NCBI GenBank assembly: GCA_015521085.1
Contig: WAOW01000008.1
Location: 1 to 64,000, forward strand
Source of the DNA: Candidatus Thermodiscus eudorianus
Lineage (GTDB): Archaea; Thermoproteota; Thermoprotei_A; Sulfolobales; Acidilobaceae
Direction: 5' to 3'
DNA length: 64,000 nt
The position numbers and the translations under genes are program-made. The notes under the pieces were generated by a model. It did no database searches. It saw nothing but the letters and a program-made list of their open reading frames with translations, and was not told where the DNA came from. Shown here piece after piece: positions 1-64,000 of the stretch (within the stretch, counting starts at the first letter, position 1; each line of letters starts with the position of its first letter).

Positions 1-1624
1 CAGAGAGTTCAAAATAAGCAAGACTAAGAGCCTTCGTCAACAGCTATTCTATGTGGATAGCTGTGTTCAAAATAAGCAAGACTAAGAGACCCTGCCTGCA
101 ACACTAGACCGGGGTGTCTAGCGTGTTCAAAATAAGCAAGACTAAGAGATGAGAAGAGTGTGGACTGGGACCCCACCCGACCCAGTTCAAAATAAGCAAG
201 ACTAAGAGCCAACGACAAGCCGCTCAAAAAGCTGATAATAAAATTCCAGTTCAAAATAAGCAAGACTAAGAGTCGTGTTACAGTGTTAGAGTGGAAGTGA
301 TCGAGTTCAAAATAAGCAAGACTAAGAGCTATCTTCAAGTCCCTGTCTTCGTAGTCGAGGTGGTTCAAAATAAGCAAGACTAAGAGCGATCCACGCATTC
401 GTCCGGAACCACCCAGAGTACAGGTTCAAAATAAGCAAGACTAAGAGATTATATCACTTTTATTTTGGCGTAAGAGGTAAGCCAGTTCAAAATAAGCAAG
501 ACTAAGAGGGATGTAATATTGTTAGGCTACTCGCCTCGCTGACGGGTTCAAAATAAGCAAGACTAAGAGTATCGCGTCCGCGTCTGAAGCGAAATAGAGT
601 ACTCCGTTCAAAATAAGCAAGACTAAGAGGTGTATTGGCTGATGGTACTGTGATTTGTGATAAGGGTTCAAAATAAGCAAGACTAAGAGAGCACGTAATA
701 CCAGTCAAAGAGGTGTGGTGCTAGTTCAAAATAAGCAAGACTAAGAGTCCATCTACTAGCGTTTCCGTGCTAACATCCCAGTTCAAAATAAGCAAGACTA
801 AGAGCGTACTTCGAGCGTAGCTCCATGTTCTCCTGTTCAAAATAAGCAAGACTAAGAGGCCTCGTCATGTCGCTGGCGGTGTACTAGCTAGTTCAAAATA
901 AGCAAGACTAAGAGCGCAGAGATTCAACATCAAGGCCGCCCTCGTCTCCGTCAGGTTCAAAATAAGCAAGACTAAGAGTGGTATGGGATCCTGGAGGTGG
1001 TGGAAGCGTGATTGTGTTCAAAATAAGCAAGACTAAGAGTAAGGCCTAGTCCACGAAGAGACTCCAGCATCTCTAGGTTCAAAATAAGCAAGACTAAGAG
1101 GGCAGCGGGATTACTCGGCCTTCATCACTAACGTCTAGTTCAAAATAAGCAAGACTAAGAGCTGGGCCCTGACGCTTCTCTATATAATAATTACAAGTTC
1201 AAAATAAGCAAGACTAAGAGGCTACGCAAGCGGTGTCTTCAATCAAACCGTGTCCTCCCGTTCAAAATAAGCAAGACTAAGAGAGATATACTAATACTAA
1301 ATCTTTTTTCCTCATCGTTCAAAATAAGCAAGACTAAGAGTAATATGGTGTTTTATTATGCGTTCGTATGCTGTTCAAAATAAGCAAGACTAAGAGCAAA
1401 TCCACTACCTCGAATCCCTCATCGCTGTGTTCAAAATAAGCAAGACTAAGAGCTAGATAGTTCTTCATCGGCAGCTCGTTTATCAACGTTCAAAATAAGC
1501 AAGACTAAGAGGCCACGTAATCGACACAAAGCCATTCTTCATGCTGTTCAAAATAAGCAAGACTAAGAGACGAGGCGCGGGCCCAGGTACGTGATACTAT
1601 CGTTCAAAATAAGCAAGGCAAGAG
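1..1624 (-). CRISPR. CRISPR array, 28 visible repeats of 24 bp
   Basis: Twenty-seven identical 24-bp repeats, read on the plus strand as GTTCAAAATAAG followed by CAAGACTAAGAG, plus one altered 23-bp repeat at 1602-1624 (GGCA in place of GACTA). The first whole repeat is 7-30; bases 1-6 are the end of a spacer, so the array continues left of the window. The 27 complete spacers are 30-40 bp and all differ. Several are AT-rich (448-484, 1284-1316), unlike the host, as expected for virus or plasmid DNA. The reverse complement ends in TATTTTGAAC, which resembles the usual 5' handle of crenarchaeal type I crRNAs, so I favour leftward transcription. The altered repeat at the right end would normally mark the leader-distal end, so the strand is uncertain. 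Confidence 0.97.
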
Positions 1625-1787
1625 TGGGGAACGAGCATGTTTACGGGTTCTAGCCCTTAGTACCTGATAAAGGTAAATAAGCTCCGGAGAGAGTGAAGAG
1701 GTAAGGGGGCGAGCGGGTCAGCGTGCCAACCGCACATCACGGATCAGCTCGTTCGGGGTTCGTTATCCCCGCCCCCGGTATCTAGTG
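1625..1787. other. CRISPR flank, possible leader
   Basis: A non-coding stretch between the last repeat and the cas6 promoter. On the minus strand it holds an AT-rich patch around 1661-1680 (TTATTTACCTTTATC) about 40-60 nt before the repeat at 1602, which could be the TATA region of a leader driving the array leftward. The rest is GC-rich and shows no repeats. If the array is instead read rightward, this is only the trailer. No gene is seen here. Confidence 0.4.
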
Positions 1788-1800
1788 TTAGATAAAAATT
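1788..1800 (+). promoter_or_regulatory. Putative promoter of cas6
   Basis: The sequence TTAGATAAAAATT stands out as AT-rich in a GC-rich flank, about 45 nt before the TTG start of the Cas6-type gene. It fits a TATA box with a short untranslated leader. No other candidate lies between the CRISPR array and the gene. Confidence 0.5.
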
Positions 1801-1842
1801 GAGTAAGAGCAATGAGTGATTGGAGTTACCATTTGACTTTTC

Positions 1843-2826
1843 TTGGGAAAGTATGGATATTGGGAGGTTGTAGAGACGATTATAATTGAAGTTAGAGGTA
1901 GTGATGAGACATTGGGGCCTCTCTATAGGTCGGTGTTTGAGGACGTTGGCGGGTTCCTGGTTTCGCTGAAGCTCAAGCTGTATTTCAAGGGCAACGTTAT
2001 ACTGCCCCCCTATACTTCTAGGGTGACGAAGTACATCATTTATTCTAGCGATTGCTTCGGCAAGCTGAGGGAGCTATACGAGTCTCGCTCGAAGTTTAGG
2101 CCAGTCACCTTGTCAACGCTCCACACGCTCTCCGGCAAGCCCCTGTACAAGCGCGGTAGCGAGGAGCAACTGATCTCTGTCCGCGAGGGTATGACGTTGA
2201 CGGCGTCTATAACGTACTTCACCCGGGAGGGGAGCCCGCTGGACTACTCGCTCTACGACTGCAGTGGCACGGTGCGGGAGCCCTTCAATAACATCGAGTT
2301 CTCGATCTGGGAGATCGAGGTGCTGCGCCTAGAAAGCCTATCGCTCGGGCTCGACAAGGGGGATATTATACGGCTCGACTTTAAGACGCCGCTCGTGATG
2401 AGCACGAAGGTAATGACCCCTCCATCCCTGAAGAGCCTACCGTTGATAAAGAACACGCCCAACGAGTACAGGCTCCTCCCCACACCCGGCTACGTAGCGG
2501 CCTCAGCGATGAGGGTCTGGCTCGGGGTAGTCAACGGCGTGGATCCCGACGAGTACCATGCGCCTTACGGGATAGGCCGTCTAGCAGACATCTTCACGCC
2601 CGAGATAGACTATAGGATAAGGCCGGTTACAATAGTCTACGGCAAGGATAAGTCCGGCAGGCTGAGGAAGGTCAGGGGAGTGGTCGGCCACGTATCCTAC
2701 CTACTACGGTCGAGGAAGATAGCCGTGACCCTGGACAGGCTCTTCGCCCTCGCCGCTAGAATGGGCCTAGGGAAGAATAGGAGCATAGGCTTTGGAGAGT
2801 TATCCATAACAACCTACAGGCCCTAA
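1843..2826 (+). CDS. cas6: CRISPR-associated endoribonuclease Cas6
   Basis: Predicted pre-crRNA processing endonuclease (327 aa) that would cut within the repeats of the adjacent array. The C-terminal part carries the Cas6/PF10040-like signature: a stretch with GVVGHVSY near residue 280, then the glycine-rich loop GLGKNRSIGFGEL near 308-320. The N-terminal ferredoxin-like half is less distinctive. It is longer than many Cas6 proteins. The TTG at 1843 is chosen because an in-frame stop lies at 1834-1836 and no ATG or GTG is near. It lies about 220 bp from the array and points away from it. No other cas gene is visible to its right, so interference and adaptation genes must be elsewhere or left of the window. 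The family call is fairly firm; catalytic residues cannot be assigned from sequence alone. Confidence 0.85.
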   Translation: MGKYGYWEVVETIIIEVRGSDETLGPLYRSVFEDVGGFLVSLKLKLYFKGNVILPPYTSRVTKYIIYSSDCFGKLRELYESRSKFRPVTLSTLHTLSGKPLYKRGSEEQLISVREGMTLTASITYFTREGSPLDYSLYDCSGTVREPFNNIEFSIWEIEVLRLESLSLGLDKGDIIRLDFKTPLVMSTKVMTPPSLKSLPLIKNTPNEYRLLPTPGYVAASAMRVWLGVVNGVDPDEYHAPYGIGRLADIFTPEIDYRIRPVTIVYGKDKSGRLRKVRGVVGHVSYLLRSRKIAVTLDRLFALAARMGLGKNRSIGFGELSITTYRP

Positions 2827-2927
2827 CCCCTCCCCCGGCGCCTCGTGGCAACGCCTTCGGGTCAACGACCCGAGGGTTATAACTAAAAATTAATGCCCTT
2901 AAATACGTCGTATATCGCTCCACGGCC

Positions 2928-3692
2928 TTGGAGCGTGACCCCGTCTTGACTACGACCAGCGGGCCAGGGACCGCCTCACTACCCCCGCCCACATATGGCG
3001 GAGGGACCCTGGAGAGACTGGAGGATCAGCCTAAGAGGATCATGAAGATAATACTCGCCGGGACGATAGCGACAGCCGCCGCCTCACTCTACGGCTATAT
3101 AGCCACCAGAGACAGGAACCTGCTCCTGGCATTGCTCGTAGTACTCGCGACGCTTCCAGTGGATGTAGCCTTGATATACGGGCTCGCAGTATCCTACTAC
3201 AGGCGGCTGAAGAAATTCATATACGAGGTACTCGGGCTCCTGGAGCCAGAGGCCTACGGGGTCCTGTATAAGGGAGGATACATCCTGGTCTCCACCAGGC
3301 TCAGAAGCGGGGAAACCCTCCTACTAGCCATACCAAAGGCCAGCTACATGTACCTGGAGATAATACGCACGCTATCGCCCCGCCACTCCAAGCCAGCGGA
3401 CTCCGTATCGGAGATCGTGAGACTCGGAATACACTTCTCGCGCACCATAGGGTTCACGAAGGCCTGGCTCGGCCTGAGGAGAGGCAGGGGTAGATGCGAT
3501 CGCGTCGAGAAGGAGCTGAAAGGAGAGGTAAGGGTCCTCGACCCCTACAGGCCCGTCATAAACTACGGCGTCGGAGAGGGAATACTAGTATACATCTTCT
3601 GCCCTAGGGGCGTCGACTCGTCTATCGACGAGGTGAAGCGTATACTGGAGGAGTACCTCCCGGGGAGGGAGGATAGTAGTGGACTCCCATGA
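2928..3692 (+). CDS. Unknown membrane protein
   Basis: A 254-aa protein that I do not recognise. A proline/glycine/threonine-rich N-terminal tail (about 1-35) is followed by two hydrophobic segments at about 41-59 and 65-90, then a soluble domain of about 160 residues rich in Arg, Lys and Glu that probably faces the cytoplasm. The start is TTG at 2928, with a TATA-like CTTAAATA at 2898-2905, about 26 nt upstream, fitting a leaderless mRNA. It follows cas6 by about 100 bp but has its own promoter, so it is not clearly part of a CRISPR operon. Reading-frame length and codon use match the neighbours, so I take it as real. Confidence 0.75.
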   Translation: MERDPVLTTTSGPGTASLPPPTYGGGTLERLEDQPKRIMKIILAGTIATAAASLYGYIATRDRNLLLALLVVLATLPVDVALIYGLAVSYYRRLKKFIYEVLGLLEPEAYGVLYKGGYILVSTRLRSGETLLLAIPKASYMYLEIIRTLSPRHSKPADSVSEIVRLGIHFSRTIGFTKAWLGLRRGRGRCDRVEKELKGEVRVLDPYRPVINYGVGEGILVYIFCPRGVDSSIDEVKRILEEYLPGREDSSGLP

Positions 3693-3709
3693 AGTCTTTA
3701 GCAGGGGGT

Positions 3710-3786
3710 TGGCGCCGGGGAGGGGACTCGAACCCCCGACCACCGGGTTAACAGCCCGGCGCTCTACCTAGCTGAGCTACCCCGGC
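3710..3786 (-). tRNA. tRNA-Asn (GTT)
   Basis: Full cloverleaf on the minus strand: 7-bp acceptor stem GCCGGGG/CCCCGGC, D arm with TAGCTCAG, anticodon loop CTGTTAA (anticodon GTT), T arm with GGTTCGAGTCC, discriminator G and an encoded CCA at 3710-3712. There is no intron. It lies just after the unknown membrane protein gene on the opposite strand. Confidence 0.95.
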
Positions 3787-3816
3787 GCCCATCCATGATA
3801 GAGCTTTATGGGGGTT

Positions 3817-4200
3817 TTAGGGGTTTTGGGTCTCCTCCAGGGACAGCAGGTCCATTACGAACTCGTATAGCCCGTCCTTCCTCAGGCCCCTCTCCATTCT
3901 ATAGAGTTGCTCCGGGGCCACTCCATAGATCCTGGCGGTCTTGTAGGGTGGTATCCCGTGGGCCCTTGAGTATAGTAGTAGGATTAGGCTCCTGAGGGCC
4001 CTGGGGTTGCTCAGCCTCGCCCTGTACTTGTAGTGGGTTACTAGTTCTTCGAGCACCCTTCTAGCGGCTATGCTCTTTTTGAGCCACTCGATGACTTCCT
4101 CGGGCAGCTCTACGGTCTTGGGCTTGCCTATACCATAGACTACGACTCTACCCGGCTCCCGGAACTCCAGCGTGGCTTCTGCGTTGGCTCTCCCTGGCAC
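3817..4200 (-). CDS. Small HTH-like protein, function unknown
   Basis: A 127-aa basic protein between two tRNA genes on the same strand. Residues about 60-105 look helical, and the stretch KTARIYGVAPEQLYRMERG (about 82-100) resembles a helix-turn-helix with recognition helix. A beta-rich N-terminal part (VVVYGIGKPKTVELPEE, about 19-36) looks like an AbrB-like or hinge segment, but I cannot assign a family. The start is GTG at 4200. On the minus strand a TATA-like CTTTAAAG lies near 4238-4245, some 40 nt upstream. It may be a transcription regulator; this is inference from the HTH-like pattern only. Confidence 0.6.
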   Translation of the reverse strand: MPGRANAEATLEFREPGRVVVYGIGKPKTVELPEEVIEWLKKSIAARRVLEELVTHYKYRARLSNPRALRSLILLLYSRAHGIPPYKTARIYGVAPEQLYRMERGLRKDGLYEFVMDLLSLEETQNP

Positions 4201-4343
4201 TAGGAGGGCACCGGGTTCTTGTAGGCGTGTTCCAGAGGGCTTTAAAGTTTAAGAGTATTATGAACTATTTAGGAGATCCCAGAATAGATTCCAGGCTCGA
4301 CTATACTGATGGAGTTAGGGCCCGTGTTCTTACTCGGCGTGTG

Positions 4344-4420
4344 TGGTGGGCCCGGGGGGACTCGAACCCCCGACCTACGGGTCTGGAGCCCGCCGCTCTG
4401 CCTGGCTGAGCTACGGGCCC
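4344..4420 (-). tRNA. tRNA-Trp (CCA), no intron
   Basis: Cloverleaf on the minus strand: acceptor GGGCCCG/CGGGCCC, anticodon stem GCGGG/CCCGT, loop CTCCAGA giving anticodon CCA, T stem GGGGG/CCCCC, discriminator A, encoded CCA at 4344-4346. The loop is continuous, so there is no intron, whereas most archaeal tRNA-Trp genes carry one that serves as a C/D guide RNA. The 190 bp to its right (4421-4610) hold nothing I can identify. Confidence 0.9.
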
Positions 4421-4610
4421 TCTACAGCCAGGCACCGTACTCTGGTAATTACGGGTTGGATGTAATAAGGGTTCCCGGCCGACCTACAGGAGTGCGGGGT
4501 AGCTGCTGGCGGATGACAGAGGCTCAGAACCCGGGTCTAGAGGTCATGGAAGCATTGGCGGTGTAGTGGCTGGTGAAGACAAGGCCCGCATGAGACGCCG
4601 CGGCTACCCC

Positions 4611-5627
4611 CTACTGCCCTTTGAGCCACCCCTCCAAGTAGCCCTTGGCTAGTGGATAGTGGCACGCGACCCGTCTCCCTGACTCCACCTCCCTCAACGG
4701 TGGCTCCTCAACCCTGCACTTCTCCTCGGCGAAAGGGCATCTCGTGTGGAACCTACAGCCGGGGGGCACATTCCTCGGGTCGGCGATCTCGCCCTTTATC
4801 TCAAGCCTCTTCTTCCTCCTCAGCCTTATGCTAGGCGCTGCCGTGGCGAGGGCCATTGTGTATGGGTGCCGGGGGTCCCTCAGCACCTCGTCGGCCTCGC
4901 CGTACTCGACTATCTTGCCCAGGTACATGACTGCGATCTTGTCCGAGATGATCCTGGCCACGGATAGGTCGTGTGTTATGAAGATCATGGCGAGCCCATA
5001 CTCCTCCTGGAAGCTCTTTAGCAGTTCCAGGATAGAGGCCCTCATAGACACGTCTATCATCGAGACCGGTTCATCGGCAACCACGAACTCGGGCTTAAGG
5101 ATCATGGCCCTAGCGATGACAGCCCTCTGCCTCTGCCCTCCGCTCAGCTGGCTGGGGATTCTCTCGTAGAAGTCCTCCGCTGGGGTAAGCCCCACCCTCT
5201 CCAACATGGCCATGGCCCTGTCGCGGGCCTCCTCTCTAGTGGCGAGCCCATGGACCAGTAGGGGCTCTGCAATCGCCTCTCCCACGGGTTTACGCGGGTT
5301 CAGGCTCGCATAGGGGTCCTGGTATATCATTTGCATCCTAGTCCTGTAGGGCCTGAGCTCCCTCCTCGACATGTGGGTTATGTCGACGCCGTCAAACACT
5401 ATCCTACCCTCATCGGGCTCCAATAGCCTCAAAACGAGCCTCCCAGTAGTAGTCTTTCCACAGCCTGACTCTCCGACGAGGGAAAGGGTCTCACCCCTAT
5501 CCACCGTAAAGCTAACGCCGTCGACGGCCTTCACAACGTGTCTCTCTCCGGCTAGGAAGCCGCCGCCCTGGACGAAGTACTTCTTCAGGCCCTCGACTAC
5601 AAGCAGGGGCTCACCCAACCCGCTCAC
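4611..5627 (-). CDS. dppF: Peptide ABC transporter ATPase (DppF/OppF type)
   Basis: Second ATPase of a dipeptide/oligopeptide importer, on the cytoplasmic face of the permease pair. The 338-aa protein has Walker [10 protein letters not shown] at 52-60, a Q-loop near 103, signature LSGGQRQR at 161-168, Walker B FVVADEP at 181-187 and an ITHD switch near 218. A C-terminal oligo_HPY-type extension with the [11 protein letters not shown] motif is typical of Dpp/Opp ATPases. It is the last gene of the operon and overlaps dppD by 4 bp, implying translational coupling. Substrate specificity (peptide, or sugar as in some hyperthermophile Opp systems) cannot be read from the ATPase. Confidence 0.95.
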
Positions 5628-6589
5628 CTCCTATACAGGTGGCATGCAACCAGCCTCCCATCGACCTCGACCAGCTTAGGCTCTACCCTGTCACAGGGCT
5701 CGAATCTACTCGGACACCTCGGGTGGAACGGGCATCCCGGGGGCGGCCTCCTCAAGTCCGGCGGGTTGCCCGGTATCCCGGCGATCCTCTTGGGCCCCCA
5801 TAGGTCTGGGGCGCTGTCGAGCAATCCCTTAGTGTAGGGGTGGAGCGGATCCTCCACTATAGCGTCGACGGGGCCATACTCCACGAGCCTGCCCGCATAC
5901 ATTACAGCTATCCTGCTACTCCTCTCAGCCGCTAGTGCTATATCGTGTGTGATTAGTAGCACAGTCATCTTGAGCTCCCTCATCAAGTCCTCCAGCAAGT
6001 CCATTATCTTGGCCTGCACGATAACGTCCAACGCAGTCGTTGGCTCGTCAGCTATGAGTAGTGAGGGCTTCAACGCCACAGCCGCTGCTATGAGGACCCT
6101 CTGCCTCTGCCCCCCGCTCAGTTGGTGTGGGTAGTAGGAGACCCTGTCGCCAGGGATACCCACCATTTCGAGCGCCTCCTTCGCAAGCCTGATTGCCTCC
6201 TCCTTGTCCCGGGTCACCCCATGAGTTAGGTAGACGTCTGCTATCTGGTCCCCGACCTTCCTAACAGGGTCTAGGCTCGTCATGGGGTCCTGGAAGACCA
6301 TTGAGATCTTAGTACCCCTTATCTCCCTCATCTTCGAGTCCGGTAGCCTGGTTAGGTCTGTTCCCTCGAAGATGATCCTCCCAGAGGCGATTACCCCGGG
6401 GGGAGGGACGAGGCGGAGTAGGGCTAGTGCGAGAGTGCTTTTACCACTCCCAGATTCTCCCACGAAGCTCACGAACTCCCCCTTGGGTATCTCAAGGCTA
6501 ACCCCATCTACAGCCTTGACGACCCCAGTCAGGGTATAGTAGTGTACGCTGAGGCCCTCGATCCTAACCAGTGCCTCCACGGTTCTCAC
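5624..6589 (-). CDS. dppD: Peptide ABC transporter ATPase (DppD/OppD type)
   Basis: First ATPase of the peptide importer (321 aa). Walker [10 protein letters not shown] is at 44-52, signature LSGGQRQR at 157-164, Walker B LLIADEP at 177-183, followed by the D-loop and ITHD. The C-terminal [14 protein letters not shown] motif marks the oligo_HPY domain. It overlaps dppC upstream and dppF downstream by 4 bp each, so the three genes form one tightly coupled unit. It would pair with DppF as a heterodimer that powers transport through DppB/DppC. Confidence 0.95.
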
Positions 6590-7473
6590 CTCTCAGTCCT
6601 TATAGCGTACCTCTCTCCAAGGCCCTCTCCCACGAGCGCGAAGCCCAGGGCTAGTAGGGTTATTGCGAGCCCCGGGAAGAGGGTCGTCCACCACATCCCC
6701 TGGTCTATATACCTCAACCCCACCCTCAGGTCGAGCCCCCAGTCGGGGCTCGGATAGGATACGGTGAGGCCGAAGAAGGCTAGGCCCGCCTCGGTCAATA
6801 TGGCGTCCGTAGCCGCCAAGCCGAATACCACGAGCACAGTGGGAGCCACGTTTGGCAGGACGTGTCTAAGCATAATGTGCCTGTCCGGGTAGCCGAGGGC
6901 CTCAGCCGCCTCTATGTAGAGGCTCTCCCTCACTTCAAGGACCTGGCCCCTGACCATCCTGAAGAACGTGGGCACGTAGACCACGCTCAGGGATATAGCG
7001 GCGTTCGAGGGGCTGGGGCCGAGGACGCTGGCAACGGCAAGGGCCAGGACGATCCCAGGGAACGCGTAGATGCTATCCATCACCATGCTCAAAGCCCTAT
7101 CAAGGACTCCCCCGTAGTAGCCCGAGACCAGGCCCAGGGGGACGCCCATGGCCATTGAGAGTATCGCTGATAGCGCTACGACGTAGAGTACGATCCTAGA
7201 CCCCCACACGATACGTGAGAAGACGTCGTATCCAAGCTCTGTCGTACCGAATATATGGCTCCTGTCGGGGGGCTGGGGCGTACCCGCTAGCTCCCCGGGG
7301 ACACTCCTCTCCGTAGGGCCATAGGGGGCTATCCACGGCGCGAACACGGCGAGAAGTATGAATACCATTATCAGGGAGAGCCCTGTTACGAGTAGTCCCC
7401 GGCCGGGCTTCCTGCCGAAAACCTCACCGGTGATGCCCGAGAGCATGCTTCCAGGCTTGACCACGGCCTCCAC
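6586..7473 (-). CDS. dppC: Peptide ABC transporter permease (DppC type)
   Basis: Membrane permease of the importer (295 aa). A hydrophobic N-terminal helix (about 29-52) is followed by a periplasm-side loop with the sequence FGTTELGYDVFSRI, and then by the BPD_transp_1 core of five helices. The EAA-like cytoplasmic motif (EAAEALGYPDRHIMLRHVLPN, about 188-208) contacts the ATPases. The gene follows dppB by 3 bp and overlaps dppD by 4 bp. Length and layout match the DppC family. Confidence 0.93.
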   Translation of the reverse strand: MEAVVKPGSMLSGITGEVFGRKPGRGLLVTGLSLIMVFILLAVFAPWIAPYGPTERSVPGELAGTPQPPDRSHIFGTTELGYDVFSRIVWGSRIVLYVVALSAILSMAMGVPLGLVSGYYGGVLDRALSMVMDSIYAFPGIVLALAVASVLGPSPSNAAISLSVVYVPTFFRMVRGQVLEVRESLYIEAAEALGYPDRHIMLRHVLPNVAPTVLVVFGLAATDAILTEAGLAFFGLTVSYPSPDWGLDLRVGLRYIDQGMWWTTLFPGLAITLLALGFALVGEGLGERYAIRTER

Positions 7474-7476
7474 CCC

Positions 7477-8508
7477 TCAATACCTTATCCTCGGATCCAC
7501 TAGGGCGTAGATTATGTCGACGATGAGGCTCACGACGCCTACTATGAACGCGAAGACTACTATAGTGCCTTGTATGGCGCTGTAGTCGCGGTATTGGATC
7601 TTCTCGAAGAGGTAACTGCCCAGTCCGGGCCACGAGTATGTAGTCTCGGTCAAGACCGCTCCGCCCAGCAGTATGGCTAGCTGTAGCCCCATGTAGGTCA
7701 CTATCGGTATCATAGCGTTCCTCAGGGCGTAGAGTAGTACCTTGTTCTCGGGCAGCCCCCTGGACCTGTAAGCCCTGATGAAGTCGGCCTGCAGTATATC
7801 GGAGAGGTTAGATCTAACCAGCCTCGTATAGGCTCCGCTCAAGACGATGCCTAGGGTGATGCTGGGTAGCACGAGGTGTTTCAGGGCGTTCACAAAGGCG
7901 TATATGTTGCCCGTTATCAGGGAGTCGAGGGTGTAGATCCCGGTTATCCTGTCGAGGTCGATGGAGGGGTCGAGTCTGCCCCCGCTCGGGAGCCAGCCCA
8001 GGTAGACCGAGAACAATAGTATGAGGAGGCTTCCAAGCCACGGTATGAAGAGGGTGTAGGCCACTATGCCGTAAACCCTCATGGCGTAGTCGATCCTGCT
8101 ACCCCTCTTGACCGCCGCGATAGTCCCCGTTAGTATCCCCAGCAAGACGCTGACCGTGAAGCCCCACACGGTCAACTCGATGGTTGCAGGGATCCTATAG
8201 GCTAGATCGTGAGTTATGGACCTGCCCTCTATAACCATGCTCTCGCCGAAATCACCGTGGAGCACTCTCCAGAGATAGTCAAAATACTGTACATAGAGGG
8301 GCTTATCCAGCCCCAGCCTGTGCATCTTCTCCTTCAGTATCTCGGGTGGAACGTAGTGGGTGCCCAGAGCCGAGAGTATGGGGTTGCCGGGTATGACGCG
8401 GAGTATTATGAATATCAGCGTGTAGAGTATTAGTATGGTTGGTATTATGAGTAATGCCCTCACAACCACATACCTGAGTAGGCGTCCCACGCCGTCAGCA
8501 CCATCCAA
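7477..8508 (-). CDS. dppB: Peptide ABC transporter permease (DppB type)
   Basis: First permease subunit (343 aa), with the N-terminal helix RALLIIPTILILYTLIFIIL and conserved loop RVIPGNP of DppB proteins, then a six-helix core and an EAA-like loop (IRAYRSRGLPENKVLLYALRN). The start is TTG at 8508. A second promoter may lie just ahead (minus-strand TGTAAATAGT at 8531-8540), which would allow dppBCDF to be transcribed apart from the binding-protein gene. The 97-bp gap from that gene also contains T-rich minus-strand sequence (about 8556-8576) that could act as a partial terminator. Confidence 0.93.
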   Translation of the reverse strand: MDGADGVGRLLRYVVVRALLIIPTILILYTLIFIILRVIPGNPILSALGTHYVPPEILKEKMHRLGLDKPLYVQYFDYLWRVLHGDFGESMVIEGRSITHDLAYRIPATIELTVWGFTVSVLLGILTGTIAAVKRGSRIDYAMRVYGIVAYTLFIPWLGSLLILLFSVYLGWLPSGGRLDPSIDLDRITGIYTLDSLITGNIYAFVNALKHLVLPSITLGIVLSGAYTRLVRSNLSDILQADFIRAYRSRGLPENKVLLYALRNAMIPIVTYMGLQLAILLGGAVLTETTYSWPGLGSYLFEKIQYRDYSAIQGTIVVFAFIVGVVSLIVDIIYALVDPRIRY

Positions 8509-8530
8509 CTGGCAGGCAGGACCCAGAAGG

Positions 8531-8540
8531 ACTATTTACA
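8531..8540 (-). promoter_or_regulatory. Putative internal promoter before dppB
   Basis: Minus-strand TGTAAATAGT lies about 26 nt upstream of the TTG start of dppB, the spacing of a leaderless archaeal promoter. T-rich sequence just before it on the same strand (CTTTTCCCATTTTTCT, about 8556-8573) may end some transcripts of the preceding binding-protein gene. The two together would give more binding protein than permease. Confidence 0.4.
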
Positions 8541-8605
8541 TTGCACGGTTCATGGCCAGAAAAATGGGAAAAGAGGAATTACTAGTAGAACTATCCTGTC
8601 CACGC

Positions 8606-10207
8606 CTAGCCCTTAACCTGTATGGTATCGTAGAGCAGGAACATCAGCGGGCTTATCTTGAGGCTCTCGACGTTCTCCGAGGTCACTACGTAGAGCTTGC
8701 CCTGTATCAATGGTATGTAGGGCACGTCATCGGCTAGGATCTCCTGCACCTGCTTGTAGATCTGGGCCCTCTCGTTCTGGTCGGTCAGGGTCTGAGCCTG
8801 CTTGAGGAGCTGGTCGACCTTCGGGTTCGAGTACCCTGTACCGGTCCAGCCGTTGGCAGAGGAGGCCAGGAAGGGCGTCAGGTAGTCGTCCGGGTCCAGG
8901 TAGTCTGGATACCAGCCGAGTAGGCTAACCATCATCTGCCCGCTCCTCAGCTGGTCCACGTACTGGCTCCACTCGCTGCTCTTCACGTCCACGGTTATCA
9001 TACCAGTCCTCTCCCACTGCTCCTTCAGTATAGCAGCGAGCTGGGCCTCGGTGTCTCCATAGTGGGTTGGCGTGTACCAGAGCTCGATGTGCAGCTTGTT
9101 GTCCTCGCTATAGCCCGCCTGCTGTAGTAGCTGCTTGGCTAGGTCTATGTTGCCGTCTCCATACTTCTTGAAGGCGTCGATGTGGCTCCATAGGCCCTTG
9201 GGCACCATGCTATAGAGGGGCTCGACTGTGCCCTTGAACACGGTCTGGGCGATCTCATTCCTGTCGACCGCGGCCGCCAGCGCCCTCCTCACGAGTACGT
9301 TATCGGTTGGTGGGGCGTCTGTCTTTATGACGACGTATCTAATGTAGAGGCCGGGTACCTCTATTACCTTGAAGTTGGGCTTGCTCTTCAGGTCCTTTAT
9401 GTCCTCTGGGTTGAGCGTCCTCCACGCCACGTCGACCTGGCCCGACTCCAGGGCGTTCTTCAGGGCGTTGGCCGAGGAGTAGAATGTTATCACGACCTTG
9501 TCGTTCTTAGGCTTCTCGCCATAGTAGTGCGGGTTAGGCACGAGGACGAGCTTCTCGTCCCTTACCCACTCCTTTATCATGTAGGGCCCGCAGCCTCCCC
9601 ATGTGGCGTCGCTCGCGATCTTATCGTCGGGGTAGTTGGGGTGCACCGGGTAGTACGGTGGCGTCGCCACTAGCGCGAGGAAGTAGCTGGCCGGCGTCTT
9701 CAGTATGAACTTCACCGTGTAGTCGTCGACTGCCTGGACGTCGTCCACGAAGTCGGTGACGAGCCAGCTGGGGTCGCCCTGTATCTTCATAACCCTCTTG
9801 ACGCTCCTGACAACGTCCTGGGCCTTACAGGGGGTGCCGTCGGCGAACTTGGCGTCCTTCCTGAGGTGGAATATCCATACCTTGCCGCCCTCCTGGACTT
9901 CCCAGTTCGTGGCCAGGTCTCCAACTATCTTACCGGTATCGGGGTCGTACTTGACCAGGCCCGCCATTACATTACTCAGTACCTCCCATGTGAAGAAGTC
10001 GTAGGCGTTGGCCGGGTCGAGGTCTGTTATCTTATCAGTCACTCCTATTACGACGACCTTCTCCGCCTTCTTCTGGCCCTGCATCATGTAGACTGCTCCA
10101 ACCACTATGATCAGTATGATGACGATGGCCGCTACAAGGGCTCCTTTACCCACTCCTCTTCTCTTAGAAGCCATTCCTATGTCCACCCTTGTGGGGTTCA
10201 TAGTCAT
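8606..10207 (-). CDS. dppA: Peptide-binding protein of ABC transporter (SBP_bac_5)
   Basis: Extracellular solute-binding protein of the peptide/nickel type (533 aa from ATG 10207). After a basic N-terminus (KRRGVGKG) comes one hydrophobic segment (ALVAAIVIILIIVVGAVYMM) that likely anchors it in the membrane. The body has the family pattern, with DLDPANAYDFFTWEV early, LRKDAKFADGTP near 120, and RRALAAAVDRNEIAQ in the middle. A TTG at 10234 would add nine residues, but the TATA box overlaps that codon, so I use the ATG. It is the first gene of the transporter operon. The bound substrate is not known. Confidence 0.93.
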   Translation of the reverse strand: MTMNPTRVDIGMASKRRGVGKGALVAAIVIILIIVVGAVYMMQGQKKAEKVVVIGVTDKITDLDPANAYDFFTWEVLSNVMAGLVKYDPDTGKIVGDLATNWEVQEGGKVWIFHLRKDAKFADGTPCKAQDVVRSVKRVMKIQGDPSWLVTDFVDDVQAVDDYTVKFILKTPASYFLALVATPPYYPVHPNYPDDKIASDATWGGCGPYMIKEWVRDEKLVLVPNPHYYGEKPKNDKVVITFYSSANALKNALESGQVDVAWRTLNPEDIKDLKSKPNFKVIEVPGLYIRYVVIKTDAPPTDNVLVRRALAAAVDRNEIAQTVFKGTVEPLYSMVPKGLWSHIDAFKKYGDGNIDLAKQLLQQAGYSEDNKLHIELWYTPTHYGDTEAQLAAILKEQWERTGMITVDVKSSEWSQYVDQLRSGQMMVSLLGWYPDYLDPDDYLTPFLASSANGWTGTGYSNPKVDQLLKQAQTLTDQNERAQIYKQVQEILADDVPYIPLIQGKLYVVTSENVESLKISPLMFLLYDTIQVKG

Positions 10208-10231
10208 GGAGACCAAGTAATGTGCGAGCGC

Positions 10232-10243
10232 CAATATATAGTT
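10232..10243 (-). promoter_or_regulatory. Promoter of dppA operon
   Basis: Minus-strand ACTATATATTGG, a strong TATA match, is centred about 30 nt upstream of the ATG at 10207 of the peptide-binding protein gene. It supports that ATG as the start of a leaderless or nearly leaderless mRNA and is the main promoter of the five-gene transport operon. Confidence 0.65.
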
Positions 10244-10276
10244 TGCCTCACAAACACATACTAGTAGCAGGAGCCG

Positions 10277-10774
10277 GTGTGGGTTTTGAGGGAGGCGGCT
10301 GTACTAGTACTCCTCTGGGGAAACCCTCCAAGGGTACTCCTAGTCCGCAAGAACTGCAGGGCCGAGAGCTACTGGTCATGCGACATAGCGCTCCCAGGAG
10401 GCCATATAGAAGACGGGGAGAGCGTTGAGGAGACAGCCCTAAGGGAGGCGTGGGAGGAAGCCTGGATACACCCCAGGTACGTCGGTGTGGTGGGCCGGCT
10501 AGAGCCGGAGAAGACCCTAAGGGGGGACGTGCTGATACACCCAGTCCTGGCCGTGCCAAGGGGGCCCCTATGCCCGATGCCGGCCTCCGATGAGATAGAC
10601 GCCGTATTCCTACAGCCCCTCTCAATCCTAGCCCGTGGCGAGGAGGAGATAAGGCATCCCAAGCGTGGGGTAGTCGTTACAGGCTACAGGGTCGCTGGGG
10701 GAGTGCTCTGGGGGGCCACTCTGAGGATACTCAAGAGGCTCTACGCCTCCCTACAAGACCTCAAGATACTATAG
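10277..10774 (+). CDS. Nudix hydrolase
   Basis: A 165-aa pyrophosphohydrolase of the Nudix superfamily. The Nudix box lies at 42-64: glycine 42, glutamate 48, then REAWEE at 56-61. The glycine near the end of the box is replaced by tryptophan. It is preceded by DIALPGGH as in CoA/ADP-ribose-type Nudix enzymes. The nucleoside diphosphate substrate cannot be told from sequence. The start is GTG at 10277; a TTG nine bases further on is possible. Its 3' end overlaps by 34 bp the end of the convergent HAD gene, so the two cannot both be lengthened. Confidence 0.88.
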   Translation: MWVLREAAVLVLLWGNPPRVLLVRKNCRAESYWSCDIALPGGHIEDGESVEETALREAWEEAWIHPRYVGVVGRLEPEKTLRGDVLIHPVLAVPRGPLCPMPASDEIDAVFLQPLSILARGEEEIRHPKRGVVVTGYRVAGGVLWGATLRILKRLYASLQDLKIL

Positions 10775-11163
10775 CCGTAGATCGCCTCGCAATACTCGTC
10801 ATAGTGTAGTATGAGGCCGTGCTCGACCAGCCTCCGAGCAGGCCAGAGGGCCTCGGGATTATCATCGTGGATCTCGCCTATACACCCTTCAAGGTCACGT
10901 ATGCGGATGTAGGTCTCCAGCTTGAAAGACTCCTCGCTACCGGACTCGCGCAGGTAAAGGCCCCCGAGCCTCGCAACGCTGAACCCCGCCTCCCGGAGGA
11001 TGCCGCCTATATACCCCCTGTTACTGGGCCTCCTCCCCGAAACAATGTAGACGCGTCCACCCATCTCTAGCGCCTCGCCAAGTGCCTCGACCCCGCGCGT
11101 ACGCAAACCTCCTTCCGAGACGATGACGCCGTCGAAGTCGAACACGAAGACGGGGCACGGCAT
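10741..11163 (-). CDS. HAD-superfamily phosphatase-like protein
   Basis: A 140-aa protein with the HAD motif I signature FDFDGVIV at 8-15 (Asp9 as nucleophile, Asp11 as acid/base), motif II IVSGRR near 48, and a late acidic motif IHDDNPEA near 108 for metal binding. There is no cap domain, so it could act on a macromolecule or a small phosphate ester. I chose ATG 11163 because the motif then starts at residue 7 as in relatives; upstream extensions look unstructured. It is divergent from the tRNA-thiolation gene and convergent with the Nudix gene. Confidence 0.8.
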   Translation of the reverse strand: MPCPVFVFDFDGVIVSEGGLRTRGVEALGEALEMGGRVYIVSGRRPSNRGYIGGILREAGFSVARLGGLYLRESGSEESFKLETYIRIRDLEGCIGEIHDDNPEALWPARRLVEHGLILHYDEYCEAIYGYSILRSCREA

Positions 11164-11248
11164 GCCCGGGCAACCACGGAGGCTATGGGAGTAGATCGAG
11201 CCTATAACCCCTAGCCACGTATAGTAGGCAGGAGGGTACAAGGAAGGG

Positions 11249-12265
11249 ATGACGGTCTGCGACAGGTGCGGCGTGAGGAAGGCGGTAGTCTACCAGAAGC
11301 ACACGGGGCTGAAGCTGTGCAGGGAATGCTTCCTCAAGGATATACGCGGTAGGATAGAACGTGAGGTCAAGAGATGGGGCATGATAGACCCCGGAGACAC
11401 TCTACTACTAGGGCTCTCCGGGGGGAAGGACAGCTGGGTCCTCCTAGATACCCTAGCCAGGATCCACGACCCTGGCAGGATCATAGCGGTGACCATAATC
11501 GAGGGAATACCGGGCTACAACCGGCGGGAGTACGCTGAGAGGGTGAGGAGGAAGGCTCTAGAGTACGGCGTAGACCACGTCATGACTAGTATAAGGGAAT
11601 ACACGGGGTACACCCTCTCCGAGATAGTCGACAGGGCCATGGAGAGGAGGCTGAGGATAAGCCCCTGCACGTTCTGCGGCATATCCAGGAGGAGGATACT
11701 AAACTTCTACGCCCGCATGTATGGAGCCGACAAGACAGTGACAGCCCACAACCTAGACGATGAGAGCCAGGCCGCCTTCATAAACCTCTTGAGAGGCGAC
11801 TGGGAGGGACTCTTACGCCAACACCCCCTCTCCAGCCCGGCGAGCCCGCTAATAGTCCCAAGGGTGAAGCCCGTCAGGAAGATATACGAGTGGGAGACAG
11901 CGACCTACGCATACCTAGGAGGCTTCCCCCTACAGGAGACCGAGTGCGCCTACATAAACATGAGGCCCACCCTCAGGGCCAGGGTGAGGCGGGCGCTCTA
12001 CGTGCTGGAGGAGCAGAGGCCGGGGACGCTCATAAGGTTCATGGAAACCCTAGACGCACTGCTCGCAGAGGATGCTGCGGGCCTAAAGCCACAGCAACTG
12101 CCGAGGTGTGAGAGGTGCGGCGAGCCTACCAGCAGGGACAGGAGGATCTGCAAGCTATGCGAGCTGCTTGAGAAGGCTGGGATAAGCGAGCCTGTCTACG
12201 CCAAGTGGCGCGGCCTACTGGCCTCGCGTCAACTCTTAAAACTCTACAGGCCCAAGCTTACCTGA
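11249..12265 (+). CDS. ttuA: TtuA/Ncs6-family tRNA 2-thiolation enzyme
   Basis: Predicted tRNA thiouridine synthetase (338 aa) of the TtcA/TtuA/Ncs6 family, which adenylates a uridine and transfers sulfur with the help of an Fe-S cluster. An N-terminal zinc site uses Cys4, 7, 24, 27. The PP-loop SGGKDS is at 57-62. Cys140 and Cys143 (CTFC) plus Cys233 are placed to bind the Fe-S cluster. A C-terminal zinc site uses Cys287, 290, 301, 304. All family landmarks are present, so it should be active. Whether it modifies U54 or U34 cannot be decided. eL13 follows 14 bp downstream, probably in the same transcript. Confidence 0.92.
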
Positions 12266-12279
12266 CGGGTGCAACGGGG

Positions 12280-12522
12280 ATGAGCAAGCAGGTGGAGCCA
12301 CCGGTCCCGATAGTGAAGAAGCCGAGGCTCTTCAAGCACGGAGGCATAGACCAGGGGACCCGCAAGGGCAGGGGCTTCAGCCTAGGGGAGCTAAAAGAGG
12401 CTGGGCTAACCCCCACCGAGGCCAGGAAACTAGGGATACGCGTCGACAAGAGGAGGAAGACCGTGCATCCCTGGAACGTCGAAGCACTCAAGGAGTACCT
12501 CAAGAGGATAAGGGAGGCCTAG
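12280..12522 (+). CDS. rpl13e: Ribosomal protein eL13 (L13e)
   Basis: An 80-aa large-subunit protein found in Crenarchaeota and eukaryotes. The core [28 protein letters not shown] and [10 protein letters not shown] is clear. The ATG at 12280 is used; an upstream in-frame extension runs back into the thiolase gene and has no homology character. It ends 4 bp inside the end of the convergent cupin gene. Its presence supports a crenarchaeal host. Confidence 0.92.
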
Positions 12523-12902
12523 CACTCCACTGGTTCCTCCCTCTCTTCGGCCGTGGGTCTAGCCGGGATCACGCAGATAAACCTGAGGCCCTCCTCCCCG
12601 CTCCAGTACTCGTGCTCGACGTTCGGCGGGATATAGATGGCGAAGCCCTCTCCAACGCTATATGTCCTGGAGCCTATCCTAACCCTACCACTCCCCGACA
12701 CTATGTATATCTCGTGCTCCCACGGGTGGAAGTGCGGTCTTATATGGGCCCTGGGCTTCATGGAGAATAGCCTCATGTAGAAGTTGCGCGCCCCGTCGCT
12801 GCCCGAGATAAGCCACCTAATAGTAGTCCCCTCAGCCATATCCGCGGGCACAGTCTTCTCCTCGATTCTAGTGAAATGGACGACCTTCTCCCCGCAAGCC
12901 AA
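12519..12902 (-). CDS. Cupin-domain protein
   Basis: A single-domain cupin of 127 aa. Motif 1 carries the metal ligands in PHFHPWEHE (His57, His59, Glu62 or His63) followed by IYIVSGSG. Motif 2 is [14 protein letters not shown] with His97. A small metal-binding beta-barrel, possibly an isomerase or dioxygenase; the substrate is unknown. The TTG start at 12902 lies about 25 nt after a minus-strand TATA-like GCTATAGTGG, fitting a leaderless mRNA. Confidence 0.85.
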
Positions 12903-12964
12903 AGGACCGCCACCCCTCCACTATAGCACGGTGAACTGGGTGATAACGGTTGACATATGCATCC

Positions 12965-14131
12965 TCACCACCTCGCCCTACCACTGAAGGAGTCTGGATC
13001 CAGCCTCGCGGCACCAGCCTCGATGTACTCGGGATCGCCCTCGAAGCCCGTCAAAACGTAGATGGTCCTGGCCCTATAGTTAACCCTGGTCACGAGGCCT
13101 GGGAAACCGAGGTCCCCGCGCCAGAGGCTGACCAGTAGCCCCCTCTCCCACCCGCTCCTCACAAAGACGACGCCAGGCTGGGGCCTGGCCCTGCCCCTCA
13201 CGACAAGCCGGACCCCGCCGCCAGCCTTCTCAGCGTAATACACGGTGGAGCCTAGCATCTCGGAGAAGGGCCTGGGGTCAAGGGGCTCGCCCGCGAATAG
13301 GGGAGCCCCGTAGAGGGGCACACGGTCCAGGCTGTAACTCCTCTCCCTAGCCCCTGCTAGCGCCTTGGCGATCAGCCTCTCCCTATGAATCCTCCTCTCC
13401 TCCCTGCTCTTGGAGCCCCGGTAGGGCGGGGGTATCGAGGAGACCTCGACGCTGGCGAGCCTCCTGCGTAGAAACTCGACATACCTCTCCTCCAGTCCAA
13501 CAGCTACAACCCGGTCCACACCGGCCGCCTCCGCGACTGCCACCTTTGACTCCAACCCCTCCCAGGGAGACACCCACCCGTCGGTATCGAATACTACTGG
13601 CGAGGTCCAGCCCTTCAAGATGTTACTAGAGCACCCGATGTACCTGTGTACGGCGTCCCTCGGGGTGAACGATCCCACGAAACATACCCTATAGAGCCTC
13701 CCGCCGGATCCAGGTATGAAGGGTCCCTCCACTACACTACTACTAGTGAAGCCCGGGCAGTAGTTCTCGTTCTGCCCTATATCGACGGTGGCATAAAGCA
13801 CCCTGCCGCCAGCGCTGGCGAGCTTGTTGGCTATCCAAGACGCGAGGGTGCTCTTACCACTATCACTAGGCCCGACCAGCAAGATCCTGCCCGGCACTGC
13901 CAGGCTAGAGGCAAGCCTATCCCAATCATCATAAACCCCCGGGTCGACGGCCTCCCACCTACCAGTATAGCTGGCCCTAGACCCCTCCCGGAAGCGGGCT
14001 AGCACGCCGCGTCCAACGGGGACAACGATGGAATCACCCGCCGACACGGGGTAGCCCAGTACCTCCCCCTCTCCCTCCTCAACCCTAAGCATCCCGGGCC
14101 CGCGTAGTAGGTAGACCCCGCGTCCAAGCAA
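12965..14131 (-). CDS. Clp1/Grc3-family polynucleotide 5'-hydroxyl kinase
   Basis: Predicted RNA 5'-kinase (388 aa) of the Clp1/Grc3 family, which phosphorylates 5'-OH ends of RNA such as those left by tRNA-splicing endonuclease. A beta-rich N-terminal domain (1-75) precedes the P-loop GPSDSGKST at 87-95. DIGQNENYCPGF (about 117-128) matches the family motif after the P-loop, and DTDGWV lies near 189. The C-terminal domain is beta-rich. The start is TTG at 14131; an ATG at 14092 is possible and would sit better behind a TATA-like GTAATAAGG near 14134-14142. The neighbouring tRNA with an intron fits the RNA-processing role, although this may be chance. Confidence 0.88.
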   Translation of the reverse strand: MLGRGVYLLRGPGMLRVEEGEGEVLGYPVSAGDSIVVPVGRGVLARFREGSRASYTGRWEAVDPGVYDDWDRLASSLAVPGRILLVGPSDSGKSTLASWIANKLASAGGRVLYATVDIGQNENYCPGFTSSSVVEGPFIPGSGGRLYRVCFVGSFTPRDAVHRYIGCSSNILKGWTSPVVFDTDGWVSPWEGLESKVAVAEAAGVDRVVAVGLEERYVEFLRRRLASVEVSSIPPPYRGSKSREERRIHRERLIAKALAGARERSYSLDRVPLYGAPLFAGEPLDPRPFSEMLGSTVYYAEKAGGGVRLVVRGRARPQPGVVFVRSGWERGLLVSLWRGDLGFPGLVTRVNYRARTIYVLTGFEGDPEYIEAGAARLDPDSFSGRARW

Positions 14132-14262
14132 TCCTTATTACCCTCCAGCCCCTAACACCCGGAATACCGGCCGGGCGCCGCGGTAGTATAGCCTGGCCTA
14201 GTATGCGGGCCTGTCAAGGGGCCCGCCTCCGCCCCACCCCCGGGATCCTCGCAGGATAAAAT

Positions 14263-14273
14263 GAGGGACCCTC
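14263..14273. repeat. Dispersed palindrome GAGGGWCCCTC (9 copies in window)
   Basis: An 11-bp interrupted palindrome occurs at 14263-14273, 17660-17670, 18079-18089, 18612-18622, 20405-20415, 23525-23535, 47700-47710, 55968-55978 and 58114-58124. Six of nine lie within 9.3 kb. Copies are in coding sequence in several reading frames and on both strands, in the tRNA-Asp insert and in an intergenic gap (18079). Many more 9-bp partial matches (GGGWCCCTC) exist. A rough estimate from base composition expects well under one copy. Role unknown. Confidence 0.7.
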
Positions 14274-14339
14274 GCCTATCCTCTAGGGCGCGTCTCCGAG
14301 GGGGCTCTTAGCCGGGTGGATGTGGGCGAGATACGCGTA

Positions 14340-14352
14340 AAACCTTATAAGG
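14340..14352 (+). promoter_or_regulatory. TATA-like element inside tRNA-Asp insert
   Basis: AAACCTTATAAGG is centred at about 14347. It matches the TCTTATAA core of the tRNA-Glu promoter (41069-41076) at 7 of 8 positions. A start 26 nt downstream would fall near 14373, just before the 3' strand of the 14-bp clamp (14380) and the 3' exon (14404). That is the layout expected for an independently transcribed 3' tRNA half. Function is inference. Confidence 0.4.
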
Positions 14353-14453
14353 AGCGGTGGAGGTCTTGCTTGTAGACCGGGGGCGGAGGCGGGAGCTACA
14401 GAAAGCCCGTGACCCGGGTTCAAATCCCGGCCGCGGCGCCATCCTCCGGCAAA

Positions 14454-15599
14454 CTACTTGTCTCCCGGCAGCAATAGCGCCACTATGAAGGCCACTATGG
14501 CGAGTGTCCCGAGGAAGCTGAAGTAGCTCCTAGGCGATTCAATGAAGAATACAGCAACGCTGGCCAGGATCACCGTGAATATACGCGAGACGAACCCTAT
14601 GAAGCCCGAAGCGCTCCCGTGAACCTTCCTAGGGTAGAATGTGCTTATCCACTCCATGATTATCGGGTAGGCTGGTAGCATTAACAGGCCGAGCAGGGGA
14701 ATCAGTGTCAGGACCGTGTACCTGGCCGTGTAGAGCGCCAGGCCATAGTATACGAGTATACCGGCTAGGGTGACCCCCCTTATGTAGAGGGTCCTCTTAC
14801 CCCTCCTAGCCACCGGCGTCGGTATAAAGGCCACTCCAACAAGCCCTAGGAGGAGGCTCAACGCAACCGACAAGCCGGCTATATCGCCTAGATCCACCGT
14901 GGCCAGGGCCGACTCTAGCCAGATCGACATATTGTCGAACAAGGCGACCCCCAAGCCCAGCACAATCCCCAGGAGCCACAACTCCCTGTAGCCAGCTACC
15001 CTCTTCAACTCGCCCCTAACACTCTCGCCCGCCGTAACACCCGGGAACCTGTACCCCCAGGCCCCGTATGCGAAGAGTACGCCGCCCAGCAGCGACACTA
15101 GCGCGAGGGGGGCGAGGAGCATGTACAAGCCGTACCTCGTGTAGAGCCAGTAGCCGGAGCCAAGCCCGTATATTATGCCCAGGTACATGGAGAAGCTGAG
15201 CAGCGATACAGCCATCTCCCTCTTCTCGGGGTAGACCCTGCTCGCGAAGGGGGCGAATGAGTTGAGCAGGAAGGGCTGGCCGAGGGCGCCGAGCAACTGG
15301 CAGAAGAGGAGCCAGTAGTAGTTGCCTGGGGACGCCAGCCTAAGCACGCCGCCCAGCACGGTCAAGTACACTCCTAGGGAGAGCCACCTCTTGAAGCTCC
15401 TATCTAGGAGTAGGCCGGAGGGGATGGTCAGTAGGAGGAAGAAGACCGGGTAGGTTATAGCCAGGAGGCCGATCCTCTCCTTGGAGACGCCGAGCTCCCT
15501 AGCCACTAGACTGCCCACGGGCGAGAAGGTTATCCATATCGCCTGCGAGGCGAATACCGTGATTGCGAGGCCTGCGAGGAGCACTGCCCTCCTCGACAT
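14454..15599 (-). CDS. Major facilitator superfamily transporter
   Basis: A 381-aa protein with about 12 hydrophobic segments. The N-terminal half has a loop resembling MFS motif A (PSGLLLDRSFKRW, about 60-72), and a similar basic loop VARRGKRTLY follows helix 8. Substrate unknown. Its ATG overlaps the stop codon of the upstream PLP-decarboxylase gene (TAATG), so the two are translated together; it may export the amine or import the substrate of that enzyme. This pairing is inference. The gene ends 13 bp after the tRNA-Asp gene on the other strand. Confidence 0.88.
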   Translation of the reverse strand: MSRRAVLLAGLAITVFASQAIWITFSPVGSLVARELGVSKERIGLLAITYPVFFLLLTIPSGLLLDRSFKRWLSLGVYLTVLGGVLRLASPGNYYWLLFCQLLGALGQPFLLNSFAPFASRVYPEKREMAVSLLSFSMYLGIIYGLGSGYWLYTRYGLYMLLAPLALVSLLGGVLFAYGAWGYRFPGVTAGESVRGELKRVAGYRELWLLGIVLGLGVALFDNMSIWLESALATVDLGDIAGLSVALSLLLGLVGVAFIPTPVARRGKRTLYIRGVTLAGILVYYGLALYTARYTVLTLIPLLGLLMLPAYPIIMEWISTFYPRKVHGSASGFIGFVSRIFTVILASVAVFFIESPRSYFSFLGTLAIVAFIVALLLPGDK

Positions 15600-16993
15600 T
15601 ACTTGAAGACCTCCACTGTCAGCCGCCTGGCCATCTCCTCGGCGAGATCCCCTGGCAGCGATTCGAGCACCTTAGCAATGATTATCGAGTCTAGGGGAGT
15701 CTCGCCGATCATGCCGGCCGCCGCCAGGGGGTCCTCCTCCAATAGCTTGTAGATCCTTGTCAACTCCCCTGGAGGGGGTCCCTCTAGGACGTCTTTAGCG
15801 TCTGAAAGGAATTCGCCCGCCACCCTATCGTGGACCGGCGATATCGTTAGATGGATGTTGTAGGGGGCCACTCCCTCCACCCTGGGCTGTAGACCGATGA
15901 CCCAGCCCCTCAGGGACATGCCTGCGTGGAACTTGAAGAGATCCGACTCACTGGGCAGGGAGAGGGATAGGAGGGGCGACTCTATGGGCGCCACTGAGCT
16001 AAAGCCGAGTCTCCGCAACCCCTCGTAGAGTTTGGCCCTAGCCGATAAAACCTTCCTAGCCATCTCAAGGTAGCCCCCGCGGCCTAGGTAGTTGAAAACA
16101 CTCCACGCCGCCGCTAGGGGGGCTGCCGAGCGCGATGAGAGCACGGTCGTGTTTATGAAGGGATATCCAGGCCACCTTAGATCCGCGTATACCGTGCCCT
16201 CCTTATACTCCTCACGGCGGAATAGTACTACTGATACGCCCTTAGGCGTGTACCCGTACTTGTGCGCGTCCATGGAGAGAGACGTGACTCCATCGACCCT
16301 GAAGTCGAAGGGCTCGATCCTCTCCCCGAGCTCTTCGAGGAACGGTAGGATGAAGCCCCCTACACAGGCGTCGACGTGCACGGGCACCCTCTTGTCATGG
16401 GCGTACTCCGCCACGTCCCGCACAGGGTCGACGACGCCGTAGGGGAAGTTGGGGGCCGAGACTACCACCAGCGAGGTCTTATCGTTGACCGCCTCCTTGA
16501 CCGCCTCCACATCCACCTTCTTCGAACCCGGGTCTACCGGGGCCTCTGCGATTCTCATCGACAGGTAGTGGGCGGCCTTCCTGATGGAGGGATGACCCGT
16601 GACGGGTAAGACCACCTCGGGAACGGCGTCGGCGCCCCTCCTCTTCCTGTAGACCCATCGAGCCGCCTTGACGGCCAGCATTATGCTCTCGGTGCCCCCG
16701 TAGGTCACCGTGCCCACAGTCCCCTCGGGCGCCCTTACTAGCGACTTAGAGAAGGCCACGATCTCCTTCTCAAAGTACAGGGCGCTCTTGAACACCGTAG
16801 GGTCTAGCGCGTTGGTGTCGAGGAAGAGTTCGAAGGCCTTCCTAGCGAGCCTCCTCAGCTCCTCATCCCCGGTCTCGTAGATGTAAGTGAACAGCCTACC
16901 GGTACTGGGGTCGATGTCGGCGCTCTTGACTTCTAGGAGTCTTGATAGGATGGATTCAGCGCTGCCCAAGGCGAGGACACCATGGATACCCAT
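15599..16993 (-). CDS. PLP-dependent decarboxylase/lyase (group II family)
   Basis: A 464-aa fold-type I PLP enzyme of the group II decarboxylase/sphingosine-phosphate lyase family, which includes archaeal MfnA-type tyrosine/aspartate decarboxylases. Landmarks: YGGTES (98-103) for phosphate contact, His134 likely stacking on the ring, HVDAC with Asp208 for the pyridine nitrogen, and SMDAHKYGY with Lys245 as Schiff-base lysine. It has an extra C-terminal segment of about 80 residues that looks more like S1P-lyase relatives than MfnA. Candidate substrates are an acidic or aromatic amino acid or a phosphorylated amino alcohol. It shares a TAATG junction with the following MFS gene. Confidence 0.88.
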   Translation of the reverse strand: MGIHGVLALGSAESILSRLLEVKSADIDPSTGRLFTYIYETGDEELRRLARKAFELFLDTNALDPTVFKSALYFEKEIVAFSKSLVRAPEGTVGTVTYGGTESIMLAVKAARWVYRKRRGADAVPEVVLPVTGHPSIRKAAHYLSMRIAEAPVDPGSKKVDVEAVKEAVNDKTSLVVVSAPNFPYGVVDPVRDVAEYAHDKRVPVHVDACVGGFILPFLEELGERIEPFDFRVDGVTSLSMDAHKYGYTPKGVSVVLFRREEYKEGTVYADLRWPGYPFINTTVLSSRSAAPLAAAWSVFNYLGRGGYLEMARKVLSARAKLYEGLRRLGFSSVAPIESPLLSLSLPSESDLFKFHAGMSLRGWVIGLQPRVEGVAPYNIHLTISPVHDRVAGEFLSDAKDVLEGPPPGELTRIYKLLEEDPLAAAGMIGETPLDSIIIAKVLESLPGDLAEEMARRLTVEVFK

Positions 16994-17045
16994 AGGTCGT
17001 CCCGGTATTTATGACCAGGGGTCTAGGCAGGGTACTAACGCTCGC

Positions 17046-17306
17046 CTACACCCTGGAGGCATCGTAGACCTCCCTCAGCTTCTCGTACAGCGCTAGCCAC
17101 TCGTAAGCCAGGTCGGTTAGACTATACTCTCTAGTCACGTAGTCGTATATGAGGAGGCCATGCTCCACCAGGTCTTCAAGGAGAGCTCTTGCCCTATCCA
17201 GGGGTAGGTTAGCGGCCCGGGCGATATGGGATATCCTGGAGGCACCGTCTCGAACGCCCTCCAGTATGCTTGCCACGATGTCGTGCCTGCACCGGTACCT
17301 CTTCAT
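17046..17306 (-). CDS. Winged-helix protein (HTH_45-like)
   Basis: An 86-aa protein resembling the archaeal HTH_45 winged-helix family: MKRYRCRHDIVASILEGV, then SRISHIARAANLPLDRARALLEDLVEHGLL as the HTH, and YSLTDLAYEWLALYEKL as wing and C-terminal helix. A probable DNA-binding regulator. A GTG at 17324 would add six residues, but ATG 17306 matches relatives and the TATA element CTTATATCC (17341-17349, minus). It is divergent from the bactofilin-like gene, with about 80 bp between them, so it may regulate that gene. Confidence 0.8.
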   Translation of the reverse strand: MKRYRCRHDIVASILEGVRDGASRISHIARAANLPLDRARALLEDLVEHGLLIYDYVTREYSLTDLAYEWLALYEKLREVYDASRV

Positions 17307-17385
17307 AGGACAGCTCCATGTCACAATTTGTGAGCACCGGATATAAGCCTAGCACCGGTATAGGCTAAACGGAGGGTGCACTCGG

Positions 17386-18051
17386 TTGAGCGAGATAAAA
17401 GCCGCAGGCTCCATAAGGCTGAAGGGCCCCATAGAATTCAACAACCTAGACATCGGGGGGTCCCTTAAGGTCGAGGGAGACCTAACTGTAAACGGCGAGT
17501 TCCGCTCCGGGGGCTCGGTTGTAGTCGACGGCAACCTGAGGGTCAACAAGATGAAATCCGGGGGCTCTGTAAAGATCTCGGGAACCCTCATAGCGAACGA
17601 GCTCGCGGCAGGCGGTAGCATAAGCATGGCCACGGGCGTGGTTAGGGAGCTAGACGTTGGAGGGTCCCTCACGGCCGACACGACATACGCCGACAGGGCC
17701 AGGATAAGCGGAACCTTCAAGGGGGTCCTGATAGCCAGGAGCGTGGTCGTGGAGAAGAAGTCGAAGATCAAGGGCAGGGTGATCGCGGGTAGGCTCCTCC
17801 TAAAGAAGAAGACCGAGGTCGACGAGGCCTATGCTGTAGAGCTAGAAGCAGAGAGGGAGGCTGAAGTAGGCAAGCTAGCCTGTGTCAAATGCCTCCTGGG
17901 CAGGGGGGTCTGGGTGGGCCTGCTGCTCTACAAGGAGTCCTACGAGGCTGACAAGGCCGAGATAGACCGGGTGGAGAAGGTCGGAGAGATACCGGAGCTC
18001 GAAAGGCTAAGGGAGCTGGAGGAGGAGCTCTCCAAGATAGGATTCAAATAA
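17386..18051 (+). CDS. Bactofilin-like beta-solenoid protein
   Basis: A 221-aa protein resembling polymer-forming cytoskeletal proteins (bactofilins). GGS motifs occur at about 24, 42, 59, 76 and 92, a 16-18 residue period expected for turns of a beta-helix, and the first 150 residues are rich in short V/I/L strands. A lysine-rich stretch (VVEKKSKIKG) follows, then an acidic and possibly coiled C-terminal tail (about 190-221). Cys-x-x-Cys is present near 163-166 (CVKC). The start is TTG at 17386 with GGAGGG 8-14 nt upstream as a ribosome site. The MFS gene follows after 53 bp. Role inferred: a filament or scaffold at the membrane. Confidence 0.78.
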   Translation: MSEIKAAGSIRLKGPIEFNNLDIGGSLKVEGDLTVNGEFRSGGSVVVDGNLRVNKMKSGGSVKISGTLIANELAAGGSISMATGVVRELDVGGSLTADTTYADRARISGTFKGVLIARSVVVEKKSKIKGRVIAGRLLLKKKTEVDEAYAVELEAEREAEVGKLACVKCLLGRGVWVGLLLYKESYEADKAEIDRVEKVGEIPELERLRELEEELSKIGFK

Positions 18052-18104
18052 TGCATCATAGACCGCTCCAGCGGCCCAGAGGGTCCCTCAAGGTGGAGGT
18101 ATAG

Positions 18105-19217
18105 GTGAGGACCGACGCCAAGCTAGCGATAGTACAGCTGATACACGTAGCTGCATGGTCCTCCTACTATACCCTCACCAGGGAGGTCTACTCGGGGGAC
18201 CCCGGGTACCTGCTCCTACTAGCGGCGGCCGAGACCATGCCAACTCTAGCTGGGCTAGTAGGCGGGGTACTGGCCGAGAGGTATGGCTATAGACTGGTAT
18301 TCCTACTGGGCCTGGCGGAGGGCATAGGCCTTGCCAGCGCCGGGCTATTCCTCTACAATGAGAAACTACTCCTGGCCTCGGTGGCGGTCGCAAGCCTGTC
18401 CTGGTCGATCAGCGGCCCCCAGATATACGCGTACACGTTAACGTACTCGGGCCAGAGCGGGGAGAGCCTCGGCGTGGTAACCGCAGGCTCAACCCTCGGC
18501 TGGACGCTTGGAAGCCTAGCCCCCATAGTGGCGCTCGAAACAGGGCCAAGGACTATACTAGTCGCCGCGGGGGCGTCCACCGCTATAGCGTACCTGTCGA
18601 TATTATCACTTGAGGGACCCTCTAAGCCGGTCGCCAGGCGCAGGCACTATAGCGGTAGAGGAGCCGTCCTGCCCATCCTGGTGTTGGCGGCGCTCTCCTA
18701 CACCGGAGTAGAGATCATTGGGAGCATCTATATGGGAAAGCTGAGCAGAGAGGCCGGGGTCCACCTCTACTCCCTCGCAAACATGGCCTCCGGCCTCATA
18801 TCAGCTCTAGTAAGGCCCCTCGCCGGCAGGATAGTCGATGCCAGGGGTCCCTCCAGCATCCTAGCGGTTGCCCTGGCGGCCTACACTCTATACCTGACGT
18901 GTCTAGACGTGGCTAGGGGCCCCCTCATGGCCTTAGCCTGGGTAATTCCACTCTACCCCTTCTTCGAGCTATCGCTCTACAAGCTCTCCTCCGCAATCCT
19001 AGGCGAGGCTCTCGGGGTTGCAGCGGTATCGGCCAGCTATGGCATCACAGGCTCCATACTAGCCTTCTCAGGGCTAGCGGGGCTGGGCGAGAAGAGCCTA
19101 TTCTACATTGCCCTGGCCTCATTCCTGTCGGCGAGTATAATGGCCCTAGCTGTAGGTGGCTGGCGCGAAGGGGGTACCGGGGGAACGGGATGGCGTGAGA
19201 CGTCCAATGAGGCCTAG
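18105..19217 (+). CDS. Major facilitator superfamily transporter
   Basis: A 370-aa multi-pass protein with about 11-12 hydrophobic segments in two halves. GGVLAERYGYRLVF (about 53-66) matches MFS motif A after helix 2, with a second copy-like AGRIVDARGPSS in the second half. The start is GTG at 18105, preceded by GGTGGAGGT as ribosome site. One GAGGGTCCCTC palindrome lies 16 bp upstream (18079-18089) and another inside the gene. It is probably co-transcribed with the bactofilin-like gene. Substrate unknown. Confidence 0.85.
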   Translation: MRTDAKLAIVQLIHVAAWSSYYTLTREVYSGDPGYLLLLAAAETMPTLAGLVGGVLAERYGYRLVFLLGLAEGIGLASAGLFLYNEKLLLASVAVASLSWSISGPQIYAYTLTYSGQSGESLGVVTAGSTLGWTLGSLAPIVALETGPRTILVAAGASTAIAYLSILSLEGPSKPVARRRHYSGRGAVLPILVLAALSYTGVEIIGSIYMGKLSREAGVHLYSLANMASGLISALVRPLAGRIVDARGPSSILAVALAAYTLYLTCLDVARGPLMALAWVIPLYPFFELSLYKLSSAILGEALGVAAVSASYGITGSILAFSGLAGLGEKSLFYIALASFLSASIMALAVGGWREGGTGGTGWRETSNEA

Positions 19218-19303
19218 ACGCTCCTAGGCCCCGGGTATGAGTCTAGGATCCCGGCTATACCGCTATAAACGGGCTCTGCCGCGGCCGATGGAGGGTCCGT
19301 GCC

Positions 19304-19810
19304 TTGTGCTATGGAGGCCATGCGTACTCGCTGATAGAGGAGGGCCTCTATGCTGGCGAGGGGTGTATCGAGCCGCCCCAGGTCGACGCGGTGATCTGTC
19401 TGGCAAGCGATTGCCGGGTCAAGGTTAATGGCGTTGCCGAGTTCTGTTTCGAGGTAGAGGATTTCGGTGTCGAACCGATCAACAACTTCGCCAACGCGCT
19501 CCGCAAACTCTTAGAACTCCGGGCGCGGGGGTTAAGGGTCTATGTGCACTGCTACGCCGGATGCGGTAGGAGCGGGACCCTCGTGGCAGCGTACCTCATC
19601 CTGGCCCGAGGGCTCTCGGCGGAGGAGGCTATAGCATACTATAGGCTGAGGAGGGGTTGCGGGCCGCAGAGCTGGGAGCAGCGAGAGCTGCTCTATGCCC
19701 TAGACATGTTGTCCAGGAAGGTGGGGAGGGAGAGGGCCATCGAATACTTGTTGGAGTCTAGGGACTTCGGTGACTTCCTAGCTAGGGCCAGGAAGGCTAT
19801 GGTGGGGTGA
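19304..19810 (+). CDS. Dual-specificity/tyrosine-type protein phosphatase
   Basis: A 168-aa cysteine phosphatase. The active-site loop HCYAGCGRSGT places nucleophile Cys83 and Arg89; Asp53 in VEDFGVEP is the likely general acid. Helices after the loop match small archaeal DUSP-like proteins. No ATG or GTG is in frame, so the TTG at 19304 is used; a TATA-like GCTATAAAC lies near 19261-19269. Its end overlaps the end of the convergent upp gene by 14 bp. The phosphoprotein substrate is unknown. Confidence 0.88.
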   Translation: MCYGGHAYSLIEEGLYAGEGCIEPPQVDAVICLASDCRVKVNGVAEFCFEVEDFGVEPINNFANALRKLLELRARGLRVYVHCYAGCGRSGTLVAAYLILARGLSAEEAIAYYRLRRGCGPQSWEQRELLYALDMLSRKVGRERAIEYLLESRDFGDFLARARKAMVG

Positions 19811-20438
19811 CGCCCAGGCTCCTGTCACCCGCGTCGCCGAGTCCAGGTACGATGAAGAACCTTGAGTCTAGTAGCGGGTCTAGGGCCAGAGTGTAGACGG
19901 CGGTGACCCCTCCCAGGGACTCTAGGTAGGTTATGCCGGGCTTAGATGCTATGACCGCTGCAACTATTAGGGGGCCCATGCCCCTCTCCCGGAGCAGGTC
20001 TACGATGGCTCCAACCGTGTAGCCTGTCGCGAGCATCGGGTCTATTATGACTACGGGTCCCTCGTGGCGGCTCGGCAACCTCTCATAGTAGACCCTGATA
20101 TCCACGCTCCCGCCCTCCTCGACCCGCCTAGCGGCCACTAGTCCTATCGGCGCGCCGGGGTAGAGGGTTTCGAAGCCTTCTAGGAGGGGTAGCGAGGCGC
20201 CCAGAACACCCACTAGGAGCGGGGGGTTCCTAGGTTCGAGCTCGACCGCCTCTGCCTCCAGCGGCGTCGTGACGCGTTTCTCGACCCACTCCAGCTCGCT
20301 GCTTATATGGGCTGCTAGGAGTGCGCCGGCCCTCCTCATCCACTCTCTGAACTCCCTGGTCCCGGTCTCCTTGGATCTAAGGTGTAGGAGTATCCAGCGG
20401 GCTAGAGGGACCCTCTCACTCACTACGACTAGCTTCAT
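19797..20438 (-). CDS. upp: Uracil phosphoribosyltransferase
   Basis: UPRTase converts uracil and PRPP to UMP for pyrimidine salvage in the cytoplasm. The 213-aa protein has the PRPP-binding motif DPMLATGYT at 133-141 and the C-terminal uracil-binding motif PGLGDAGDR. Length matches the family. The ATG at 20438 sits about 35 nt from an AT element shared with the divergent pus10 gene. Confidence 0.94.
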   Translation of the reverse strand: MKLVVVSERVPLARWILLHLRSKETGTREFREWMRRAGALLAAHISSELEWVEKRVTTPLEAEAVELEPRNPPLLVGVLGASLPLLEGFETLYPGAPIGLVAARRVEEGGSVDIRVYYERLPSRHEGPVVIIDPMLATGYTVGAIVDLLRERGMGPLIVAAVIASKPGITYLESLGGVTAVYTLALDPLLDSRFFIVPGLGDAGDRSLGVTPP

Positions 20439-20470
20439 GCGTGCCCGAGCTTGTCTGGGCTATGGCATGG

Positions 20471-20480
20471 GTATTTATGG
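20471..20480. promoter_or_regulatory. Shared TATA element, upp and pus10
   Basis: GTATTTATGG on the plus strand reads CCATAAATAC on the minus strand. It lies in the only AT-rich patch between the divergent upp (ATG 20438) and pus10 (TTG 20520) genes and is spaced to serve either direction. No second TATA candidate is evident, so the two genes may compete for it. Confidence 0.5.
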
Positions 20481-20519
20481 ATCTCGACCCGTCCCTGTGG
20501 ATCCGCGGGAACAGGTGTA

Positions 20520-21821
20520 TTGGAGGGCGAGGATCGAGAGCAGGGAAGCGTGCCAGGCAAGGCGTTGAGGGTGCTGGAGAGGTATCCGCTCTGCGACCGG
20601 TGCCTGGGGAGGCTGTTCGCGGGCCTGGGCTATGGGTGGAGTAACAGGGACAGGGGTGAGGCCCTCAAGAAGACCATTGTCATGATGCTCCATGAGAGGA
20701 TAAGACTGGGCCTCCCCGGCTCCATGGAGAGGTTCAAGGAGATAGCCCCGAACATAGGAGGGCATGCAGGGCCGCTCTACGAGAAGCTCTACGGGGAGCG
20801 TCTTGAGCCGAGGAAGTGCTACATTTGCGGGGGCTTGCTCGATAGGGTAATCGAGGAATCCTCTGCCAAGGGCAAGTCGCTCCTCAAAGCCTATGACGTC
20901 ACTCGCTACGTCGTCGGCGTCAAGGTCGATCGCCCCATAGAGGAGAGGGAGAGGAGGCTGAGGGAGGAGTTCCAGCTCCCCTTCGGCGAGAGCATAAGGG
21001 CCGAGATACGCAGGGAGGTCGGGAAGCGTATAATGGATGAGGAGATGAAGCCGGACTTCGCCGAGCCCGAGGCAACGCTCCTAGTCCACTACCCCTCCGG
21101 GAGCCTGGACTTGCAAGTGAACAGCCTACTCTTAAGGGTCAGGTATTGGAAGAAGGCCCGCTTCATAAGCCAGGCCTACTGGCCCAGCCCCGAGGGACCC
21201 CGCTATTTCAGCGTGGAGCAGGCCGCCTGGGGCTTGCTCAGGCTGACTGGCGCCGAGAGGCTGGTCCTCCACGCTAGTGGGAGGGAGGACGTTGACGCCC
21301 GCATGCTGGGTTCCGGGAGGCCCGCGGTCATAGAGTTGAAGGTCCCTAGGCGTAGGAGGTTCACCCTCGCAGACCTGGAGGAGTGGGCTAACAGGGAGGC
21401 CCGGGGGCTGGTGGAGTTCAGGGTTTATGGATACGCCGATCGTAGAATGATACGGTACTACAAGGAGGAGCACTCTAGGACCAGGAAGATATACAAGGCG
21501 CTTATAGCGGTTGAGAAGGAGGTCAGCGGCGAAGAACTCAGGGGGTTGGAAGAATTCTTCCGCAATAGGGTGGTCCTACAGAGGACTCCGCGCCGCGTGC
21601 TCCACAGGAGGCCAGACGTCCTCCGCAAGAGGACAGTCTACAGCGTCAAATGCACCAGTATAGCCAGGGGCGTGATCGAGTGCCTTGTTTCGAGCGAGGG
21701 GGGACTCTATGTGAAGGAGCTGGTTTCGGGCGACGAGGGGAGAACAAGGCCTAGCTTCTCCGAATACCTAGGGGCTAGGTCCGAGTGCGTTGAACTCGAC
21801 GTGCTATACGTGGAGCACTAG
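20520..21821 (+). CDS. pus10: tRNA pseudouridine synthase Pus10
   Basis: Pus10 makes pseudouridine 54 and/or 55 in archaeal tRNA. From the TTG at 20520 it has 433 aa. Zinc ligands are Cys25, Cys28 and Cys100, Cys103, as in the family. Catalytic Asp257 lies in GREDVDARMLGSGRP (about 254-268). The C-terminal KRTVYSVKCTSI and YVKELVSGDEGRTRPSFSE motifs are typical. I rejected the longer reading from 20451 because the TATA element at 20471 would lie inside it. It heads the long informational gene block. Confidence 0.93.
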   Translation: MEGEDREQGSVPGKALRVLERYPLCDRCLGRLFAGLGYGWSNRDRGEALKKTIVMMLHERIRLGLPGSMERFKEIAPNIGGHAGPLYEKLYGERLEPRKCYICGGLLDRVIEESSAKGKSLLKAYDVTRYVVGVKVDRPIEERERRLREEFQLPFGESIRAEIRREVGKRIMDEEMKPDFAEPEATLLVHYPSGSLDLQVNSLLLRVRYWKKARFISQAYWPSPEGPRYFSVEQAAWGLLRLTGAERLVLHASGREDVDARMLGSGRPAVIELKVPRRRRFTLADLEEWANREARGLVEFRVYGYADRRMIRYYKEEHSRTRKIYKALIAVEKEVSGEELRGLEEFFRNRVVLQRTPRRVLHRRPDVLRKRTVYSVKCTSIARGVIECLVSSEGGLYVKELVSGDEGRTRPSFSEYLGARSECVELDVLYVEH

Positions 21822-21876
21822 ACCCTCTACTTTAAAACCCTGTAGGGCGTGCTTGTATCTGACCGGGTAGACGGGT

Positions 21877-22176
21877 ATGGTTAAGCCGCCGAGGGGCTAT
21901 AGGCAGCGGACTAGGAAGCTGTTGCGCAAGAAGGTTAGGGAGAAGGGTGCGGTACCCAAGCTGAGCGTGTTGCTTCACCCCTACAAGGTGGGCGACAAGG
22001 TGGCCATAAAGATCGATCCCTCCTTCCACTACGCGATGCCCCACAGGAGGTTCCACGGGCTGACTGGGACCATTGTCGGCAGGAGGGGTAGGGCCTACGA
22101 GGTCGAGGTGTACCTGGGCAGGAAGAAGAAGCTCCTCATAGTCACACCCGAGCACATAAGGCCTCTAAAGGCCTAG
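21877..22176 (+). CDS. rpl21e: Ribosomal protein eL21 (L21e)
   Basis: A 99-aa large-subunit protein, basic, with the family start MVKPPRGYRQRTRKLLRK and the SH3-like core GDKVAIKIDPSFHYAMPHRRFHGLTG. The ATG at 21877 gives the usual length. rpoF follows directly, as in many archaea. Confidence 0.96.
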   Translation: MVKPPRGYRQRTRKLLRKKVREKGAVPKLSVLLHPYKVGDKVAIKIDPSFHYAMPHRRFHGLTGTIVGRRGRAYEVEVYLGRKKKLLIVTPEHIRPLKA

Positions 22177-22211
22177 CACACCCCTATATAGTGCTTGTAT
22201 GGGTGGCCGGC

Positions 22212-22571
22212 TTGGAGCGTAGGATAGTGAAGGAGAAGTATGTAACCTACTCTGAGGCCCGTAGGCTCCTTGAGGATAGGGTGCGCGAGAAGGAGTTCGG
22301 AGTTATAATAACCGTTGACAAGACGCTCGGCTACCTCCGGGTCTTCGGAGACAAGGATCCCGATAAGGCGCGTGGTGCTGTGGAGAAGCTCGTTGGGCTT
22401 GGCCTCGACGAGGATGTCGCGGTCAACATTGTAAACATATGTCCTTCAGACCCTGGGGAGGTTAGGAGTATCCTCTCCATGAAGAAGGAGTTCGTCTACG
22501 ATGAGAGCCTAATAGAGGGCATCCTAGAGGCTATCAGGGAGTACTGCGAGTCCTCTTACCCCGAGGAATAG
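22212..22571 (+). CDS. rpoF: RNA polymerase subunit F (Rpb4)
   Basis: A 119-aa subunit that pairs with RpoE as the stalk of archaeal RNA polymerase. YVTYSEARRLLEDRV near the start and the HRDC-like helices VEKLVGLGLDEDVAVNIVNICPSDPGEVRSIL match RpoF. The TTG at 22212 lies 25 nt after the TATA box CCCTATATAG (22182-22191). A GTG at 22191 overlaps that TATA box and is therefore unlikely. Confidence 0.92.
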   Translation: MERRIVKEKYVTYSEARRLLEDRVREKEFGVIITVDKTLGYLRVFGDKDPDKARGAVEKLVGLGLDEDVAVNIVNICPSDPGEVRSILSMKKEFVYDESLIEGILEAIREYCESSYPEE

Positions 22572-22635
22572 CTTTACACACTAATATTCTATACCCCCCG
22601 GCGCTATAGTGTAGGGTGGGCCGAGGGTGGTTCCG

Positions 22636-23526
22636 ATGACGAGGCAGTTCCGAGATCCGCGGAGGCAGGCTAGGCCGGAACCCCATCCGGCTGAGCTGGA
22701 GAAGACAGCGATAGTCCTAGACTACATGCCCTCCGGCTACTATGCAGACCCGCACAGGGAACACAGGGAGGTTCCCATAGCCCAGGCAGTGGGGATCCGG
22801 AGGTTCACGCTTGTAGACGGGATCCCGCTTGAGGAAGTCGACCTGATGGAAACGGTCACCCTCGCCCGAGAGGTTCCCAGGACGGTAGTGATACCCCCGG
22901 GCCCACGATCCTCAAGGCCTAGGCGCGTCACAGCCCTTCTAGCGTGCCTGCCGGGAGCAGACAAGCGCATCTACTGCCTCCCACTACAGTATAAGGACAG
23001 GGAGCTAGTCGATATACTGCGGATGGACCTGGAGGCCGCCGACCCCAGGATAATAGTCCTGGACAGACTCGAAGCCCTCAAGAGCGTTGCTTCGGAGAGG
23101 GGGCTTCCCGAGAAGATACTGGTGGTCCCCAGGAAGCCCCTGAGGTTCGAGGACCTATCAGACCTGGCCAAGCGCAACCTGGAGGAAGCTATAGCCAGGA
23201 TCATCGAACTGCGCGAGAAGGACTTCGTGGAGTTCTTCAACATAGCACAACCGATCAATATAAGGCTACACAGCCTAGCTCTACTCAAGGGAGTAGGTAA
23301 GAGGACCCTCCTAAACTTCCTCAAGATAAGGGGGCAGAAGAGGTTCAAGAGCTTCAGCGAAGTCAAGAAGGCCTTGAAAACCGATCCTATCGAGGCCCTC
23401 AGGGACAAGATACTGGAGGAGATACGCGGCGAGGCCAAATACTACCTCTTCATCAAGCCGGAGAAGCCGGACGCCCCATTCCTAGACTACCTAGACAGGA
23501 TCGAGAAGACAAGGTCTAGGAGATGA
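22636..23526 (+). CDS. DUF655 family RNA-binding protein
   Basis: A 296-aa protein whose C-terminal two thirds match DUF655 (COG1491), predicted nucleic-acid binding with a helix-hairpin-helix-like segment: RLHSLALLKGVGKRTLLNFLKIRGQKRF, about residues 211-239. The family is usually encoded next to ksgA and L21e/rpoF, as here. The ATG at 22636 has GAGGGTGG just upstream; a GTG at 22627 is the alternative. It overlaps ksgA by 4 bp (ATGA). A role in rRNA maturation is plausible from context only. Confidence 0.88.
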   Translation: MTRQFRDPRRQARPEPHPAELEKTAIVLDYMPSGYYADPHREHREVPIAQAVGIRRFTLVDGIPLEEVDLMETVTLAREVPRTVVIPPGPRSSRPRRVTALLACLPGADKRIYCLPLQYKDRELVDILRMDLEAADPRIIVLDRLEALKSVASERGLPEKILVVPRKPLRFEDLSDLAKRNLEEAIARIIELREKDFVEFFNIAQPINIRLHSLALLKGVGKRTLLNFLKIRGQKRFKSFSEVKKALKTDPIEALRDKILEEIRGEAKYYLFIKPEKPDAPFLDYLDRIEKTRSRR

Positions 23527-24353
23527 GGGTCCCTCCACTCCCACGAGAACCGCGGAACCTGCTATCCTGGCTGAGGAGCGTGCTCCGCCTCCATGGCAAG
23601 AGGCCCCTCCAAAGGCTGGGCCAGGTCTTCCTCGTGCACCCCGATGGCGTGAAGCTCTTCGCCTCGGCGGCTGGAGAACACCTGGAGCCCCCGATACTAG
23701 AGGTGGGTGTCGGCACGGGCCACCTAGCCTACTATGTCGCCGGCAGGGTGGGCTGGGTTGTCGGCGTCGAAATAGACCACGCTTTGCTCAAGATCGCAGG
23801 GGAGGTGTTGCATGGTTCAAACGTCTACCTGGTCCACGGCGACGGCGTGGAGTGCGCTGAGGGCTTCCGCGTCAGCGGTGTCTACTCCAACACGCCCTAC
23901 AATATATCCTCGCGCCTAATCGCCAGTGGCGCCAGGAACAACTCGGTCAAAGCCCTTGTCCTGGGTTTACAGCTTGAGGTTGCCCAGAGGGTCCTAGCGG
24001 AGCCGGGCTCCAGGGAGTATGGCCGATTGACCCTGCTCGCGAAAAGATACTTCAGTGTAAAGGAGCTCGGCAGGCTCCCGCGCTCATGGTACTACCCGCG
24101 GCCGGAGGTCCACGGGTCCCTCGTACTCTTCCAGAGGATCAGGCCCTGGACGGTTGGCGACGAGTGTTATGAGAGGTTGACGGCCTGTCTTTTCACCGGG
24201 AGAAACAAGCTGGCGGACAAGATGGCCTCCAAGTGCCTCGGCGTCGAGAGAAGCGTCTTAACCAGGATAGCTGGCAAGCGTGTACGTGACTTGACTGTGG
24301 AGGACGTAGAATGGCTGCTGGAGAAGGCTGGAGGCTGTACGAAACACCACTAG
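23523..24353 (+). CDS. ksgA: rRNA adenine dimethyltransferase KsgA/Dim1
   Basis: Dimethylates two adjacent adenosines in the 3' end of 16S rRNA. The 276-aa protein has the GQVFLVHP start motif, SAM motif LEVGVGTGHL at 59-68 and DGVE after the acidic loop. The catalytic motif IV reads NTPY (123-126) in place of the usual NIPY or NLPY. The C-terminal domain includes LFTGRNKLADKM. It overlaps DUF655 by 4 bp upstream and the next methylase by 43 bp downstream. Confidence 0.93.
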   Translation: MRVPPLPREPRNLLSWLRSVLRLHGKRPLQRLGQVFLVHPDGVKLFASAAGEHLEPPILEVGVGTGHLAYYVAGRVGWVVGVEIDHALLKIAGEVLHGSNVYLVHGDGVECAEGFRVSGVYSNTPYNISSRLIASGARNNSVKALVLGLQLEVAQRVLAEPGSREYGRLTLLAKRYFSVKELGRLPRSWYYPRPEVHGSLVLFQRIRPWTVGDECYERLTACLFTGRNKLADKMASKCLGVERSVLTRIAGKRVRDLTVEDVEWLLEKAGGCTKHH

Positions 24354-24961
24354 GCGAGTTAAGAGTCTACGCTCATCCCTGCGTTTACGAGCCCTCCGAC
24401 GACACGCTCCTCGCCATAGAAGCCCTGGCACGCCTACCCGGAGTCAAGACCGATGTCACGACGGCTGTAGACATGGGCACGGGTACAGGGGTACTCGCAC
24501 TAGCCATAACCAGGATATACCCGGAAGCCTTCGTCGTAGCGACAGATATAAACCCACACGCCCTCCAAGCCGCTAACAAGACCCTCCAGGCCTCCAAGGC
24601 CACTGTAGTCGCTTGTAGATGGGCCTCATGCCTCAGACCCCGGTTCGACCTGGCAGTCGTTAACCCCCCCTACCTCCCGGTGGAGGACCAGCTGGACCAG
24701 TGTCCAGAGCTGTCCAAGTCGTGGAGCGGCTCGCCGGGCACCTTGGAGGAGGCATGTAGAGAGGCTACTAGAGTAGCGGGAGCCCTGGTTCTCGTGTATT
24801 CGAGCCTCTCCCAGTGGACTCCCCACGAATGCCTTAGGGAGGCTGGCTTCGAGGTAGTGTACGAGGTCGGGGAGTCTTTCTTTATGGAAAAACTCTACGC
24901 GGTGATAGCGGTTAGAGGGAGTGGGCTTGGACAGGCTTCGACTAGTACTCGTCGGCGTTGA
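24311..24961 (+). CDS. HemK/Mtq2-like glutamine methyltransferase
   Basis: A 216-aa SAM-dependent methylase of the HemK family, which methylates the GGQ glutamine of release factor. SAM motif VDMGTGTGVLALA is at 53-65 and catalytic NPPY at 118-121. YEPSDDTLLAIEAL near the N-terminus is typical of archaeal/eukaryal Mtq2. There is no N-terminal HemK helical domain, again like Mtq2. It starts 43 bp inside ksgA and ends 41 bp inside the SPOUT gene, a run of deep overlaps. Confidence 0.88.
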   Translation: MAAGEGWRLYETPLGELRVYAHPCVYEPSDDTLLAIEALARLPGVKTDVTTAVDMGTGTGVLALAITRIYPEAFVVATDINPHALQAANKTLQASKATVVACRWASCLRPRFDLAVVNPPYLPVEDQLDQCPELSKSWSGSPGTLEEACREATRVAGALVLVYSSLSQWTPHECLREAGFEVVYEVGESFFMEKLYAVIAVRGSGLGQASTSTRRR

Positions 24962-25643
24962 GGGCGCCATCAACCTAGGGCTAATAGCTAGGCTCTGCGA
25001 GAACTTCGACGTCGATGAACTAGTCCTGGTCTCTCCTAAGGCGAGCCTAGAGGAGGCCCGGGAATACGCTGTGAGGGCCAGCCACAGGCTGGACTCGGCC
25101 CTCATAGTCGACAGCCTGGAAGAGGCCCTCGAAGGCGTTGCACTATCGATATGCACGTCGGCCAGGTCCTCCTCGACCGACGCTCTTAGGACTCCCGTGA
25201 ACCCGGAGGAGGCGGTTGGAATCGCGGGGGGAGTAGAGGGGACTGTAGCCCTGGTCATGGGCCGGGAGAGCGTGGGGCTCACCCGGGCAGAACTCTCCAT
25301 GTGCGATCTACTAGCGACTATACCGTCGAGCTCCAGATACCCTGCCCTCAACCTAGCCAACGCCACGGCGATACTCCTCTACGAATTCTATAAGGCCCGG
25401 GGTAGGCGTGTCGAGTGGAGGGGGGATACCCGTTATATCAGGCTTGTCGAGGCCTATGCAAGGGCGCTTGCAGACCTACTGGTGAGCGACGAGAAGAGGA
25501 GGGAGGAGATCGTAGTGGCTCTCAGGAGGATGGCCGCGAGGAACCTCATGCATGGGAAGGACGTCCGCCTACTCCTCTACCTATTATCGAGGGCGTGCGC
25601 GTTTATCGAGGGGTGCAAGGTTGAGGTATCTAATCAAATGTAA
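24921..25643 (+). CDS. SPOUT-class RNA 2'-O-methyltransferase (TrmJ-like)
   Basis: A 240-aa SpoU/TrmH-family enzyme. Motif 1 RLVLVGVEGAINLGLIARLCENF (about 6-28), motif 2 TVALVMGRESVGLTRAEL and motif 3 YPALNLANATAILLYEFY, which form the trefoil knot that binds SAM, are all present. The N-terminal position of motif 1 and helical C-terminal extension fit TrmJ (Cm32/Um32 in tRNA). The target is inferred. The start is GTG 24921, with TTG 24927 as alternative. It overlaps both neighbours. Confidence 0.88.
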   Translation: MGLDRLRLVLVGVEGAINLGLIARLCENFDVDELVLVSPKASLEEAREYAVRASHRLDSALIVDSLEEALEGVALSICTSARSSSTDALRTPVNPEEAVGIAGGVEGTVALVMGRESVGLTRAELSMCDLLATIPSSSRYPALNLANATAILLYEFYKARGRRVEWRGDTRYIRLVEAYARALADLLVSDEKRREEIVVALRRMAARNLMHGKDVRLLLYLLSRACAFIEGCKVEVSNQM

Positions 25644-26670
25644 TCCCGGCCTGGAGGACGTTAGTAGGCTAGAGGTGCTCGAAGAGCTCCCGGGCGCCTC
25701 CATAGTGGAGGAGAGGAGCGGGCGAGGCAGGCTGATAATAGAGTATGGGGGACCCCTGCACCCCTTCTATAGCATGAGGAGTATCCACTCCGCCTCGATC
25801 CTGCTCTACGAGGGGAGGGTCGATTATTCCAGGGAGAGCCTCAGCCTGATAGAAGCGTATACGGTGCAGTCAGGGGTCCACAGGTACATACCCTACGGCG
25901 GTAGCTTTGCTGTGAGGGCTGAGAGGATTGGCGAGGGCCACGAGTACACTAGCATGGACGTCGCAAGGGTCGTCGGGAGGGCAGTCCAGGAAAGCTACAG
26001 GGGGGAGTATGGTGTGACACCCGAGGTGAGGTTGGAGGCGCCAGCGGTCTCGGTGATGGCCGAGGTCGACGACACGGTGTTCAGGATAGGCGTATACCTG
26101 GTCGGCGAGAGGAGTGGGCACAGGAGGGGATATCGTGTGTACGACCACCCGGCGGCGCTGAAGCCTACGCTAGCATACGCCCTCCTACGCCTATCTGGGG
26201 CGCGGGACTCGTCGGTGATAGTTGATCCGATGTGCGGCGGTGGCACCGTCGCTATAGAGGCCGCCCTGCTCTACGAGGACGCGCGCATACTATGCATTGA
26301 TAGGAATAGGCGGCATATAGAGGGTGCTATGAGAAACGCCCTGGCGGCGAGAGTCTATGATAGGATCGAGTTCATGGTTGGGGATGCAAGACGGTTGCCC
26401 GAGCTGGTCGGCTACGACTCGATCGACTATGCGGCCTCCAATCCGCCATATGGGATTCGCCTGGGCGATCCCTACTCGGTTAGGAGGCTCTACTCTGATT
26501 TCATACCAGCGCTCTACGACTCCATGAAGAGTGGGGGGAGGGCTTCCCTTGTAACCACAGAGTCCAGTCATGTCCTGAGCGTTGGGCGCAGGGCCGGGTT
26601 CAGGCTGGCTCACATACGTAAGGTCCGTCACGGGGATCTCTGGGTTTCCCTGATAGTCCTGGAGAAGTAA
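25621..26670 (+). CDS. trm14: THUMP-domain RNA guanine methyltransferase (Trm14/TrmN)
   Basis: A 349-aa methylase expected to make m2G at position 6 of tRNA. The N-terminal THUMP-like region (1-165) starts RYLIKCNPGLEDV. The Rossmann domain has DPMCGGGTVAIEAA for SAM and catalytic NPPYG. The TTG at 25621 is chosen because relatives begin this way; the longer frame from 25552 runs through the upstream gene. It overlaps the SPOUT gene by 23 bp and ends the four-methylase run. Confidence 0.9.
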   Translation: MRYLIKCNPGLEDVSRLEVLEELPGASIVEERSGRGRLIIEYGGPLHPFYSMRSIHSASILLYEGRVDYSRESLSLIEAYTVQSGVHRYIPYGGSFAVRAERIGEGHEYTSMDVARVVGRAVQESYRGEYGVTPEVRLEAPAVSVMAEVDDTVFRIGVYLVGERSGHRRGYRVYDHPAALKPTLAYALLRLSGARDSSVIVDPMCGGGTVAIEAALLYEDARILCIDRNRRHIEGAMRNALAARVYDRIEFMVGDARRLPELVGYDSIDYAASNPPYGIRLGDPYSVRRLYSDFIPALYDSMKSGGRASLVTTESSHVLSVGRRAGFRLAHIRKVRHGDLWVSLIVLEK

Positions 26671-26734
26671 GCGCCAAGAAATATAACCTGGGGCCGGCGA
26701 CCCGCTATCTCCGGCGCAGGGGGAGGATTAGGCT

Positions 26735-27256
26735 ATGCCGCTGAGACCAGCTAGGTGCTACACGCACTTCAGTGGACCACCCTATACCAGGAGAGAGTAT
26801 ATACACGGGGTCCCGCAGCCTAAGATAACCAAGTTCGAGATGGGCAATAGGGAGATGATGGATAACGCCGAGGTCAAGGGAGAGCTTGTCGCGGTAGAGG
26901 CGGGCCAGATCAGGCATAACGCCCTCGAAGCCGCTAGGATCGCCGTAAACAAGTACCTGGCCTCCTCGGTGGGCGATGTCAACTTCTACTTCAGGATAAG
27001 GGTCTATCCCCACCACGTGCTGAGGGAGAACAAGATGATGGCCTTCGCCGGCGCCGATAGACTCCAAGACGGTATGAGGCAGGCATTCGGGAAACCGATA
27101 GGAACTGCGGCCCGCGTGTATCCAGGCCACGTGATACTGGAGGTCTGGGGCAGGGAGAAGGACGTGGAGCATATAAAGGAGGCCCTGAGGAGGGGCGGGG
27201 ACAAGTTCCCCATACCCACTAGGATTAGGATAAGGAAGCTCGCGCAGGCCAGGTAG
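26735..27256 (+). CDS. rpl10e: Ribosomal protein uL16 (L10e)
   Basis: A 173-aa large-subunit protein near the peptidyl-transferase site. MPLRPARCY at the start, [30 protein letters not shown] in the middle and the RIRIRKLAQ end are diagnostic. The ATG at 26735 follows GGGGGAGG about 10 nt upstream. dph2 follows after 6 bp. Confidence 0.97.
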
Positions 27257-27262
27257 TCGGGT

Positions 27263-28309
27263 TTGTCCAGCTCCTGCCCCATACCATACCATATAGATTT
27301 CTCGCCGCTGGAGGAGCTCAATGAGCTTAAGGGGTCTAAGGTAGTCCTACAACTCCCCGACGGGCTGAAGCAATACGCCGACTGCATATCACGTTCCATA
27401 TCAGAGTCCACCGGGGCCGAAGTATACATAGACGCTGACAGCTCCTTCGGTTCATGCGACCTCCACTGGCCCCGGCTCGCCCACATACTAGGGGCCGACG
27501 TGGTAATCCACATAGGACATACACCGTACCCGGGCGAGCTAGCGAGCAGCAATGTGGAGCCCCCCAGGGGCAGGCCTAGGATAGTCTACCTGGCAGCCAA
27601 GAGCAAGTTAGAGATCACCCGGGGCATGATCGAGGAAAGCATACAGCTCCTCAAAGGACGCGGAGCCAAGCGCCTAGTCCTAACCGCCACCAGCCAACAC
27701 ACCCATCTACTCGAAAGCCTGGCGTCATCGCTGGAGGAGCATGGTTTCGAGGCAGCCATCCCACCGCCTATACCACCGTACTTCGAGCCGGGCCAAGTGA
27801 TCGGGTGCGATTACAGGCTAGCGAGGAGCTACGCAGGCGACGCATACATCATTGTCTCGGGGGGCGTCTTCCACGCCCTAGGCCTCTACCTCTCAACTCT
27901 CAAGCCGGTCATACAACTGGACCCCTACCGTGGCGAGGCCCTCGACAGAACCCCCGAGTTCGAGCGGGTCTACGCGGTGAGGCTCTATAAAGTGTCTAAG
28001 GCTATGGACGCGGAGACCTGGGGTATCATAGTCGGCTCCAAGACCGGCCAATACAGGCCCTGGCTGGTGGAGAGCCTGATACGCCTCATAAAGGAGTCTG
28101 GGAGGAGCTATCTCCTATACGTGTCGGAGATGCTGAACGACTACGTGTTGAGGAATATAGATACGCCCAGCATCGAGGCATGGGTAGTTACGAGCTGCCC
28201 CAGGCTCCCTATAGACGACTTCCACAGCTATGAGAAACCAGTTCTAACCCCCGGAGAGGCTAGGATGGCGCTCCAGGGCCGGCTAGAGCCATACATATTC
28301 CCGTGGTAG
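27263..28309 (+). CDS. dph2: Diphthamide synthase subunit Dph2
   Basis: Radical-SAM-like enzyme that moves the 3-amino-3-carboxypropyl group of SAM to a histidine of elongation factor 2. The 348-aa protein has three cysteines in the positions that bind the [4Fe-4S] cluster: Cys65 (FGSCDL), Cys182 (VIGCDY) and Cys312 (TSCPRLPIDD). The LPDGLKQYA motif near 31 is typical. The start is TTG at 27263. A METTL5-like gene follows 7 bp later. Confidence 0.93.
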   Translation: MSSSCPIPYHIDFSPLEELNELKGSKVVLQLPDGLKQYADCISRSISESTGAEVYIDADSSFGSCDLHWPRLAHILGADVVIHIGHTPYPGELASSNVEPPRGRPRIVYLAAKSKLEITRGMIEESIQLLKGRGAKRLVLTATSQHTHLLESLASSLEEHGFEAAIPPPIPPYFEPGQVIGCDYRLARSYAGDAYIIVSGGVFHALGLYLSTLKPVIQLDPYRGEALDRTPEFERVYAVRLYKVSKAMDAETWGIIVGSKTGQYRPWLVESLIRLIKESGRSYLLYVSEMLNDYVLRNIDTPSIEAWVVTSCPRLPIDDFHSYEKPVLTPGEARMALQGRLEPYIFPW

Positions 28310-28316
28310 ACCCGAC

Positions 28317-28946
28317 ATGCCGCGGGTATCCGAGGTCGCCCGCCTGGTCGAGAGGGCCGCGCCCAGGATACCTGATCCGTCGCCTCGACTAGAACAATAC
28401 ACTACGCCCGGCGATATAGCGGCTAGGCTTGCCAACTGGATCGCTCTACACGAGGACCTGGACTCCAGTAGGATAGCGGATTTGGGAGCCGGTACCTGCA
28501 GGTTATCCGTAGCCCTGGCATTGTATGGCGCCTGGTATATTATCGGTGTCGATGCCGACCCACGCCTCGCAGGCTACTGCCGAGAGGCGTTCTCTGCCAT
28601 AGGCTCGGCCTCCCTGCATGGCTATATAGTCTCTGTAATCGAGAGGGGCAACGGCCCCCTACGCCGGCGCGCAGTAGATCTAGTCGTGATGAATCCCCCA
28701 TTCGGGGTACAACGCAAGGGGATGGACACGGTTTTCCTAGAGTACGCGATGTCCCTCGGAGTTGAACGGATCTACGCTATACTAAAAACCGGTAATGAAC
28801 AATACCATTCCCGGCTGGCCGCGAAGCACGGATACAGCCATAGAGTGCTCTATAGGGAGCGGTTCCCCATACCAGCTACCATGGAGCACCACAGGTCCAG
28901 GATGAGAAGGGTGATAGTGAATGTCGCAGTCTTTGAGAAGATTTAG
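28317..28946 (+). CDS. METTL5-like N6-adenine rRNA methyltransferase
   Basis: A 209-aa SAM methylase. EQYTTPGDIAARL (26-38), ADLGAGTCRL (54-63) and catalytic NPPFG (126-130) match the METTL5/archaeal family that methylates an adenine near the 3' end of small-subunit rRNA. In relatives the target is an adenine in the decoding region; here it is inferred. It overlaps csl4 by 26 bp. Confidence 0.87.
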   Translation: MPRVSEVARLVERAAPRIPDPSPRLEQYTTPGDIAARLANWIALHEDLDSSRIADLGAGTCRLSVALALYGAWYIIGVDADPRLAGYCREAFSAIGSASLHGYIVSVIERGNGPLRRRAVDLVVMNPPFGVQRKGMDTVFLEYAMSLGVERIYAILKTGNEQYHSRLAAKHGYSHRVLYRERFPIPATMEHHRSRMRRVIVNVAVFEKI

Positions 28947-29565
28947 CGAGAGGGAGGTGCTCCCGGGCGAGGAGCTAGCGTCGATCGAGGAATTCATACC
29001 GGGCAGTGGCACTTATGTCGATGAAGAGGCAGGTGTTGTGAGGGCCGCGGTTAGGGGTACTGCACGCTATAATATGGCTGTGAGGGTAGTTGAGGTCATC
29101 CCTCTCAAGAGGCTTAGGATCCCTCGGGCAGGCTCTTCTGCCGTTGGCATGGTCATGCAGGTTCGGCATGACGTCGTGCTCGTCGAGTTGTATGGAGAGG
29201 TGAGGCTGCAGCCGGGGCCGGCATGGCTCTACGAGTATAGCGGCAGGTTCCTCGGCGCCATACCTATATCTAACATTAGCGAGGAGTATGTGAAGAACAT
29301 CGAGGACTACTACAGGAGAGGCGATATAGTCCTCGTCAAAGTCCTAAACAACACTAACCCCTACCATTTAACCACCGTCGAGCCACCCTATGGAGTACTC
29401 TACGCGGAGTGCTCCAGGTGTGGAGCCCTGCTGGAGCCTGTGAACCCGCGTAGCATGAAATGCCCCAAGTGCGGTCACGTCGAGAAGAGGAAAGTATCGA
29501 TACTGGCCTCCTCCAAGATACTGCGCCTGGAGCTCAGGAGGACGCTCGTCTCCCCAATAAGGTGA
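28921..29565 (+). CDS. csl4: Exosome subunit Csl4
   Basis: RNA-binding cap protein of the archaeal exosome (214 aa). An N-terminal beta domain with LPGEELASIEEF is followed by an S1 domain (about 70-155) and a zinc ribbon with Cys164, Cys167, Cys181, Cys184. It would sit on the Rrp41/Rrp42 ring and recruit DnaG. It lies between a rRNA methylase and DUF2067/rpoL, linking RNA decay with transcription genes. Confidence 0.93.
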   Translation: MSQSLRRFSEREVLPGEELASIEEFIPGSGTYVDEEAGVVRAAVRGTARYNMAVRVVEVIPLKRLRIPRAGSSAVGMVMQVRHDVVLVELYGEVRLQPGPAWLYEYSGRFLGAIPISNISEEYVKNIEDYYRRGDIVLVKVLNNTNPYHLTTVEPPYGVLYAECSRCGALLEPVNPRSMKCPKCGHVEKRKVSILASSKILRLELRRTLVSPIR

Positions 29566-29574
29566 CGCGGGGAT

Positions 29575-30204
29575 ATGGCTAGGAAGCGGGTCTTCATAGT
29601 GAAGCTTCCACCGCTCGCGCTCCAGGACATCGACAAGTTCATGGAGAGGCTCTCCAAGCACCTCATAGGCGATCCAGTGCTCATCAAGTACAAAAATGGA
29701 GCGCTCCGAGTCGAGGTTTACGGGGGCGACGTGCTTGCAAGGAAGACCCGCATCGGCATAAAGAAGGTCCTGGAGGAGTTCACGCAAAGGGAGGTCCGTG
29801 GGAGGAGCCTACGCGTCATACCGGCTAGATCGATTTACAGAGAGGCTGGAGTGGCCATACCCCTCGACGTCCTAGAGCTTGTGCTGAGGATCAACGGCTA
29901 TGAGGCCAGGGTCACCGAGGAGGGCCTAGAGTCTAGTGCCCCGGTCGACGAGGTGTTCGTGTATGCTGGCGAGATAGGGAGGCTTCTAGAGTCCCTATCA
30001 ACGCTTGAAGCCTCCAGGACCGCCAAGAAGTTATTCCTGGCGGTGGCATCCCTCACCGGAGCCAGTCCTTTGGAGATAATAGACGCGGGCTTCAACCTTG
30101 ATGTGCTAGAGGAGGACGATGAGGGCAAGCTATTCGTGAGAGGCGATTGGAGGGAAGCAGTAAAAAAGGTGGTTTCTGAACTGGGGAAGGGAGGGTTTGG
30201 GTAG
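29575..30204 (+). CDS. DUF2067-like archaeal protein
   Basis: A 209-aa soluble protein that I place in DUF2067, an uncharacterised archaeal family often found between csl4 and rpoL. An alpha/beta N-terminal half (FIVKLPPLALQDIDKFMERL) and a helical C-terminal half (about 125-205) are visible; no catalytic motif is evident. It overlaps rpoL by 8 bp. A role linked to RNA or transcription is suggested by position only. Confidence 0.75.
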   Translation: MARKRVFIVKLPPLALQDIDKFMERLSKHLIGDPVLIKYKNGALRVEVYGGDVLARKTRIGIKKVLEEFTQREVRGRSLRVIPARSIYREAGVAIPLDVLELVLRINGYEARVTEEGLESSAPVDEVFVYAGEIGRLLESLSTLEASRTAKKLFLAVASLTGASPLEIIDAGFNLDVLEEDDEGKLFVRGDWREAVKKVVSELGKGGFG

Positions 30205-30511
30205 ATTGGAGAAGGTAGAGCTGAAGAAGATCTCGGACCGGGAATACGAGTTCGTGATAACCGGTGAAGACCACACGCTCGGAAGCCTGCTCCAGCACTA
30301 CCTACTGGAGGATGAGAGGGTTATCAACGCCTACTATTCGCCTATACACCCGCTAGAGGAGTCTATAAGGGTCTACATGAAGCTGGCCGTCGACGAAGAC
30401 CCTGTTAAAGTGCTGGAGGACGCCTTGAAGAGGATAATAGAGGACGCGCGCGACGTCCGCGAGAAGATCACTGAGGCCCTCAGGAAGGCCGGGATAGAGG
30501 TTGAAGAGTAA
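30197..30511 (+). CDS. rpoL: RNA polymerase subunit L (Rpb11)
   Basis: A 104-aa assembly subunit that dimerises with RpoD. The motif GEDHTLGSLLQHYLL (about 23-37) and YSPIHPLEESIRVYM are diagnostic. The start is TTG at 30197, with another TTG nine bases on. It overlaps the genes on both sides by 8 and 11 bp. Confidence 0.95.
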   Translation: MGRLEKVELKKISDREYEFVITGEDHTLGSLLQHYLLEDERVINAYYSPIHPLEESIRVYMKLAVDEDPVKVLEDALKRIIEDARDVREKITEALRKAGIEVEE

Positions 30512-30806
30512 AAAGGAAGCCAGGATACTGGTCTCAAAATGCTTCTCAAGTAAATGCCTCGGCATAGTACTACGTGGCTCCGAAGTAGATGGAGCGGTCT
30601 CGGGAAGAGACTGTGCAACCCTGTGCAGGGATGCCGAGGAAAAGGGGTTCTCCGGCGAACTCCGCTTCGCCGCCGGCGATTGCAGGTGCGGCTACCCACT
30701 CCCCCCTACCGTTACTAGAAGCCTAGAGAGCGTCCTATACACTCTATCCTCTTCTCTACCCTTATGGATTCAACGTGTGGAGACCATACTCTCACGGAAA
30801 ATATAA
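30501..30806 (+). CDS. Cysteine-rich small protein, function unknown
   Basis: A 101-aa protein that I do not recognise. It has cysteines at about 14, 19, 38, 42, 60 and 62, spaced like two or three metal-ligand pairs, in the first two thirds, and a helical C-terminal part. The TTG start at 30501 overlaps the end of rpoL by 11 bp, which argues for translational coupling and a true gene. A TATA box for the next gene (TFS) lies just after its end. Metal binding is inferred. Confidence 0.65.
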   Translation: MKSKKEARILVSKCFSSKCLGIVLRGSEVDGAVSGRDCATLCRDAEEKGFSGELRFAAGDCRCGYPLPPTVTRSLESVLYTLSSSLPLWIQRVETILSRKI

Positions 30807-30844
30807 CACCCCCGAAGACTCTATAGCTGGCCTAGGTGTATGTG

Positions 30845-31228
30845 ATGCCCGCCACCAAGCCAGCGGCTAGGAAGTCTAGGATAAGGTTCTGTCCCCGCTG
30901 CGGCTCTATAATGTACCCTAGGGTTAAGGACGGTAAGAAGCAGTTGTTCTGTCCCCGCTGCGGCTACACCATAGATATCGAGGATGAGGCGCTCGAAGCC
31001 TACAAGGTCAAGAGGAAGGTGGAGCACAGCCCAAGGGACAAGATCATAGTGGTCGAGGCCGACCAGGTGCCCTCGACAGCAGTCCTATTAAAGGGACAAG
31101 TGAGATGCCCCAAGTGCGGTCACGACGAGGTCTACTTCTGGATGATGCAGACGAGGGCCGCCGACGAGCCCCCCACGAGATTCTATAGGTGCAAGAGGTG
31201 CGGGTATACGTGGAGAGAATACGCGTGA
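30845..31228 (+). CDS. tfs: Transcription factor S (TFIIS-like)
   Basis: Transcript-cleavage factor that reactivates stalled RNA polymerase. From ATG 30845 the protein has 127 aa. The N-terminal zinc ribbon uses Cys16, 19, 36, 39; the C-terminal ribbon uses Cys88, 91, 116, 119. The catalytic acidic pair Asp107-Glu108 is present (RAADEPP), so it should be an active cleavage factor and not an inhibitory paralogue. An upstream GTG (30836) is less likely. Confidence 0.94.
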   Translation: MPATKPAARKSRIRFCPRCGSIMYPRVKDGKKQLFCPRCGYTIDIEDEALEAYKVKRKVEHSPRDKIIVVEADQVPSTAVLLKGQVRCPKCGHDEVYFWMMQTRAADEPPTRFYRCKRCGYTWREYA

Positions 31229-31413
31229 ACGACTGCGCTAGACTATACACGCTGAGGCGCGGCCTAGACAAGCTAGCCCGCGACCTGGTCGAGGCCGTAG
31301 AGAGGACTCCTCCGACAGTATCGTCGAGGCATCTCCTTGAGGAGTCGCAGAGACTAGCCTATTCCATGGTGGTCCTGGCTCGGCAGTTGGAGAAGAGCCT
31401 GGATTGCGCCTAG
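31225..31413 (+). CDS. Small helical protein, function unknown
   Basis: A 62-aa protein, nearly all alpha-helical by eye, with Cys4 and a C-terminal Cys. The GTG at 31225 overlaps the TFS stop as GTGA; a GTG at 31210 is the alternative. It lies between tfs and pcn in the operon. I considered a KEOPS Pcc1-like protein because such small genes occur near here, but no Pcc1 motif is visible, so it is left unnamed. Confidence 0.6.
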   Translation: MNDCARLYTLRRGLDKLARDLVEAVERTPPTVSSRHLLEESQRLAYSMVVLARQLEKSLDCA

Positions 31414-31466
31414 CCCCCCGGGCATAATTTTAACTGGGGTCCCAGCTATTCTAAACGGGGGTCTGG

Positions 31467-32210
31467 ATGGTTTCAAGGATAAGGTTCCAGGATGCAAGGA
31501 CCTGGAGATACATTATAGCGTCTATGGAGAAGGTCTTGGATGAGGGTGTTTTCATCGCCAACAGCGAGGGGTTATCCTTCCGTTCCCTCGACCCCGCTAG
31601 GGTGGTCATGGTCGACTTATTCTTCCCCGCTGAGGCTATGAGTGACTACGAGTTGGAGGAGGATGAGGTGGAGTTTGGCGTATCATTCGATACTCTAGTG
31701 AAGGTTCTAAGGAGAGCTCGTAAAAACGACGAGCTGGAGATACGCGTGTCCGATACGTTCATCGACGTGCTCTTCCTCGGAAGGGGCTCTCGCAGGTTTA
31801 GGATACCCCAGATAACCCTGTCTATAGAGAGGCCCCCTGAGCCGAAGATAGGCTTCACGGTTACGGCCAAGATGCTCGCGACCACCTTCAGGGAATCCAT
31901 GAGGACTCTGGAGCCCATAGCAGACACTCTCAGCCTGCTAGCCTCGGAGGAGTCGTTCATAATGAGGGGCACGGGCGACATTGAGAGCGCCGAGCTTGAA
32001 TTCTCGGTGGAGAGGCAGAGCCTGCTCGACATGCAGGTCGAGTCACCGGACTCGTCAAGCTATACCCTCGAATACTTCTCACAGATGCTCCAAGCCGCCC
32101 AAGCCGCCGAGACCGCCACGGTAATGTACGCTGGGGACGCGCCCGCGAGGGTCGATTTCGAGTACGTGGGTGGGGGTAGGCTGACATTCTATGTCTCGCC
32201 GACGATCTAG
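31467..32210 (+). CDS. pcn: DNA sliding clamp PCNA
   Basis: Processivity clamp for replication and repair (247 aa). LDPARVVMVDLFFPA and the C-terminal VDFEYVGGGRLTFYVSPTI are typical of archaeal PCNA; the inter-domain loop and two-fold domain repeat are clear. The ATG at 31467 has TATA-like ATAATTTTAA about 38 nt upstream (31425-31434), so it begins a new transcript. priS overlaps its end by 20 bp. Crenarchaea often have several PCNA paralogues; only one is here. Confidence 0.96.
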   Translation: MVSRIRFQDARTWRYIIASMEKVLDEGVFIANSEGLSFRSLDPARVVMVDLFFPAEAMSDYELEEDEVEFGVSFDTLVKVLRRARKNDELEIRVSDTFIDVLFLGRGSRRFRIPQITLSIERPPEPKIGFTVTAKMLATTFRESMRTLEPIADTLSLLASEESFIMRGTGDIESAELEFSVERQSLLDMQVESPDSSSYTLEYFSQMLQAAQAAETATVMYAGDAPARVDFEYVGGGRLTFYVSPTI

Positions 32211-33276
32211 GGGCAGGGAGATACCCTACAGGGTCCCCAGGGATGGTGTCGACCTAGAACTCCTATACAAGCTATACTACTCCCTACGCCCCCGGATAGA
32301 AGAGCCCAGCGACATAGCCCACAGGGAGTTCGCATTCCAGTACTTCGATTCGGAGACCTACCACCGCCACCTATCATTCAACAGTATAGACGAGGTCTTA
32401 GACCACATGACGAGGAGGCCCCCGAGGCAAGCCTACTACTCCGTGGCGACATACGAGTTGCCCGAGGCAAAGTCCATGGAGGAGAAAGTATGGCTGGGCA
32501 GTGACCTCTTCTTTGACATCGACGTAGACCACCTGCCAGGCTGCCAGGGGCCTCTGCCCACGACTGAATGTATAATGGAGGGGCTTAGAATGGCGTATAG
32601 GATAAGAGCGGTTGCCAAGAGGGATCTAGGGGCGGAGGCCACTCGCATCTACTTCACGGGCCACAGGGGCTTCCACGTAGTAGTCTATTGTAGCGAGTGC
32701 AGGACTCTGGGGAGGAGTGAGAGGCGTGAGATAGCCCAGTACATAGCCGCCCGGGGGCTAGAGCCCGAGGCGTTATTCCCTCTACGCCCGCCCAGGGGCT
32801 ATGAGCCGGCCCTGCCAGGCGAAGGCGAGCCGGGTTGGAGGGGATGGATCGCGGAGGGCCTAGGTGGTAGGAGGGGTGGGGCCCGGAGGGTTCTAGGACG
32901 TAACTGGCTCGACGAGATCCTTGAGATCGTCAGGGATTTGGCGGTAGACTTGGACTTGCAGGTTACCCAGGATCCCACCCGGCTGCTTAGGCTGGAGGGA
33001 ACCCTCAATGGGAAGGCTAGTCTCCTTGCGGCGCGCGTAGGCGAATCGTGGAGGCCCAGCTACGGGGACTTAACACCGTTCCAGGGCGAGGTAGGTGCCA
33101 GGTGTCTAGTTGAAATACCCGAGGGGGAATACTATGGGTTCAAAGGGGGGTTTAGAGAGGGGGAGGAGGCCTCCCTCCCTGCCGGCATCGCTATAGTGTT
33201 CGAGACCAAGGGGATATGTAGGATAATAGAGGGTGAAATCGTTGTCAGAGCGGGTACCGGCTGGGGGCGTGTTTAG
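32191..33276 (+). CDS. priS: DNA primase small catalytic subunit PriS
   Basis: Makes RNA/DNA primers together with PriL, which is not in this window. The 361-aa protein has the catalytic FFDIDVD with Asp109 and Asp111, YFTGHRGFHVVVY for nucleotide binding, and His114/Cys118/CSEC (167-170) able to form the zinc knob. DPTRLLRLEGTLNGK near the C-terminus carries the third catalytic acid region. It overlaps pcn by 20 bp, a coupling seen in other crenarchaea. Confidence 0.95.
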   Translation: MSRRRSRGREIPYRVPRDGVDLELLYKLYYSLRPRIEEPSDIAHREFAFQYFDSETYHRHLSFNSIDEVLDHMTRRPPRQAYYSVATYELPEAKSMEEKVWLGSDLFFDIDVDHLPGCQGPLPTTECIMEGLRMAYRIRAVAKRDLGAEATRIYFTGHRGFHVVVYCSECRTLGRSERREIAQYIAARGLEPEALFPLRPPRGYEPALPGEGEPGWRGWIAEGLGGRRGGARRVLGRNWLDEILEIVRDLAVDLDLQVTQDPTRLLRLEGTLNGKASLLAARVGESWRPSYGDLTPFQGEVGARCLVEIPEGEYYGFKGGFREGEEASLPAGIAIVFETKGICRIIEGEIVVRAGTGWGRV

Positions 33277-33286
33277 GGCAGCCTCC

Positions 33287-33700
33287 ATGATGCATGAATC
33301 GCTTAACTTGGAACACCTCAACGAGGCGAAGAGCCTCCTCTACACTTACTGCCCGGGGCCCTTCTGCAGGGAGTTCCTCGATAGACTCGCCGAGGCTTCT
33401 AGGCTCGTCGCCAAGGCTAGGCTCAGCGACTTGTCGTTCGACGAGAACTATATGGGTATAGACGGGGGCCTCTTCAAGGCTATCAGGAGAATCCTAGAGG
33501 TCTACTCGGACTATATTAGTGGTATGGCCGTCACCTTCGGCGAGGACATGGCGGTCAGGGTCGCCTCGCCGTTTGCGCTAGGCAACACGGTGGTGGAGCC
33601 AGGCGAAATCGTGCCTGTCCCCCTGGATAGGGGTATAGGCCTCATACTAGCTGGGCTAGCCGAGCCGGTTAGGGAAACAGCTATAAAATTACCCGGCTAA
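33287..33700 (+). CDS. Candidate GINS subunit (Gins15/51 type)
   Basis: A 137-aa protein with an alpha-helical N-terminal part (about 1-85) and a small beta domain at the C-terminus (VRVASPFALGN, PGEIVPVPLDRGIGLILAGLAEPV). This A-then-B order and the B-domain pattern fit the Gins15 type of the replicative helicase accessory complex. Its place directly after priS supports that. The ATG 33287 is used; GTG 33269 would overlap priS by 8 bp. Similarity is weak, so the call is tentative. Confidence 0.5.
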   Translation: MMHESLNLEHLNEAKSLLYTYCPGPFCREFLDRLAEASRLVAKARLSDLSFDENYMGIDGGLFKAIRRILEVYSDYISGMAVTFGEDMAVRVASPFALGNTVVEPGEIVPVPLDRGIGLILAGLAEPVRETAIKLPG

Positions 33701-33734
33701 CGGCTAGTGGGCTTGGGGATGTGAGGGGGTAATA

Positions 33735-34022
33735 GTGAAGTTTCCAAAGAAGATAAGGACGTACTGCCCACGGTGTAAGACGCACACAGTCCACACGGTG
33801 GCAGTTTACAAACACGGTAAGAGGAGGTCCATCGCCGAGGGCCAGAGGAGGTATGAGAGGAAACAAGAGGGATACGGCTCTAAGAGGAGGCCGGAGCAGA
33901 AGAGGTATGCAAAGGTCACCAAGAAGGTAGTCCTCAAGATAACATGCACCGAGTGCGGCTATAAGAGACACATACTAGGCATCAGGCTGAAGAGGATAGA
34001 ACTGGTCGAGAAGGCTGTGTGA
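33735..34022 (+). CDS. rpl44e: Ribosomal protein eL42 (L44e)
   Basis: A 95-aa large-subunit protein with zinc ligands in YCPRCKTHT (Cys11, Cys14) and CTECGY near 71-74. [20 protein letters not shown] is diagnostic. The start is GTG at 33735. It overlaps rps27e by 4 bp (GTGA). Confidence 0.97.
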
Positions 34023-34255
34023 TCGGGGTGAAGCCGGTGTCGGCCGTCGAGTTCGGTGGAAGGAGAAGGAAGATACTTGTGCCGCAGCCCAGGAGCAGGT
34101 TCCTCCTAGTCACCTGCCCCCAGTGCGGGCAGAGACAAGTGGTATTCAGCCACGCGACTTTCCCGGCTAGATGCCTTTCCTGTGGAGCACTACTAGTCCG
34201 GCCGACTGGCGGTAAGGCCAAGATACTCGGGAAGATCGAGAGGGTCCTCGGCTAG
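34019..34255 (+). CDS. rps27e: Ribosomal protein eS27 (S27e)
   Basis: A 78-aa small-subunit zinc protein with Cys33/Cys36 (CPQCG) and Cys52/Cys55 (CLSCG). [13 protein letters not shown] and VVFSHA are typical. The start is GTG at 34019, coupled to eL42. The order eL42-eS27-aIF2-alpha-Nop10 is a conserved archaeal translation operon. Confidence 0.97.
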
Positions 34256-34310
34256 CCACACCCTTAATTCCTCCAAGCCATACTGATCCTCTACCGGGGT
34301 GGAGTATAGG

Positions 34311-35123
34311 ATGGTTACGACTCTAAAGCCAAGGCGTCCACTGCCTGGGGTCGGGGAGCTTGTGGTAGGCACGGTCGAAGAGGTATACGATTTCGGAGCC
34401 TATCTATCCCTGGACGAGTATGGAGGTATGAGAGCGTTCCTTCCGTGGAGCGAGGTCGCGACTAGGGCCGTGAGAAAGATAGACAGGGTAGTCCAGCCCG
34501 GGAGAAAGGTTGTAGTTAAAGTTATACGCGTCTATAAGGCCAGAGGCCAGGTCGACGTCAGCCTAAAGAGGGTGATGGAGGGCGAGCGCAGAAGGAAGAT
34601 GATAGAATACAAGAGGAAGCTGAAAGCAGTATCGATAATAGAACTCGTAGCCAAGGATCTCGGCAAGAGCCTCGATGACGCCTATAGAGAAGTAATCTGG
34701 AAGCTGGAAGACGCCTACGGCGACGTCATGACCGGACTCGAAAGAGCCGTGATATACGGCGAGGAGGTGCTGGCAGAGGCAGGGATACCAGAGGAGTGGA
34801 TCGCCCCCCTCCTAGAGGCCGCCAGGACCCACATAAGGATCAAGCAGGTCAAGATATCCGGGGTATTCACCCTGAGATCGCTAGCTCCAGACGGAGTTGA
34901 GAGGATAAAGAAGGTGCTCCTCAAAGCCAGGGATTCTGCTAGGGTCGAGGGGGAAGAGGTTAAAGTCAGGATCTACACTATCGGAGCCCCCCGCTACAGG
35001 ATGGACCTACAAAGCCATGACTATAAGGTGCTAGAGAAGGCGCTCCAGGCCAGTCTAAAGAAGGCCGAGAAGGAAGCTTCAAAGCTCAACGTCGAATTCG
35101 CCTTTGAAAGGCTAAAAGAATAG
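34311..35123 (+). CDS. eif2a: Translation initiation factor aIF2 subunit alpha
   Basis: Alpha subunit of the factor that carries Met-tRNAi to the small subunit (270 aa from ATG 34311). The N-terminal S1 domain has GELVVGTVEEVYDFGAYLSLDEYGGMRAF, then a helical domain and the C-terminal alpha/beta domain that binds aIF2-gamma. A GTG at 34299 would add four residues. Nop10 follows 25 bp downstream. Confidence 0.95.
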   Translation: MVTTLKPRRPLPGVGELVVGTVEEVYDFGAYLSLDEYGGMRAFLPWSEVATRAVRKIDRVVQPGRKVVVKVIRVYKARGQVDVSLKRVMEGERRRKMIEYKRKLKAVSIIELVAKDLGKSLDDAYREVIWKLEDAYGDVMTGLERAVIYGEEVLAEAGIPEEWIAPLLEAARTHIRIKQVKISGVFTLRSLAPDGVERIKKVLLKARDSARVEGEEVKVRIYTIGAPRYRMDLQSHDYKVLEKALQASLKKAEKEASKLNVEFAFERLKE

Positions 35124-35148
35124 CCCAGGGGACCCCGGTGGACCCGAG

Positions 35149-35325
35149 TTGAAGTGGCTGCTCAGACGTTGCACCCTCTGCGGCAGATACACCTTGAGGA
35201 GAGACAAGTGCCCGGTGTGCGGTGGACCCGTTAGAGTCCCCCACCCGCCCAGGTTCTCGCCCGACGACAGGTTCATCAAGTACAGGTATCTTATGAAGAA
35301 GCAGGCGGGGATGATTCCGGAGTAG
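35149..35325 (+). CDS. nop10: H/ACA RNP protein Nop10
   Basis: A 58-aa protein of the RNA-guided pseudouridylation complex (with Cbf5, Gar1, L7Ae). It begins LKWLLRRCTLCGRYTL, has zinc ligands in CTLC and CPVC (Cys8, 11, 20, 23), then PHPPRFSPDDRFIKYRYLMKK, which is diagnostic. The TTG at 35149 is the only reasonable start. It closes the eL42-eS27-aIF2-alpha operon, the usual archaeal location. Confidence 0.93.
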   Translation: MKWLLRRCTLCGRYTLRRDKCPVCGGPVRVPHPPRFSPDDRFIKYRYLMKKQAGMIPE

Positions 35326-35342
35326 CCAGAGCCTCTAAGCTC

Positions 35343-36002
35343 CTAGGGACACTCTCGCTTTAACCCCATTCTATAGGCTATGCAGTTTGTAAGGACATGC
35401 ATGCCGTACACGATGAAGAAGAACCATACCAGCGGCTCCAAAGACAACTCCACCCCCACGAGATACACGGCTATAGATGCGAAGACGTAGAAGTCGGCCT
35501 GGTCCATTAGAGGGGCCGGCGCTCCGCGTTCGAGGCCCAGCCTCCTCTTCACAAAGCTACCAACTATATCCCCTACGAGGGCAGCTATACTCGAATAAAC
35601 GCCAGAACTAAACAAGACCATGGCAATGCTAGCGGAGTATTCTAGGTAGCAGAGGACTGATAGGATAGCCGCTACGATGATCCCGGCTAGGGCGCCGACA
35701 AGCAGGCCCTCCCACGTCTTCCCATCACCCAACAAGCGCTTGCCCCGCCACACAAGTCCGCCATCAATGGGGTGTAGCCCCGCTTTACTGTCCGAGACGA
35801 ACGCCTTTACCCTGGGAGCCAACACAGCGGATCCATTAGCAGTCATCGCCGGGAGAAACACCATCAGATAGAAGATGAAAGAGCGGGGGCCATAGCTAGA
35901 CACGAAGTAGTACATGGCTGTGGCTATGAGGAGGACCGAGGTGACCTCTAGGTAGACCAAGAGGGTCGGCGCAAGCTCCTCCAGCCTCTTCCTCACAGCC
36001 AT
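35343..36002 (-). CDS. carS: CDP-archaeol synthase CarS
   Basis: Membrane CTP:archaeal-lipid cytidylyltransferase that activates unsaturated archaetidic acid for polar lipid synthesis. The 219-aa protein has about five hydrophobic segments. Motifs typical of the family are HPIDGG (77-82), RLLGDGKTWEG (89-99) and GSFVKRRLGLERGAPAPLMDQADF (148-171). The ATG end overlaps the upstream RecA-like gene by 10 bp. Confidence 0.93.
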   Translation of the reverse strand: MAVRKRLEELAPTLLVYLEVTSVLLIATAMYYFVSSYGPRSFIFYLMVFLPAMTANGSAVLAPRVKAFVSDSKAGLHPIDGGLVWRGKRLLGDGKTWEGLLVGALAGIIVAAILSVLCYLEYSASIAMVLFSSGVYSSIAALVGDIVGSFVKRRLGLERGAPAPLMDQADFYVFASIAVYLVGVELSLEPLVWFFFIVYGMHVLTNCIAYRMGLKRECP

Positions 36003-36538
36003 TCCAGGCTAGTCCCCCTTATCCGGAACCCCAACAACCGCTTCACCGGCTTCAGTAACTCCACCAGGAATATACCGTCTCCCCTCCTAGTTACACCCAC
36101 TGTACCAGCCCAGGGCATAATGTAGGGGGCTCCACTGGGCCCTCCCTCCCCTCCTGAAACTTGAGCTGTAGCGAACCCGCCAGCCTCGCGTAGGAGCGCT
36201 GAGATGTATGCCAGTATCCTCCCTCCACTAGGTCCTGGAGCCTCCCTATAATGCCAGTTTACACTATCCACCACGATGTAGCGCTTCATGGATGCATGGT
36301 AGGTGATTTGACGTGCCAGCTCATCCAGGCTAAGGACTCGTATAAACTCTCCGCCGACGGCCGACAAGAAGGTGGCCGTACCAGGTTCGGTGGCTATAAA
36401 CACCGGGTTTAGACCCTGGCTAGCCGCGTAATTGTAGATCTCGTAGGCCATATGGGTCTTGCCAGTAGCGGACTCGCCATACACTAGGAAGAGCTTCTTC
36501 CTCCCTACGCTACGGGATATTAGTGGAGGAGGATTCAA
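35993..36538 (-). CDS. RecA/RadB-like ATPase
   Basis: A 181-aa single-domain ATPase of the RecA/KaiC class. Walker A GESATGKTH is at 21-29 and a Walker-B-like RYIVVDSVNWH near 85-95. It is shorter than RadA and lacks the N-terminal HhH domain, like RadB or crenarchaeal RadA paralogues. A role in recombination or its regulation is possible. It overlaps carS by 10 bp and follows an uncharacterised HTH-type gene by 20 bp. Confidence 0.75.
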   Translation of the reverse strand: MNPPPLISRSVGRKKLFLVYGESATGKTHMAYEIYNYAASQGLNPVFIATEPGTATFLSAVGGEFIRVLSLDELARQITYHASMKRYIVVDSVNWHYREAPGPSGGRILAYISALLREAGGFATAQVSGGEGGPSGAPYIMPWAGTVGVTRRGDGIFLVELLKPVKRLLGFRIRGTSLEWL

Positions 36539-36558
36539 CTCTCCCCTCTCGGGTTAGG

Positions 36559-37074
36559 CTAGAAGAACCTCCTCCGCCTAGCCCCGAGCCCCCTCATCCT
36601 CTTCCTGATCTCAAGATCCAGCTCGCTGTCGAGTATCGATGCCTTGTTCCTCAGCTTCTCGAAGTTTGACTGTATCGCTTCCACGAGGCCCGCGGGCGGC
36701 TGTACCTTCTCAAGGGCGTCTTTGCCTGAGCTCGTCGTCCTAAGCTTTCTGTATAGTCCCGGCTCGGTCTCGATGAACCCCACGTAAAGGAGTGCTACAA
36801 GGTCTGATTTGAGCTGGGGGCTATAGGGAGTGTCGCCTACCTTCCTGAAGTCATAGCCCAGTCCTATGTCGAGTTCCTCCTGGATGAGGTATACTATGTG
36901 TTGTAGGGTCTTCTCGTGCGTCGGCCCGAGCTTGTCTATGATGTATAGTAGGCCCATCTGCCTCGGGTTCTTCATAACAGCCTCCGGCGTCACCACCTGG
37001 ACGCTGATTATCTTGAGCTCCTTCTGTCCCTTACTCTCCTGCTGTCCCCCAGTCTTCTCCTTCTTCTTGGCCAC
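36559..37074 (-). CDS. Crenarchaeal winged-helix-like protein, unknown
   Basis: A 171-aa protein. A charged Lys/Gln/Gly-rich N-terminal tail is followed by a winged-helix-like stretch (MGLLYIIDKLGPTHEKTLQHIVYLIQEEL, then YSPQLKSDLVALLYVGFIETEPGLYRKL) and a basic C-terminal end (RKRMRGLGARRRRFF). DNA or RNA binding is likely by charge. The GTG at 37074 has GGGGAGG 8 nt upstream and is preferred to 37092. It is divergent from the Lon-like protease and shares its promoter region. Confidence 0.7.
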   Translation of the reverse strand: MAKKKEKTGGQQESKGQKELKIISVQVVTPEAVMKNPRQMGLLYIIDKLGPTHEKTLQHIVYLIQEELDIGLGYDFRKVGDTPYSPQLKSDLVALLYVGFIETEPGLYRKLRTTSSGKDALEKVQPPAGLVEAIQSNFEKLRNKASILDSELDLEIRKRMRGLGARRRRFF

Positions 37075-37108
37075 AGCTCCTCCCCGAGTCACCCGTTAGA
37101 CTGGAACT

Positions 37109-37118
37109 CTATAAGACT
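37109..37118. promoter_or_regulatory. Shared TATA element of divergent genes
   Basis: TCTATAAGAC on the plus strand (CTTATAG on minus) lies 25 nt before the ATG of the Lon-like protease at 37139, the exact spacing for a leaderless mRNA. On the minus strand it lies about 40 nt before the GTG at 37074, which has its own ribosome-binding sequence. It may serve both genes. Confidence 0.5.
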
Positions 37119-37138
37119 ATTAAGCATAGGCTCGACTT

Positions 37139-39046
37139 ATGACTTCACGGCAGGCTACATGGGGATATACTGTGGCAAAAAAGCTTACAGTGATAACACT
37201 GCTCATAGTCCTCCTCCTGCCAGCCCTGAGCGCGTTGGCCTCAAACACTGGAAACCTAGGGGGTCCTGCCGGCAGGACGGTTCTCAAGGCTAAGTTCGAC
37301 CTAGTAGCGGTCATCGAGAATAAGAAGAAGAGCGTCCTGATACCAGCAGAACTATCCATAAGCTACCCCGGTAATGGAACGATCTACGTTGGGGCAGGGG
37401 GAGGGATCGGGAGAGTTACCCTGGAAAGCACCTATCAGGCCGTCAAGCTAGCTGCTCTACTGGCTGGCGTCGACTGGCGTTTCTATGACTTCAACATTAC
37501 GTTCCAGACTAACAGCGGGATAGACGGGCCTAGTGGAAGCATGATGATTTCACTAGTAACCTATACCCTGCTCTCAGGGGCCCCGTCCCTAGCAGGTTAC
37601 AAGGGCGTCGTGGTAACGGGGGCTATATCGCCGGACGGCCTAGCCTCCAGCGTGGGAGCCATCGAGTACAAGTGCAGCGCGGCCTCTGAGAGTGGCATGC
37701 AATTCTACTATCCCCTCATAAACTATACGGAGACCCTGGAGCAGGAGTGCACAGGCGAGACGTATACTAGCCTGGTAAACCTTGTCTCCCTGATATATAA
37801 CGTCACTGAGCCGCCCATAGCTAACACACCGTTCATGCTCCCGGGAAGCTTCAATCGGACCATGAGGCACGCGGCCAATGCAATGATAAACAAGTCGCTG
37901 GAGTTGGCTATGAACGCCAGCAGGCTTGGAGTAACCTATAATACCCTGAAAAGGGTCTACGACTACATCAACAAGAGCATGAACGTCCTGGAGTCACACC
38001 CCTACGCCGCGGCAAGCCTCGCCTTCACAGCGCTAAACAAGGCCTACAACATATACTACATGGCTATTACTCAGAACAACACCTACGAGGAAGCCAAGAA
38101 GAAGCTAGACGCTGTCGCCGAAAGCGTGGACAAAGAGCTATCGATGCTTGAGGCCCGCCTCGACTCCATGCCGAGGAACGGATCCCTATACTACGCGGAG
38201 TTCATCTCAACAGCATACACCAGGCTAGCCGCTGCGAAGAGCAGTATACTGGCATACCACAACTACTCGGACACGCCCGACTTGTTCTTTACAAACGCCA
38301 TCCCAGAGCTAGCCCATGCCTCAGCCAGGATAACAAGCATCGAAGAATGGATTCGAAGTGCTAACGCAACGCGCTCCGTGACGCCATGGATCAGCGAAGA
38401 GGACCTGGAGAGGCTGGCCTGGATACTGCGCGATTACGCGACAACCAGCGGGAGATACGCTTCTGCCCTGGCGGAGTATGCTGTCAAGTATTATGGCAGG
38501 AGTAGGAGTATACTAGTATACATAGACATATTGTCCAGGCTAGAGGAGACCGGGGCCAGGTACCTGGACGAGGGTAATTACATGGCTGCCATAGGCTTCT
38601 TCAGAGAGCTGCTATCCCAGAGCCTAAACGTAATGTTCCAGTCCTCCATACAGGCCTACAGGGGACCCTCATGGGTACTAGAGGAATACTACAGGGAGTT
38701 GACTAGGATCTACTCGATAGTGACTGGAAGACTCTTAATGAGGGGCTTGACCCCAGGCTTGGCCCCCGCGTATCTAGACTACTCGCGGGTGATGCTATCC
38801 TACAACTATACTGACCCAGCCATACAGCTGCTCGACGAGGCGGTCGTGAGCGCCCTCTCCTGGGATATGCTCTCGCTAGCCATGGCATCCTCGAATAGAA
38901 CCTCTAGCGCAGTTGGAGTTGGAGGGACGTCGTCCTTGTCAGTCATCGAGTCGATAATCATCATAACAGTGGTGGGCCTCGGAGCCTACATGCTGGGCTA
39001 CTTGTCGAGCATAAGGAGCGTTGCGAGAATACTACAGGAGGCTTGA
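37139..39046 (+). CDS. Membrane-anchored extracellular Lon-like protease
   Basis: A 635-aa predicted secreted protein. A signal peptide (about 13-35, KKLTVITLLIVLLLPALSALA) is followed by an S16-like domain (45-200): DGPSGSMM with the likely nucleophile Ser132, and VGAIEYKCSAA with Lys178 as base, the Ser/Lys dyad pattern of Lon. A long helical region of about 370 residues with many N-x-S/T sites (sites of N-glycosylation) leads to a C-terminal membrane helix (about 607-625). No AAA domain is present. Expected to act outside the cell or at the membrane on unfolded or envelope proteins; this is inference. The leaderless ATG at 37139 fits the TATA element. Confidence 0.82.
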   Translation: MTSRQATWGYTVAKKLTVITLLIVLLLPALSALASNTGNLGGPAGRTVLKAKFDLVAVIENKKKSVLIPAELSISYPGNGTIYVGAGGGIGRVTLESTYQAVKLAALLAGVDWRFYDFNITFQTNSGIDGPSGSMMISLVTYTLLSGAPSLAGYKGVVVTGAISPDGLASSVGAIEYKCSAASESGMQFYYPLINYTETLEQECTGETYTSLVNLVSLIYNVTEPPIANTPFMLPGSFNRTMRHAANAMINKSLELAMNASRLGVTYNTLKRVYDYINKSMNVLESHPYAAASLAFTALNKAYNIYYMAITQNNTYEEAKKKLDAVAESVDKELSMLEARLDSMPRNGSLYYAEFISTAYTRLAAAKSSILAYHNYSDTPDLFFTNAIPELAHASARITSIEEWIRSANATRSVTPWISEEDLERLAWILRDYATTSGRYASALAEYAVKYYGRSRSILVYIDILSRLEETGARYLDEGNYMAAIGFFRELLSQSLNVMFQSSIQAYRGPSWVLEEYYRELTRIYSIVTGRLLMRGLTPGLAPAYLDYSRVMLSYNYTDPAIQLLDEAVVSALSWDMLSLAMASSNRTSSAVGVGGTSSLSVIESIIIITVVGLGAYMLGYLSSIRSVARILQEA

Positions 39047-39051
39047 GGCTG

Positions 39052-39678
39052 CTAGAAGAAGTCTTCGAGCGTCCGCCTAGAACGACCAGGCTCGCCGGCT
39101 TCTCGGAGCAGGGATGCTTTCCTTAGATCCTCCCTGATATAATCCCTGAGCCTCGGATTATAGAGTGCAGCGGCGGGATGATAGGTTGCCAGGATCTTCA
39201 CTTTAACCCCGGCTATAACCGCGTCCTTGACTCTCCCGTGTTCCTTGGATATACCCTTCCATTGCAGGCGGGCCAGATCGTGGAGGGTTTTAGCCGAGAT
39301 CCTACCCAGTGCGACTATTATCCTTGGCTTGATTAACTGTATTTGCCTAATCAAGTATGGCAGGCATGCCCGGATTTCCTCGGGCCTGGGGTCCCTGTTG
39401 CCAGGTGGACGGCATTTTATGACGTTGGTTATGTACACGGACCTCCTAGGCATTCCAACCTCGTTGAGAAGCTCGTCTAGCAGCTTACCCGCCATGCCCA
39501 CGAAGGGGCGGCCCAGCTCGTCCTCCTTTCTCCCCGGCGCCTCCCCTATGAGCATGACCTCGGCTTCTAGGGGTCCCTCGCCTGGCACGGGGTTTCTCCT
39601 TGTGGTGTGTAGCGGGCATTTTGTGCACTCGCTTATTCTTTTCACGAGTTCATTGTACATTTCTTTTACATCCTCCAT
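39052..39678 (-). CDS. udg: Family 4 uracil-DNA glycosylase
   Basis: Removes uracil from DNA, which arises often by heat deamination. From ATG 39678 it has 208 aa. Fe-S cluster cysteines (18, 21, 89, 105 in this numbering) surround the motif GEAPGRKED (about 45-53). TYHPAA near the C-terminus is the second active-site motif. A GTG nine bases upstream is possible. Its start lies inside the end of the DPM1-GtrA gene (about 30 bp overlap), so the two are coupled. Confidence 0.93.
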   Translation of the reverse strand: MEDVKEMYNELVKRISECTKCPLHTTRRNPVPGEGPLEAEVMLIGEAPGRKEDELGRPFVGMAGKLLDELLNEVGMPRRSVYITNVIKCRPPGNRDPRPEEIRACLPYLIRQIQLIKPRIIVALGRISAKTLHDLARLQWKGISKEHGRVKDAVIAGVKVKILATYHPAAALYNPRLRDYIREDLRKASLLREAGEPGRSRRTLEDFF

Positions 39679-40768
39679 GTATACCACACTCCCATACGGT
39701 CTCGACGGAGAGCATATAGTTTACGGCGAACCCCAGAAGTATACCTAGAAACTGTCCCAGTAGCGGGTTGGCGTTTAAGAGGGTGACGAGTAGCCTCATC
39801 ACAAGATACGTAGTCACTACAGAGGCCAGCGAGGCTCTATGATAGAGGATTAACCTCTTAACCATGCCTCTGCCCCGGCAATCCCTCCGGAAATAGTGCC
39901 GGAATGTGATCAGCTCGTGGAGCACGAAGTTGGATATAATGCTAGCCTCGATCCCCCCTATACTAGCAATATCCACATGGCCCGTGAGGGCGAGTATGAC
40001 CCACATAACAGCTAGGTTAACGAGGATGCCGCTGGCTCCTACTATGAGGAACTTGGGCATGGGAGAGATCTCCCAGGACTGCGATATAAAATCGGTGACT
40101 ACAAAGAAGCCAAGCTTGCTCTCGCCGCCATGCCTCCTCTGAAACACGTAGGGTACATCGACGACCTTCAAGCACGGATGCCTAGCCAGTATCTCCAGGA
40201 GGATCTTAAACCCCTTAGGCTTCAAGTCTCCTAGCCGCAGAGCGTCTCTCCTAACCGCGAAGAAGCCCGAGAGGGGGTCCGTGGTCCTCTTAGCCTCTCG
40301 GACGAGAATCTTCACGCCGATAGTCGCGATCCTGCTCATGAGGAGGCGCAGCCTGCTCCAGCCGGCCACGCCGCCTCCCCTACCATATCTTGAGGCCACT
40401 GCTACATCTGCTCCCCTCATAACGGCTTCCACAAGCCTCGGCACGGTCTCGGGGGGGTGCTGTAAATCGGCGTCCATCACTACTAGGATCTCTCCACTGG
40501 CGTTCTTGAAGCCTTCGACAACGGCGGAGGAGAGCCCCTTCTCGTTGACTCTAAGTATGCATTTTATCCTAGGGTCTTCCCTAGACTTCCTCCTAACTAT
40601 GTCGCACGTGCCGTCTGAGGAATTGTCGTCGACGGCTATTATCTCGTAGTCCTCGAAGCCCTCGGCCCGGAGGACGCTGGTGAGACGGTCGAGTAGTAAT
40701 TCGATGTTGTCGGCCTCGTTGTAAGTTGGTATTATTACGGAGACCCTGGGCTTGTTCAACTCCACCAC
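39650..40768 (-). CDS. Dolichol-phosphate mannosyltransferase with GtrA domain
   Basis: A 372-aa fusion. Residues 1-225 are a GT-A glycosyltransferase: PRVSVIIPTYNEADNIE, VDDNSSDGT, MDADLQHPPE and a QRRHGGESKLG loop, as in DPM1. Residues about 230-360 form a GtrA-like domain with four membrane helices. It would move mannose or glucose from a nucleotide sugar to dolichol phosphate for N-glycosylation or lipid work. The same fusion is known in other archaea. It is the upstream partner of udg. Confidence 0.92.
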   Translation of the reverse strand: MVELNKPRVSVIIPTYNEADNIELLLDRLTSVLRAEGFEDYEIIAVDDNSSDGTCDIVRRKSREDPRIKCILRVNEKGLSSAVVEGFKNASGEILVVMDADLQHPPETVPRLVEAVMRGADVAVASRYGRGGGVAGWSRLRLLMSRIATIGVKILVREAKRTTDPLSGFFAVRRDALRLGDLKPKGFKILLEILARHPCLKVVDVPYVFQRRHGGESKLGFFVVTDFISQSWEISPMPKFLIVGASGILVNLAVMWVILALTGHVDIASIGGIEASIISNFVLHELITFRHYFRRDCRGRGMVKRLILYHRASLASVVTTYLVMRLLVTLLNANPLLGQFLGILLGFAVNYMLSVETVWECGIHGGCKRNVQ

Positions 40769-40779
40769 TCGCTAACCGG

Positions 40780-40986
40780 TTATACCCCGTACAGCCTCTC
40801 CCTAACCTCCTCTGGTAGTTCCTCCTCTTCTACCACCGCATAGGTGAAGGGGGCATCGCGCACCTTAGGCCCCACTACGAGGTACCTCTCTGGGTCGTCC
40901 TCTGCCCTATTCTTGAAAACCCTAACCTTGACAAACCACCCATCGCTTCTCTTCACGTAGACGTACTTGCCGTGCTTTCCGCCCAT
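40780..40986 (-). CDS. Small conserved protein (DUF5622-like)
   Basis: A 68-aa basic beta-rich protein: MGGKHGKYVYVKRSDGWFVKV, then RYLVVGPKV and TYAVVEEEELPEEVRERL. It resembles an uncharacterised crenarchaeal family that I recall as DUF5622; the match is from memory and not certain. The ATG at 40986 lies about 38 nt after a TATA-like element that sits inside a perfect inverted repeat (41016-41035). Confidence 0.7.
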   Translation of the reverse strand: MGGKHGKYVYVKRSDGWFVKVRVFKNRAEDDPERYLVVGPKVRDAPFTYAVVEEEELPEEVRERLYGV

Positions 40987-41015
40987 ACCTATCCCCAGAG
41001 ACCCCCGGTAAAGAG

Positions 41016-41035
41016 ACTAGTCTTAAAAGACTAGT
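41016..41035. promoter_or_regulatory. Inverted repeat around a TATA element
   Basis: ACTAGTC (41016-41022) and GACTAGT (41029-41035) flank TTAAAA. On the minus strand the centre reads CTTTTAAG and is placed like the TATA box of the small DUF5622-like gene. A protein bound to the two arms would block TBP, so this looks like an operator. Confidence 0.5.
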
Positions 41036-41065
41036 GCCGGGGAAACACCCCGGACAGTCCAGGTA

Positions 41066-41078
41066 ATCTTATAACCCC
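41066..41078 (+). promoter_or_regulatory. Promoter of tRNA-Glu
   Basis: AATCTTATAACCC, centred about 39 nt before the 5' end of mature tRNA-Glu, is the only AT-rich element ahead of it. The start site would be some 13 nt before the tRNA. Confidence 0.6.
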
Positions 41079-41110
41079 TTCACGAGTCAACTACATCCAT
41101 GAAACGGGAA

Positions 41111-41188
41111 GCCGCCGTAGTATAGCCCGGCCCAGTATGCGGGCCTTTCGAGCCCGTGACCCGGGTTCAAATCCCGGCGGCGGCACCA
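41111..41188 (+). tRNA. tRNA-Glu (TTC)
   Basis: Continuous cloverleaf: acceptor GCCGCCG/CGGCGGC, D arm with TAGTATAGCCC, anticodon stem CGGGC/GCCCG, loop CTTTCGA (anticodon TTC), T arm CCGGG TTCAAAT CCCGG, discriminator A and encoded CCA. There is no intron. It is nearly the same as the joined tRNA-Asp exons, which shows the two arose from a common gene. The 185 bp after it (41189-41373) hold nothing I recognise. Confidence 0.96.
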
Positions 41189-41373
41189 ACGCCGCGCGGG
41201 ACTCCCGTCGCATCCGCAACCACACTCCTAGCCAGTCAAGCCAGGTAGCCGGGGGAACTCAGGGCTATCCGGGAGAACGATTCTCCTGCATGTGGGGCAT
41301 GTTTGGATCCTGTACCAGAGAAGGGGAATAAGGCGGACAAGTGGGCTGGCCACGCCCAGGGAGTTATGGCTGG

Positions 41374-41526
41374 CTACTTCTTTTTCTTCGGCCTCAAGTT
41401 CTTACTCTTGCAGCGTCTGCACTTCGTCGCTCCAGGCGGGTTTAGCGCCCCGCATTTCCTGCAGACCATTTTGTTGAGTATTCGCTTCTCCACTATCGCT
41501 ACCAGCTCCGGATCGGTTATCGGCAT
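41374..41526 (-). CDS. rpl40e: Ribosomal protein eL40 (L40e)
   Basis: A 50-aa zinc protein of the large subunit. It starts [15 protein letters not shown] and has Cys22/Cys25 (CRKCG) and Cys36/Cys39 (CRRC), then a lysine-rich end. The ATG is at 41526-41524 and the stop at 41376-41374. A minus-strand TATA-like GATTAAATAGG lies near 41563-41573. Confidence 0.95.
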
Positions 41527-41641
41527 TGATCCTATCCCCCGTGGGATCGGCTTGTTCCGGTCTGGCCTATTTAATCATATCCGTGCTCCACATGCTTACT
41601 TAAGCGCTAAAAAGCTACAGGCTTCGTAAAACGGGTGTGTC

Positions 41642-42238
41642 GTGGTGCCGGTTGAGATTCCTCTGGATAGGATTTGTGTGAAGAGCGGGATACTATGCCC
41701 TAGATGTCAGTCCCTTGTTGATAAGGGCGTGTATAATGACCTCGACGTCAAGGTTATGAGGGCGCTACTAGGCATTGAACGCAAGTTCCGATCCCACAGG
41801 ATCAAGTACGTGAAGTCGTATCAGATAGACGATATACTATATGTCCTAGTAGAATCGAGTCCAGGGATACCCTCCAGCCTAGGCGCTGACCTTAGAAAGG
41901 CTCTTGGATCCGACGAGATCAAGCGGGTAATAGTAATAGAGTACAATGCCGATAAGAGAAAGCTCATAGAGACGCTGATAAGCCCCTATAGAGTGCTTGG
42001 AGTACAGGAAGCGTACCTACCCGATGGAAGCAATATGGTCGTGATAGAACTCCCGATCGAGGCCAAGAAGCTTATAGAGTCCATGAAGGGCAAGTATATC
42101 GTTAAGCTGGCGGAGAGACTCCTCGGGAAGCAAATCTATATAGAATACGGGGAAAACGCCGGGTCGACTTCTCTCAAGCCAGAGTGGCTGGGCCTGAAGA
42201 AGCCCAATGTAAGGGACCTTCTCGACAAGCTGGGCTAG
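41642..42238 (+). CDS. NusA-like KH-domain protein
   Basis: A 198-aa protein with an N-terminal zinc-knuckle-like [11 protein letters not shown] (Cys12, 19, 22) and two KH-like alpha/beta segments, the first ending near 100 and the second with [24 protein letters not shown] (about 115-138). It matches, as I recall it, a crenarchaeal NusA-like family thought to act in transcription elongation or termination. The GTG at 41642 is used. Its end overlaps the end of the convergent fen1 gene by 4 bp. Confidence 0.6.
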
Positions 42239-43284
42239 CCGAACCAGGCGTCGAGGCCCACGTGCCGCGTCCTCAGGTTCTCTCTGTACGCTTTCCTAAG
42301 CCTTTCATAGGCTTTCTCAACCCTCTCCGGGTTGAAGTCGTGCTCCATGACTAGAATCCTGTATATCGAGTCCTTGTCGGGCTCCCTGAACTCTATCTTA
42401 TACTCGCTTGTCACGGTCGGGTTCAGGAAGTACTCGTATATCCTCTTTACGTCGTAACCCGGTAGCCTAGCCTGTATAGCCTCCAAGGCCTTATCCACGC
42501 TCTTGTATGTTCTAACGTATTGTAGCGCCGTCTTGGGCCCCATCCCAGGCACTCCACCGGGATTATAGTCGGTGCCTAGGATTATCCCTATGAGTATGAG
42601 CTGCTCCCTAGTTATCCCTAGTTTATCGAGGAGCACGCCGAGGTCTATAACCTCGGGCTTGACAACCACGTACACGTCCTTACCCGGTAGCTTCCTCCTC
42701 CCGGTAATTGTAAGGTTCCTAACCAGCCTGGGCGCTCCGAAGAGGAGCGAATCATAGTCCTGGCTACCAGCTCCCCAGGCATCGCCCCTGGAAGCCATGT
42801 ATGCGGCTTGTGCTTCGCCTTCCTCCGGCGCCTGTACCCAGGGTATCCCCATCGCGGTTAGGAGCTTCTTCGCATCCTCCACCATATCCCGGGTCAGCCT
42901 TGCCGCTTGCATAGCGTACTTCCTGGCTTCCTCCACCATGCCAGCCCTCCTGGCCTCTATGTACTTTTTCTCGGCTTCCGCCTTCCTAGCGAACCTTTTC
43001 TCTACCTCTGCTTTCTTCAGCTCAGGTGGTTTCCCGTCGAAAACGTACACGGGCTTGATGCCGGCCTCGGCTAGGTTGATAGTCCTGTAGAAGAGGCCTG
43101 AGAGGTGGCTTGTAACTCTGCCCTTTCTATCCATAAGCGGGGTCCCGTCGGGCTGCCTTATAGCGGCTAGGAACTGGTAGAGGGCGTTGTATGCGTCTAG
43201 AGCCACTACCTTGCCCTTTAGACCCCGTAGGTCTATCTCCTGGCGCGCCTCCTGGGGTATAAGGTCTTTCAGGTTTACGCCCAT
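42235..43284 (-). CDS. fen: Flap endonuclease Fen1
   Basis: Structure-specific nuclease for Okazaki fragment processing (349 aa). Metal ligands lie in [13 protein letters not shown] (Asp30), [19 protein letters not shown] and [33 protein letters not shown] is the H2TH region. The C-terminal PCNA box ends in GLDAWFG, but the expected leading Gln is replaced (HVGLDAWF), so binding to PCNA may be altered. A small wHTH gene lies 7 bp upstream on the same strand. Confidence 0.96.
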
Positions 43285-43291
43285 AAGGGGC

Positions 43292-43531
43292 TCACCTCTT
43301 GGCGTTTACCTTCACTATCAGCTCCTTCTTGCTGAGCTGGGTTGAGATGTAACCGAGAATTTCTAGCGTCATAAGGATTTTCGCCAGGTCTCTACGCGAG
43401 ATGTCTTCTCCCCGCCTCTTCAACTCCGCTATAACGTCCGCCTCTGATACCGGGATTTCGCCGTTCTTCGAGAGTGCCAGTAGCGTTTCGTAGACGGTGT
43501 TGATTAGTGGTTGAGGACTCCATATGCTCAA
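43292..43531 (-). CDS. Small winged-helix-like protein
   Basis: A 79-aa protein. The pattern [31 protein letters not shown] then [19 protein letters not shown] looks like a winged helix, followed by a beta end ([12 protein letters not shown]). The ATG at 43531 gives a compact domain. It shares an operon with fen1 (gap of 7 bp), which suggests a link with DNA metabolism; no function is known to me. Confidence 0.7.
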
Positions 43532-43587
43532 TACACTTCACCATGTTAAGGGGTTCCCGGGTGGGGCCTAAATAGTATCCCGTGCGC

Positions 43588-45810
43588 CTAGTATGTTAGC
43601 GTTGGAGCCGTGACAGTCTTCTGTGAGACCTTCATCTGCCTCGCCGATTCAAGCCATCTCCTGTAGTATTCTATCATCTGCTCGGTGACGCTGGGTTTGA
43701 CTTTGAGTAGAGCCTCCTCCAAGTGCCTCATCGCAACGTATTCCGCCGAGAGATTCTCTCTCAGGGCTAGCATTGCTGCTTCTCTTACTAGTGCTGCTAG
43801 GTCTGCCCCCGTATAGCCCTCGGTTCTCCTAGCTATCTCCATGAGGTCAACGTCCACTGCCAGGGGCACGTTCCTCGTATGTATCCTGAGTATCTCAAGC
43901 CTCCCCTCTACATCCGGCGGTGGCACGTAGATCAGTTTCTCAAGCCTCCCAGGCCTTAGTAGGGCTGGGTCTATGATGTCGGGCCTGTTGGTCGCCGCGA
44001 TAACCACCACGTCTGAGAGCTCGGAGATACCGTCTATCTCCGTCAACAGCTGGCTGACTATCCGCTCGCCGACCCGTGAGCCTATCTCAACACCCCTAAC
44101 CGAGGCTATCGCGTCTATTTCGTCGAAGAACACGACTGCAGGAGCGTATTGTCTCGCCTTCCTGAAGATCTCCCGTATCATCTTCTCGCTTTCTCCTACC
44201 CATTTGCTTAGTACTTCTGGGCCCCGCACCGCTATGAAGTTAGCCCCACTCTCAGTCGCAACAGCCTTAGCGAGAAGAGTCTTACCAGTACCAGGAGGAC
44301 CAAACAAAAGAATACCACGAGGAGGCTTAATGCCGAGCCTGGCGAACGAATGGGGATATTTCAAGGGCCATTCAACGGTCTCCCTCAACTCTATCTTGGC
44401 CTCTTTCAATCCGCCTATATCGTCCCAGTGGACTTCCGGTATCTCGACCTGTATCTCTCGTAGCCCGCTGGGCGTTATCTCCTTGAATGCAGCCATGAAG
44501 TCCTCCATCTTCACGACCATCTTCTCCAGTATCTCGACCGGTATCCTCTCCTCTTCGATGTCGATCTCGGGCAGGTACCTCCTGAGGGCATGCATTGCTG
44601 CTTCTCTTACTAGTGCTGCTAGGTCTGCCCCCGTATAGCCCTTAGTTATCTCGGCCAGCATCTCTAGGTCCACGTTATCGGCTAGCGGCATGTGCCTCGT
44701 ATGGATCTGTAGGATCTCCAGCCGGCCCTGTTTATCCGGCAGGGGGACCTCGATTTCTCTGTCGAACCGGCCGGGCCTCCTCAGAGCCGGGTCTATCGCG
44801 TTGGGCCTGTTGGTCGCCGCGATAACTATGACTTGGCCCCTCGTCGATAGTCCGTCCATTAACGCTAGGAGCTGTGCTACGACCCTCCTTTCAACCTCTC
44901 CAGCGACCTCGTCTCTCTTCGGTGCTATTGCGTCTATCTCGTCTATGAATATTATGCTTGGCGCGTTCTCCTCGGCCTCCTTGAAGATCTCCCTAAGCCT
45001 CTGCTCACTCTCACCATAAAACTTACTCATAATCTCAGGACCATTAATGGCTATGAAGTAGGCGTCGCTCTCAGTCGCAACAGCCTTGGCGAGAAGAGTC
45101 TTACCAGTACCAGGAGGACCATACAAGAGGACACCCTTAGGGGGCTCAATACCGAGCCTCGCGAAGAGTTCCGGGTGTCTTAATGGTAGCTCTATGAGCT
45201 CTCTAACCCTCTCGATTACGCCGGATAAGCCGCCTATGTCTTCGTAGAATACGCGTGGTACTTGGCCTGGGCTTAGGGGTTTGTTAAGTACCTCTATTGT
45301 AGTCTTCTCGGTTATTATGACGGGTCCCCGCGGTTTAGTCACTACCACGGTGTAGGGTATTCCTTGGCTCAGGACGGGGATCTGGATTATGTCCCTCTCT
45401 ACTACTGGTATTCCGAGGAGCCTCCTCTTTATGTATCTCTTGAAGCCCTCGTCTATGACGGAGGACTGGCTGACCGGTGCTAGCTTTACCTTGACCGCAG
45501 GCTGCACGTTTGCCTTCCTGACTATTACCTTGTCTCCAACGTTTACTCCAGCGCTCTTCCTCAAGATACCGTCCATCCTGATGATGTTCCTCCCAGTGTC
45601 CTCGGGCAGGCCAGGCCATACGATTGCCACGGTCTTCCTCTTGCCTTCGATCTCGACGATATCGCCGGGCCGGAGGCCGAGCTCTTTCATTGTCTGTATG
45701 TCTATCCTGACTCTCTTCCTCCCGGTATCCCTGTTCCTAGATTCCTCGACTCTTAGGAGGAGTTCTTTCTTCCTCTCTTCCCTTGACGCTTCTGCCAATC
45801 CAGCAGGCAC
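43588..45810 (-). CDS. cdc48: AAA ATPase CDC48/VCP (p97)
   Basis: Hexameric unfoldase that supplies the proteasome (740 aa). The N-domain (about 1-190) is a double-psi barrel with [11 protein letters not shown]. Two AAA modules follow, each with Walker A GPPGTGKT, Walker B ([12 protein letters not shown] and [12 protein letters not shown]) and sensor AATNRP. The start is GTG at 45810. D1 and D2 share near-identical DNA in two places (43770-43820 with 44592-44642; about 44249-44301 with 45069-45121). Confidence 0.97.
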
Positions 45811-45907
45811 CTCGTAGCTGTTGTACTCCCTAGTAGAATCTAGTGTTCCAACAGACGGCTATAAAGGGAGATTCAAAATCGCTGGAACATGTTTTGAGGG
45901 TCTACGC

Positions 45908-46180
45908 CTAGCTTAGCCTGTGTACTGTCTCTACCTCTACTTCTTCGACTATGTCTATATTCTTGATGAGTTCCTCTAGCTTTTCTGTGCCTCCCTCGGT
46001 CTCCTCGGGGATTGATATGATGACTTTAAGCGCTTTCAAGCCGAAGGCTATCGGTTCTTCCCCACTGCCCATGATCTGGTAGTCGCTCGGCAGCGCCTCT
46101 TTGATCTTCTCAAGCAACTGCTGTGGAGTGATCTCGACCGAGCTAGGCAATACCTTCATGACCACTGCCACTCTAGCCAT
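45908..46180 (-). CDS. ef1b: Elongation factor aEF1-beta
   Basis: Exchange factor that reloads EF1-alpha with GTP. From ATG 46180 it has 90 aa. MARVAVVMKVLPSSVEI at the start and IAFGLKALKVIISIPEE in the middle are typical. The zinc-ribbon gene lies 13 bp upstream, a pairing conserved in archaea. Confidence 0.94.
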   Translation of the reverse strand: MARVAVVMKVLPSSVEITPQQLLEKIKEALPSDYQIMGSGEEPIAFGLKALKVIISIPEETEGGTEKLEELIKNIDIVEEVEVETVHRLS

Positions 46181-46193
46181 GTACTCCACCCTC

Positions 46194-46415
46194 CTAGGGC
46201 CCCGTGAACCCGCAGTTAGGGCATGTATAGGGTGCTCCCTGGGCTCTACACCTGGAGCATCTCCTAATAACTGCTATGCCGCAGTTGGGGCATACGAAGA
46301 CTGTAGCCCTCTCATTCGGATGTATTATGCGGCCACAGCTAGTACACACAGGCGGAGTCACTGGGTCATACACGTCCAGCTTCCTTACGGGCGTTGCAGA
46401 CACTATCCTATCCAC
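46194..46415 (-). CDS. Zinc-ribbon protein (HVO_2753-like)
   Basis: A 73-aa protein with four CxxC knuckles: CTSC, CPNC, CSRC and CPNC, enough for two zinc ions. It matches the small archaeal zinc-finger family encoded next to aEF1-beta. The start is GTG at 46415. Its function is not settled; a role in translation is suggested by the fixed neighbour. Confidence 0.88.
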
Positions 46416-46445
46416 CCCTCGATGGCTTGGGACACGTAAAGGGTA

Positions 46446-47603
46446 TTATAATATATCTCGTCCGACGCTCCTAAAATAATCCCTAGCCTCGTCGGAGATG
46501 CCGCCTAGAAGTATATAGTCGAATACTGAGCCGCCAGCGTTAAAGAGTTCAAGCGAGTCAACCACCCATTTATAGCGACCACCGACATAGCCGCTCGCGA
46601 GGATCGCAGCACCGGTAGCCCCCTCCTTGGTACGGGAGCCAAGCCTTGGCACCGGGACAACCTCAGCGCCTATCCCATACCTATCCAGTGCCTCCTCTAT
46701 CCTAGACTTGAGGACGCCGCCTACAGACGAGCGGAACAACCTGCCACTAACGTAAACCCGCCTGGGCCTAGCCCTAAACACTGGCAGAAGCTGGAACAAG
46801 TCCTTCACTATCGCCTCCGCCAGCGCCCCGACCGCGTCCTCTACACACTTTACCCCTCTCTTGAAGGCTTCCTCGAACTCGGCTAGATCCGGGATTCCGC
46901 ATAGGTATGAAACTCCCCCCTCAAACAGCCTCTTCCTAGAGAAGCCGGGTTCCAGAGAAGACAGGACATAAGCGGTCTCTGCATCCATACCCCCTAGGCC
47001 CAGGAAACCGGGGCCGCCAAGGGTCCCTCCAACGCCATCAACTATCTTACCACTGTCAACTGCTAGGACAGCGTTATAGGCTAGCCCAGACTCCACCACA
47101 AGAAACGATGCATCACTCAAGCTGGAGCCGCGGTGTTCGACCTCAGCCCATAACGCGGCTGCCACCGTGAAGACTTTATCCGCAGTACCCATGTCTATCT
47201 TGTTCATCTTCCTATAAGAGGGAACGGTTCCGAGCATGACTACCCCCGGCGTGAAGAATACTGGGACGTCGAGCCTTGCCAGTTCAAGCATGACCTTTCT
47301 AAGCCCATGGATCTGGTGGGTTGATTCCATGTCACGCCTGTTGACGAAGGTGGCTTCAAGGATATAGTCTACTAGGGACTCGCGGGGGGGCCTAGGGGGT
47401 AGACCGTAGCCGGAGGGAGCCGCGACGGCATCTAGACCGAGCTCCCGGGCTAAACCCTTAACGCGGTCGACTAAGATTCCGGGGTTCGCGGTGATCTCCG
47501 CACGGGGGATGGACTCCTCATATAAGACCCCCATAGTAGAGTCGTCTAACGCCAGCAGGTCCATCGACCCGGTGCCGGGGTCTATGCCTAGGACTCTAGC
47601 CAC
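46446..47603 (-). CDS. DUF1464 ASKHA-fold protein (butyrate-kinase-like)
   Basis: A 385-aa protein with the sugar-kinase/HSP70-like fold. GIDPGTGSMDL at 6-16 is the phosphate-1 motif; GGTLGGPGFLGLGG (about 192-205) and GATGAAILASG (about 340-350) are the adenosine-binding parts. It belongs to DUF1464, an archaeal family without a known reaction. Its start overlaps the end of the GHMP-family gene by 8 bp, so the two probably act in one pathway. Confidence 0.82.
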   Translation of the reverse strand: MARVLGIDPGTGSMDLLALDDSTMGVLYEESIPRAEITANPGILVDRVKGLARELGLDAVAAPSGYGLPPRPPRESLVDYILEATFVNRRDMESTHQIHGLRKVMLELARLDVPVFFTPGVVMLGTVPSYRKMNKIDMGTADKVFTVAAALWAEVEHRGSSLSDASFLVVESGLAYNAVLAVDSGKIVDGVGGTLGGPGFLGLGGMDAETAYVLSSLEPGFSRKRLFEGGVSYLCGIPDLAEFEEAFKRGVKCVEDAVGALAEAIVKDLFQLLPVFRARPRRVYVSGRLFRSSVGGVLKSRIEEALDRYGIGAEVVPVPRLGSRTKEGATGAAILASGYVGGRYKWVVDSLELFNAGGSVFDYILLGGISDEARDYFRSVGRDIL

Positions 47604-48558
47604 GCCTCACCACCACGCGGGCTCCATCATTGTCTACGCTGGTAACGCCGTGTATTCCTCCCCCCAGCTTCTCCAACAGCTTAGTTAGACCGTGGTAGAG
47701 AGGGTCCCTCCTCTTACTCGGGACCAGTGCATAGGCTGTGGGCCCCCAACTGCTCTGGCACGCGCAGAACGCGCCGCCTCTAATGAAGTAGTCTATTATC
47801 TCATCCACCTCGCTACAACAGTAGATACCGCCCTGCCTAGAGGCCCAATACTCGCCTAGACCCTTATTGAGCCTGTAGAGATACTCGCCTAGCCCCCTCC
47901 AGTCGCCCTCAGCGGCTGCCGGCAATATCCCCATCGCTAACAACCTGGCGTTCCTCATTGCCATCTCTTCGTCCATAGAGGGCATTTCCCGGAGTATCGC
48001 GTCCTCTCTCGCCTTAAGCTCCAGTATCCTGGGGACGGGCCTAGCCGGTACAGCATATACTATGGAGAGGGATCTGGGTAGGGGAGTGCGGAAGATCAGT
48101 GGAGGGACCCTTGTGGACCCGGGCTTGAACCCGCCATCTACAATGAACCCGCCGGTCTTGAACGTGTAAAAGCCCAATCCACTTATCGTGGATCTACCGG
48201 CAAGGCCAGCTATCTCCTCTAAAACGGGTTCGTCGCCCGATAGCAGTGCTGTGGCATAGCCTATGGATAAGGCTATAGGGGTCGTGGAACCTAGGCCCAC
48301 GTGGGCCGGTATCTCTTCAAGGACCTCGACTTTGAGATCGAGCTTGTAGCGTTTGGCGAATAGCTTGAGGTACCTCTTGAACTCTGCCCGTTCACTCCCA
48401 GAGACCCTGACGCCCTTGCGCGATGAGCATATTCGGGTTCTTAGCCTGGGCTCCTCCAGTGCAAATCCGATGGTTCCATAGAGCCTGCCGAGGCCTCCAT
48501 GTATATCTATGTTGCCGACGTGGACGTGGCTTGGCGCGGATACCTCGACGCATTCCAC
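47596..48558 (-). CDS. GHMP-family enzyme, beta-RFAP-synthase-like
   Basis: A 320-aa GHMP-superfamily protein. HVHVGNIDIHGGLGRLYGTIGFALEEPR at the start and the P-loop-like GLGSTTPIALSIG (about 89-101) resemble beta-ribofuranosylaminobenzene 5'-phosphate synthase, which condenses pABA with PRPP in methanopterin-type pterin synthesis. A function in a modified folate pathway is plausible for this host but not proved. The start is GTG at 48558, next to a 10-bp tandem duplication (48551-48570). It overlaps DUF1464 by 8 bp. Confidence 0.82.
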   Translation of the reverse strand: MECVEVSAPSHVHVGNIDIHGGLGRLYGTIGFALEEPRLRTRICSSRKGVRVSGSERAEFKRYLKLFAKRYKLDLKVEVLEEIPAHVGLGSTTPIALSIGYATALLSGDEPVLEEIAGLAGRSTISGLGFYTFKTGGFIVDGGFKPGSTRVPPLIFRTPLPRSLSIVYAVPARPVPRILELKAREDAILREMPSMDEEMAMRNARLLAMGILPAAAEGDWRGLGEYLYRLNKGLGEYWASRQGGIYCCSEVDEIIDYFIRGGAFCACQSSWGPTAYALVPSKRRDPLYHGLTKLLEKLGGGIHGVTSVDNDGARVVVRRG

Positions 48559-48619
48559 CGCATTCCACCGTCCTGGTCGTCTATGGGCGCCAGGTCATAT
48601 ACCCTTTAACGGGACGTCG

Positions 48620-49288
48620 ATGGCTCCTGGAGGTGTAAGCTGTTTGGCTGACGTGGATTATAGGAGGCGTATTGCAGAGGAGGTTGAGAGGGCTAGGGAG
48701 TTCCTCTCGGTCCGAGACGAGGTTAGGGAGAAGGCTATCAAGGCGTCCAGGGACGTGATCAAGTATTCCGGCTGGGCTATAACAGAGATTCAGAAGGGTG
48801 ATCTAGCCAGGGCCGAGGAATACATTGGGTTGCTGGAGGAGGCCACCGCCGAGTTCCTCGCGTTGGTCAAGCCTTTCCCGGAGCTCTACTATTCCGGGAT
48901 GGCTTATAACGCGTTGAGCGAGTATGTTGAAGCCATCGTGCTGTACAGGATAGTCACTGGACGAGACATACCCGGCTACGGGGACCTCGGAATCCCGCCC
49001 ACGCCATACCTCCAGGGCCTAGGCGACGTTGTAGGCGAGCTGAGGAGGCTCGTACTAGAGGACATCAGGAATGGCGTCTATGACCGTGCATGGAGGTACT
49101 ACGAGATAATGGAGGCGATATACCTAGCTCTAAGGAGCCTGGACCTACCCGAGGCGCTAGCCCCTGGAGTTAGGCATAAAGCCGACGTCGCCCGTAGGTT
49201 GACCGATGACACCAAGGCCTTCCTAATAGACTTATCAACGAGGGAGAAGTTGACCCGTTTGCTAGAGAAGTCTCTCGGCGAAGCCTAG
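48620..49288 (+). CDS. Translin-family protein
   Basis: A 222-aa all-helical protein of the translin/TRAX type, RNA- or DNA-binding oligomers. ARAEEYIGLLEEATAEFLALVKPFPELYYSGMAYNALSEYVEA is the core, followed by PTPYLQGLGDVVGELRRLVLE, as in archaeal translins. The ATG at 48620 is used; a TTG at 48641 is possible. It is divergent from the GHMP gene. A TATA-like element CATATACC lies near 48596. Confidence 0.85.
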   Translation: MAPGGVSCLADVDYRRRIAEEVERAREFLSVRDEVREKAIKASRDVIKYSGWAITEIQKGDLARAEEYIGLLEEATAEFLALVKPFPELYYSGMAYNALSEYVEAIVLYRIVTGRDIPGYGDLGIPPTPYLQGLGDVVGELRRLVLEDIRNGVYDRAWRYYEIMEAIYLALRSLDLPEALAPGVRHKADVARRLTDDTKAFLIDLSTREKLTRLLEKSLGEA

Positions 49289-49352
49289 ATCCACCCAAAT
49301 ATAAGCCCTAAACACCCAAGTCCCTGTAGACAAGCAGGGGAGCTGTCGGGCC

Positions 49353-49916
49353 ATGTCCAACCCGGTAAACGAGGCGTTCCGAAAAGTCATCCAAGAACTA
49401 TACTGGACCGAGACCCTAGAGGAAGCAGAGAGCCTACTAGAAGAATACCTTGGGATGATCGACAACGACCTAAGGGAGTACCTTTTAGAGAAGAGAAAAC
49501 GCATATGTGAGGATCCAACGACAGTAATAGAGCTAGTCAGGCTGAACACCGCTGCAGAGATAGCTGACTCGACTCAGACAGCAAAGGTGCTCTTGACTAA
49601 GAGCCTCATAGAGTCCGGCTTCCTCTTCCAATGCACCCCCAAATGGTCGAGCCTCGACACAAAGACGAAGGCATGGATACTAGCTCCACTCTATAAGGCC
49701 AGCTATGGCCTCGAACTAGCGCTAAGGAACTGGCCCAGCGAGATCGACGAGGTGCACCTCGATAACGCCATAAAGATGGCGTCGATAGCCCTTGAGAGAG
49801 CCGAGGAAATAGGCATACTAGACGAGTTCCGGGAATACGTCGATAAGATAGTAGAGACTCTAGATGCAAGCGACGAGACCGATGGAAGCGAAGAACGCCC
49901 AGAATACCTAGGATAA
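49353..49916 (+). CDS. Helical protein, function unknown
   Basis: A 187-aa protein that I do not recognise, almost entirely helical by eye, with an acidic C-terminal tail (DASDETDGSEERPE). It starts at ATG 49353, 64 bp after the translin gene, and may be co-transcribed. No metal-binding or catalytic motif is seen. Codon use matches the neighbours. It might be a helical partner of the translin-like protein; this is only a guess from position. Confidence 0.7.
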   Translation: MSNPVNEAFRKVIQELYWTETLEEAESLLEEYLGMIDNDLREYLLEKRKRICEDPTTVIELVRLNTAAEIADSTQTAKVLLTKSLIESGFLFQCTPKWSSLDTKTKAWILAPLYKASYGLELALRNWPSEIDEVHLDNAIKMASIALERAEEIGILDEFREYVDKIVETLDASDETDGSEERPEYLG

Positions 49917-50003
49917 CCATACACTGAGACCATCCCGAACCCTAAAGCTAGTCTCCCCCCAGAAAAGCCTCCGCGGGAAACGCAGAGGCGTTGGGAAATA
50001 GGG

Positions 50004-50129
50004 TGGTCCGGCCGCGGGGAATCGAACCCCGGACCACCCGGTTTCTGCAAGAGCCCCCTCGCGCGGGGGCTCCCGCACGCCGCCCGTGTCTCACTACAGC
50101 CGGGCGCTCTACCGCTGAGCTACGGCCGG
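50004..50129 (-). tRNA. tRNA-Tyr (GTA) with 51-nt intron
   Basis: Minus strand. Acceptor CCGGCCG/CGGCCGG with C1-G72, typical of archaeal tRNA-Tyr, D arm TAGCTCAGC, anticodon stem CCCGG/CCGGG, anticodon GTA, discriminator A, encoded CCA at 50004-50006. The intron is 50043-50093, between positions 37 and 38. CTGT pairs with GCAG as the 4-bp helix between 3-nt bulges AGT and AAA. Inside it GAGCCCCC/GGGGGCTC forms a strong hairpin. Confidence 0.93.
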
Positions 50130-50177
50130 TCCGAGTCCATCAATTGTCCCGGGGAGGGTATAAGGCTTTTCCCTCGT

Positions 50178-50282
50178 TGGAGCCGGGGCCGGGATTCGAA
50201 CCCGGGAACGAACGGGTATCTACGATGGGCTGCGGCCGGCTCCACTGCAGCCCGCCGCCTTAGACCGCTCGGCCACCCCGGC
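50178..50282 (-). tRNA. tRNA-Cys (GCA) with 27-nt intron
   Basis: Minus strand. Acceptor GCCGGGG/CCCCGGC, anticodon stem GCGGG/CCCGT, anticodon GCA, discriminator U, the universal Cys identity base, and encoded CCA at 50178-50180. The intron is 50218-50244, at 37/38, with CTGC pairing with GTAG and bulges AGT and ATA. On first sight it looks like a class II tRNA because the intron sits where a long arm might; the fit to Cys is better. Confidence 0.9.
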
Positions 50283-50359
50283 CTCCAGTCTTGTTTTGGA
50301 TGTGGATTAGAGGGTTTAAGGTATTTCCCCCGTAGCGGGTTACTGGACCCTAAGTTAGA

Positions 50360-51319
50360 CTATAACTTGAGCCCGGCTTCTGCAAGCATTTTCTCGACCA
50401 TAAACCTGGGTATGAAGTATAGGAGCACCGACTTGTCGTTTTTGAACTCTACGGTGTCAAGTACCCTTTCCGCCTCGGCCAGCCGGTCTTGGAGGTAGCT
50501 TAGGCCTACCTCCACGGGGTCGTCTCCCCTTGTGAGCGCCCACTTCTCAAAATGTCTTATGCCTGGCTCCAGGTTCCTCAGTCCTAGCTTGTAGTTGTAG
50601 TAGTCTGCGACATCGTCGGCCACCTGGTAGAGTATCCCTAGGAGTTCACCGTATTCTCCCATGGCCTTCTCGACCGCCGAGGAGACCCTGGCGCTTATCG
50701 CCCCGAGGATAGTCGATAGCTTGAACAAGCTCCCAGTCTTGAGCCTGCACAACTCTATGTACCGGGAGGCCGGGACCAGTTCTGGGAGCAGCGAGTCCAG
50801 AATCTCCCCCCTCACGGTTGCCTCCCAGGCACGTATGACATGGAAGATCGCCCTGAAACCGAGCTTCTCAACAATCCTCTGGGATACGGGAATAAAGAGC
50901 AGGCTGGAGAGAATAGTCTTCGGGAGACCGTGAACTATCCAAGCCGCTGCACGGCCCCTCCTAAGCTGGTCCTTGTCGATTATATCGTCCAGAGCCAGGC
51001 TAGCCGCCTGGACGAGTTCAATGGCTACGGCCGCGTCTAGAGCGTCGTCGAGCTTCCCTCCCAAAGCCTCGGCTGTTAGGAGGGTCAGAAAACCCCTAAA
51101 CCTCTTGCCGCCCGTCGAGATGTACTTGGCGACGTCGATAAGTTCCGCCTCGTTCATCTGGGTATTTACTACCCTGTTAATCTCCTCTTCTATCAGGGCT
51201 TTCTTCTCGGCCCACTCCCTGTAGAGGATCGCCTCTATCTCCTCTACCCTTTCAGCCCCTTTCAGATAGTTAGCCAAGGGCGCTAGCCTCCGCGGTTGGT
51301 AGACCCTACCCCAACCCAC
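50360..51319 (-). CDS. Polyprenyl diphosphate synthase
   Basis: Trans-prenyltransferase that makes the C20 or C25 chains of archaeal lipids. From GTG 51319 it has 319 aa. The first Asp-rich motif is DDIID and the second DDVAD, each binding Mg-diphosphate; GGKRFRGFL is the IPP site. Chain length cannot be fixed by eye; a C25 product is known in some relatives. A GTG at 51361 would add 14 Ser/Asn-rich residues, but the only TATA-like element (CAAATTTAAG, about 51334-51343) would then be inside the gene, so I use 51319. Confidence 0.92.
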   Translation of the reverse strand: MGWGRVYQPRRLAPLANYLKGAERVEEIEAILYREWAEKKALIEEEINRVVNTQMNEAELIDVAKYISTGGKRFRGFLTLLTAEALGGKLDDALDAAVAIELVQAASLALDDIIDKDQLRRGRAAAWIVHGLPKTILSSLLFIPVSQRIVEKLGFRAIFHVIRAWEATVRGEILDSLLPELVPASRYIELCRLKTGSLFKLSTILGAISARVSSAVEKAMGEYGELLGILYQVADDVADYYNYKLGLRNLEPGIRHFEKWALTRGDDPVEVGLSYLQDRLAEAERVLDTVEFKNDKSVLLYFIPRFMVEKMLAEAGLKL

Positions 51320-51385
51320 TATACCATTGGAGGCGCTTAAATTTGAGGTAGATTCCTGCACCCCGCCACAGGCGTGTTCTCGGAT

Positions 51386-51802
51386 TTATAATGTGACCGA
51401 GACGAACACGAGGCTCTTGTACATCCTCAGGAGACGTATGAACTCCTCAACGCTCAATTCCTCCAGGCCCCTGTAGGAGTAGTTTCCTGTGAGGAGTATC
51501 TCGACTAGCCTCCTCTGCCATCTATCACCTAGAACCCTATACCTGGCCACGCCGCCTACCTTCTCGTATCTCAGGGTTATCGGTATCCTAACTAGGTCGT
51601 GGAAATAGAATGGTACAGCTTCTAGGAGCCTCTCAACCTCATCCTCGGCTAGGGCGTGTGTCTCACCAGTCTGGAGCTTCACAAGCCTCTTTCCATCTCT
51701 CAGCTCTCTCAGCGTCAGATACTCTGCAGGCCAATAGCTCGACAGCCTCCTGAGCTCCTCCCTGTACTTCCTCTCAACGTACTTCCGTAGCTCGCCGGCC
51801 AC
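51386..51802 (-). CDS. UPF0216/DUF61 family protein
   Basis: A 138-aa archaeal protein. ELRRLSSYWPAEYLTLRELRDGKRLVKLQTGETHALAEDEVERLLEAVP and PFYFHDLVRIPITLRYE match the uncharacterised UPF0216 family. It follows flpA by 5 bp and is likely in the same transcript, which hints at a role in RNA metabolism. Confidence 0.85.
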   Translation of the reverse strand: MAGELRKYVERKYREELRRLSSYWPAEYLTLRELRDGKRLVKLQTGETHALAEDEVERLLEAVPFYFHDLVRIPITLRYEKVGGVARYRVLGDRWQRRLVEILLTGNYSYRGLEELSVEEFIRLLRMYKSLVFVSVTL

Positions 51803-51807
51803 TCCAG

Positions 51808-52518
51808 CTAGCCTCTCCTATACCTCGCGTATATCATCGCGTGGTCACGGTCGAACGGGTCTAGGTGCACAACGTCCTTTATCTCGAAGCCAGCCTTCAT
51901 CAGGGTCTCGATCTGTTGCCTGTACACCTCGCTCGGCTCGGTGGTTACATCGATGCTCCTGGCCTTGATCGCGAGGAGTAGGTACCCGCCGTCTTGCAGG
52001 AAGAATAGAGCGTTCCTAGCCACTATCGAAGCCTGGTCGGGTTGCGCCACGTCGGCGTATAGCCCGTTAACGCCCTCCACTAGGTGCCTATACCTCTCTG
52101 GGAACCTTGCATCGCCTAGTATCGGGTATATGTTCCTCCTCTCCCTCACGACTAGTATGAGGTCCCTCATAACCCTGGGGGCGAACTCGACTCCATAGAT
52201 CCTCCCGCCGGGACCGACTATATCGCTTATGTGGCTCGCAGTGGTTCCACTTGCTATGCCCAGATATAGTATCCTGTCGTTCTCCTCTACAGGCAGCTCT
52301 TCTAGACCCTTCAGTAGCGCCCCAGCCAGCTTGCTCCTATACGCGTTCCACTCCCTATACTCGACCCCGCCATAGTGGAATAGCCTCTCTCCATACACCC
52401 TCTGTCCCGGCACTAGGTTCTTAGTCGCTATCCGTAGACTGCCGTCCTCAAGCTCCACTACATAGACTCCCTTCCACCTGGGATGCTCCTCTACTCTAAC
52501 TACCTCCATCACACTCAC
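51808..52518 (-). CDS. flpA: Fibrillarin, rRNA/tRNA 2'-O-methylase
   Basis: Catalytic subunit of C/D-box RNPs (236 aa). The SAM site is [18 protein letters not shown] (about 85-102), followed by [14 protein letters not shown] and [10 protein letters not shown]; catalytic Lys lies in [12 protein letters not shown]. It overlaps nop5 by 4 bp. With L7Ae and guide RNAs it makes the methylation complex. Confidence 0.97.
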
Positions 52519-53810
52519 CTCCTAGCCCTGCCTCTACCACGTCTCCCCTTCTTGGGCGGCCTCCTACCCCTTCCCTTCTTGGGCGGCTTACCCGCCCCTA
52601 CAGCGGGCTTTGAGGGTTCGGGCTTCCTCTTAGGCGGCTTGGCGTAGACCTTCTTGATCTCCTCTATCCTCTTCCTAAGCTCCTCCCGTAGCTTGTCCCC
52701 GATGAACCTGCCGCTGAAGGCGTCCACCTTAGCCGCTATAGCGAGCTTCGCAGCTAGGGCCCTAGCTATCTTGCCTCTCTGCCATCTTGGACTCCTGTGT
52801 ATGTCGGGGTACTGGAATATGATTCCATGCTTGGGGGGTCTTCCCCCGGTTCTTAGGGCCCTGAAGAGGGCTTTCTCTGCTCCCAGTACTTGTATTGTGC
52901 TTGCCGGTAGCCTGGCTAGCTTCTCTAGGCCTCCTGCTAGGCTTATGAGTCTAGCGCCTAGCAGTGGTCCTACGAGGGCTGTGATGTTTGGAGCTACTTC
53001 CTTCATTACCTGTTCTATGTACTCGGTTAGCTGCCTCCTCAGGGTGTACAGTTCTGAGACTATCCGTGCTAGGGTCTGGACCGCTTCAACGTCGAACTCT
53101 GAGAGGTCCGCCCCTATACTTGCTTTGGCGGCTTCCGCTATCTTCTCGGCCTTCTCCTCGCTGAAGCCTAGATCCATCAGCGATTTTTTCGTCATATTGG
53201 ACCGGTGCCCTAGAGCAGCGACTATCTTTACATAATCCTCGTGTTCCTTTACGAGGTCGTTGAGCTCTGGGAAGTGGATGCTATACCATTCCCTTAGCCT
53301 CGCAACATATAGGTTCACGGTCTTATCAATGTCGTCTATAGCCCTGATAGCCTGGGCTGCCAGCAGGTCTCGTTTCTGAGCCGCCGACCTGAGCTTCCTC
53401 CTGGTATACTCTAGCTCTGCCTCGAAGAGCCACTGGGCGAACTCCTCCTCGGACGAGGAGAACCCCGTTTCTAGGGCTAGCTTGAATAGGTTCTCCCTGG
53501 CCTTCAAGGCTATGTTATTGCCGGGCTCCACCTTGGCCTCGAAGTCCATCTTCGATATACTACGGGCCAAGTAGTCGTCCTCTACTACTATAGTGGGCTT
53601 CTTGTCCTTAAGCCTCTCCAGGAGCCTGGCAAGTGACCCGTAGACTTCGCCGGACTCGATCTTCATAGCCTGGTCGACCGCGTTATCCATATCCCTCGGG
53701 GCTAGCTCGTAGTCGATCCTATTGCCTTTCTCGTCGAATGCGAATGCGCCTATGATCAAATCAGCCAAGTATACTTTCAAGTCCGAATACACCCCGTATG
53801 TTCTCGTCAT
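52515..53810 (-). CDS. nop5: C/D RNP protein Nop5 (Nop56/58)
   Basis: Scaffold of the archaeal C/D RNP (431 aa from ATG 53810). The NOP5NT domain, coiled coil and Nop domain ([48 protein letters not shown]) are present, and the C-terminal end is Lys/Arg/Gly-rich. A start at 53852 would lie upstream of the TATA element CCTTTATAATAG (53837-53846), so the ATG is used. It overlaps flpA by 4 bp. Confidence 0.96.
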
Positions 53811-53919
53811 CCCAGTTCTCCGGCCGGCTCCAGCTATTATAAAGGCTATCAATTAAATCCATCCAACGCGATACCTTTAATACCTCCCGGGCCACAGCCC
53901 CACAGACGGTGCAATAAGC

Positions 53920-54084
53920 ATGCCGACACACGGGTCGATGACGAAGGCAGGTAAGGTGAGGAAGCAGACGCCCAAGATACCCGCAAAGGAGAGGAAGAAC
54001 CCACCGCCCAGGCTAAGGAACAGGTTCAAGTATCTAAAGAAGTTAGAGCAGCCAGCCCAGGCAGCTCCCTCTAGGAGGAGGTAA
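53920..54084 (+). CDS. rps30e: Ribosomal protein eS30 (S30e)
   Basis: A 54-aa very basic small-subunit protein. [20 protein letters not shown] and [12 protein letters not shown] are typical. The ATG at 53920 follows a TATA-like CCTTTAATACC (53873-53883); a second ATG at 53938 is possible. It is divergent from nop5. Confidence 0.93.
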
Positions 54085-54185
54085 GAGTAGCGGCAGAGCC
54101 GTCAAAGCTCCCCTCGACCCCGACTCTTCTAAGGGAATGGCATGTCTAAAATTACCCTCCCCCTCCTCCAAGTTATGTATCCGGT

Positions 54186-55529
54186 GTGAGGCGGCTGGTA
54201 TTGGGGAGTTTCCAGGTAGAGCCAGGAGAGAGGGTCCGGATCACTAGAGACGACGGCCTCGTTATCGAAGGGGTTGTCATGCCTCGCTACGAGTTGGCAT
54301 CACCAGATCACCTGGTAGTTAAGTTAGACAACGGATACAATATCGGTGTAAGGATAGACAGAATACGTAAGCTGGAGAAACTCGGGGTACATAGGAAGCT
54401 CTACAAGCCCGGCGAGCCAGCTCCACTGGCCGAGGAGTTGAAGATCAACCGGGAGAAGCGTGTAATGGTTCTAGGCACGGGCGGGACAATAGCCAGCAGG
54501 ATCGACTACGAGACTGGAGCGGTTAGGCCGCAACTCGACCCCGAGGAGCTGGCCCAGGCTGTCCCCGAGGCCTTCAGCTACGCCTCCCTAGACGTGGAGG
54601 AGCTGTTCCATATATTCAGCGAGAACTTGAAGCCGCGTCACTGGGAGACGATAGCAGAGAAGGTATACGAGAAGCTGAAGAAGGGGTATGATGGCGTCGT
54701 AATACCGCATGGAACCGATACCATGGGTTACACGGCCGCTGCCCTAGCCTTCGCCTTCCACAAGGGACTCTCGGCCCCCATAGTACTGGTCGGCTCCCAG
54801 AGGAGTAGCGACAGGCCGAGTAGCGATGCCGCCTTTAACTTCGTCTCGGCGGTACTCACCGCCTCGCAGGCACCCTTCGCCGAGGTAGTGGTTGTTATGC
54901 ATGGGGAGACGGGGGACTCCTACGCGCTTGCCCATAGGGGGACCCGGGTCCGCAAGATGCATTCGAGCAGGAGGGACGCCTTCCAGTCGATAAACACGGG
55001 ACCGCTCGCCAAGATATACCCGTGGAGTGGAGAGATTAGGATACTCGATTCCAGGTACAGGGCTAGGGGGAGGGAGGAGACGATCCTGGAGAACGGATTC
55101 GATGACAGGGTCGCCCTGGTGAAGTTCTTCCCGGGTCGTGTGGCGGAGATGCTAGAGCTGATTCTATCCAGCGGGTACCATGGGATAGTCATCGAGGGGA
55201 CGGGCTTCGGCCACGTCGACGATGAGACTATAGAGGTTATAAGGAAGGCCGTCAAGGACGGGATACCGGTTGCAGTGGCTACACAGACAGTCTTCGGCCC
55301 GGTCAACCTAAAGGTATACGCTACTGGTAGGAAGATGCTTGAGGCTGGAGTCATCCCGGTCGACGATATGATAGCCGAGACGGCCTATGTCAAACTCTCA
55401 TGGATACTAGCCCGTACAAGGGATATAGACGAGGTTAGGAGTCTCATGCAGACGCCTCTAGCCCACGAGATCGGGGAGAGGCAGGCTCTCAGGTTCTATC
55501 CGAGGTGGGAGCACGAGCTGACCCTCTAG
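54186..55529 (+). CDS. gatD: Glu-tRNA(Gln) amidotransferase subunit GatD
   Basis: Asparaginase-like subunit that releases ammonia for archaeal Gln-tRNA synthesis (447 aa). An SH3-like N-terminal domain (about 1-85) is followed by LGTGGTIAS (catalytic Thr near 101) and HGTDTMGYTAAALAF (175-189). The GTG at 54186 is used. gatE follows after 2 bp. Confidence 0.96.
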   Translation: MRRLVLGSFQVEPGERVRITRDDGLVIEGVVMPRYELASPDHLVVKLDNGYNIGVRIDRIRKLEKLGVHRKLYKPGEPAPLAEELKINREKRVMVLGTGGTIASRIDYETGAVRPQLDPEELAQAVPEAFSYASLDVEELFHIFSENLKPRHWETIAEKVYEKLKKGYDGVVIPHGTDTMGYTAAALAFAFHKGLSAPIVLVGSQRSSDRPSSDAAFNFVSAVLTASQAPFAEVVVVMHGETGDSYALAHRGTRVRKMHSSRRDAFQSINTGPLAKIYPWSGEIRILDSRYRARGREETILENGFDDRVALVKFFPGRVAEMLELILSSGYHGIVIEGTGFGHVDDETIEVIRKAVKDGIPVAVATQTVFGPVNLKVYATGRKMLEAGVIPVDDMIAETAYVKLSWILARTRDIDEVRSLMQTPLAHEIGERQALRFYPRWEHELTL

Positions 55530-55531
55530 CA

Positions 55532-57466
55532 ATGGGGGTGGTTAGAGTGGAGGGGATTGATTACGGGAAGATAGGGCTCAAGGTCGGGCTTGAGATACAC
55601 CAGCAGCTCGCGACCAGGTCCAAGCTATTCTGCCAGTGCCCGGCGGAGCTAAGCGAGGAGGAACACGACGAGTTCGAGAGGAGGCTGAGGCCTACCCGGG
55701 GGGAGGCTGGCGACGTCGATATAGCGGCGTTATTCGAGTGGAGGAAAGGCCGGTCATACCTCTACGAGGCCCCCCACCGCCATAGTTGCCTGGTTGAGGC
55801 GGACGAGGAGCCGCCCCACGAGATAAACGATGAAGCCCTAGTTACAACGATGGCGATAGCCAAGGCCTTCAACTCGCATATAGTAGACGAAATTCATGTA
55901 ATGAGGAAGATAGTGATCGACGGCAGCAACACCACAGGGTTCCAGAGGACGGCCATCGTAGCCCTGGGAGGGTCCCTCAAGGTCGATGGGAAGGAGATAC
56001 CCATAGAGACTATATGTCTAGAAGAAGACGCGGCTAGGAAGCTCGGAGAGGAAGGGCTTAGGATCAGGTATAGGCTCGACAGGCTCGGCATACCCCTCAT
56101 AGAGATCGCGACGGCGCCGGTAATCTATTCTCCAGAGGAGGCCGCCAGGGTGGCCCTAGCAATCGGTAGGACCCTCCGTCTGACTGGCAAGGTCAAGAGG
56201 GGTCTTGGAACCATAAGACAAGACCTCAACGTCAGTATAAGGGGCGGAGCGAAGACCGAGATAAAGGGTGTACAGAGGCTCGACCTGATACCAAAAGTGA
56301 TACACTACGAGGTCCTGAGGCAGATGAAGCTCCTAGAGTTGAAGGAGAAGCTCCTAGAAAGGGGAGCCACCAAGGACGATTACAATGTCGACCCAGTGGA
56401 CGTAACAGAGGTCTTCAAGAAAACCAAGAGCAAACTGGTCAAGAGGATCCTCTCCCAGGGCGGCAGGGTCCTAGCGGTAAGGCTACGGCACTTCCACGGG
56501 CTACTTGGTATGGAGGTGATGCCGGGTAGGAGAGTTGGAACCGAGTTCGCAGACTACGTAAGGTTCTGGTCCGGCGTGGGCGGCATATTCCACAGTGACG
56601 AGCTACCGAAGTACGGGATCTCGGAGGGCGAGGTCGACATGGTATACGAGGCGACTGGCGCCATCAAGGGGGAGGACGCGTTCGTGATAGTAGCTGCTGA
56701 ATACGAGAAGGCCTTGAAGGCTGTCGACACGATACTCATGAGGGCCAGGATGAGCTTAGATGGCGTACCCGAGGAGACCCGTGGAGCCAACGACGATGGA
56801 ACCACGAGGTTCCTGAGACCCAGGCCGGGATCCGCTAGAATGTACCCCGAAACGGATCTACCTCCAAAAACCGTAACCAGCCGCCACCACGCTGAAGCTG
56901 AGAAGCTAAAGCCAGAGCCCTTGGAGGCAAAGAGGAAGAGGCTCATCGAGGAATACGGCCTGCCGCGGGAGCTAGCCGAGGAGGTATTGGATGATGTCAG
57001 GCTGGATCTCATAGAGAAGCTGATAGCCGCGTATGGCGAAAGAGTCAAGCCGACTCTGATAGCTTCATTCTTCGTAAACACGCTACGTGGATTGAAGGGC
57101 GAGGGCGTCGACATCGACAGCGTCCCCGAGCAGGTCTACGAAGAGTTGATCGGGCTAGTGGCTGATGGTAGGATCGCTAAGGAGGCGCTGGAGGAACTAG
57201 TCAAGGCGGTGTATGAGAGGAAGGTCTACGACGTCGAGAGGCTAGCTGAAGAGCTGGGATTGTCTAGCCTCTCAAGGGAGGAGGCCGAGAAGATAATAGA
57301 CGAGATAGTAAGGGACAACATCGACATCATCAGGGAGCGCGGCTTCAGGGCGATGGGCGTGATCATGGGTAGGGCAATGTCGAGGCTTAGGGGCAGGATT
57401 GACGGTAAAGTGGTGGCCGATATAGTGAAGAGGAAGATACAGGAGGCCCTCTCTGGGGGTCGATAA
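55532..57466 (+). CDS. gatE: Glu-tRNA(Gln) amidotransferase subunit GatE
   Basis: Partner of GatD: activates Glu-tRNA(Gln) and transfers ammonia (644 aa). GLKVGLEIHQQL at the start, VEADEEPPHEIN, the AspRS-like insert with DFADY/RFWSG near the middle and the YqeY-like helical tail (from about 500) are typical. The ATG at 55532 is used; an in-frame upstream reading starts inside gatD. The pair supports the indirect Gln-tRNA route in this host. Confidence 0.97.
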   Translation: MGVVRVEGIDYGKIGLKVGLEIHQQLATRSKLFCQCPAELSEEEHDEFERRLRPTRGEAGDVDIAALFEWRKGRSYLYEAPHRHSCLVEADEEPPHEINDEALVTTMAIAKAFNSHIVDEIHVMRKIVIDGSNTTGFQRTAIVALGGSLKVDGKEIPIETICLEEDAARKLGEEGLRIRYRLDRLGIPLIEIATAPVIYSPEEAARVALAIGRTLRLTGKVKRGLGTIRQDLNVSIRGGAKTEIKGVQRLDLIPKVIHYEVLRQMKLLELKEKLLERGATKDDYNVDPVDVTEVFKKTKSKLVKRILSQGGRVLAVRLRHFHGLLGMEVMPGRRVGTEFADYVRFWSGVGGIFHSDELPKYGISEGEVDMVYEATGAIKGEDAFVIVAAEYEKALKAVDTILMRARMSLDGVPEETRGANDDGTTRFLRPRPGSARMYPETDLPPKTVTSRHHAEAEKLKPEPLEAKRKRLIEEYGLPRELAEEVLDDVRLDLIEKLIAAYGERVKPTLIASFFVNTLRGLKGEGVDIDSVPEQVYEELIGLVADGRIAKEALEELVKAVYERKVYDVERLAEELGLSSLSREEAEKIIDEIVRDNIDIIRERGFRAMGVIMGRAMSRLRGRIDGKVVADIVKRKIQEALSGGR

Positions 57467-57588
57467 CCGTTTTCTTAACCTCCAGGCGCTACACATCATA
57501 TACGGCCTGTGATGTCTACTCCCGACTCGGACAGGGTGAAGTGAAGGCATTTGGCTGAGGCCAGGCTACTAAATATAATCCTCTTTGA

Positions 57589-59223
<1,635 letters not shown>

Positions 59224-59239
59224 CTTTTAACTGTGCTTT

Positions 59240-59572
59240 CTAGGCTCCTGGTTTCACCATCATTAGTATCCTGTCAACGTTTAATTCAAGGATCTTCTTT
59301 ATGCCCCTGTTCCCCGGGACGTATGAGGCCCTGATTATCCCTATGGATTCCAGTTGCCTTATTTGGCTACTTATGTTGGCCTTGCTCTGGCCTATCTGTT
59401 TTGCTAGTGAGTCTAGGTCGGTGGGTCCCCCTGCTAGCACCTCTAGTATCTTGGTTCTGGTCTCGCTTGCGAGGATCTTTGATACTTTTGCAATGTGTCT
59501 AGGACCTATTACATACAATATGTTGTCCCTGGCATAGATTCCCTCTTTTCGAAACGGAATTTCTTGGTCCAT
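59240..59572 (-). CDS. ArsR-type winged-helix regulator
   Basis: A 110-aa DNA-binding protein with the ArsR-like core KVSKILASETRTKILEVLAGGPTDLDSLAKQIGQSKANISSQIRQLESIGII (about 29-81) and a wing. No metal-binding Cys are present, so it probably senses another signal. The ATG is at 59572. A perfect 15-bp inverted repeat lies 58-72 bp upstream and may be its operator. Confidence 0.86.
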   Translation of the reverse strand: MDQEIPFRKEGIYARDNILYVIGPRHIAKVSKILASETRTKILEVLAGGPTDLDSLAKQIGQSKANISSQIRQLESIGIIRASYVPGNRGIKKILELNVDRILMMVKPGA

Positions 59573-59789
59573 AATAGGCCCACCGCTTATCCTAAAAGGT
59601 AACAGTGTAGATAAATAGGTTCTCTTCTAGAAACAACTTGTTTCCATCTTATAACAACTATATACAGATAAAACAATATATAAAACATTATTTTAATGAC
59701 GTTGGCTCGGGGAAGCTAAAAAACTTCTAGGCCCAACATCATACTATGTACTATGAGCGGCCCCTCAGGCAGAGCAAGGGAACACTAAC
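59573..59789. promoter_or_regulatory. AT-rich intergenic region with palindrome
   Basis: A 217-bp divergent gap between the ArsR-type gene and rio2. Bases about 59600-59700 are strongly AT-rich, unlike the rest of the window. GAAACAACTTGTTTC at 59630-59644 is a perfect inverted repeat (GAAACAA, C, TTGTTTC), a good candidate operator. TATA-like strings occur on both strands (ATAAATAGG, ATATATAAAAC). An origin seems unlikely, as no repeated origin boxes were seen. Confidence 0.55.
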
Positions 59790-60683
59790 ATGGCCAGAAA
59801 CCCCCAAAGACTCTGGGAGAAACTCGAACCAGCCGACATAGCCGTACTCGGGGTTATAGAAAGGCTCTCGAAGAAGTTCGAGTACGTGCCAGTCGAAGTC
59901 CTGGAAAAACGCCTCCAGCTACCTCCCCAAAGAGTACTTCAAGCACTGGATAGGCTGAATAAGAATAAGCTAGTAAAGCGTGGCCTAGGCAGCGTTATAG
60001 GCTATTCACTGACATTCTACGGACTAAACGTGCTAGCCTTCGACGGGTTACACCGCAGGGGTATAGTCGAAGCGTTAGGCGACAGGATAGGGGTCGGCAA
60101 GGAGGGGGAAGTGTACCTAGGTCTCGCCCCCGGCGGCGAGAGGGTTGTCGTGAAGTTCCACAGGGAGGGAAGGTCTAGCTTCCAGAGGATTAGAAGGTTG
60201 AGGAGCTATCTAGCCGGGGTCGATAGGAAGCGGTGGCATGACATAGCCAAGCTACTCGGCGAGAGGGAGTTCAAGATACTGGTCGTGTTGGAGCGTGAAG
60301 GGGCGCTGGTGCCGAGACCCATAGCATGGAATAGGAACGCGGTGGTTCAAGAATACATTCCTGGAGTAGAGCTTTACCGTGTGAGGGAGCTAGACGAGGA
60401 CGCCGCCAGGCAGGTGTTAGAGGATGTTATAGAGACTATTAAAATCGCGTATAGGAGAATCGGCGTGGTCCACGGGGATCTATCAGAGTATAACGTGTTG
60501 GTGGCTGAGACCGGGCGTGGATACGTAATCGACTGGCCTCAGTACGTTTACAGGGACGAGCCACATGCTGGAGAGTTATTAGAGAGGGATGTAAGGTATA
60601 TCGCGTCATTCTTCAAGAGAAAATTTGGTATAGATATAGATTATATGGAGGTTATGGCGGGCATCACCGGTGATAGTCCGTGA
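59790..60683 (+). CDS. rio2: RIO2 atypical protein kinase
   Basis: Kinase/ATPase of late small-subunit maturation (297 aa). The N-terminal winged helix (about 1-90) starts ARNPQRLWEKLEPADIAVLGVIERL. The kinase domain has IGVGKEGEVYLG (about 99-110), VVKFHREG (about 119-126), VVHGDLSEYNVLV with catalytic Asp, and IDWPQ as metal motif. It overlaps the next gene by 4 bp (GTGA). Confidence 0.95.
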   Translation: MARNPQRLWEKLEPADIAVLGVIERLSKKFEYVPVEVLEKRLQLPPQRVLQALDRLNKNKLVKRGLGSVIGYSLTFYGLNVLAFDGLHRRGIVEALGDRIGVGKEGEVYLGLAPGGERVVVKFHREGRSSFQRIRRLRSYLAGVDRKRWHDIAKLLGEREFKILVVLEREGALVPRPIAWNRNAVVQEYIPGVELYRVRELDEDAARQVLEDVIETIKIAYRRIGVVHGDLSEYNVLVAETGRGYVIDWPQYVYRDEPHAGELLERDVRYIASFFKRKFGIDIDYMEVMAGITGDSP

Positions 60684-62677
60684 AGACCCGCGATCTCTAC
60701 ATGGGCATAGACATAAGAGAGGGAAGCCCGCTCTCGTCAGAGAAGCCCCGATACTCTGTAGTCCTGATCGACGATGAAGGGAAACCCATAGTAGTACACT
60801 CTTCAGTAACACTATCGAGGGCCATTAGGCTAGCCTGGGACTACCACCCCAAGAGGATAGGGCTCGACAACCCCTTCGAGCTTGCAAGGAACACAAGCGA
60901 GCTAGAACGGATACTAGGCCTCTTCCCGCCGGAAACCGAGATACTACAAGTAACCCTAGACAGGAATACAGGATACCAGAAGCTCAAGAGCATAGCGAGG
61001 GAACAGGGCCTAAACCTGGGCCGTGAGAAGCTTGGCAGCGTGAAGACAGCCTACCTCCTGGCATTCCTAGCCAGGGAGGGTGTCGGCACGCCAATCAGGA
61101 TCCTCGAAGAGAAGACCATTATAACGGTCTCGAAGGCCAGGTCGCCGAAGGGCGGGGGCTTCAGCCAACAGCGCCTACAGAGGAGGGTCAGGGCAAGCGT
61201 CCATATAGCGGCTATGAGGGTCAAGGAGGCCCTAGACACGGCTGGTATAGAGTACGATATGAGCTATAGGAAAAGCGTTGGAGGCCTTGAATCAGCTGTA
61301 TTCACGGTCTACGCTCCGAGGACAAGACTCTACGGCCTAGTACGTCCCCACAGGGGAATGGACTACACTATAACTATCAAGACGGTATACAAGACCCGGT
61401 TAAACCTCCTGGAGGACTCAATCGCTAGCGACAGGCCAATCATAGTTGGCGTCGATCCAGGCGTCACCACGGGCCTCGCAGTTCTAGATCTCAGGGGTAA
61501 GCCCATTTACCTGGCCAGCTCGAAGGACCTAGACCGGGGCACTATAATCGAGGAGATATCGAGGCTCGGTAAACCAGTATTATTCGCGATAGACGTGTCA
61601 ACGGTGCCCGAGAGCGTTAGATGGCTCGCGGCTAAGTTCGGCGCAGCCATCTACTCGCCCTCTATCGACCTAGAGACTTCTGAGAAGAGGGAGATAGCCT
61701 CAAGGGTACTGGGCGAGCCGCCACAGGACTCGCACCAGCGCGACGCCCTAGCAGCAGCCTACAAGGCGTATCTCTTCCTCAAGAACAAGCTAGACCACGT
61801 GGAGAAACAAGTCAGGAGAATGGGGGTCGGCATCGACGTCGAGAAGGTCAAGGAGAACGTGATCAGGGGTGTAACCGTCGCCGAGGCCATTGAAAAGGCT
61901 ATAGAAGACATGCTAACCCCCGCCAGAACGGGTCCTCCAGAGAAGCCTCCAGCCAGGCGGGAAGAGGCCTCCAGGCCTCCCGGCCAGACCGAGGACCTAT
62001 CACGGCGTATCGAGGCGCTTGAGGCCGAGAAGAGGGTCCTAGAGAGGAGGCTCAGAGAGTACGAGAGGAGGCTCAGGCACCTGGAGATCGAGGTGGAAAG
62101 CGCGTTTAGAAGGGCTAAGGCGGAGGTGATGAAGGACAGTGAAGTTAGGAGGCTTAGAGAGCGGCTCCAGTCGCTTGAACAAGCTACTGGTAAGCTTGAG
62201 CAAAAACTCAAATCTTACATGGCCAGTATAGACGAGCTGAGGAGCCTAGTTATACGCGTCAGCCGGGGCGAGGTCGTAGTCTTAAGGCCGCTCCCGTCTC
62301 TAACGCCTAGGAGCATACGGAAGAGTGAGGAGGAGCTCGGCCCCCTTCTACCCGGCGAGGTCATTCTGCTACAATCCCCCGTGGTTGATCCGAGTGCTCT
62401 GCAGGTTCTCCTCGAATCACAGGTAAGGGGCGTGTTGACTCCCGGGGGTGATGTGGCTAGCTTGCTGGAGCGGCACGGCATCCCGGCTCTCCCCGTGTCA
62501 AGCCTAGACGAGGGCGTTCGCGTGGTCGGAGGCGTCTACTACGTGTCTAGCATCGTTGTAGGATTGCTGGATGACAGGAGGAGGGCTTTGGAGGAGTATA
62601 GGAGGGCCGAGGTCGACCTGGAAAGGATTATAACCGAGTATAGGTTGTCTCGCCGCCGCAGGCATAGTGGGGGTTAG
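60680..62677 (+). CDS. DUF460 protein (RNase H-like plus coiled coil)
   Basis: A 665-aa archaeal protein of COG2433/DUF460. An N-terminal RNase-H-like region ([21 protein letters not shown]) is followed by a second one with [15 protein letters not shown] (about 255-269), [10 protein letters not shown] and [13 protein letters not shown] (about 353-365), resembling RuvC/YqgF acids. Then come a Pro-rich linker, a coiled coil (about 435-525) and a small C-terminal domain. A nuclease or RNA-binding role is likely, not proved. The GTG start overlaps rio2, which suggests work in ribosome assembly. Confidence 0.85.
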
Positions 62678-63918
62678 AATAGCGTGATCTTACCCTCTAG
62701 TATTAGGTCTGTATAGGTTGTTATATTGTCTAGAACCTCGTTTACGATGCCCTCTATGTCGCTCTTCATGTTAGCGGTTAGCTGTTTAGCTTTAACCTTG
62801 ACATCGGCGACGAGAGGATCGTCTATCGGCCTCCCTATCTGGCTTAGTATCTTCACGTAGACCTCGTTTAGCCCGGATACCTCCTCGTATATCCTCTTAG
62901 CCAGGTCATTCGCGACGACGTTGTATATCTTACCCACATGATTCACAGGGTTTTTACCAGCCGTGGCCTCCAGGCTCATAGGCCTCAGAGGAGTTATCAA
63001 GCCGTTAGCCCTGTTCCCGCGGCCTGTCATCCCATCGTCCCCGTGCTCCGAGCTGGTCCCTGTAACGGTCAGGTAGACGATGTCCTTCTCGGGTATGTCG
63101 CCGGTGTTTATATAGATGTTCACATTATAGTCACTGGCGATCTTGGATGCGAGATCCAGTACGAGCTCGCGCGCCTCCTCCTTCACGTTAATGTACTCGT
63201 CCCGGTCTAAGATCAACTGGCTTATCGTAGCCATGGCTATCGTCAAGTCGATGTTCTTACCCCTCCTCAAACCCATAACCTTGACGTCCTCCCCTATGGC
63301 GGGGATCCTCTTCTTAACCTCACTGCTATTCAATAGCCTCTCCGTTTCGAGCACGAGCCTCTCCAGCGTTGACAGGGGGGCGTAGCCGGACCCGAAGCTG
63401 GTATCGTTTGCTCTTGGAGTCCTCTCCTTCTCCCTGAAGATCCCGACTAGATCCGCGCTTCCCTTACCTATCTTATAATCCACGACCACATGCCTCTCCG
63501 GGTCGAGGAACCGGAAGTTGTTCTTAATCCATTCCTTGACAGACGAGAGAATAACCGAGCCTATAGGGATGTGTTCTACGCCATCGCGCGTTTTAACCTC
63601 GGTCGTGGCTCTACCAGACACTATAATGTAGATCGGGTGCAGTACCTCGCCTCCCCCGTAACGGGGATTAGCCTGCCCCCCGACCAGCAACACCTTATCC
63701 AGGTTATGGTGGAGTATCTCCCCGTAACGCTCAAGGTAAAGTTTGCTTAGGGCCCTACTAGCCACTTCAGCAGCTGCATCGCTGATATAATCCGGGTGTC
63801 CAAGCCCCTTCCTCTCAACAAGTTCTACCTCGATGTCCTCGACAGAGGGAAGGAGATACTCCTCAACCACGATATTTCTTACCACCCTTGACCCCCCGGC
63901 TCCTTCGTTAGGTTTCAC
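62674..63918 (-). CDS. mat: Archaeal S-adenosylmethionine synthetase
   Basis: Makes SAM from ATP and methionine, feeding the many methylases in this window (414 aa). [21 protein letters not shown] near 32-52, [20 protein letters not shown] and [25 protein letters not shown] are typical of the archaeal class. The GTG at 63918 is used; GTG 63885 is an alternative, since the TATA-like TTTTTAAATTG (about 63934-63944) would put the transcript start close to 63914. It ends 4 bp inside the end of the convergent DUF460 gene. Confidence 0.95.
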
Positions 63919-63960
63919 ACATGCATGAGATACAATTTAAAAACATATTCCACACATGCA
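63916..63960. promoter_or_regulatory. Direct repeats flanking the SAM synthetase promoter
   Basis: The 10-mer CACACATGCA occurs at 63916-63925 and 63951-63960, one on each side of the TATA-like element of the SAM synthetase gene, 35 bp apart (about 3.3 helical turns). The downstream copy overlaps the GTG start. It is a possible pair of operator sites. Confidence 0.45.
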
Positions 63961-64000
63961 CGTCCTCAGCCACCCAGCATGGAATAGACGATGGGCCAGA

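What the first reader, a model, noticed from the sequence alone, without database searches (positions are those of the whole stretch)
14177..14441. tRNA-Asp gene that looks halfway between an intron-bearing and a split tRNA
Seen: exons 14177-14216 and 14404-14441 join at 37/38 through a canonical bulge-helix-bulge. The 187-nt insert begins and ends with a perfect 14-bp GC-rich helix (14222-14235 with 14380-14393). A TATA-like CCTTATAA (about 14343-14350) lies where it would start a transcript near 14373, just before the 3' clamp strand and 3' exon; it matches the tRNA-Glu promoter core. Established: split tRNAs of Nanoarchaeum and some crenarchaea are transcribed as halves joined by GC-rich complementary leaders at 37/38. 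Inference: the 3' half may have its own promoter, so this could be a cis-adjacent split tRNA or a step toward one.
Basis: partly seen in the sequence, partly recalled or inferred. Interest (0 to 1): 0.8.

Follow-up and report, generated by a model that had tools for sequence, protein, structure and literature searches.

The report
Split tRNA-Asp gene, halves still adjacent
In a heat-loving archaeon an essential tRNA gene appears to be read as two separate pieces that are joined afterwards, as already shown in Aeropyrum pernix; relatives carry a selfish DNA-cutting gene at exactly the same spot, which suggests how such split genes arise.

Summary
Observation confirmed: single-copy tRNA-Asp(GUC), exons 14177-14216 and 14404-14441, 187-nt insert, bulge-helix-bulge at 37/38, perfect 14-bp GC clamp, TATA-like element at 14341-14354. 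The clamp-plus-promoter form occurs in seven genomes of three genera in the same family; the best promoter-like site always starts 58-72 nt before the 3' exon although the rest of the insert is mostly unalignable between lineages. New here: three other genomes carry, at the same tRNA-Asp site between GC-rich clamps, a LAGLIDADG-type homing-endonuclease ORF, and one of them has a near-identical neighbour (flanks 95-97%) with a clean empty site. Carriers are patchy on an EF-2 tree. Three genomes (one of them the known T. aggregans) have inverted halves, and two have separated halves (about 33 kb apart in one). I infer that a mobile endonuclease intron seeded these split genes, the 'mobile element' Chan et al. 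postulated. Separate transcription in the window species itself is unproven; read-through with cis-splicing may coexist.

The parts
14131..14144 (+). promoter-like element (BRE/TATA) of the 5' half, ATCCTTATTACCCT
   Evidence: order-level matrix 9.0 bits, 46 nt before the gene
14177..14216 (+). 5' half exon of tRNA-Asp(GUC), positions 1-37
   Evidence: sequence, conserved in relatives
14211..14217 (+). 5' side of the bulge-helix-bulge: CUGU helix strand and CA|A bulge, cut after 14216
   Evidence: MFE fold
14217..14403 (+). 187-nt insert between the halves
14222..14235 (+). 5' strand of the 14-bp GC clamp (trailer of the 5' half)
14341..14354 (+). internal promoter-like element (BRE/TATA), AACCTTATAAGGAG, 63 nt before the 3' exon
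   Evidence: same position in six relatives with HEG-less long inserts
14373..14379 (+). expected transcription start of the 3' half (inferred from spacing, not mapped)
   Evidence: inference from the TATA position and from A. pernix
14380..14393 (+). 3' strand of the 14-bp GC clamp (leader of the 3' half)
14398..14404 (+). 3' side of the bulge-helix-bulge: ACAG helix strand and AA|A bulge, cut after 14403
   Evidence: MFE fold
14404..14441 (+). 3' half exon of tRNA-Asp, positions 38 to encoded CCA
   Evidence: sequence, conserved in relatives

Best explanation
This is a cis-adjacent split tRNA-Asp(GUC) gene, homologous to the proven one of Aeropyrum pernix. The 5' half is transcribed from the upstream promoter and ends somewhere in the insert. 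The 3' half is transcribed from the internal BRE/TATA at about 14341-14354, starting near 14373-14379, just before its GC-rich leader. The two 14-nt clamp strands pair in trans and rebuild the bulge-helix-bulge; the splicing endonuclease cuts both bulges and the ligase joins 37 to 38. Read-through precursor can also be spliced in cis. Shown here: anatomy, conservation, and a promoter-like element at a fixed place. Shown elsewhere, for A. pernix: separate half transcripts. Inferred: that this species does the same, and that the insert descends from a mobile homing-endonuclease intron that targets tRNA-Asp 37/38 in this order.
For: Exons and clamp match A. pernix tRNA-Asp (G016:C1:372080, the coordinate in Table 1 of Chan et al.), where Northern blots show two half transcripts and no 199-nt precursor. 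Seven genomes in three genera have clamp plus internal TATA; the best promoter-like site starts 63, 72, 63, 58, 58, 60 and 61 nt before the 3' exon although inserts are 118-187 nt long and mostly unalignable between lineages. Inverted and far-split tRNA-Asp genes have their 3'-half TATA at a similar place: 55 nt in three genomes, 59 nt in G090. G003 and G004, same genus, have a T6 run between the halves, as expected of an archaeal terminator. Clamp pairing is kept through two double changes in G018. No C/D box or Rfam family explains the long insert. Mobile origin: LAGLIDADG-type ORF at the same site in three genomes, with the occupied/empty pair G017/G074; carriers are not a clade (p-AU 0.0005).
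Against: No RNA evidence for this species. The internal site is weak by the genome's own tRNA-promoter matrix, and scores in G003-G005 are within shuffle range, so the case rests on position more than on strength. The window insert has no T-run to end the 5' half. Full-length precursor has been detected in A. pernix. HEG-less inserts contain no detectable endonuclease remnant.
Confidence: 0.74

Rival explanations
1. Ordinary cis-spliced tRNA gene with an unusually long BHB intron; the TATA-like stretch is chance and the long GC helix merely stabilises the splice site.
For: A single precursor folds into a proper BHB; many relatives have short cis introns at this site; unspliced full-length RNA was detected in A. 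pernix; the internal site is weak by the own-genome matrix and the insert has no T-run.
Against: Fixed TATA position in seven genomes with otherwise unalignable inserts; two half transcripts and no precursor on Northern blots of the A. pernix homologue; other introns in this order are 14-55 nt.
Confidence: 0.17
2. Long insert kept because it encodes a small RNA (for instance a C/D box guide) or another product.
For: Some archaeal tRNA-Trp introns carry C/D guides (stated); the insert is long.
Against: No C or D box in the window insert, no Rfam family, no ORF conserved between genomes, middle not conserved.
Confidence: 0.04
3. Split gene without a mobile-element past: inserts were inherited from one ancestor of the family and lost precisely many times, or splitting arose independently by local rearrangement.
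For: No endonuclease remnant in HEG-less inserts; the endonuclease is rare, 3 of 214 genomes.
Against: Endonuclease ORF at the identical site in three families; precise occupied/empty pair with 95-97% flanks; carriers scattered and not a clade; near-identical clamps in non-sister lineages.
Confidence: 0.35

Closest known systems
Aeropyrum pernix split tRNA-Asp(GUC) (Chan, Cozen and Lowe 2011, PMC3218864)
   Same: Same tRNA, same 37/38 junction, BHB, 14-bp GC clamp of identical core sequence, internal promoter at nearly the same distance, same family.
   Different: Insert 187 instead of 121 nt with an unalignable middle; different genus; no expression data.
Thermosphaera aggregans split tRNA-Asp(GUC) (same paper; G099 here)
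   Same: Same tRNA and junction, adjacent halves, promoter-like site before the 3' leader.
   Different: Halves on opposite strands and convergent; different clamp sequence (CACGCCCTTCTCC).
Nanoarchaeum equitans and Caldivirga maquilingensis split tRNAs
   Same: Halves with complementary GC-rich leaders and a BHB at the junction (as described in PMC3218864).
   Different: Halves at distant loci, several tRNAs per genome, no adjacent stage.
Homing-endonuclease-bearing archaeal BHB introns of rRNA genes
   Same: BHB-spliced insert with a LAGLIDADG ORF and patchy presence; this is the probable source type, seen at this tRNA site in G017, G087 and G129.
   Different: Host gene is a tRNA; in the window the ORF is absent and a promoter-like element is present instead.

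Membership tests
Split (trans-spliced) tRNA, cis-adjacent type of A. pernix | Two tRNA halves that join at 37/38 through a canonical BHB | tested here: met
Split (trans-spliced) tRNA, cis-adjacent type of A. pernix | GC-rich complementary trailer and leader beyond the BHB | tested here: met
   perfect 14 bp
Split (trans-spliced) tRNA, cis-adjacent type of A. pernix | Own promoter for the 3' half, spaced so that the leader covers the clamp | tested here: inconclusive
   promoter-like site at the right place in the window and six relatives, but weak by the own-genome matrix
Split (trans-spliced) tRNA, cis-adjacent type of A. pernix | Separate 5'- and 3'-half transcripts in RNA | not testable with these tools
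   no RNA data; shown for A. pernix only
Split (trans-spliced) tRNA, cis-adjacent type of A. pernix | No other intact copy of this tRNA in the genome | tested here: met
   only tRNA-Asp among 43 tRNA genes; assembly about 95% complete
Ordinary cis-spliced BHB tRNA intron | Single precursor transcript covering both exons is the source of the tRNA | not testable with these tools
   in A. pernix not seen on Northern, seen by RT-PCR
Homing-endonuclease mobile intron (three relatives, not the window) | LAGLIDADG-type ORF in the insert | tested here: met
   G017 and G087 intact, G129 frameshifted; Pfam LAGLIDADG_3 E 3.5e-4 and 7.5e-4, just under the curated cut-off; BLASTP E 4e-8 of the G087 protein to a two-motif LAGLIDADG protein
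Homing-endonuclease mobile intron (three relatives, not the window) | Precise empty site in a close relative | tested here: met
   G017 against G074: flanks 97.4 and 95.2% identical, 567 nt exactly absent
Homing-endonuclease mobile intron (the window insert itself) | LAGLIDADG ORF or a recognisable remnant | tested here: not met
   no ORF; profile search no better than shuffles

The most novel reading that the evidence does not exclude
Split tRNA-Asp genes in this archaeal order arise from a mobile LAGLIDADG-type BHB intron that homes to tRNA-Asp 37/38. Its clamp becomes the leader pair, and the AT-rich codons near the end of the endonuclease gene (I-E-x-F-I/L, for example GAAAACTTTATAAAAG) become the promoter of the 3' half. 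Loss of the endonuclease then leaves either a short intron or a cis-adjacent split gene (this window, Aeropyrum), which may later invert or scatter.
Probability: 0.4. Interest if true: 0.87.

Novelty: new member of a known kind. Interest (0 to 1): 0.66.

Why it matters
Whether split tRNAs are ancient or recent, and what splits them, is a long-standing question. Chan et al. [quoted passage not shown] The window adds a homologue with the A. pernix arrangement, and the comparison supplies a candidate element: an endonuclease ORF at that exact position in three genera, with a clean occupied/empty pair. One tRNA of one order then shows a graded series (empty site, short intron, endonuclease intron, adjacent split, inverted split, distant split) that can be tested directly.

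Tried and rejected
A genome-contig scan with the neighbouring Clp1-like protein found nothing; a pattern for clamp plus exon worked. The sigma-70-type scan is uninformative for archaea. C/D box and Rfam readings were rejected. Search for endonuclease remnants in HEG-less inserts was negative; an LEKFIKKM-stop frame in G018 is suggestive only, 7 of 60 shuffles scoring as well. The AlphaFold model of the ORF (pLDDT 78, two sequences) gave no significant PDB match, so the LAGLIDADG label rests on sequence. NCBIfam gave nothing useful and PHROGs only a weak hit of unknown function. The endonuclease was not found in viral contigs or plasmids. Alignment A2 contains a row I made up as a placeholder and was not used; A3 replaced it. 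The chance that the best promoter-like site of an endonuclease insert falls 58-72 nt before the exon is about 0.03 each, but the three ORFs are homologous, so these are not three independent tests.

Full report
OBSERVATION. tRNA-Asp(GUC) is interrupted between 37 and 38 by 187 nt. The MFE fold forms the helix-bulge-helix-bulge-helix junction followed by the 14-bp clamp. Default tRNA and Rfam scans miss the gene. It is the only tRNA-Asp among 43 tRNA genes found in the 1.52-Mb assembly, so it should be essential.

RELATIVES AND THE KNOWN CASE. A search of 60 relatives found exons plus clamp without an ORF in six further genomes: G003 and G004 (same genus), G005 and G018, G016 and G024. They reported a strong promoter inside the 121-nt 'intron', a 14-bp clamp, both half transcripts and mature tRNA on Northern blots, and no 199-nt precursor; a full-length product was seen only by RT-PCR. 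A 2015 paper stresses that cis-splicing could therefore also occur (PMC4307357). The window locus is homologous to that gene and shares its clamp sequence.

PROMOTER. A 14-column BRE/TATA matrix was learned from 112 upstream regions of tRNA-Asp genes in the order, test loci excluded. In every HEG-less long insert the best-scoring position starts 58-72 nt before the 3' exon: window 63, G003 72, G004 63, A. pernix 58, G024 58, G005 60, G018 61. In the window it is AACCTTATAAGGAG, 14341-14354, 10.2 bits, matched by none of 300 shuffles, against 9.0 for the 5' promoter. Scores in G003-G005 are not unusual for their composition, and the own-genome matrix gives a weak score, so position is the stronger evidence. 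Promoter elements of ordinary tRNA-Asp genes start about 40 nt before the gene; the extra 18-25 nt fits a leader that carries the clamp. G003 and G004 have a T6 run between the halves; the window does not.

CLAMP. Predicted trailer/leader duplexes have 13-26 pairs in all 15 loci checked, separated halves included. Within the family four distinct clamp sequences keep 94% of cells paired, with two double changes in G018; sliding the partner gives 44-70% and no double change. With only four distinct rows this is modest support.

SURVEY OF THE ORDER. 144 of 214 genomes match the 5' half. Of roughly 120 loci read, most have no insert, many have 14-55 nt introns, and ten have long inserts: the seven above and three with an ORF. 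Two genomes (G090, G091) have the 3' half elsewhere. In G090 it lies about 33 kb away on the opposite strand, with a complementary leader and ACATTTATAAGG 59 nt before the exon. G091 has a similar TATA in that place, but it is not its top-scoring site. Some of the 144 matching loci were not read.

HOMING ENDONUCLEASE. G017 (567 nt), G087 (448 nt) and G129 (451 nt) carry an ORF between GC-rich clamps at exactly this site. The G017 and G087 proteins are 51% identical; the G129 ORF is frameshifted. They match Pfam LAGLIDADG_3 just below the curated cut-off, and the G087 protein aligns with a two-motif LAGLIDADG protein at E 4e-8. Close homologues occur in 3 of 214 genomes of the order, all in tRNA-Asp; wider searches added only weak LAGLIDADG relatives. 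G017 and its near neighbour G074 have flanks 97.4 and 95.2% identical, with the 567 nt precisely absent from G074. On an EF-2 tree carriers are scattered: Aeropyrum beside intronless G032, G005/G018 beside intronless G011, G017 beside intronless G074; forcing the carriers into one clade is rejected (p-AU 0.0005). Shared clamps in non-sister lineages plus an occupied/empty pair are what a mobile intron leaves, though repeated precise loss from one ancestor is not excluded.

LINK BETWEEN THE TWO. Chan et al. wrote that the A. pernix and T. [quoted passage not shown] The endonuclease family found here is a candidate. In all three ORFs the codons for I-E-x-F-I/L near the C-terminus (GAAAACTTTATAAAAG, GAAAACTTTTTAAGAT, GAAACATTTATAAGCG) hold the top-scoring promoter-like position by the order matrix, 60-66 nt before the 3' exon, the same place as in the split loci. 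This suggests that the promoter was taken over from coding sequence. Against it: AT-rich codons resemble TATA boxes anyway, the three ORFs are not independent, shuffles of these AT-rich inserts often score as well, and no endonuclease remnant is detectable in HEG-less inserts. I hold this as a hypothesis. My literature searches found no report of a homing endonuclease in an archaeal tRNA intron, but the library lacks most subscription journals.

VERDICT. The window gene is very probably a cis-adjacent split tRNA-Asp, a new member of a kind described in 2011. The special interest lies in the comparative series and in the endonuclease at the same site.

Noticed in passing
L034:5655-6221 (G017); L041 reverse strand, about 4903-5350 (G087); L051 (G129): LAGLIDADG-type endonuclease ORFs inside tRNA-Asp at 37/38; in G017 and G087 the frame runs through the 3' clamp strand and stops at a TGA inside the 3' exon.
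   Followed up: yes
L103/L200 (G090) and L104/L207 (G091): Far-split tRNA-Asp, not in the papers I read: 5' half with trailer AGCGCTAAGCCGCCGTCC and 3' half with leader GGACGGCGGTAAGGCGCGC, about 33 kb apart on opposite strands in G090.
   Followed up: partly
L113 (G100), L114 (G101): Two further genomes of the T. aggregans genus with convergent, opposite-strand tRNA-Asp halves.
   Followed up: partly
window 12965-14131 (-): Clp1-family P-loop protein (probable RNA kinase, Pfam CLP1_P), divergent from the split tRNA; its predicted start lies 45 nt from the tRNA and touches the 5'-half promoter element.
   Followed up: partly
window 50007-50282 (-): Neighbouring tRNA-Tyr and tRNA-Cys genes with ordinary introns of about 51 and 27 nt.
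   Followed up: no
L097 (G082), L100 (G086), L152 (G160): Short tRNA-Asp introns whose clamps (ATCCCTCCCC, CGTCCCTCCC, AGTCCCTCC) resemble that of the G087 endonuclease intron, as if the ORF had been deleted from such an intron.
   Followed up: no
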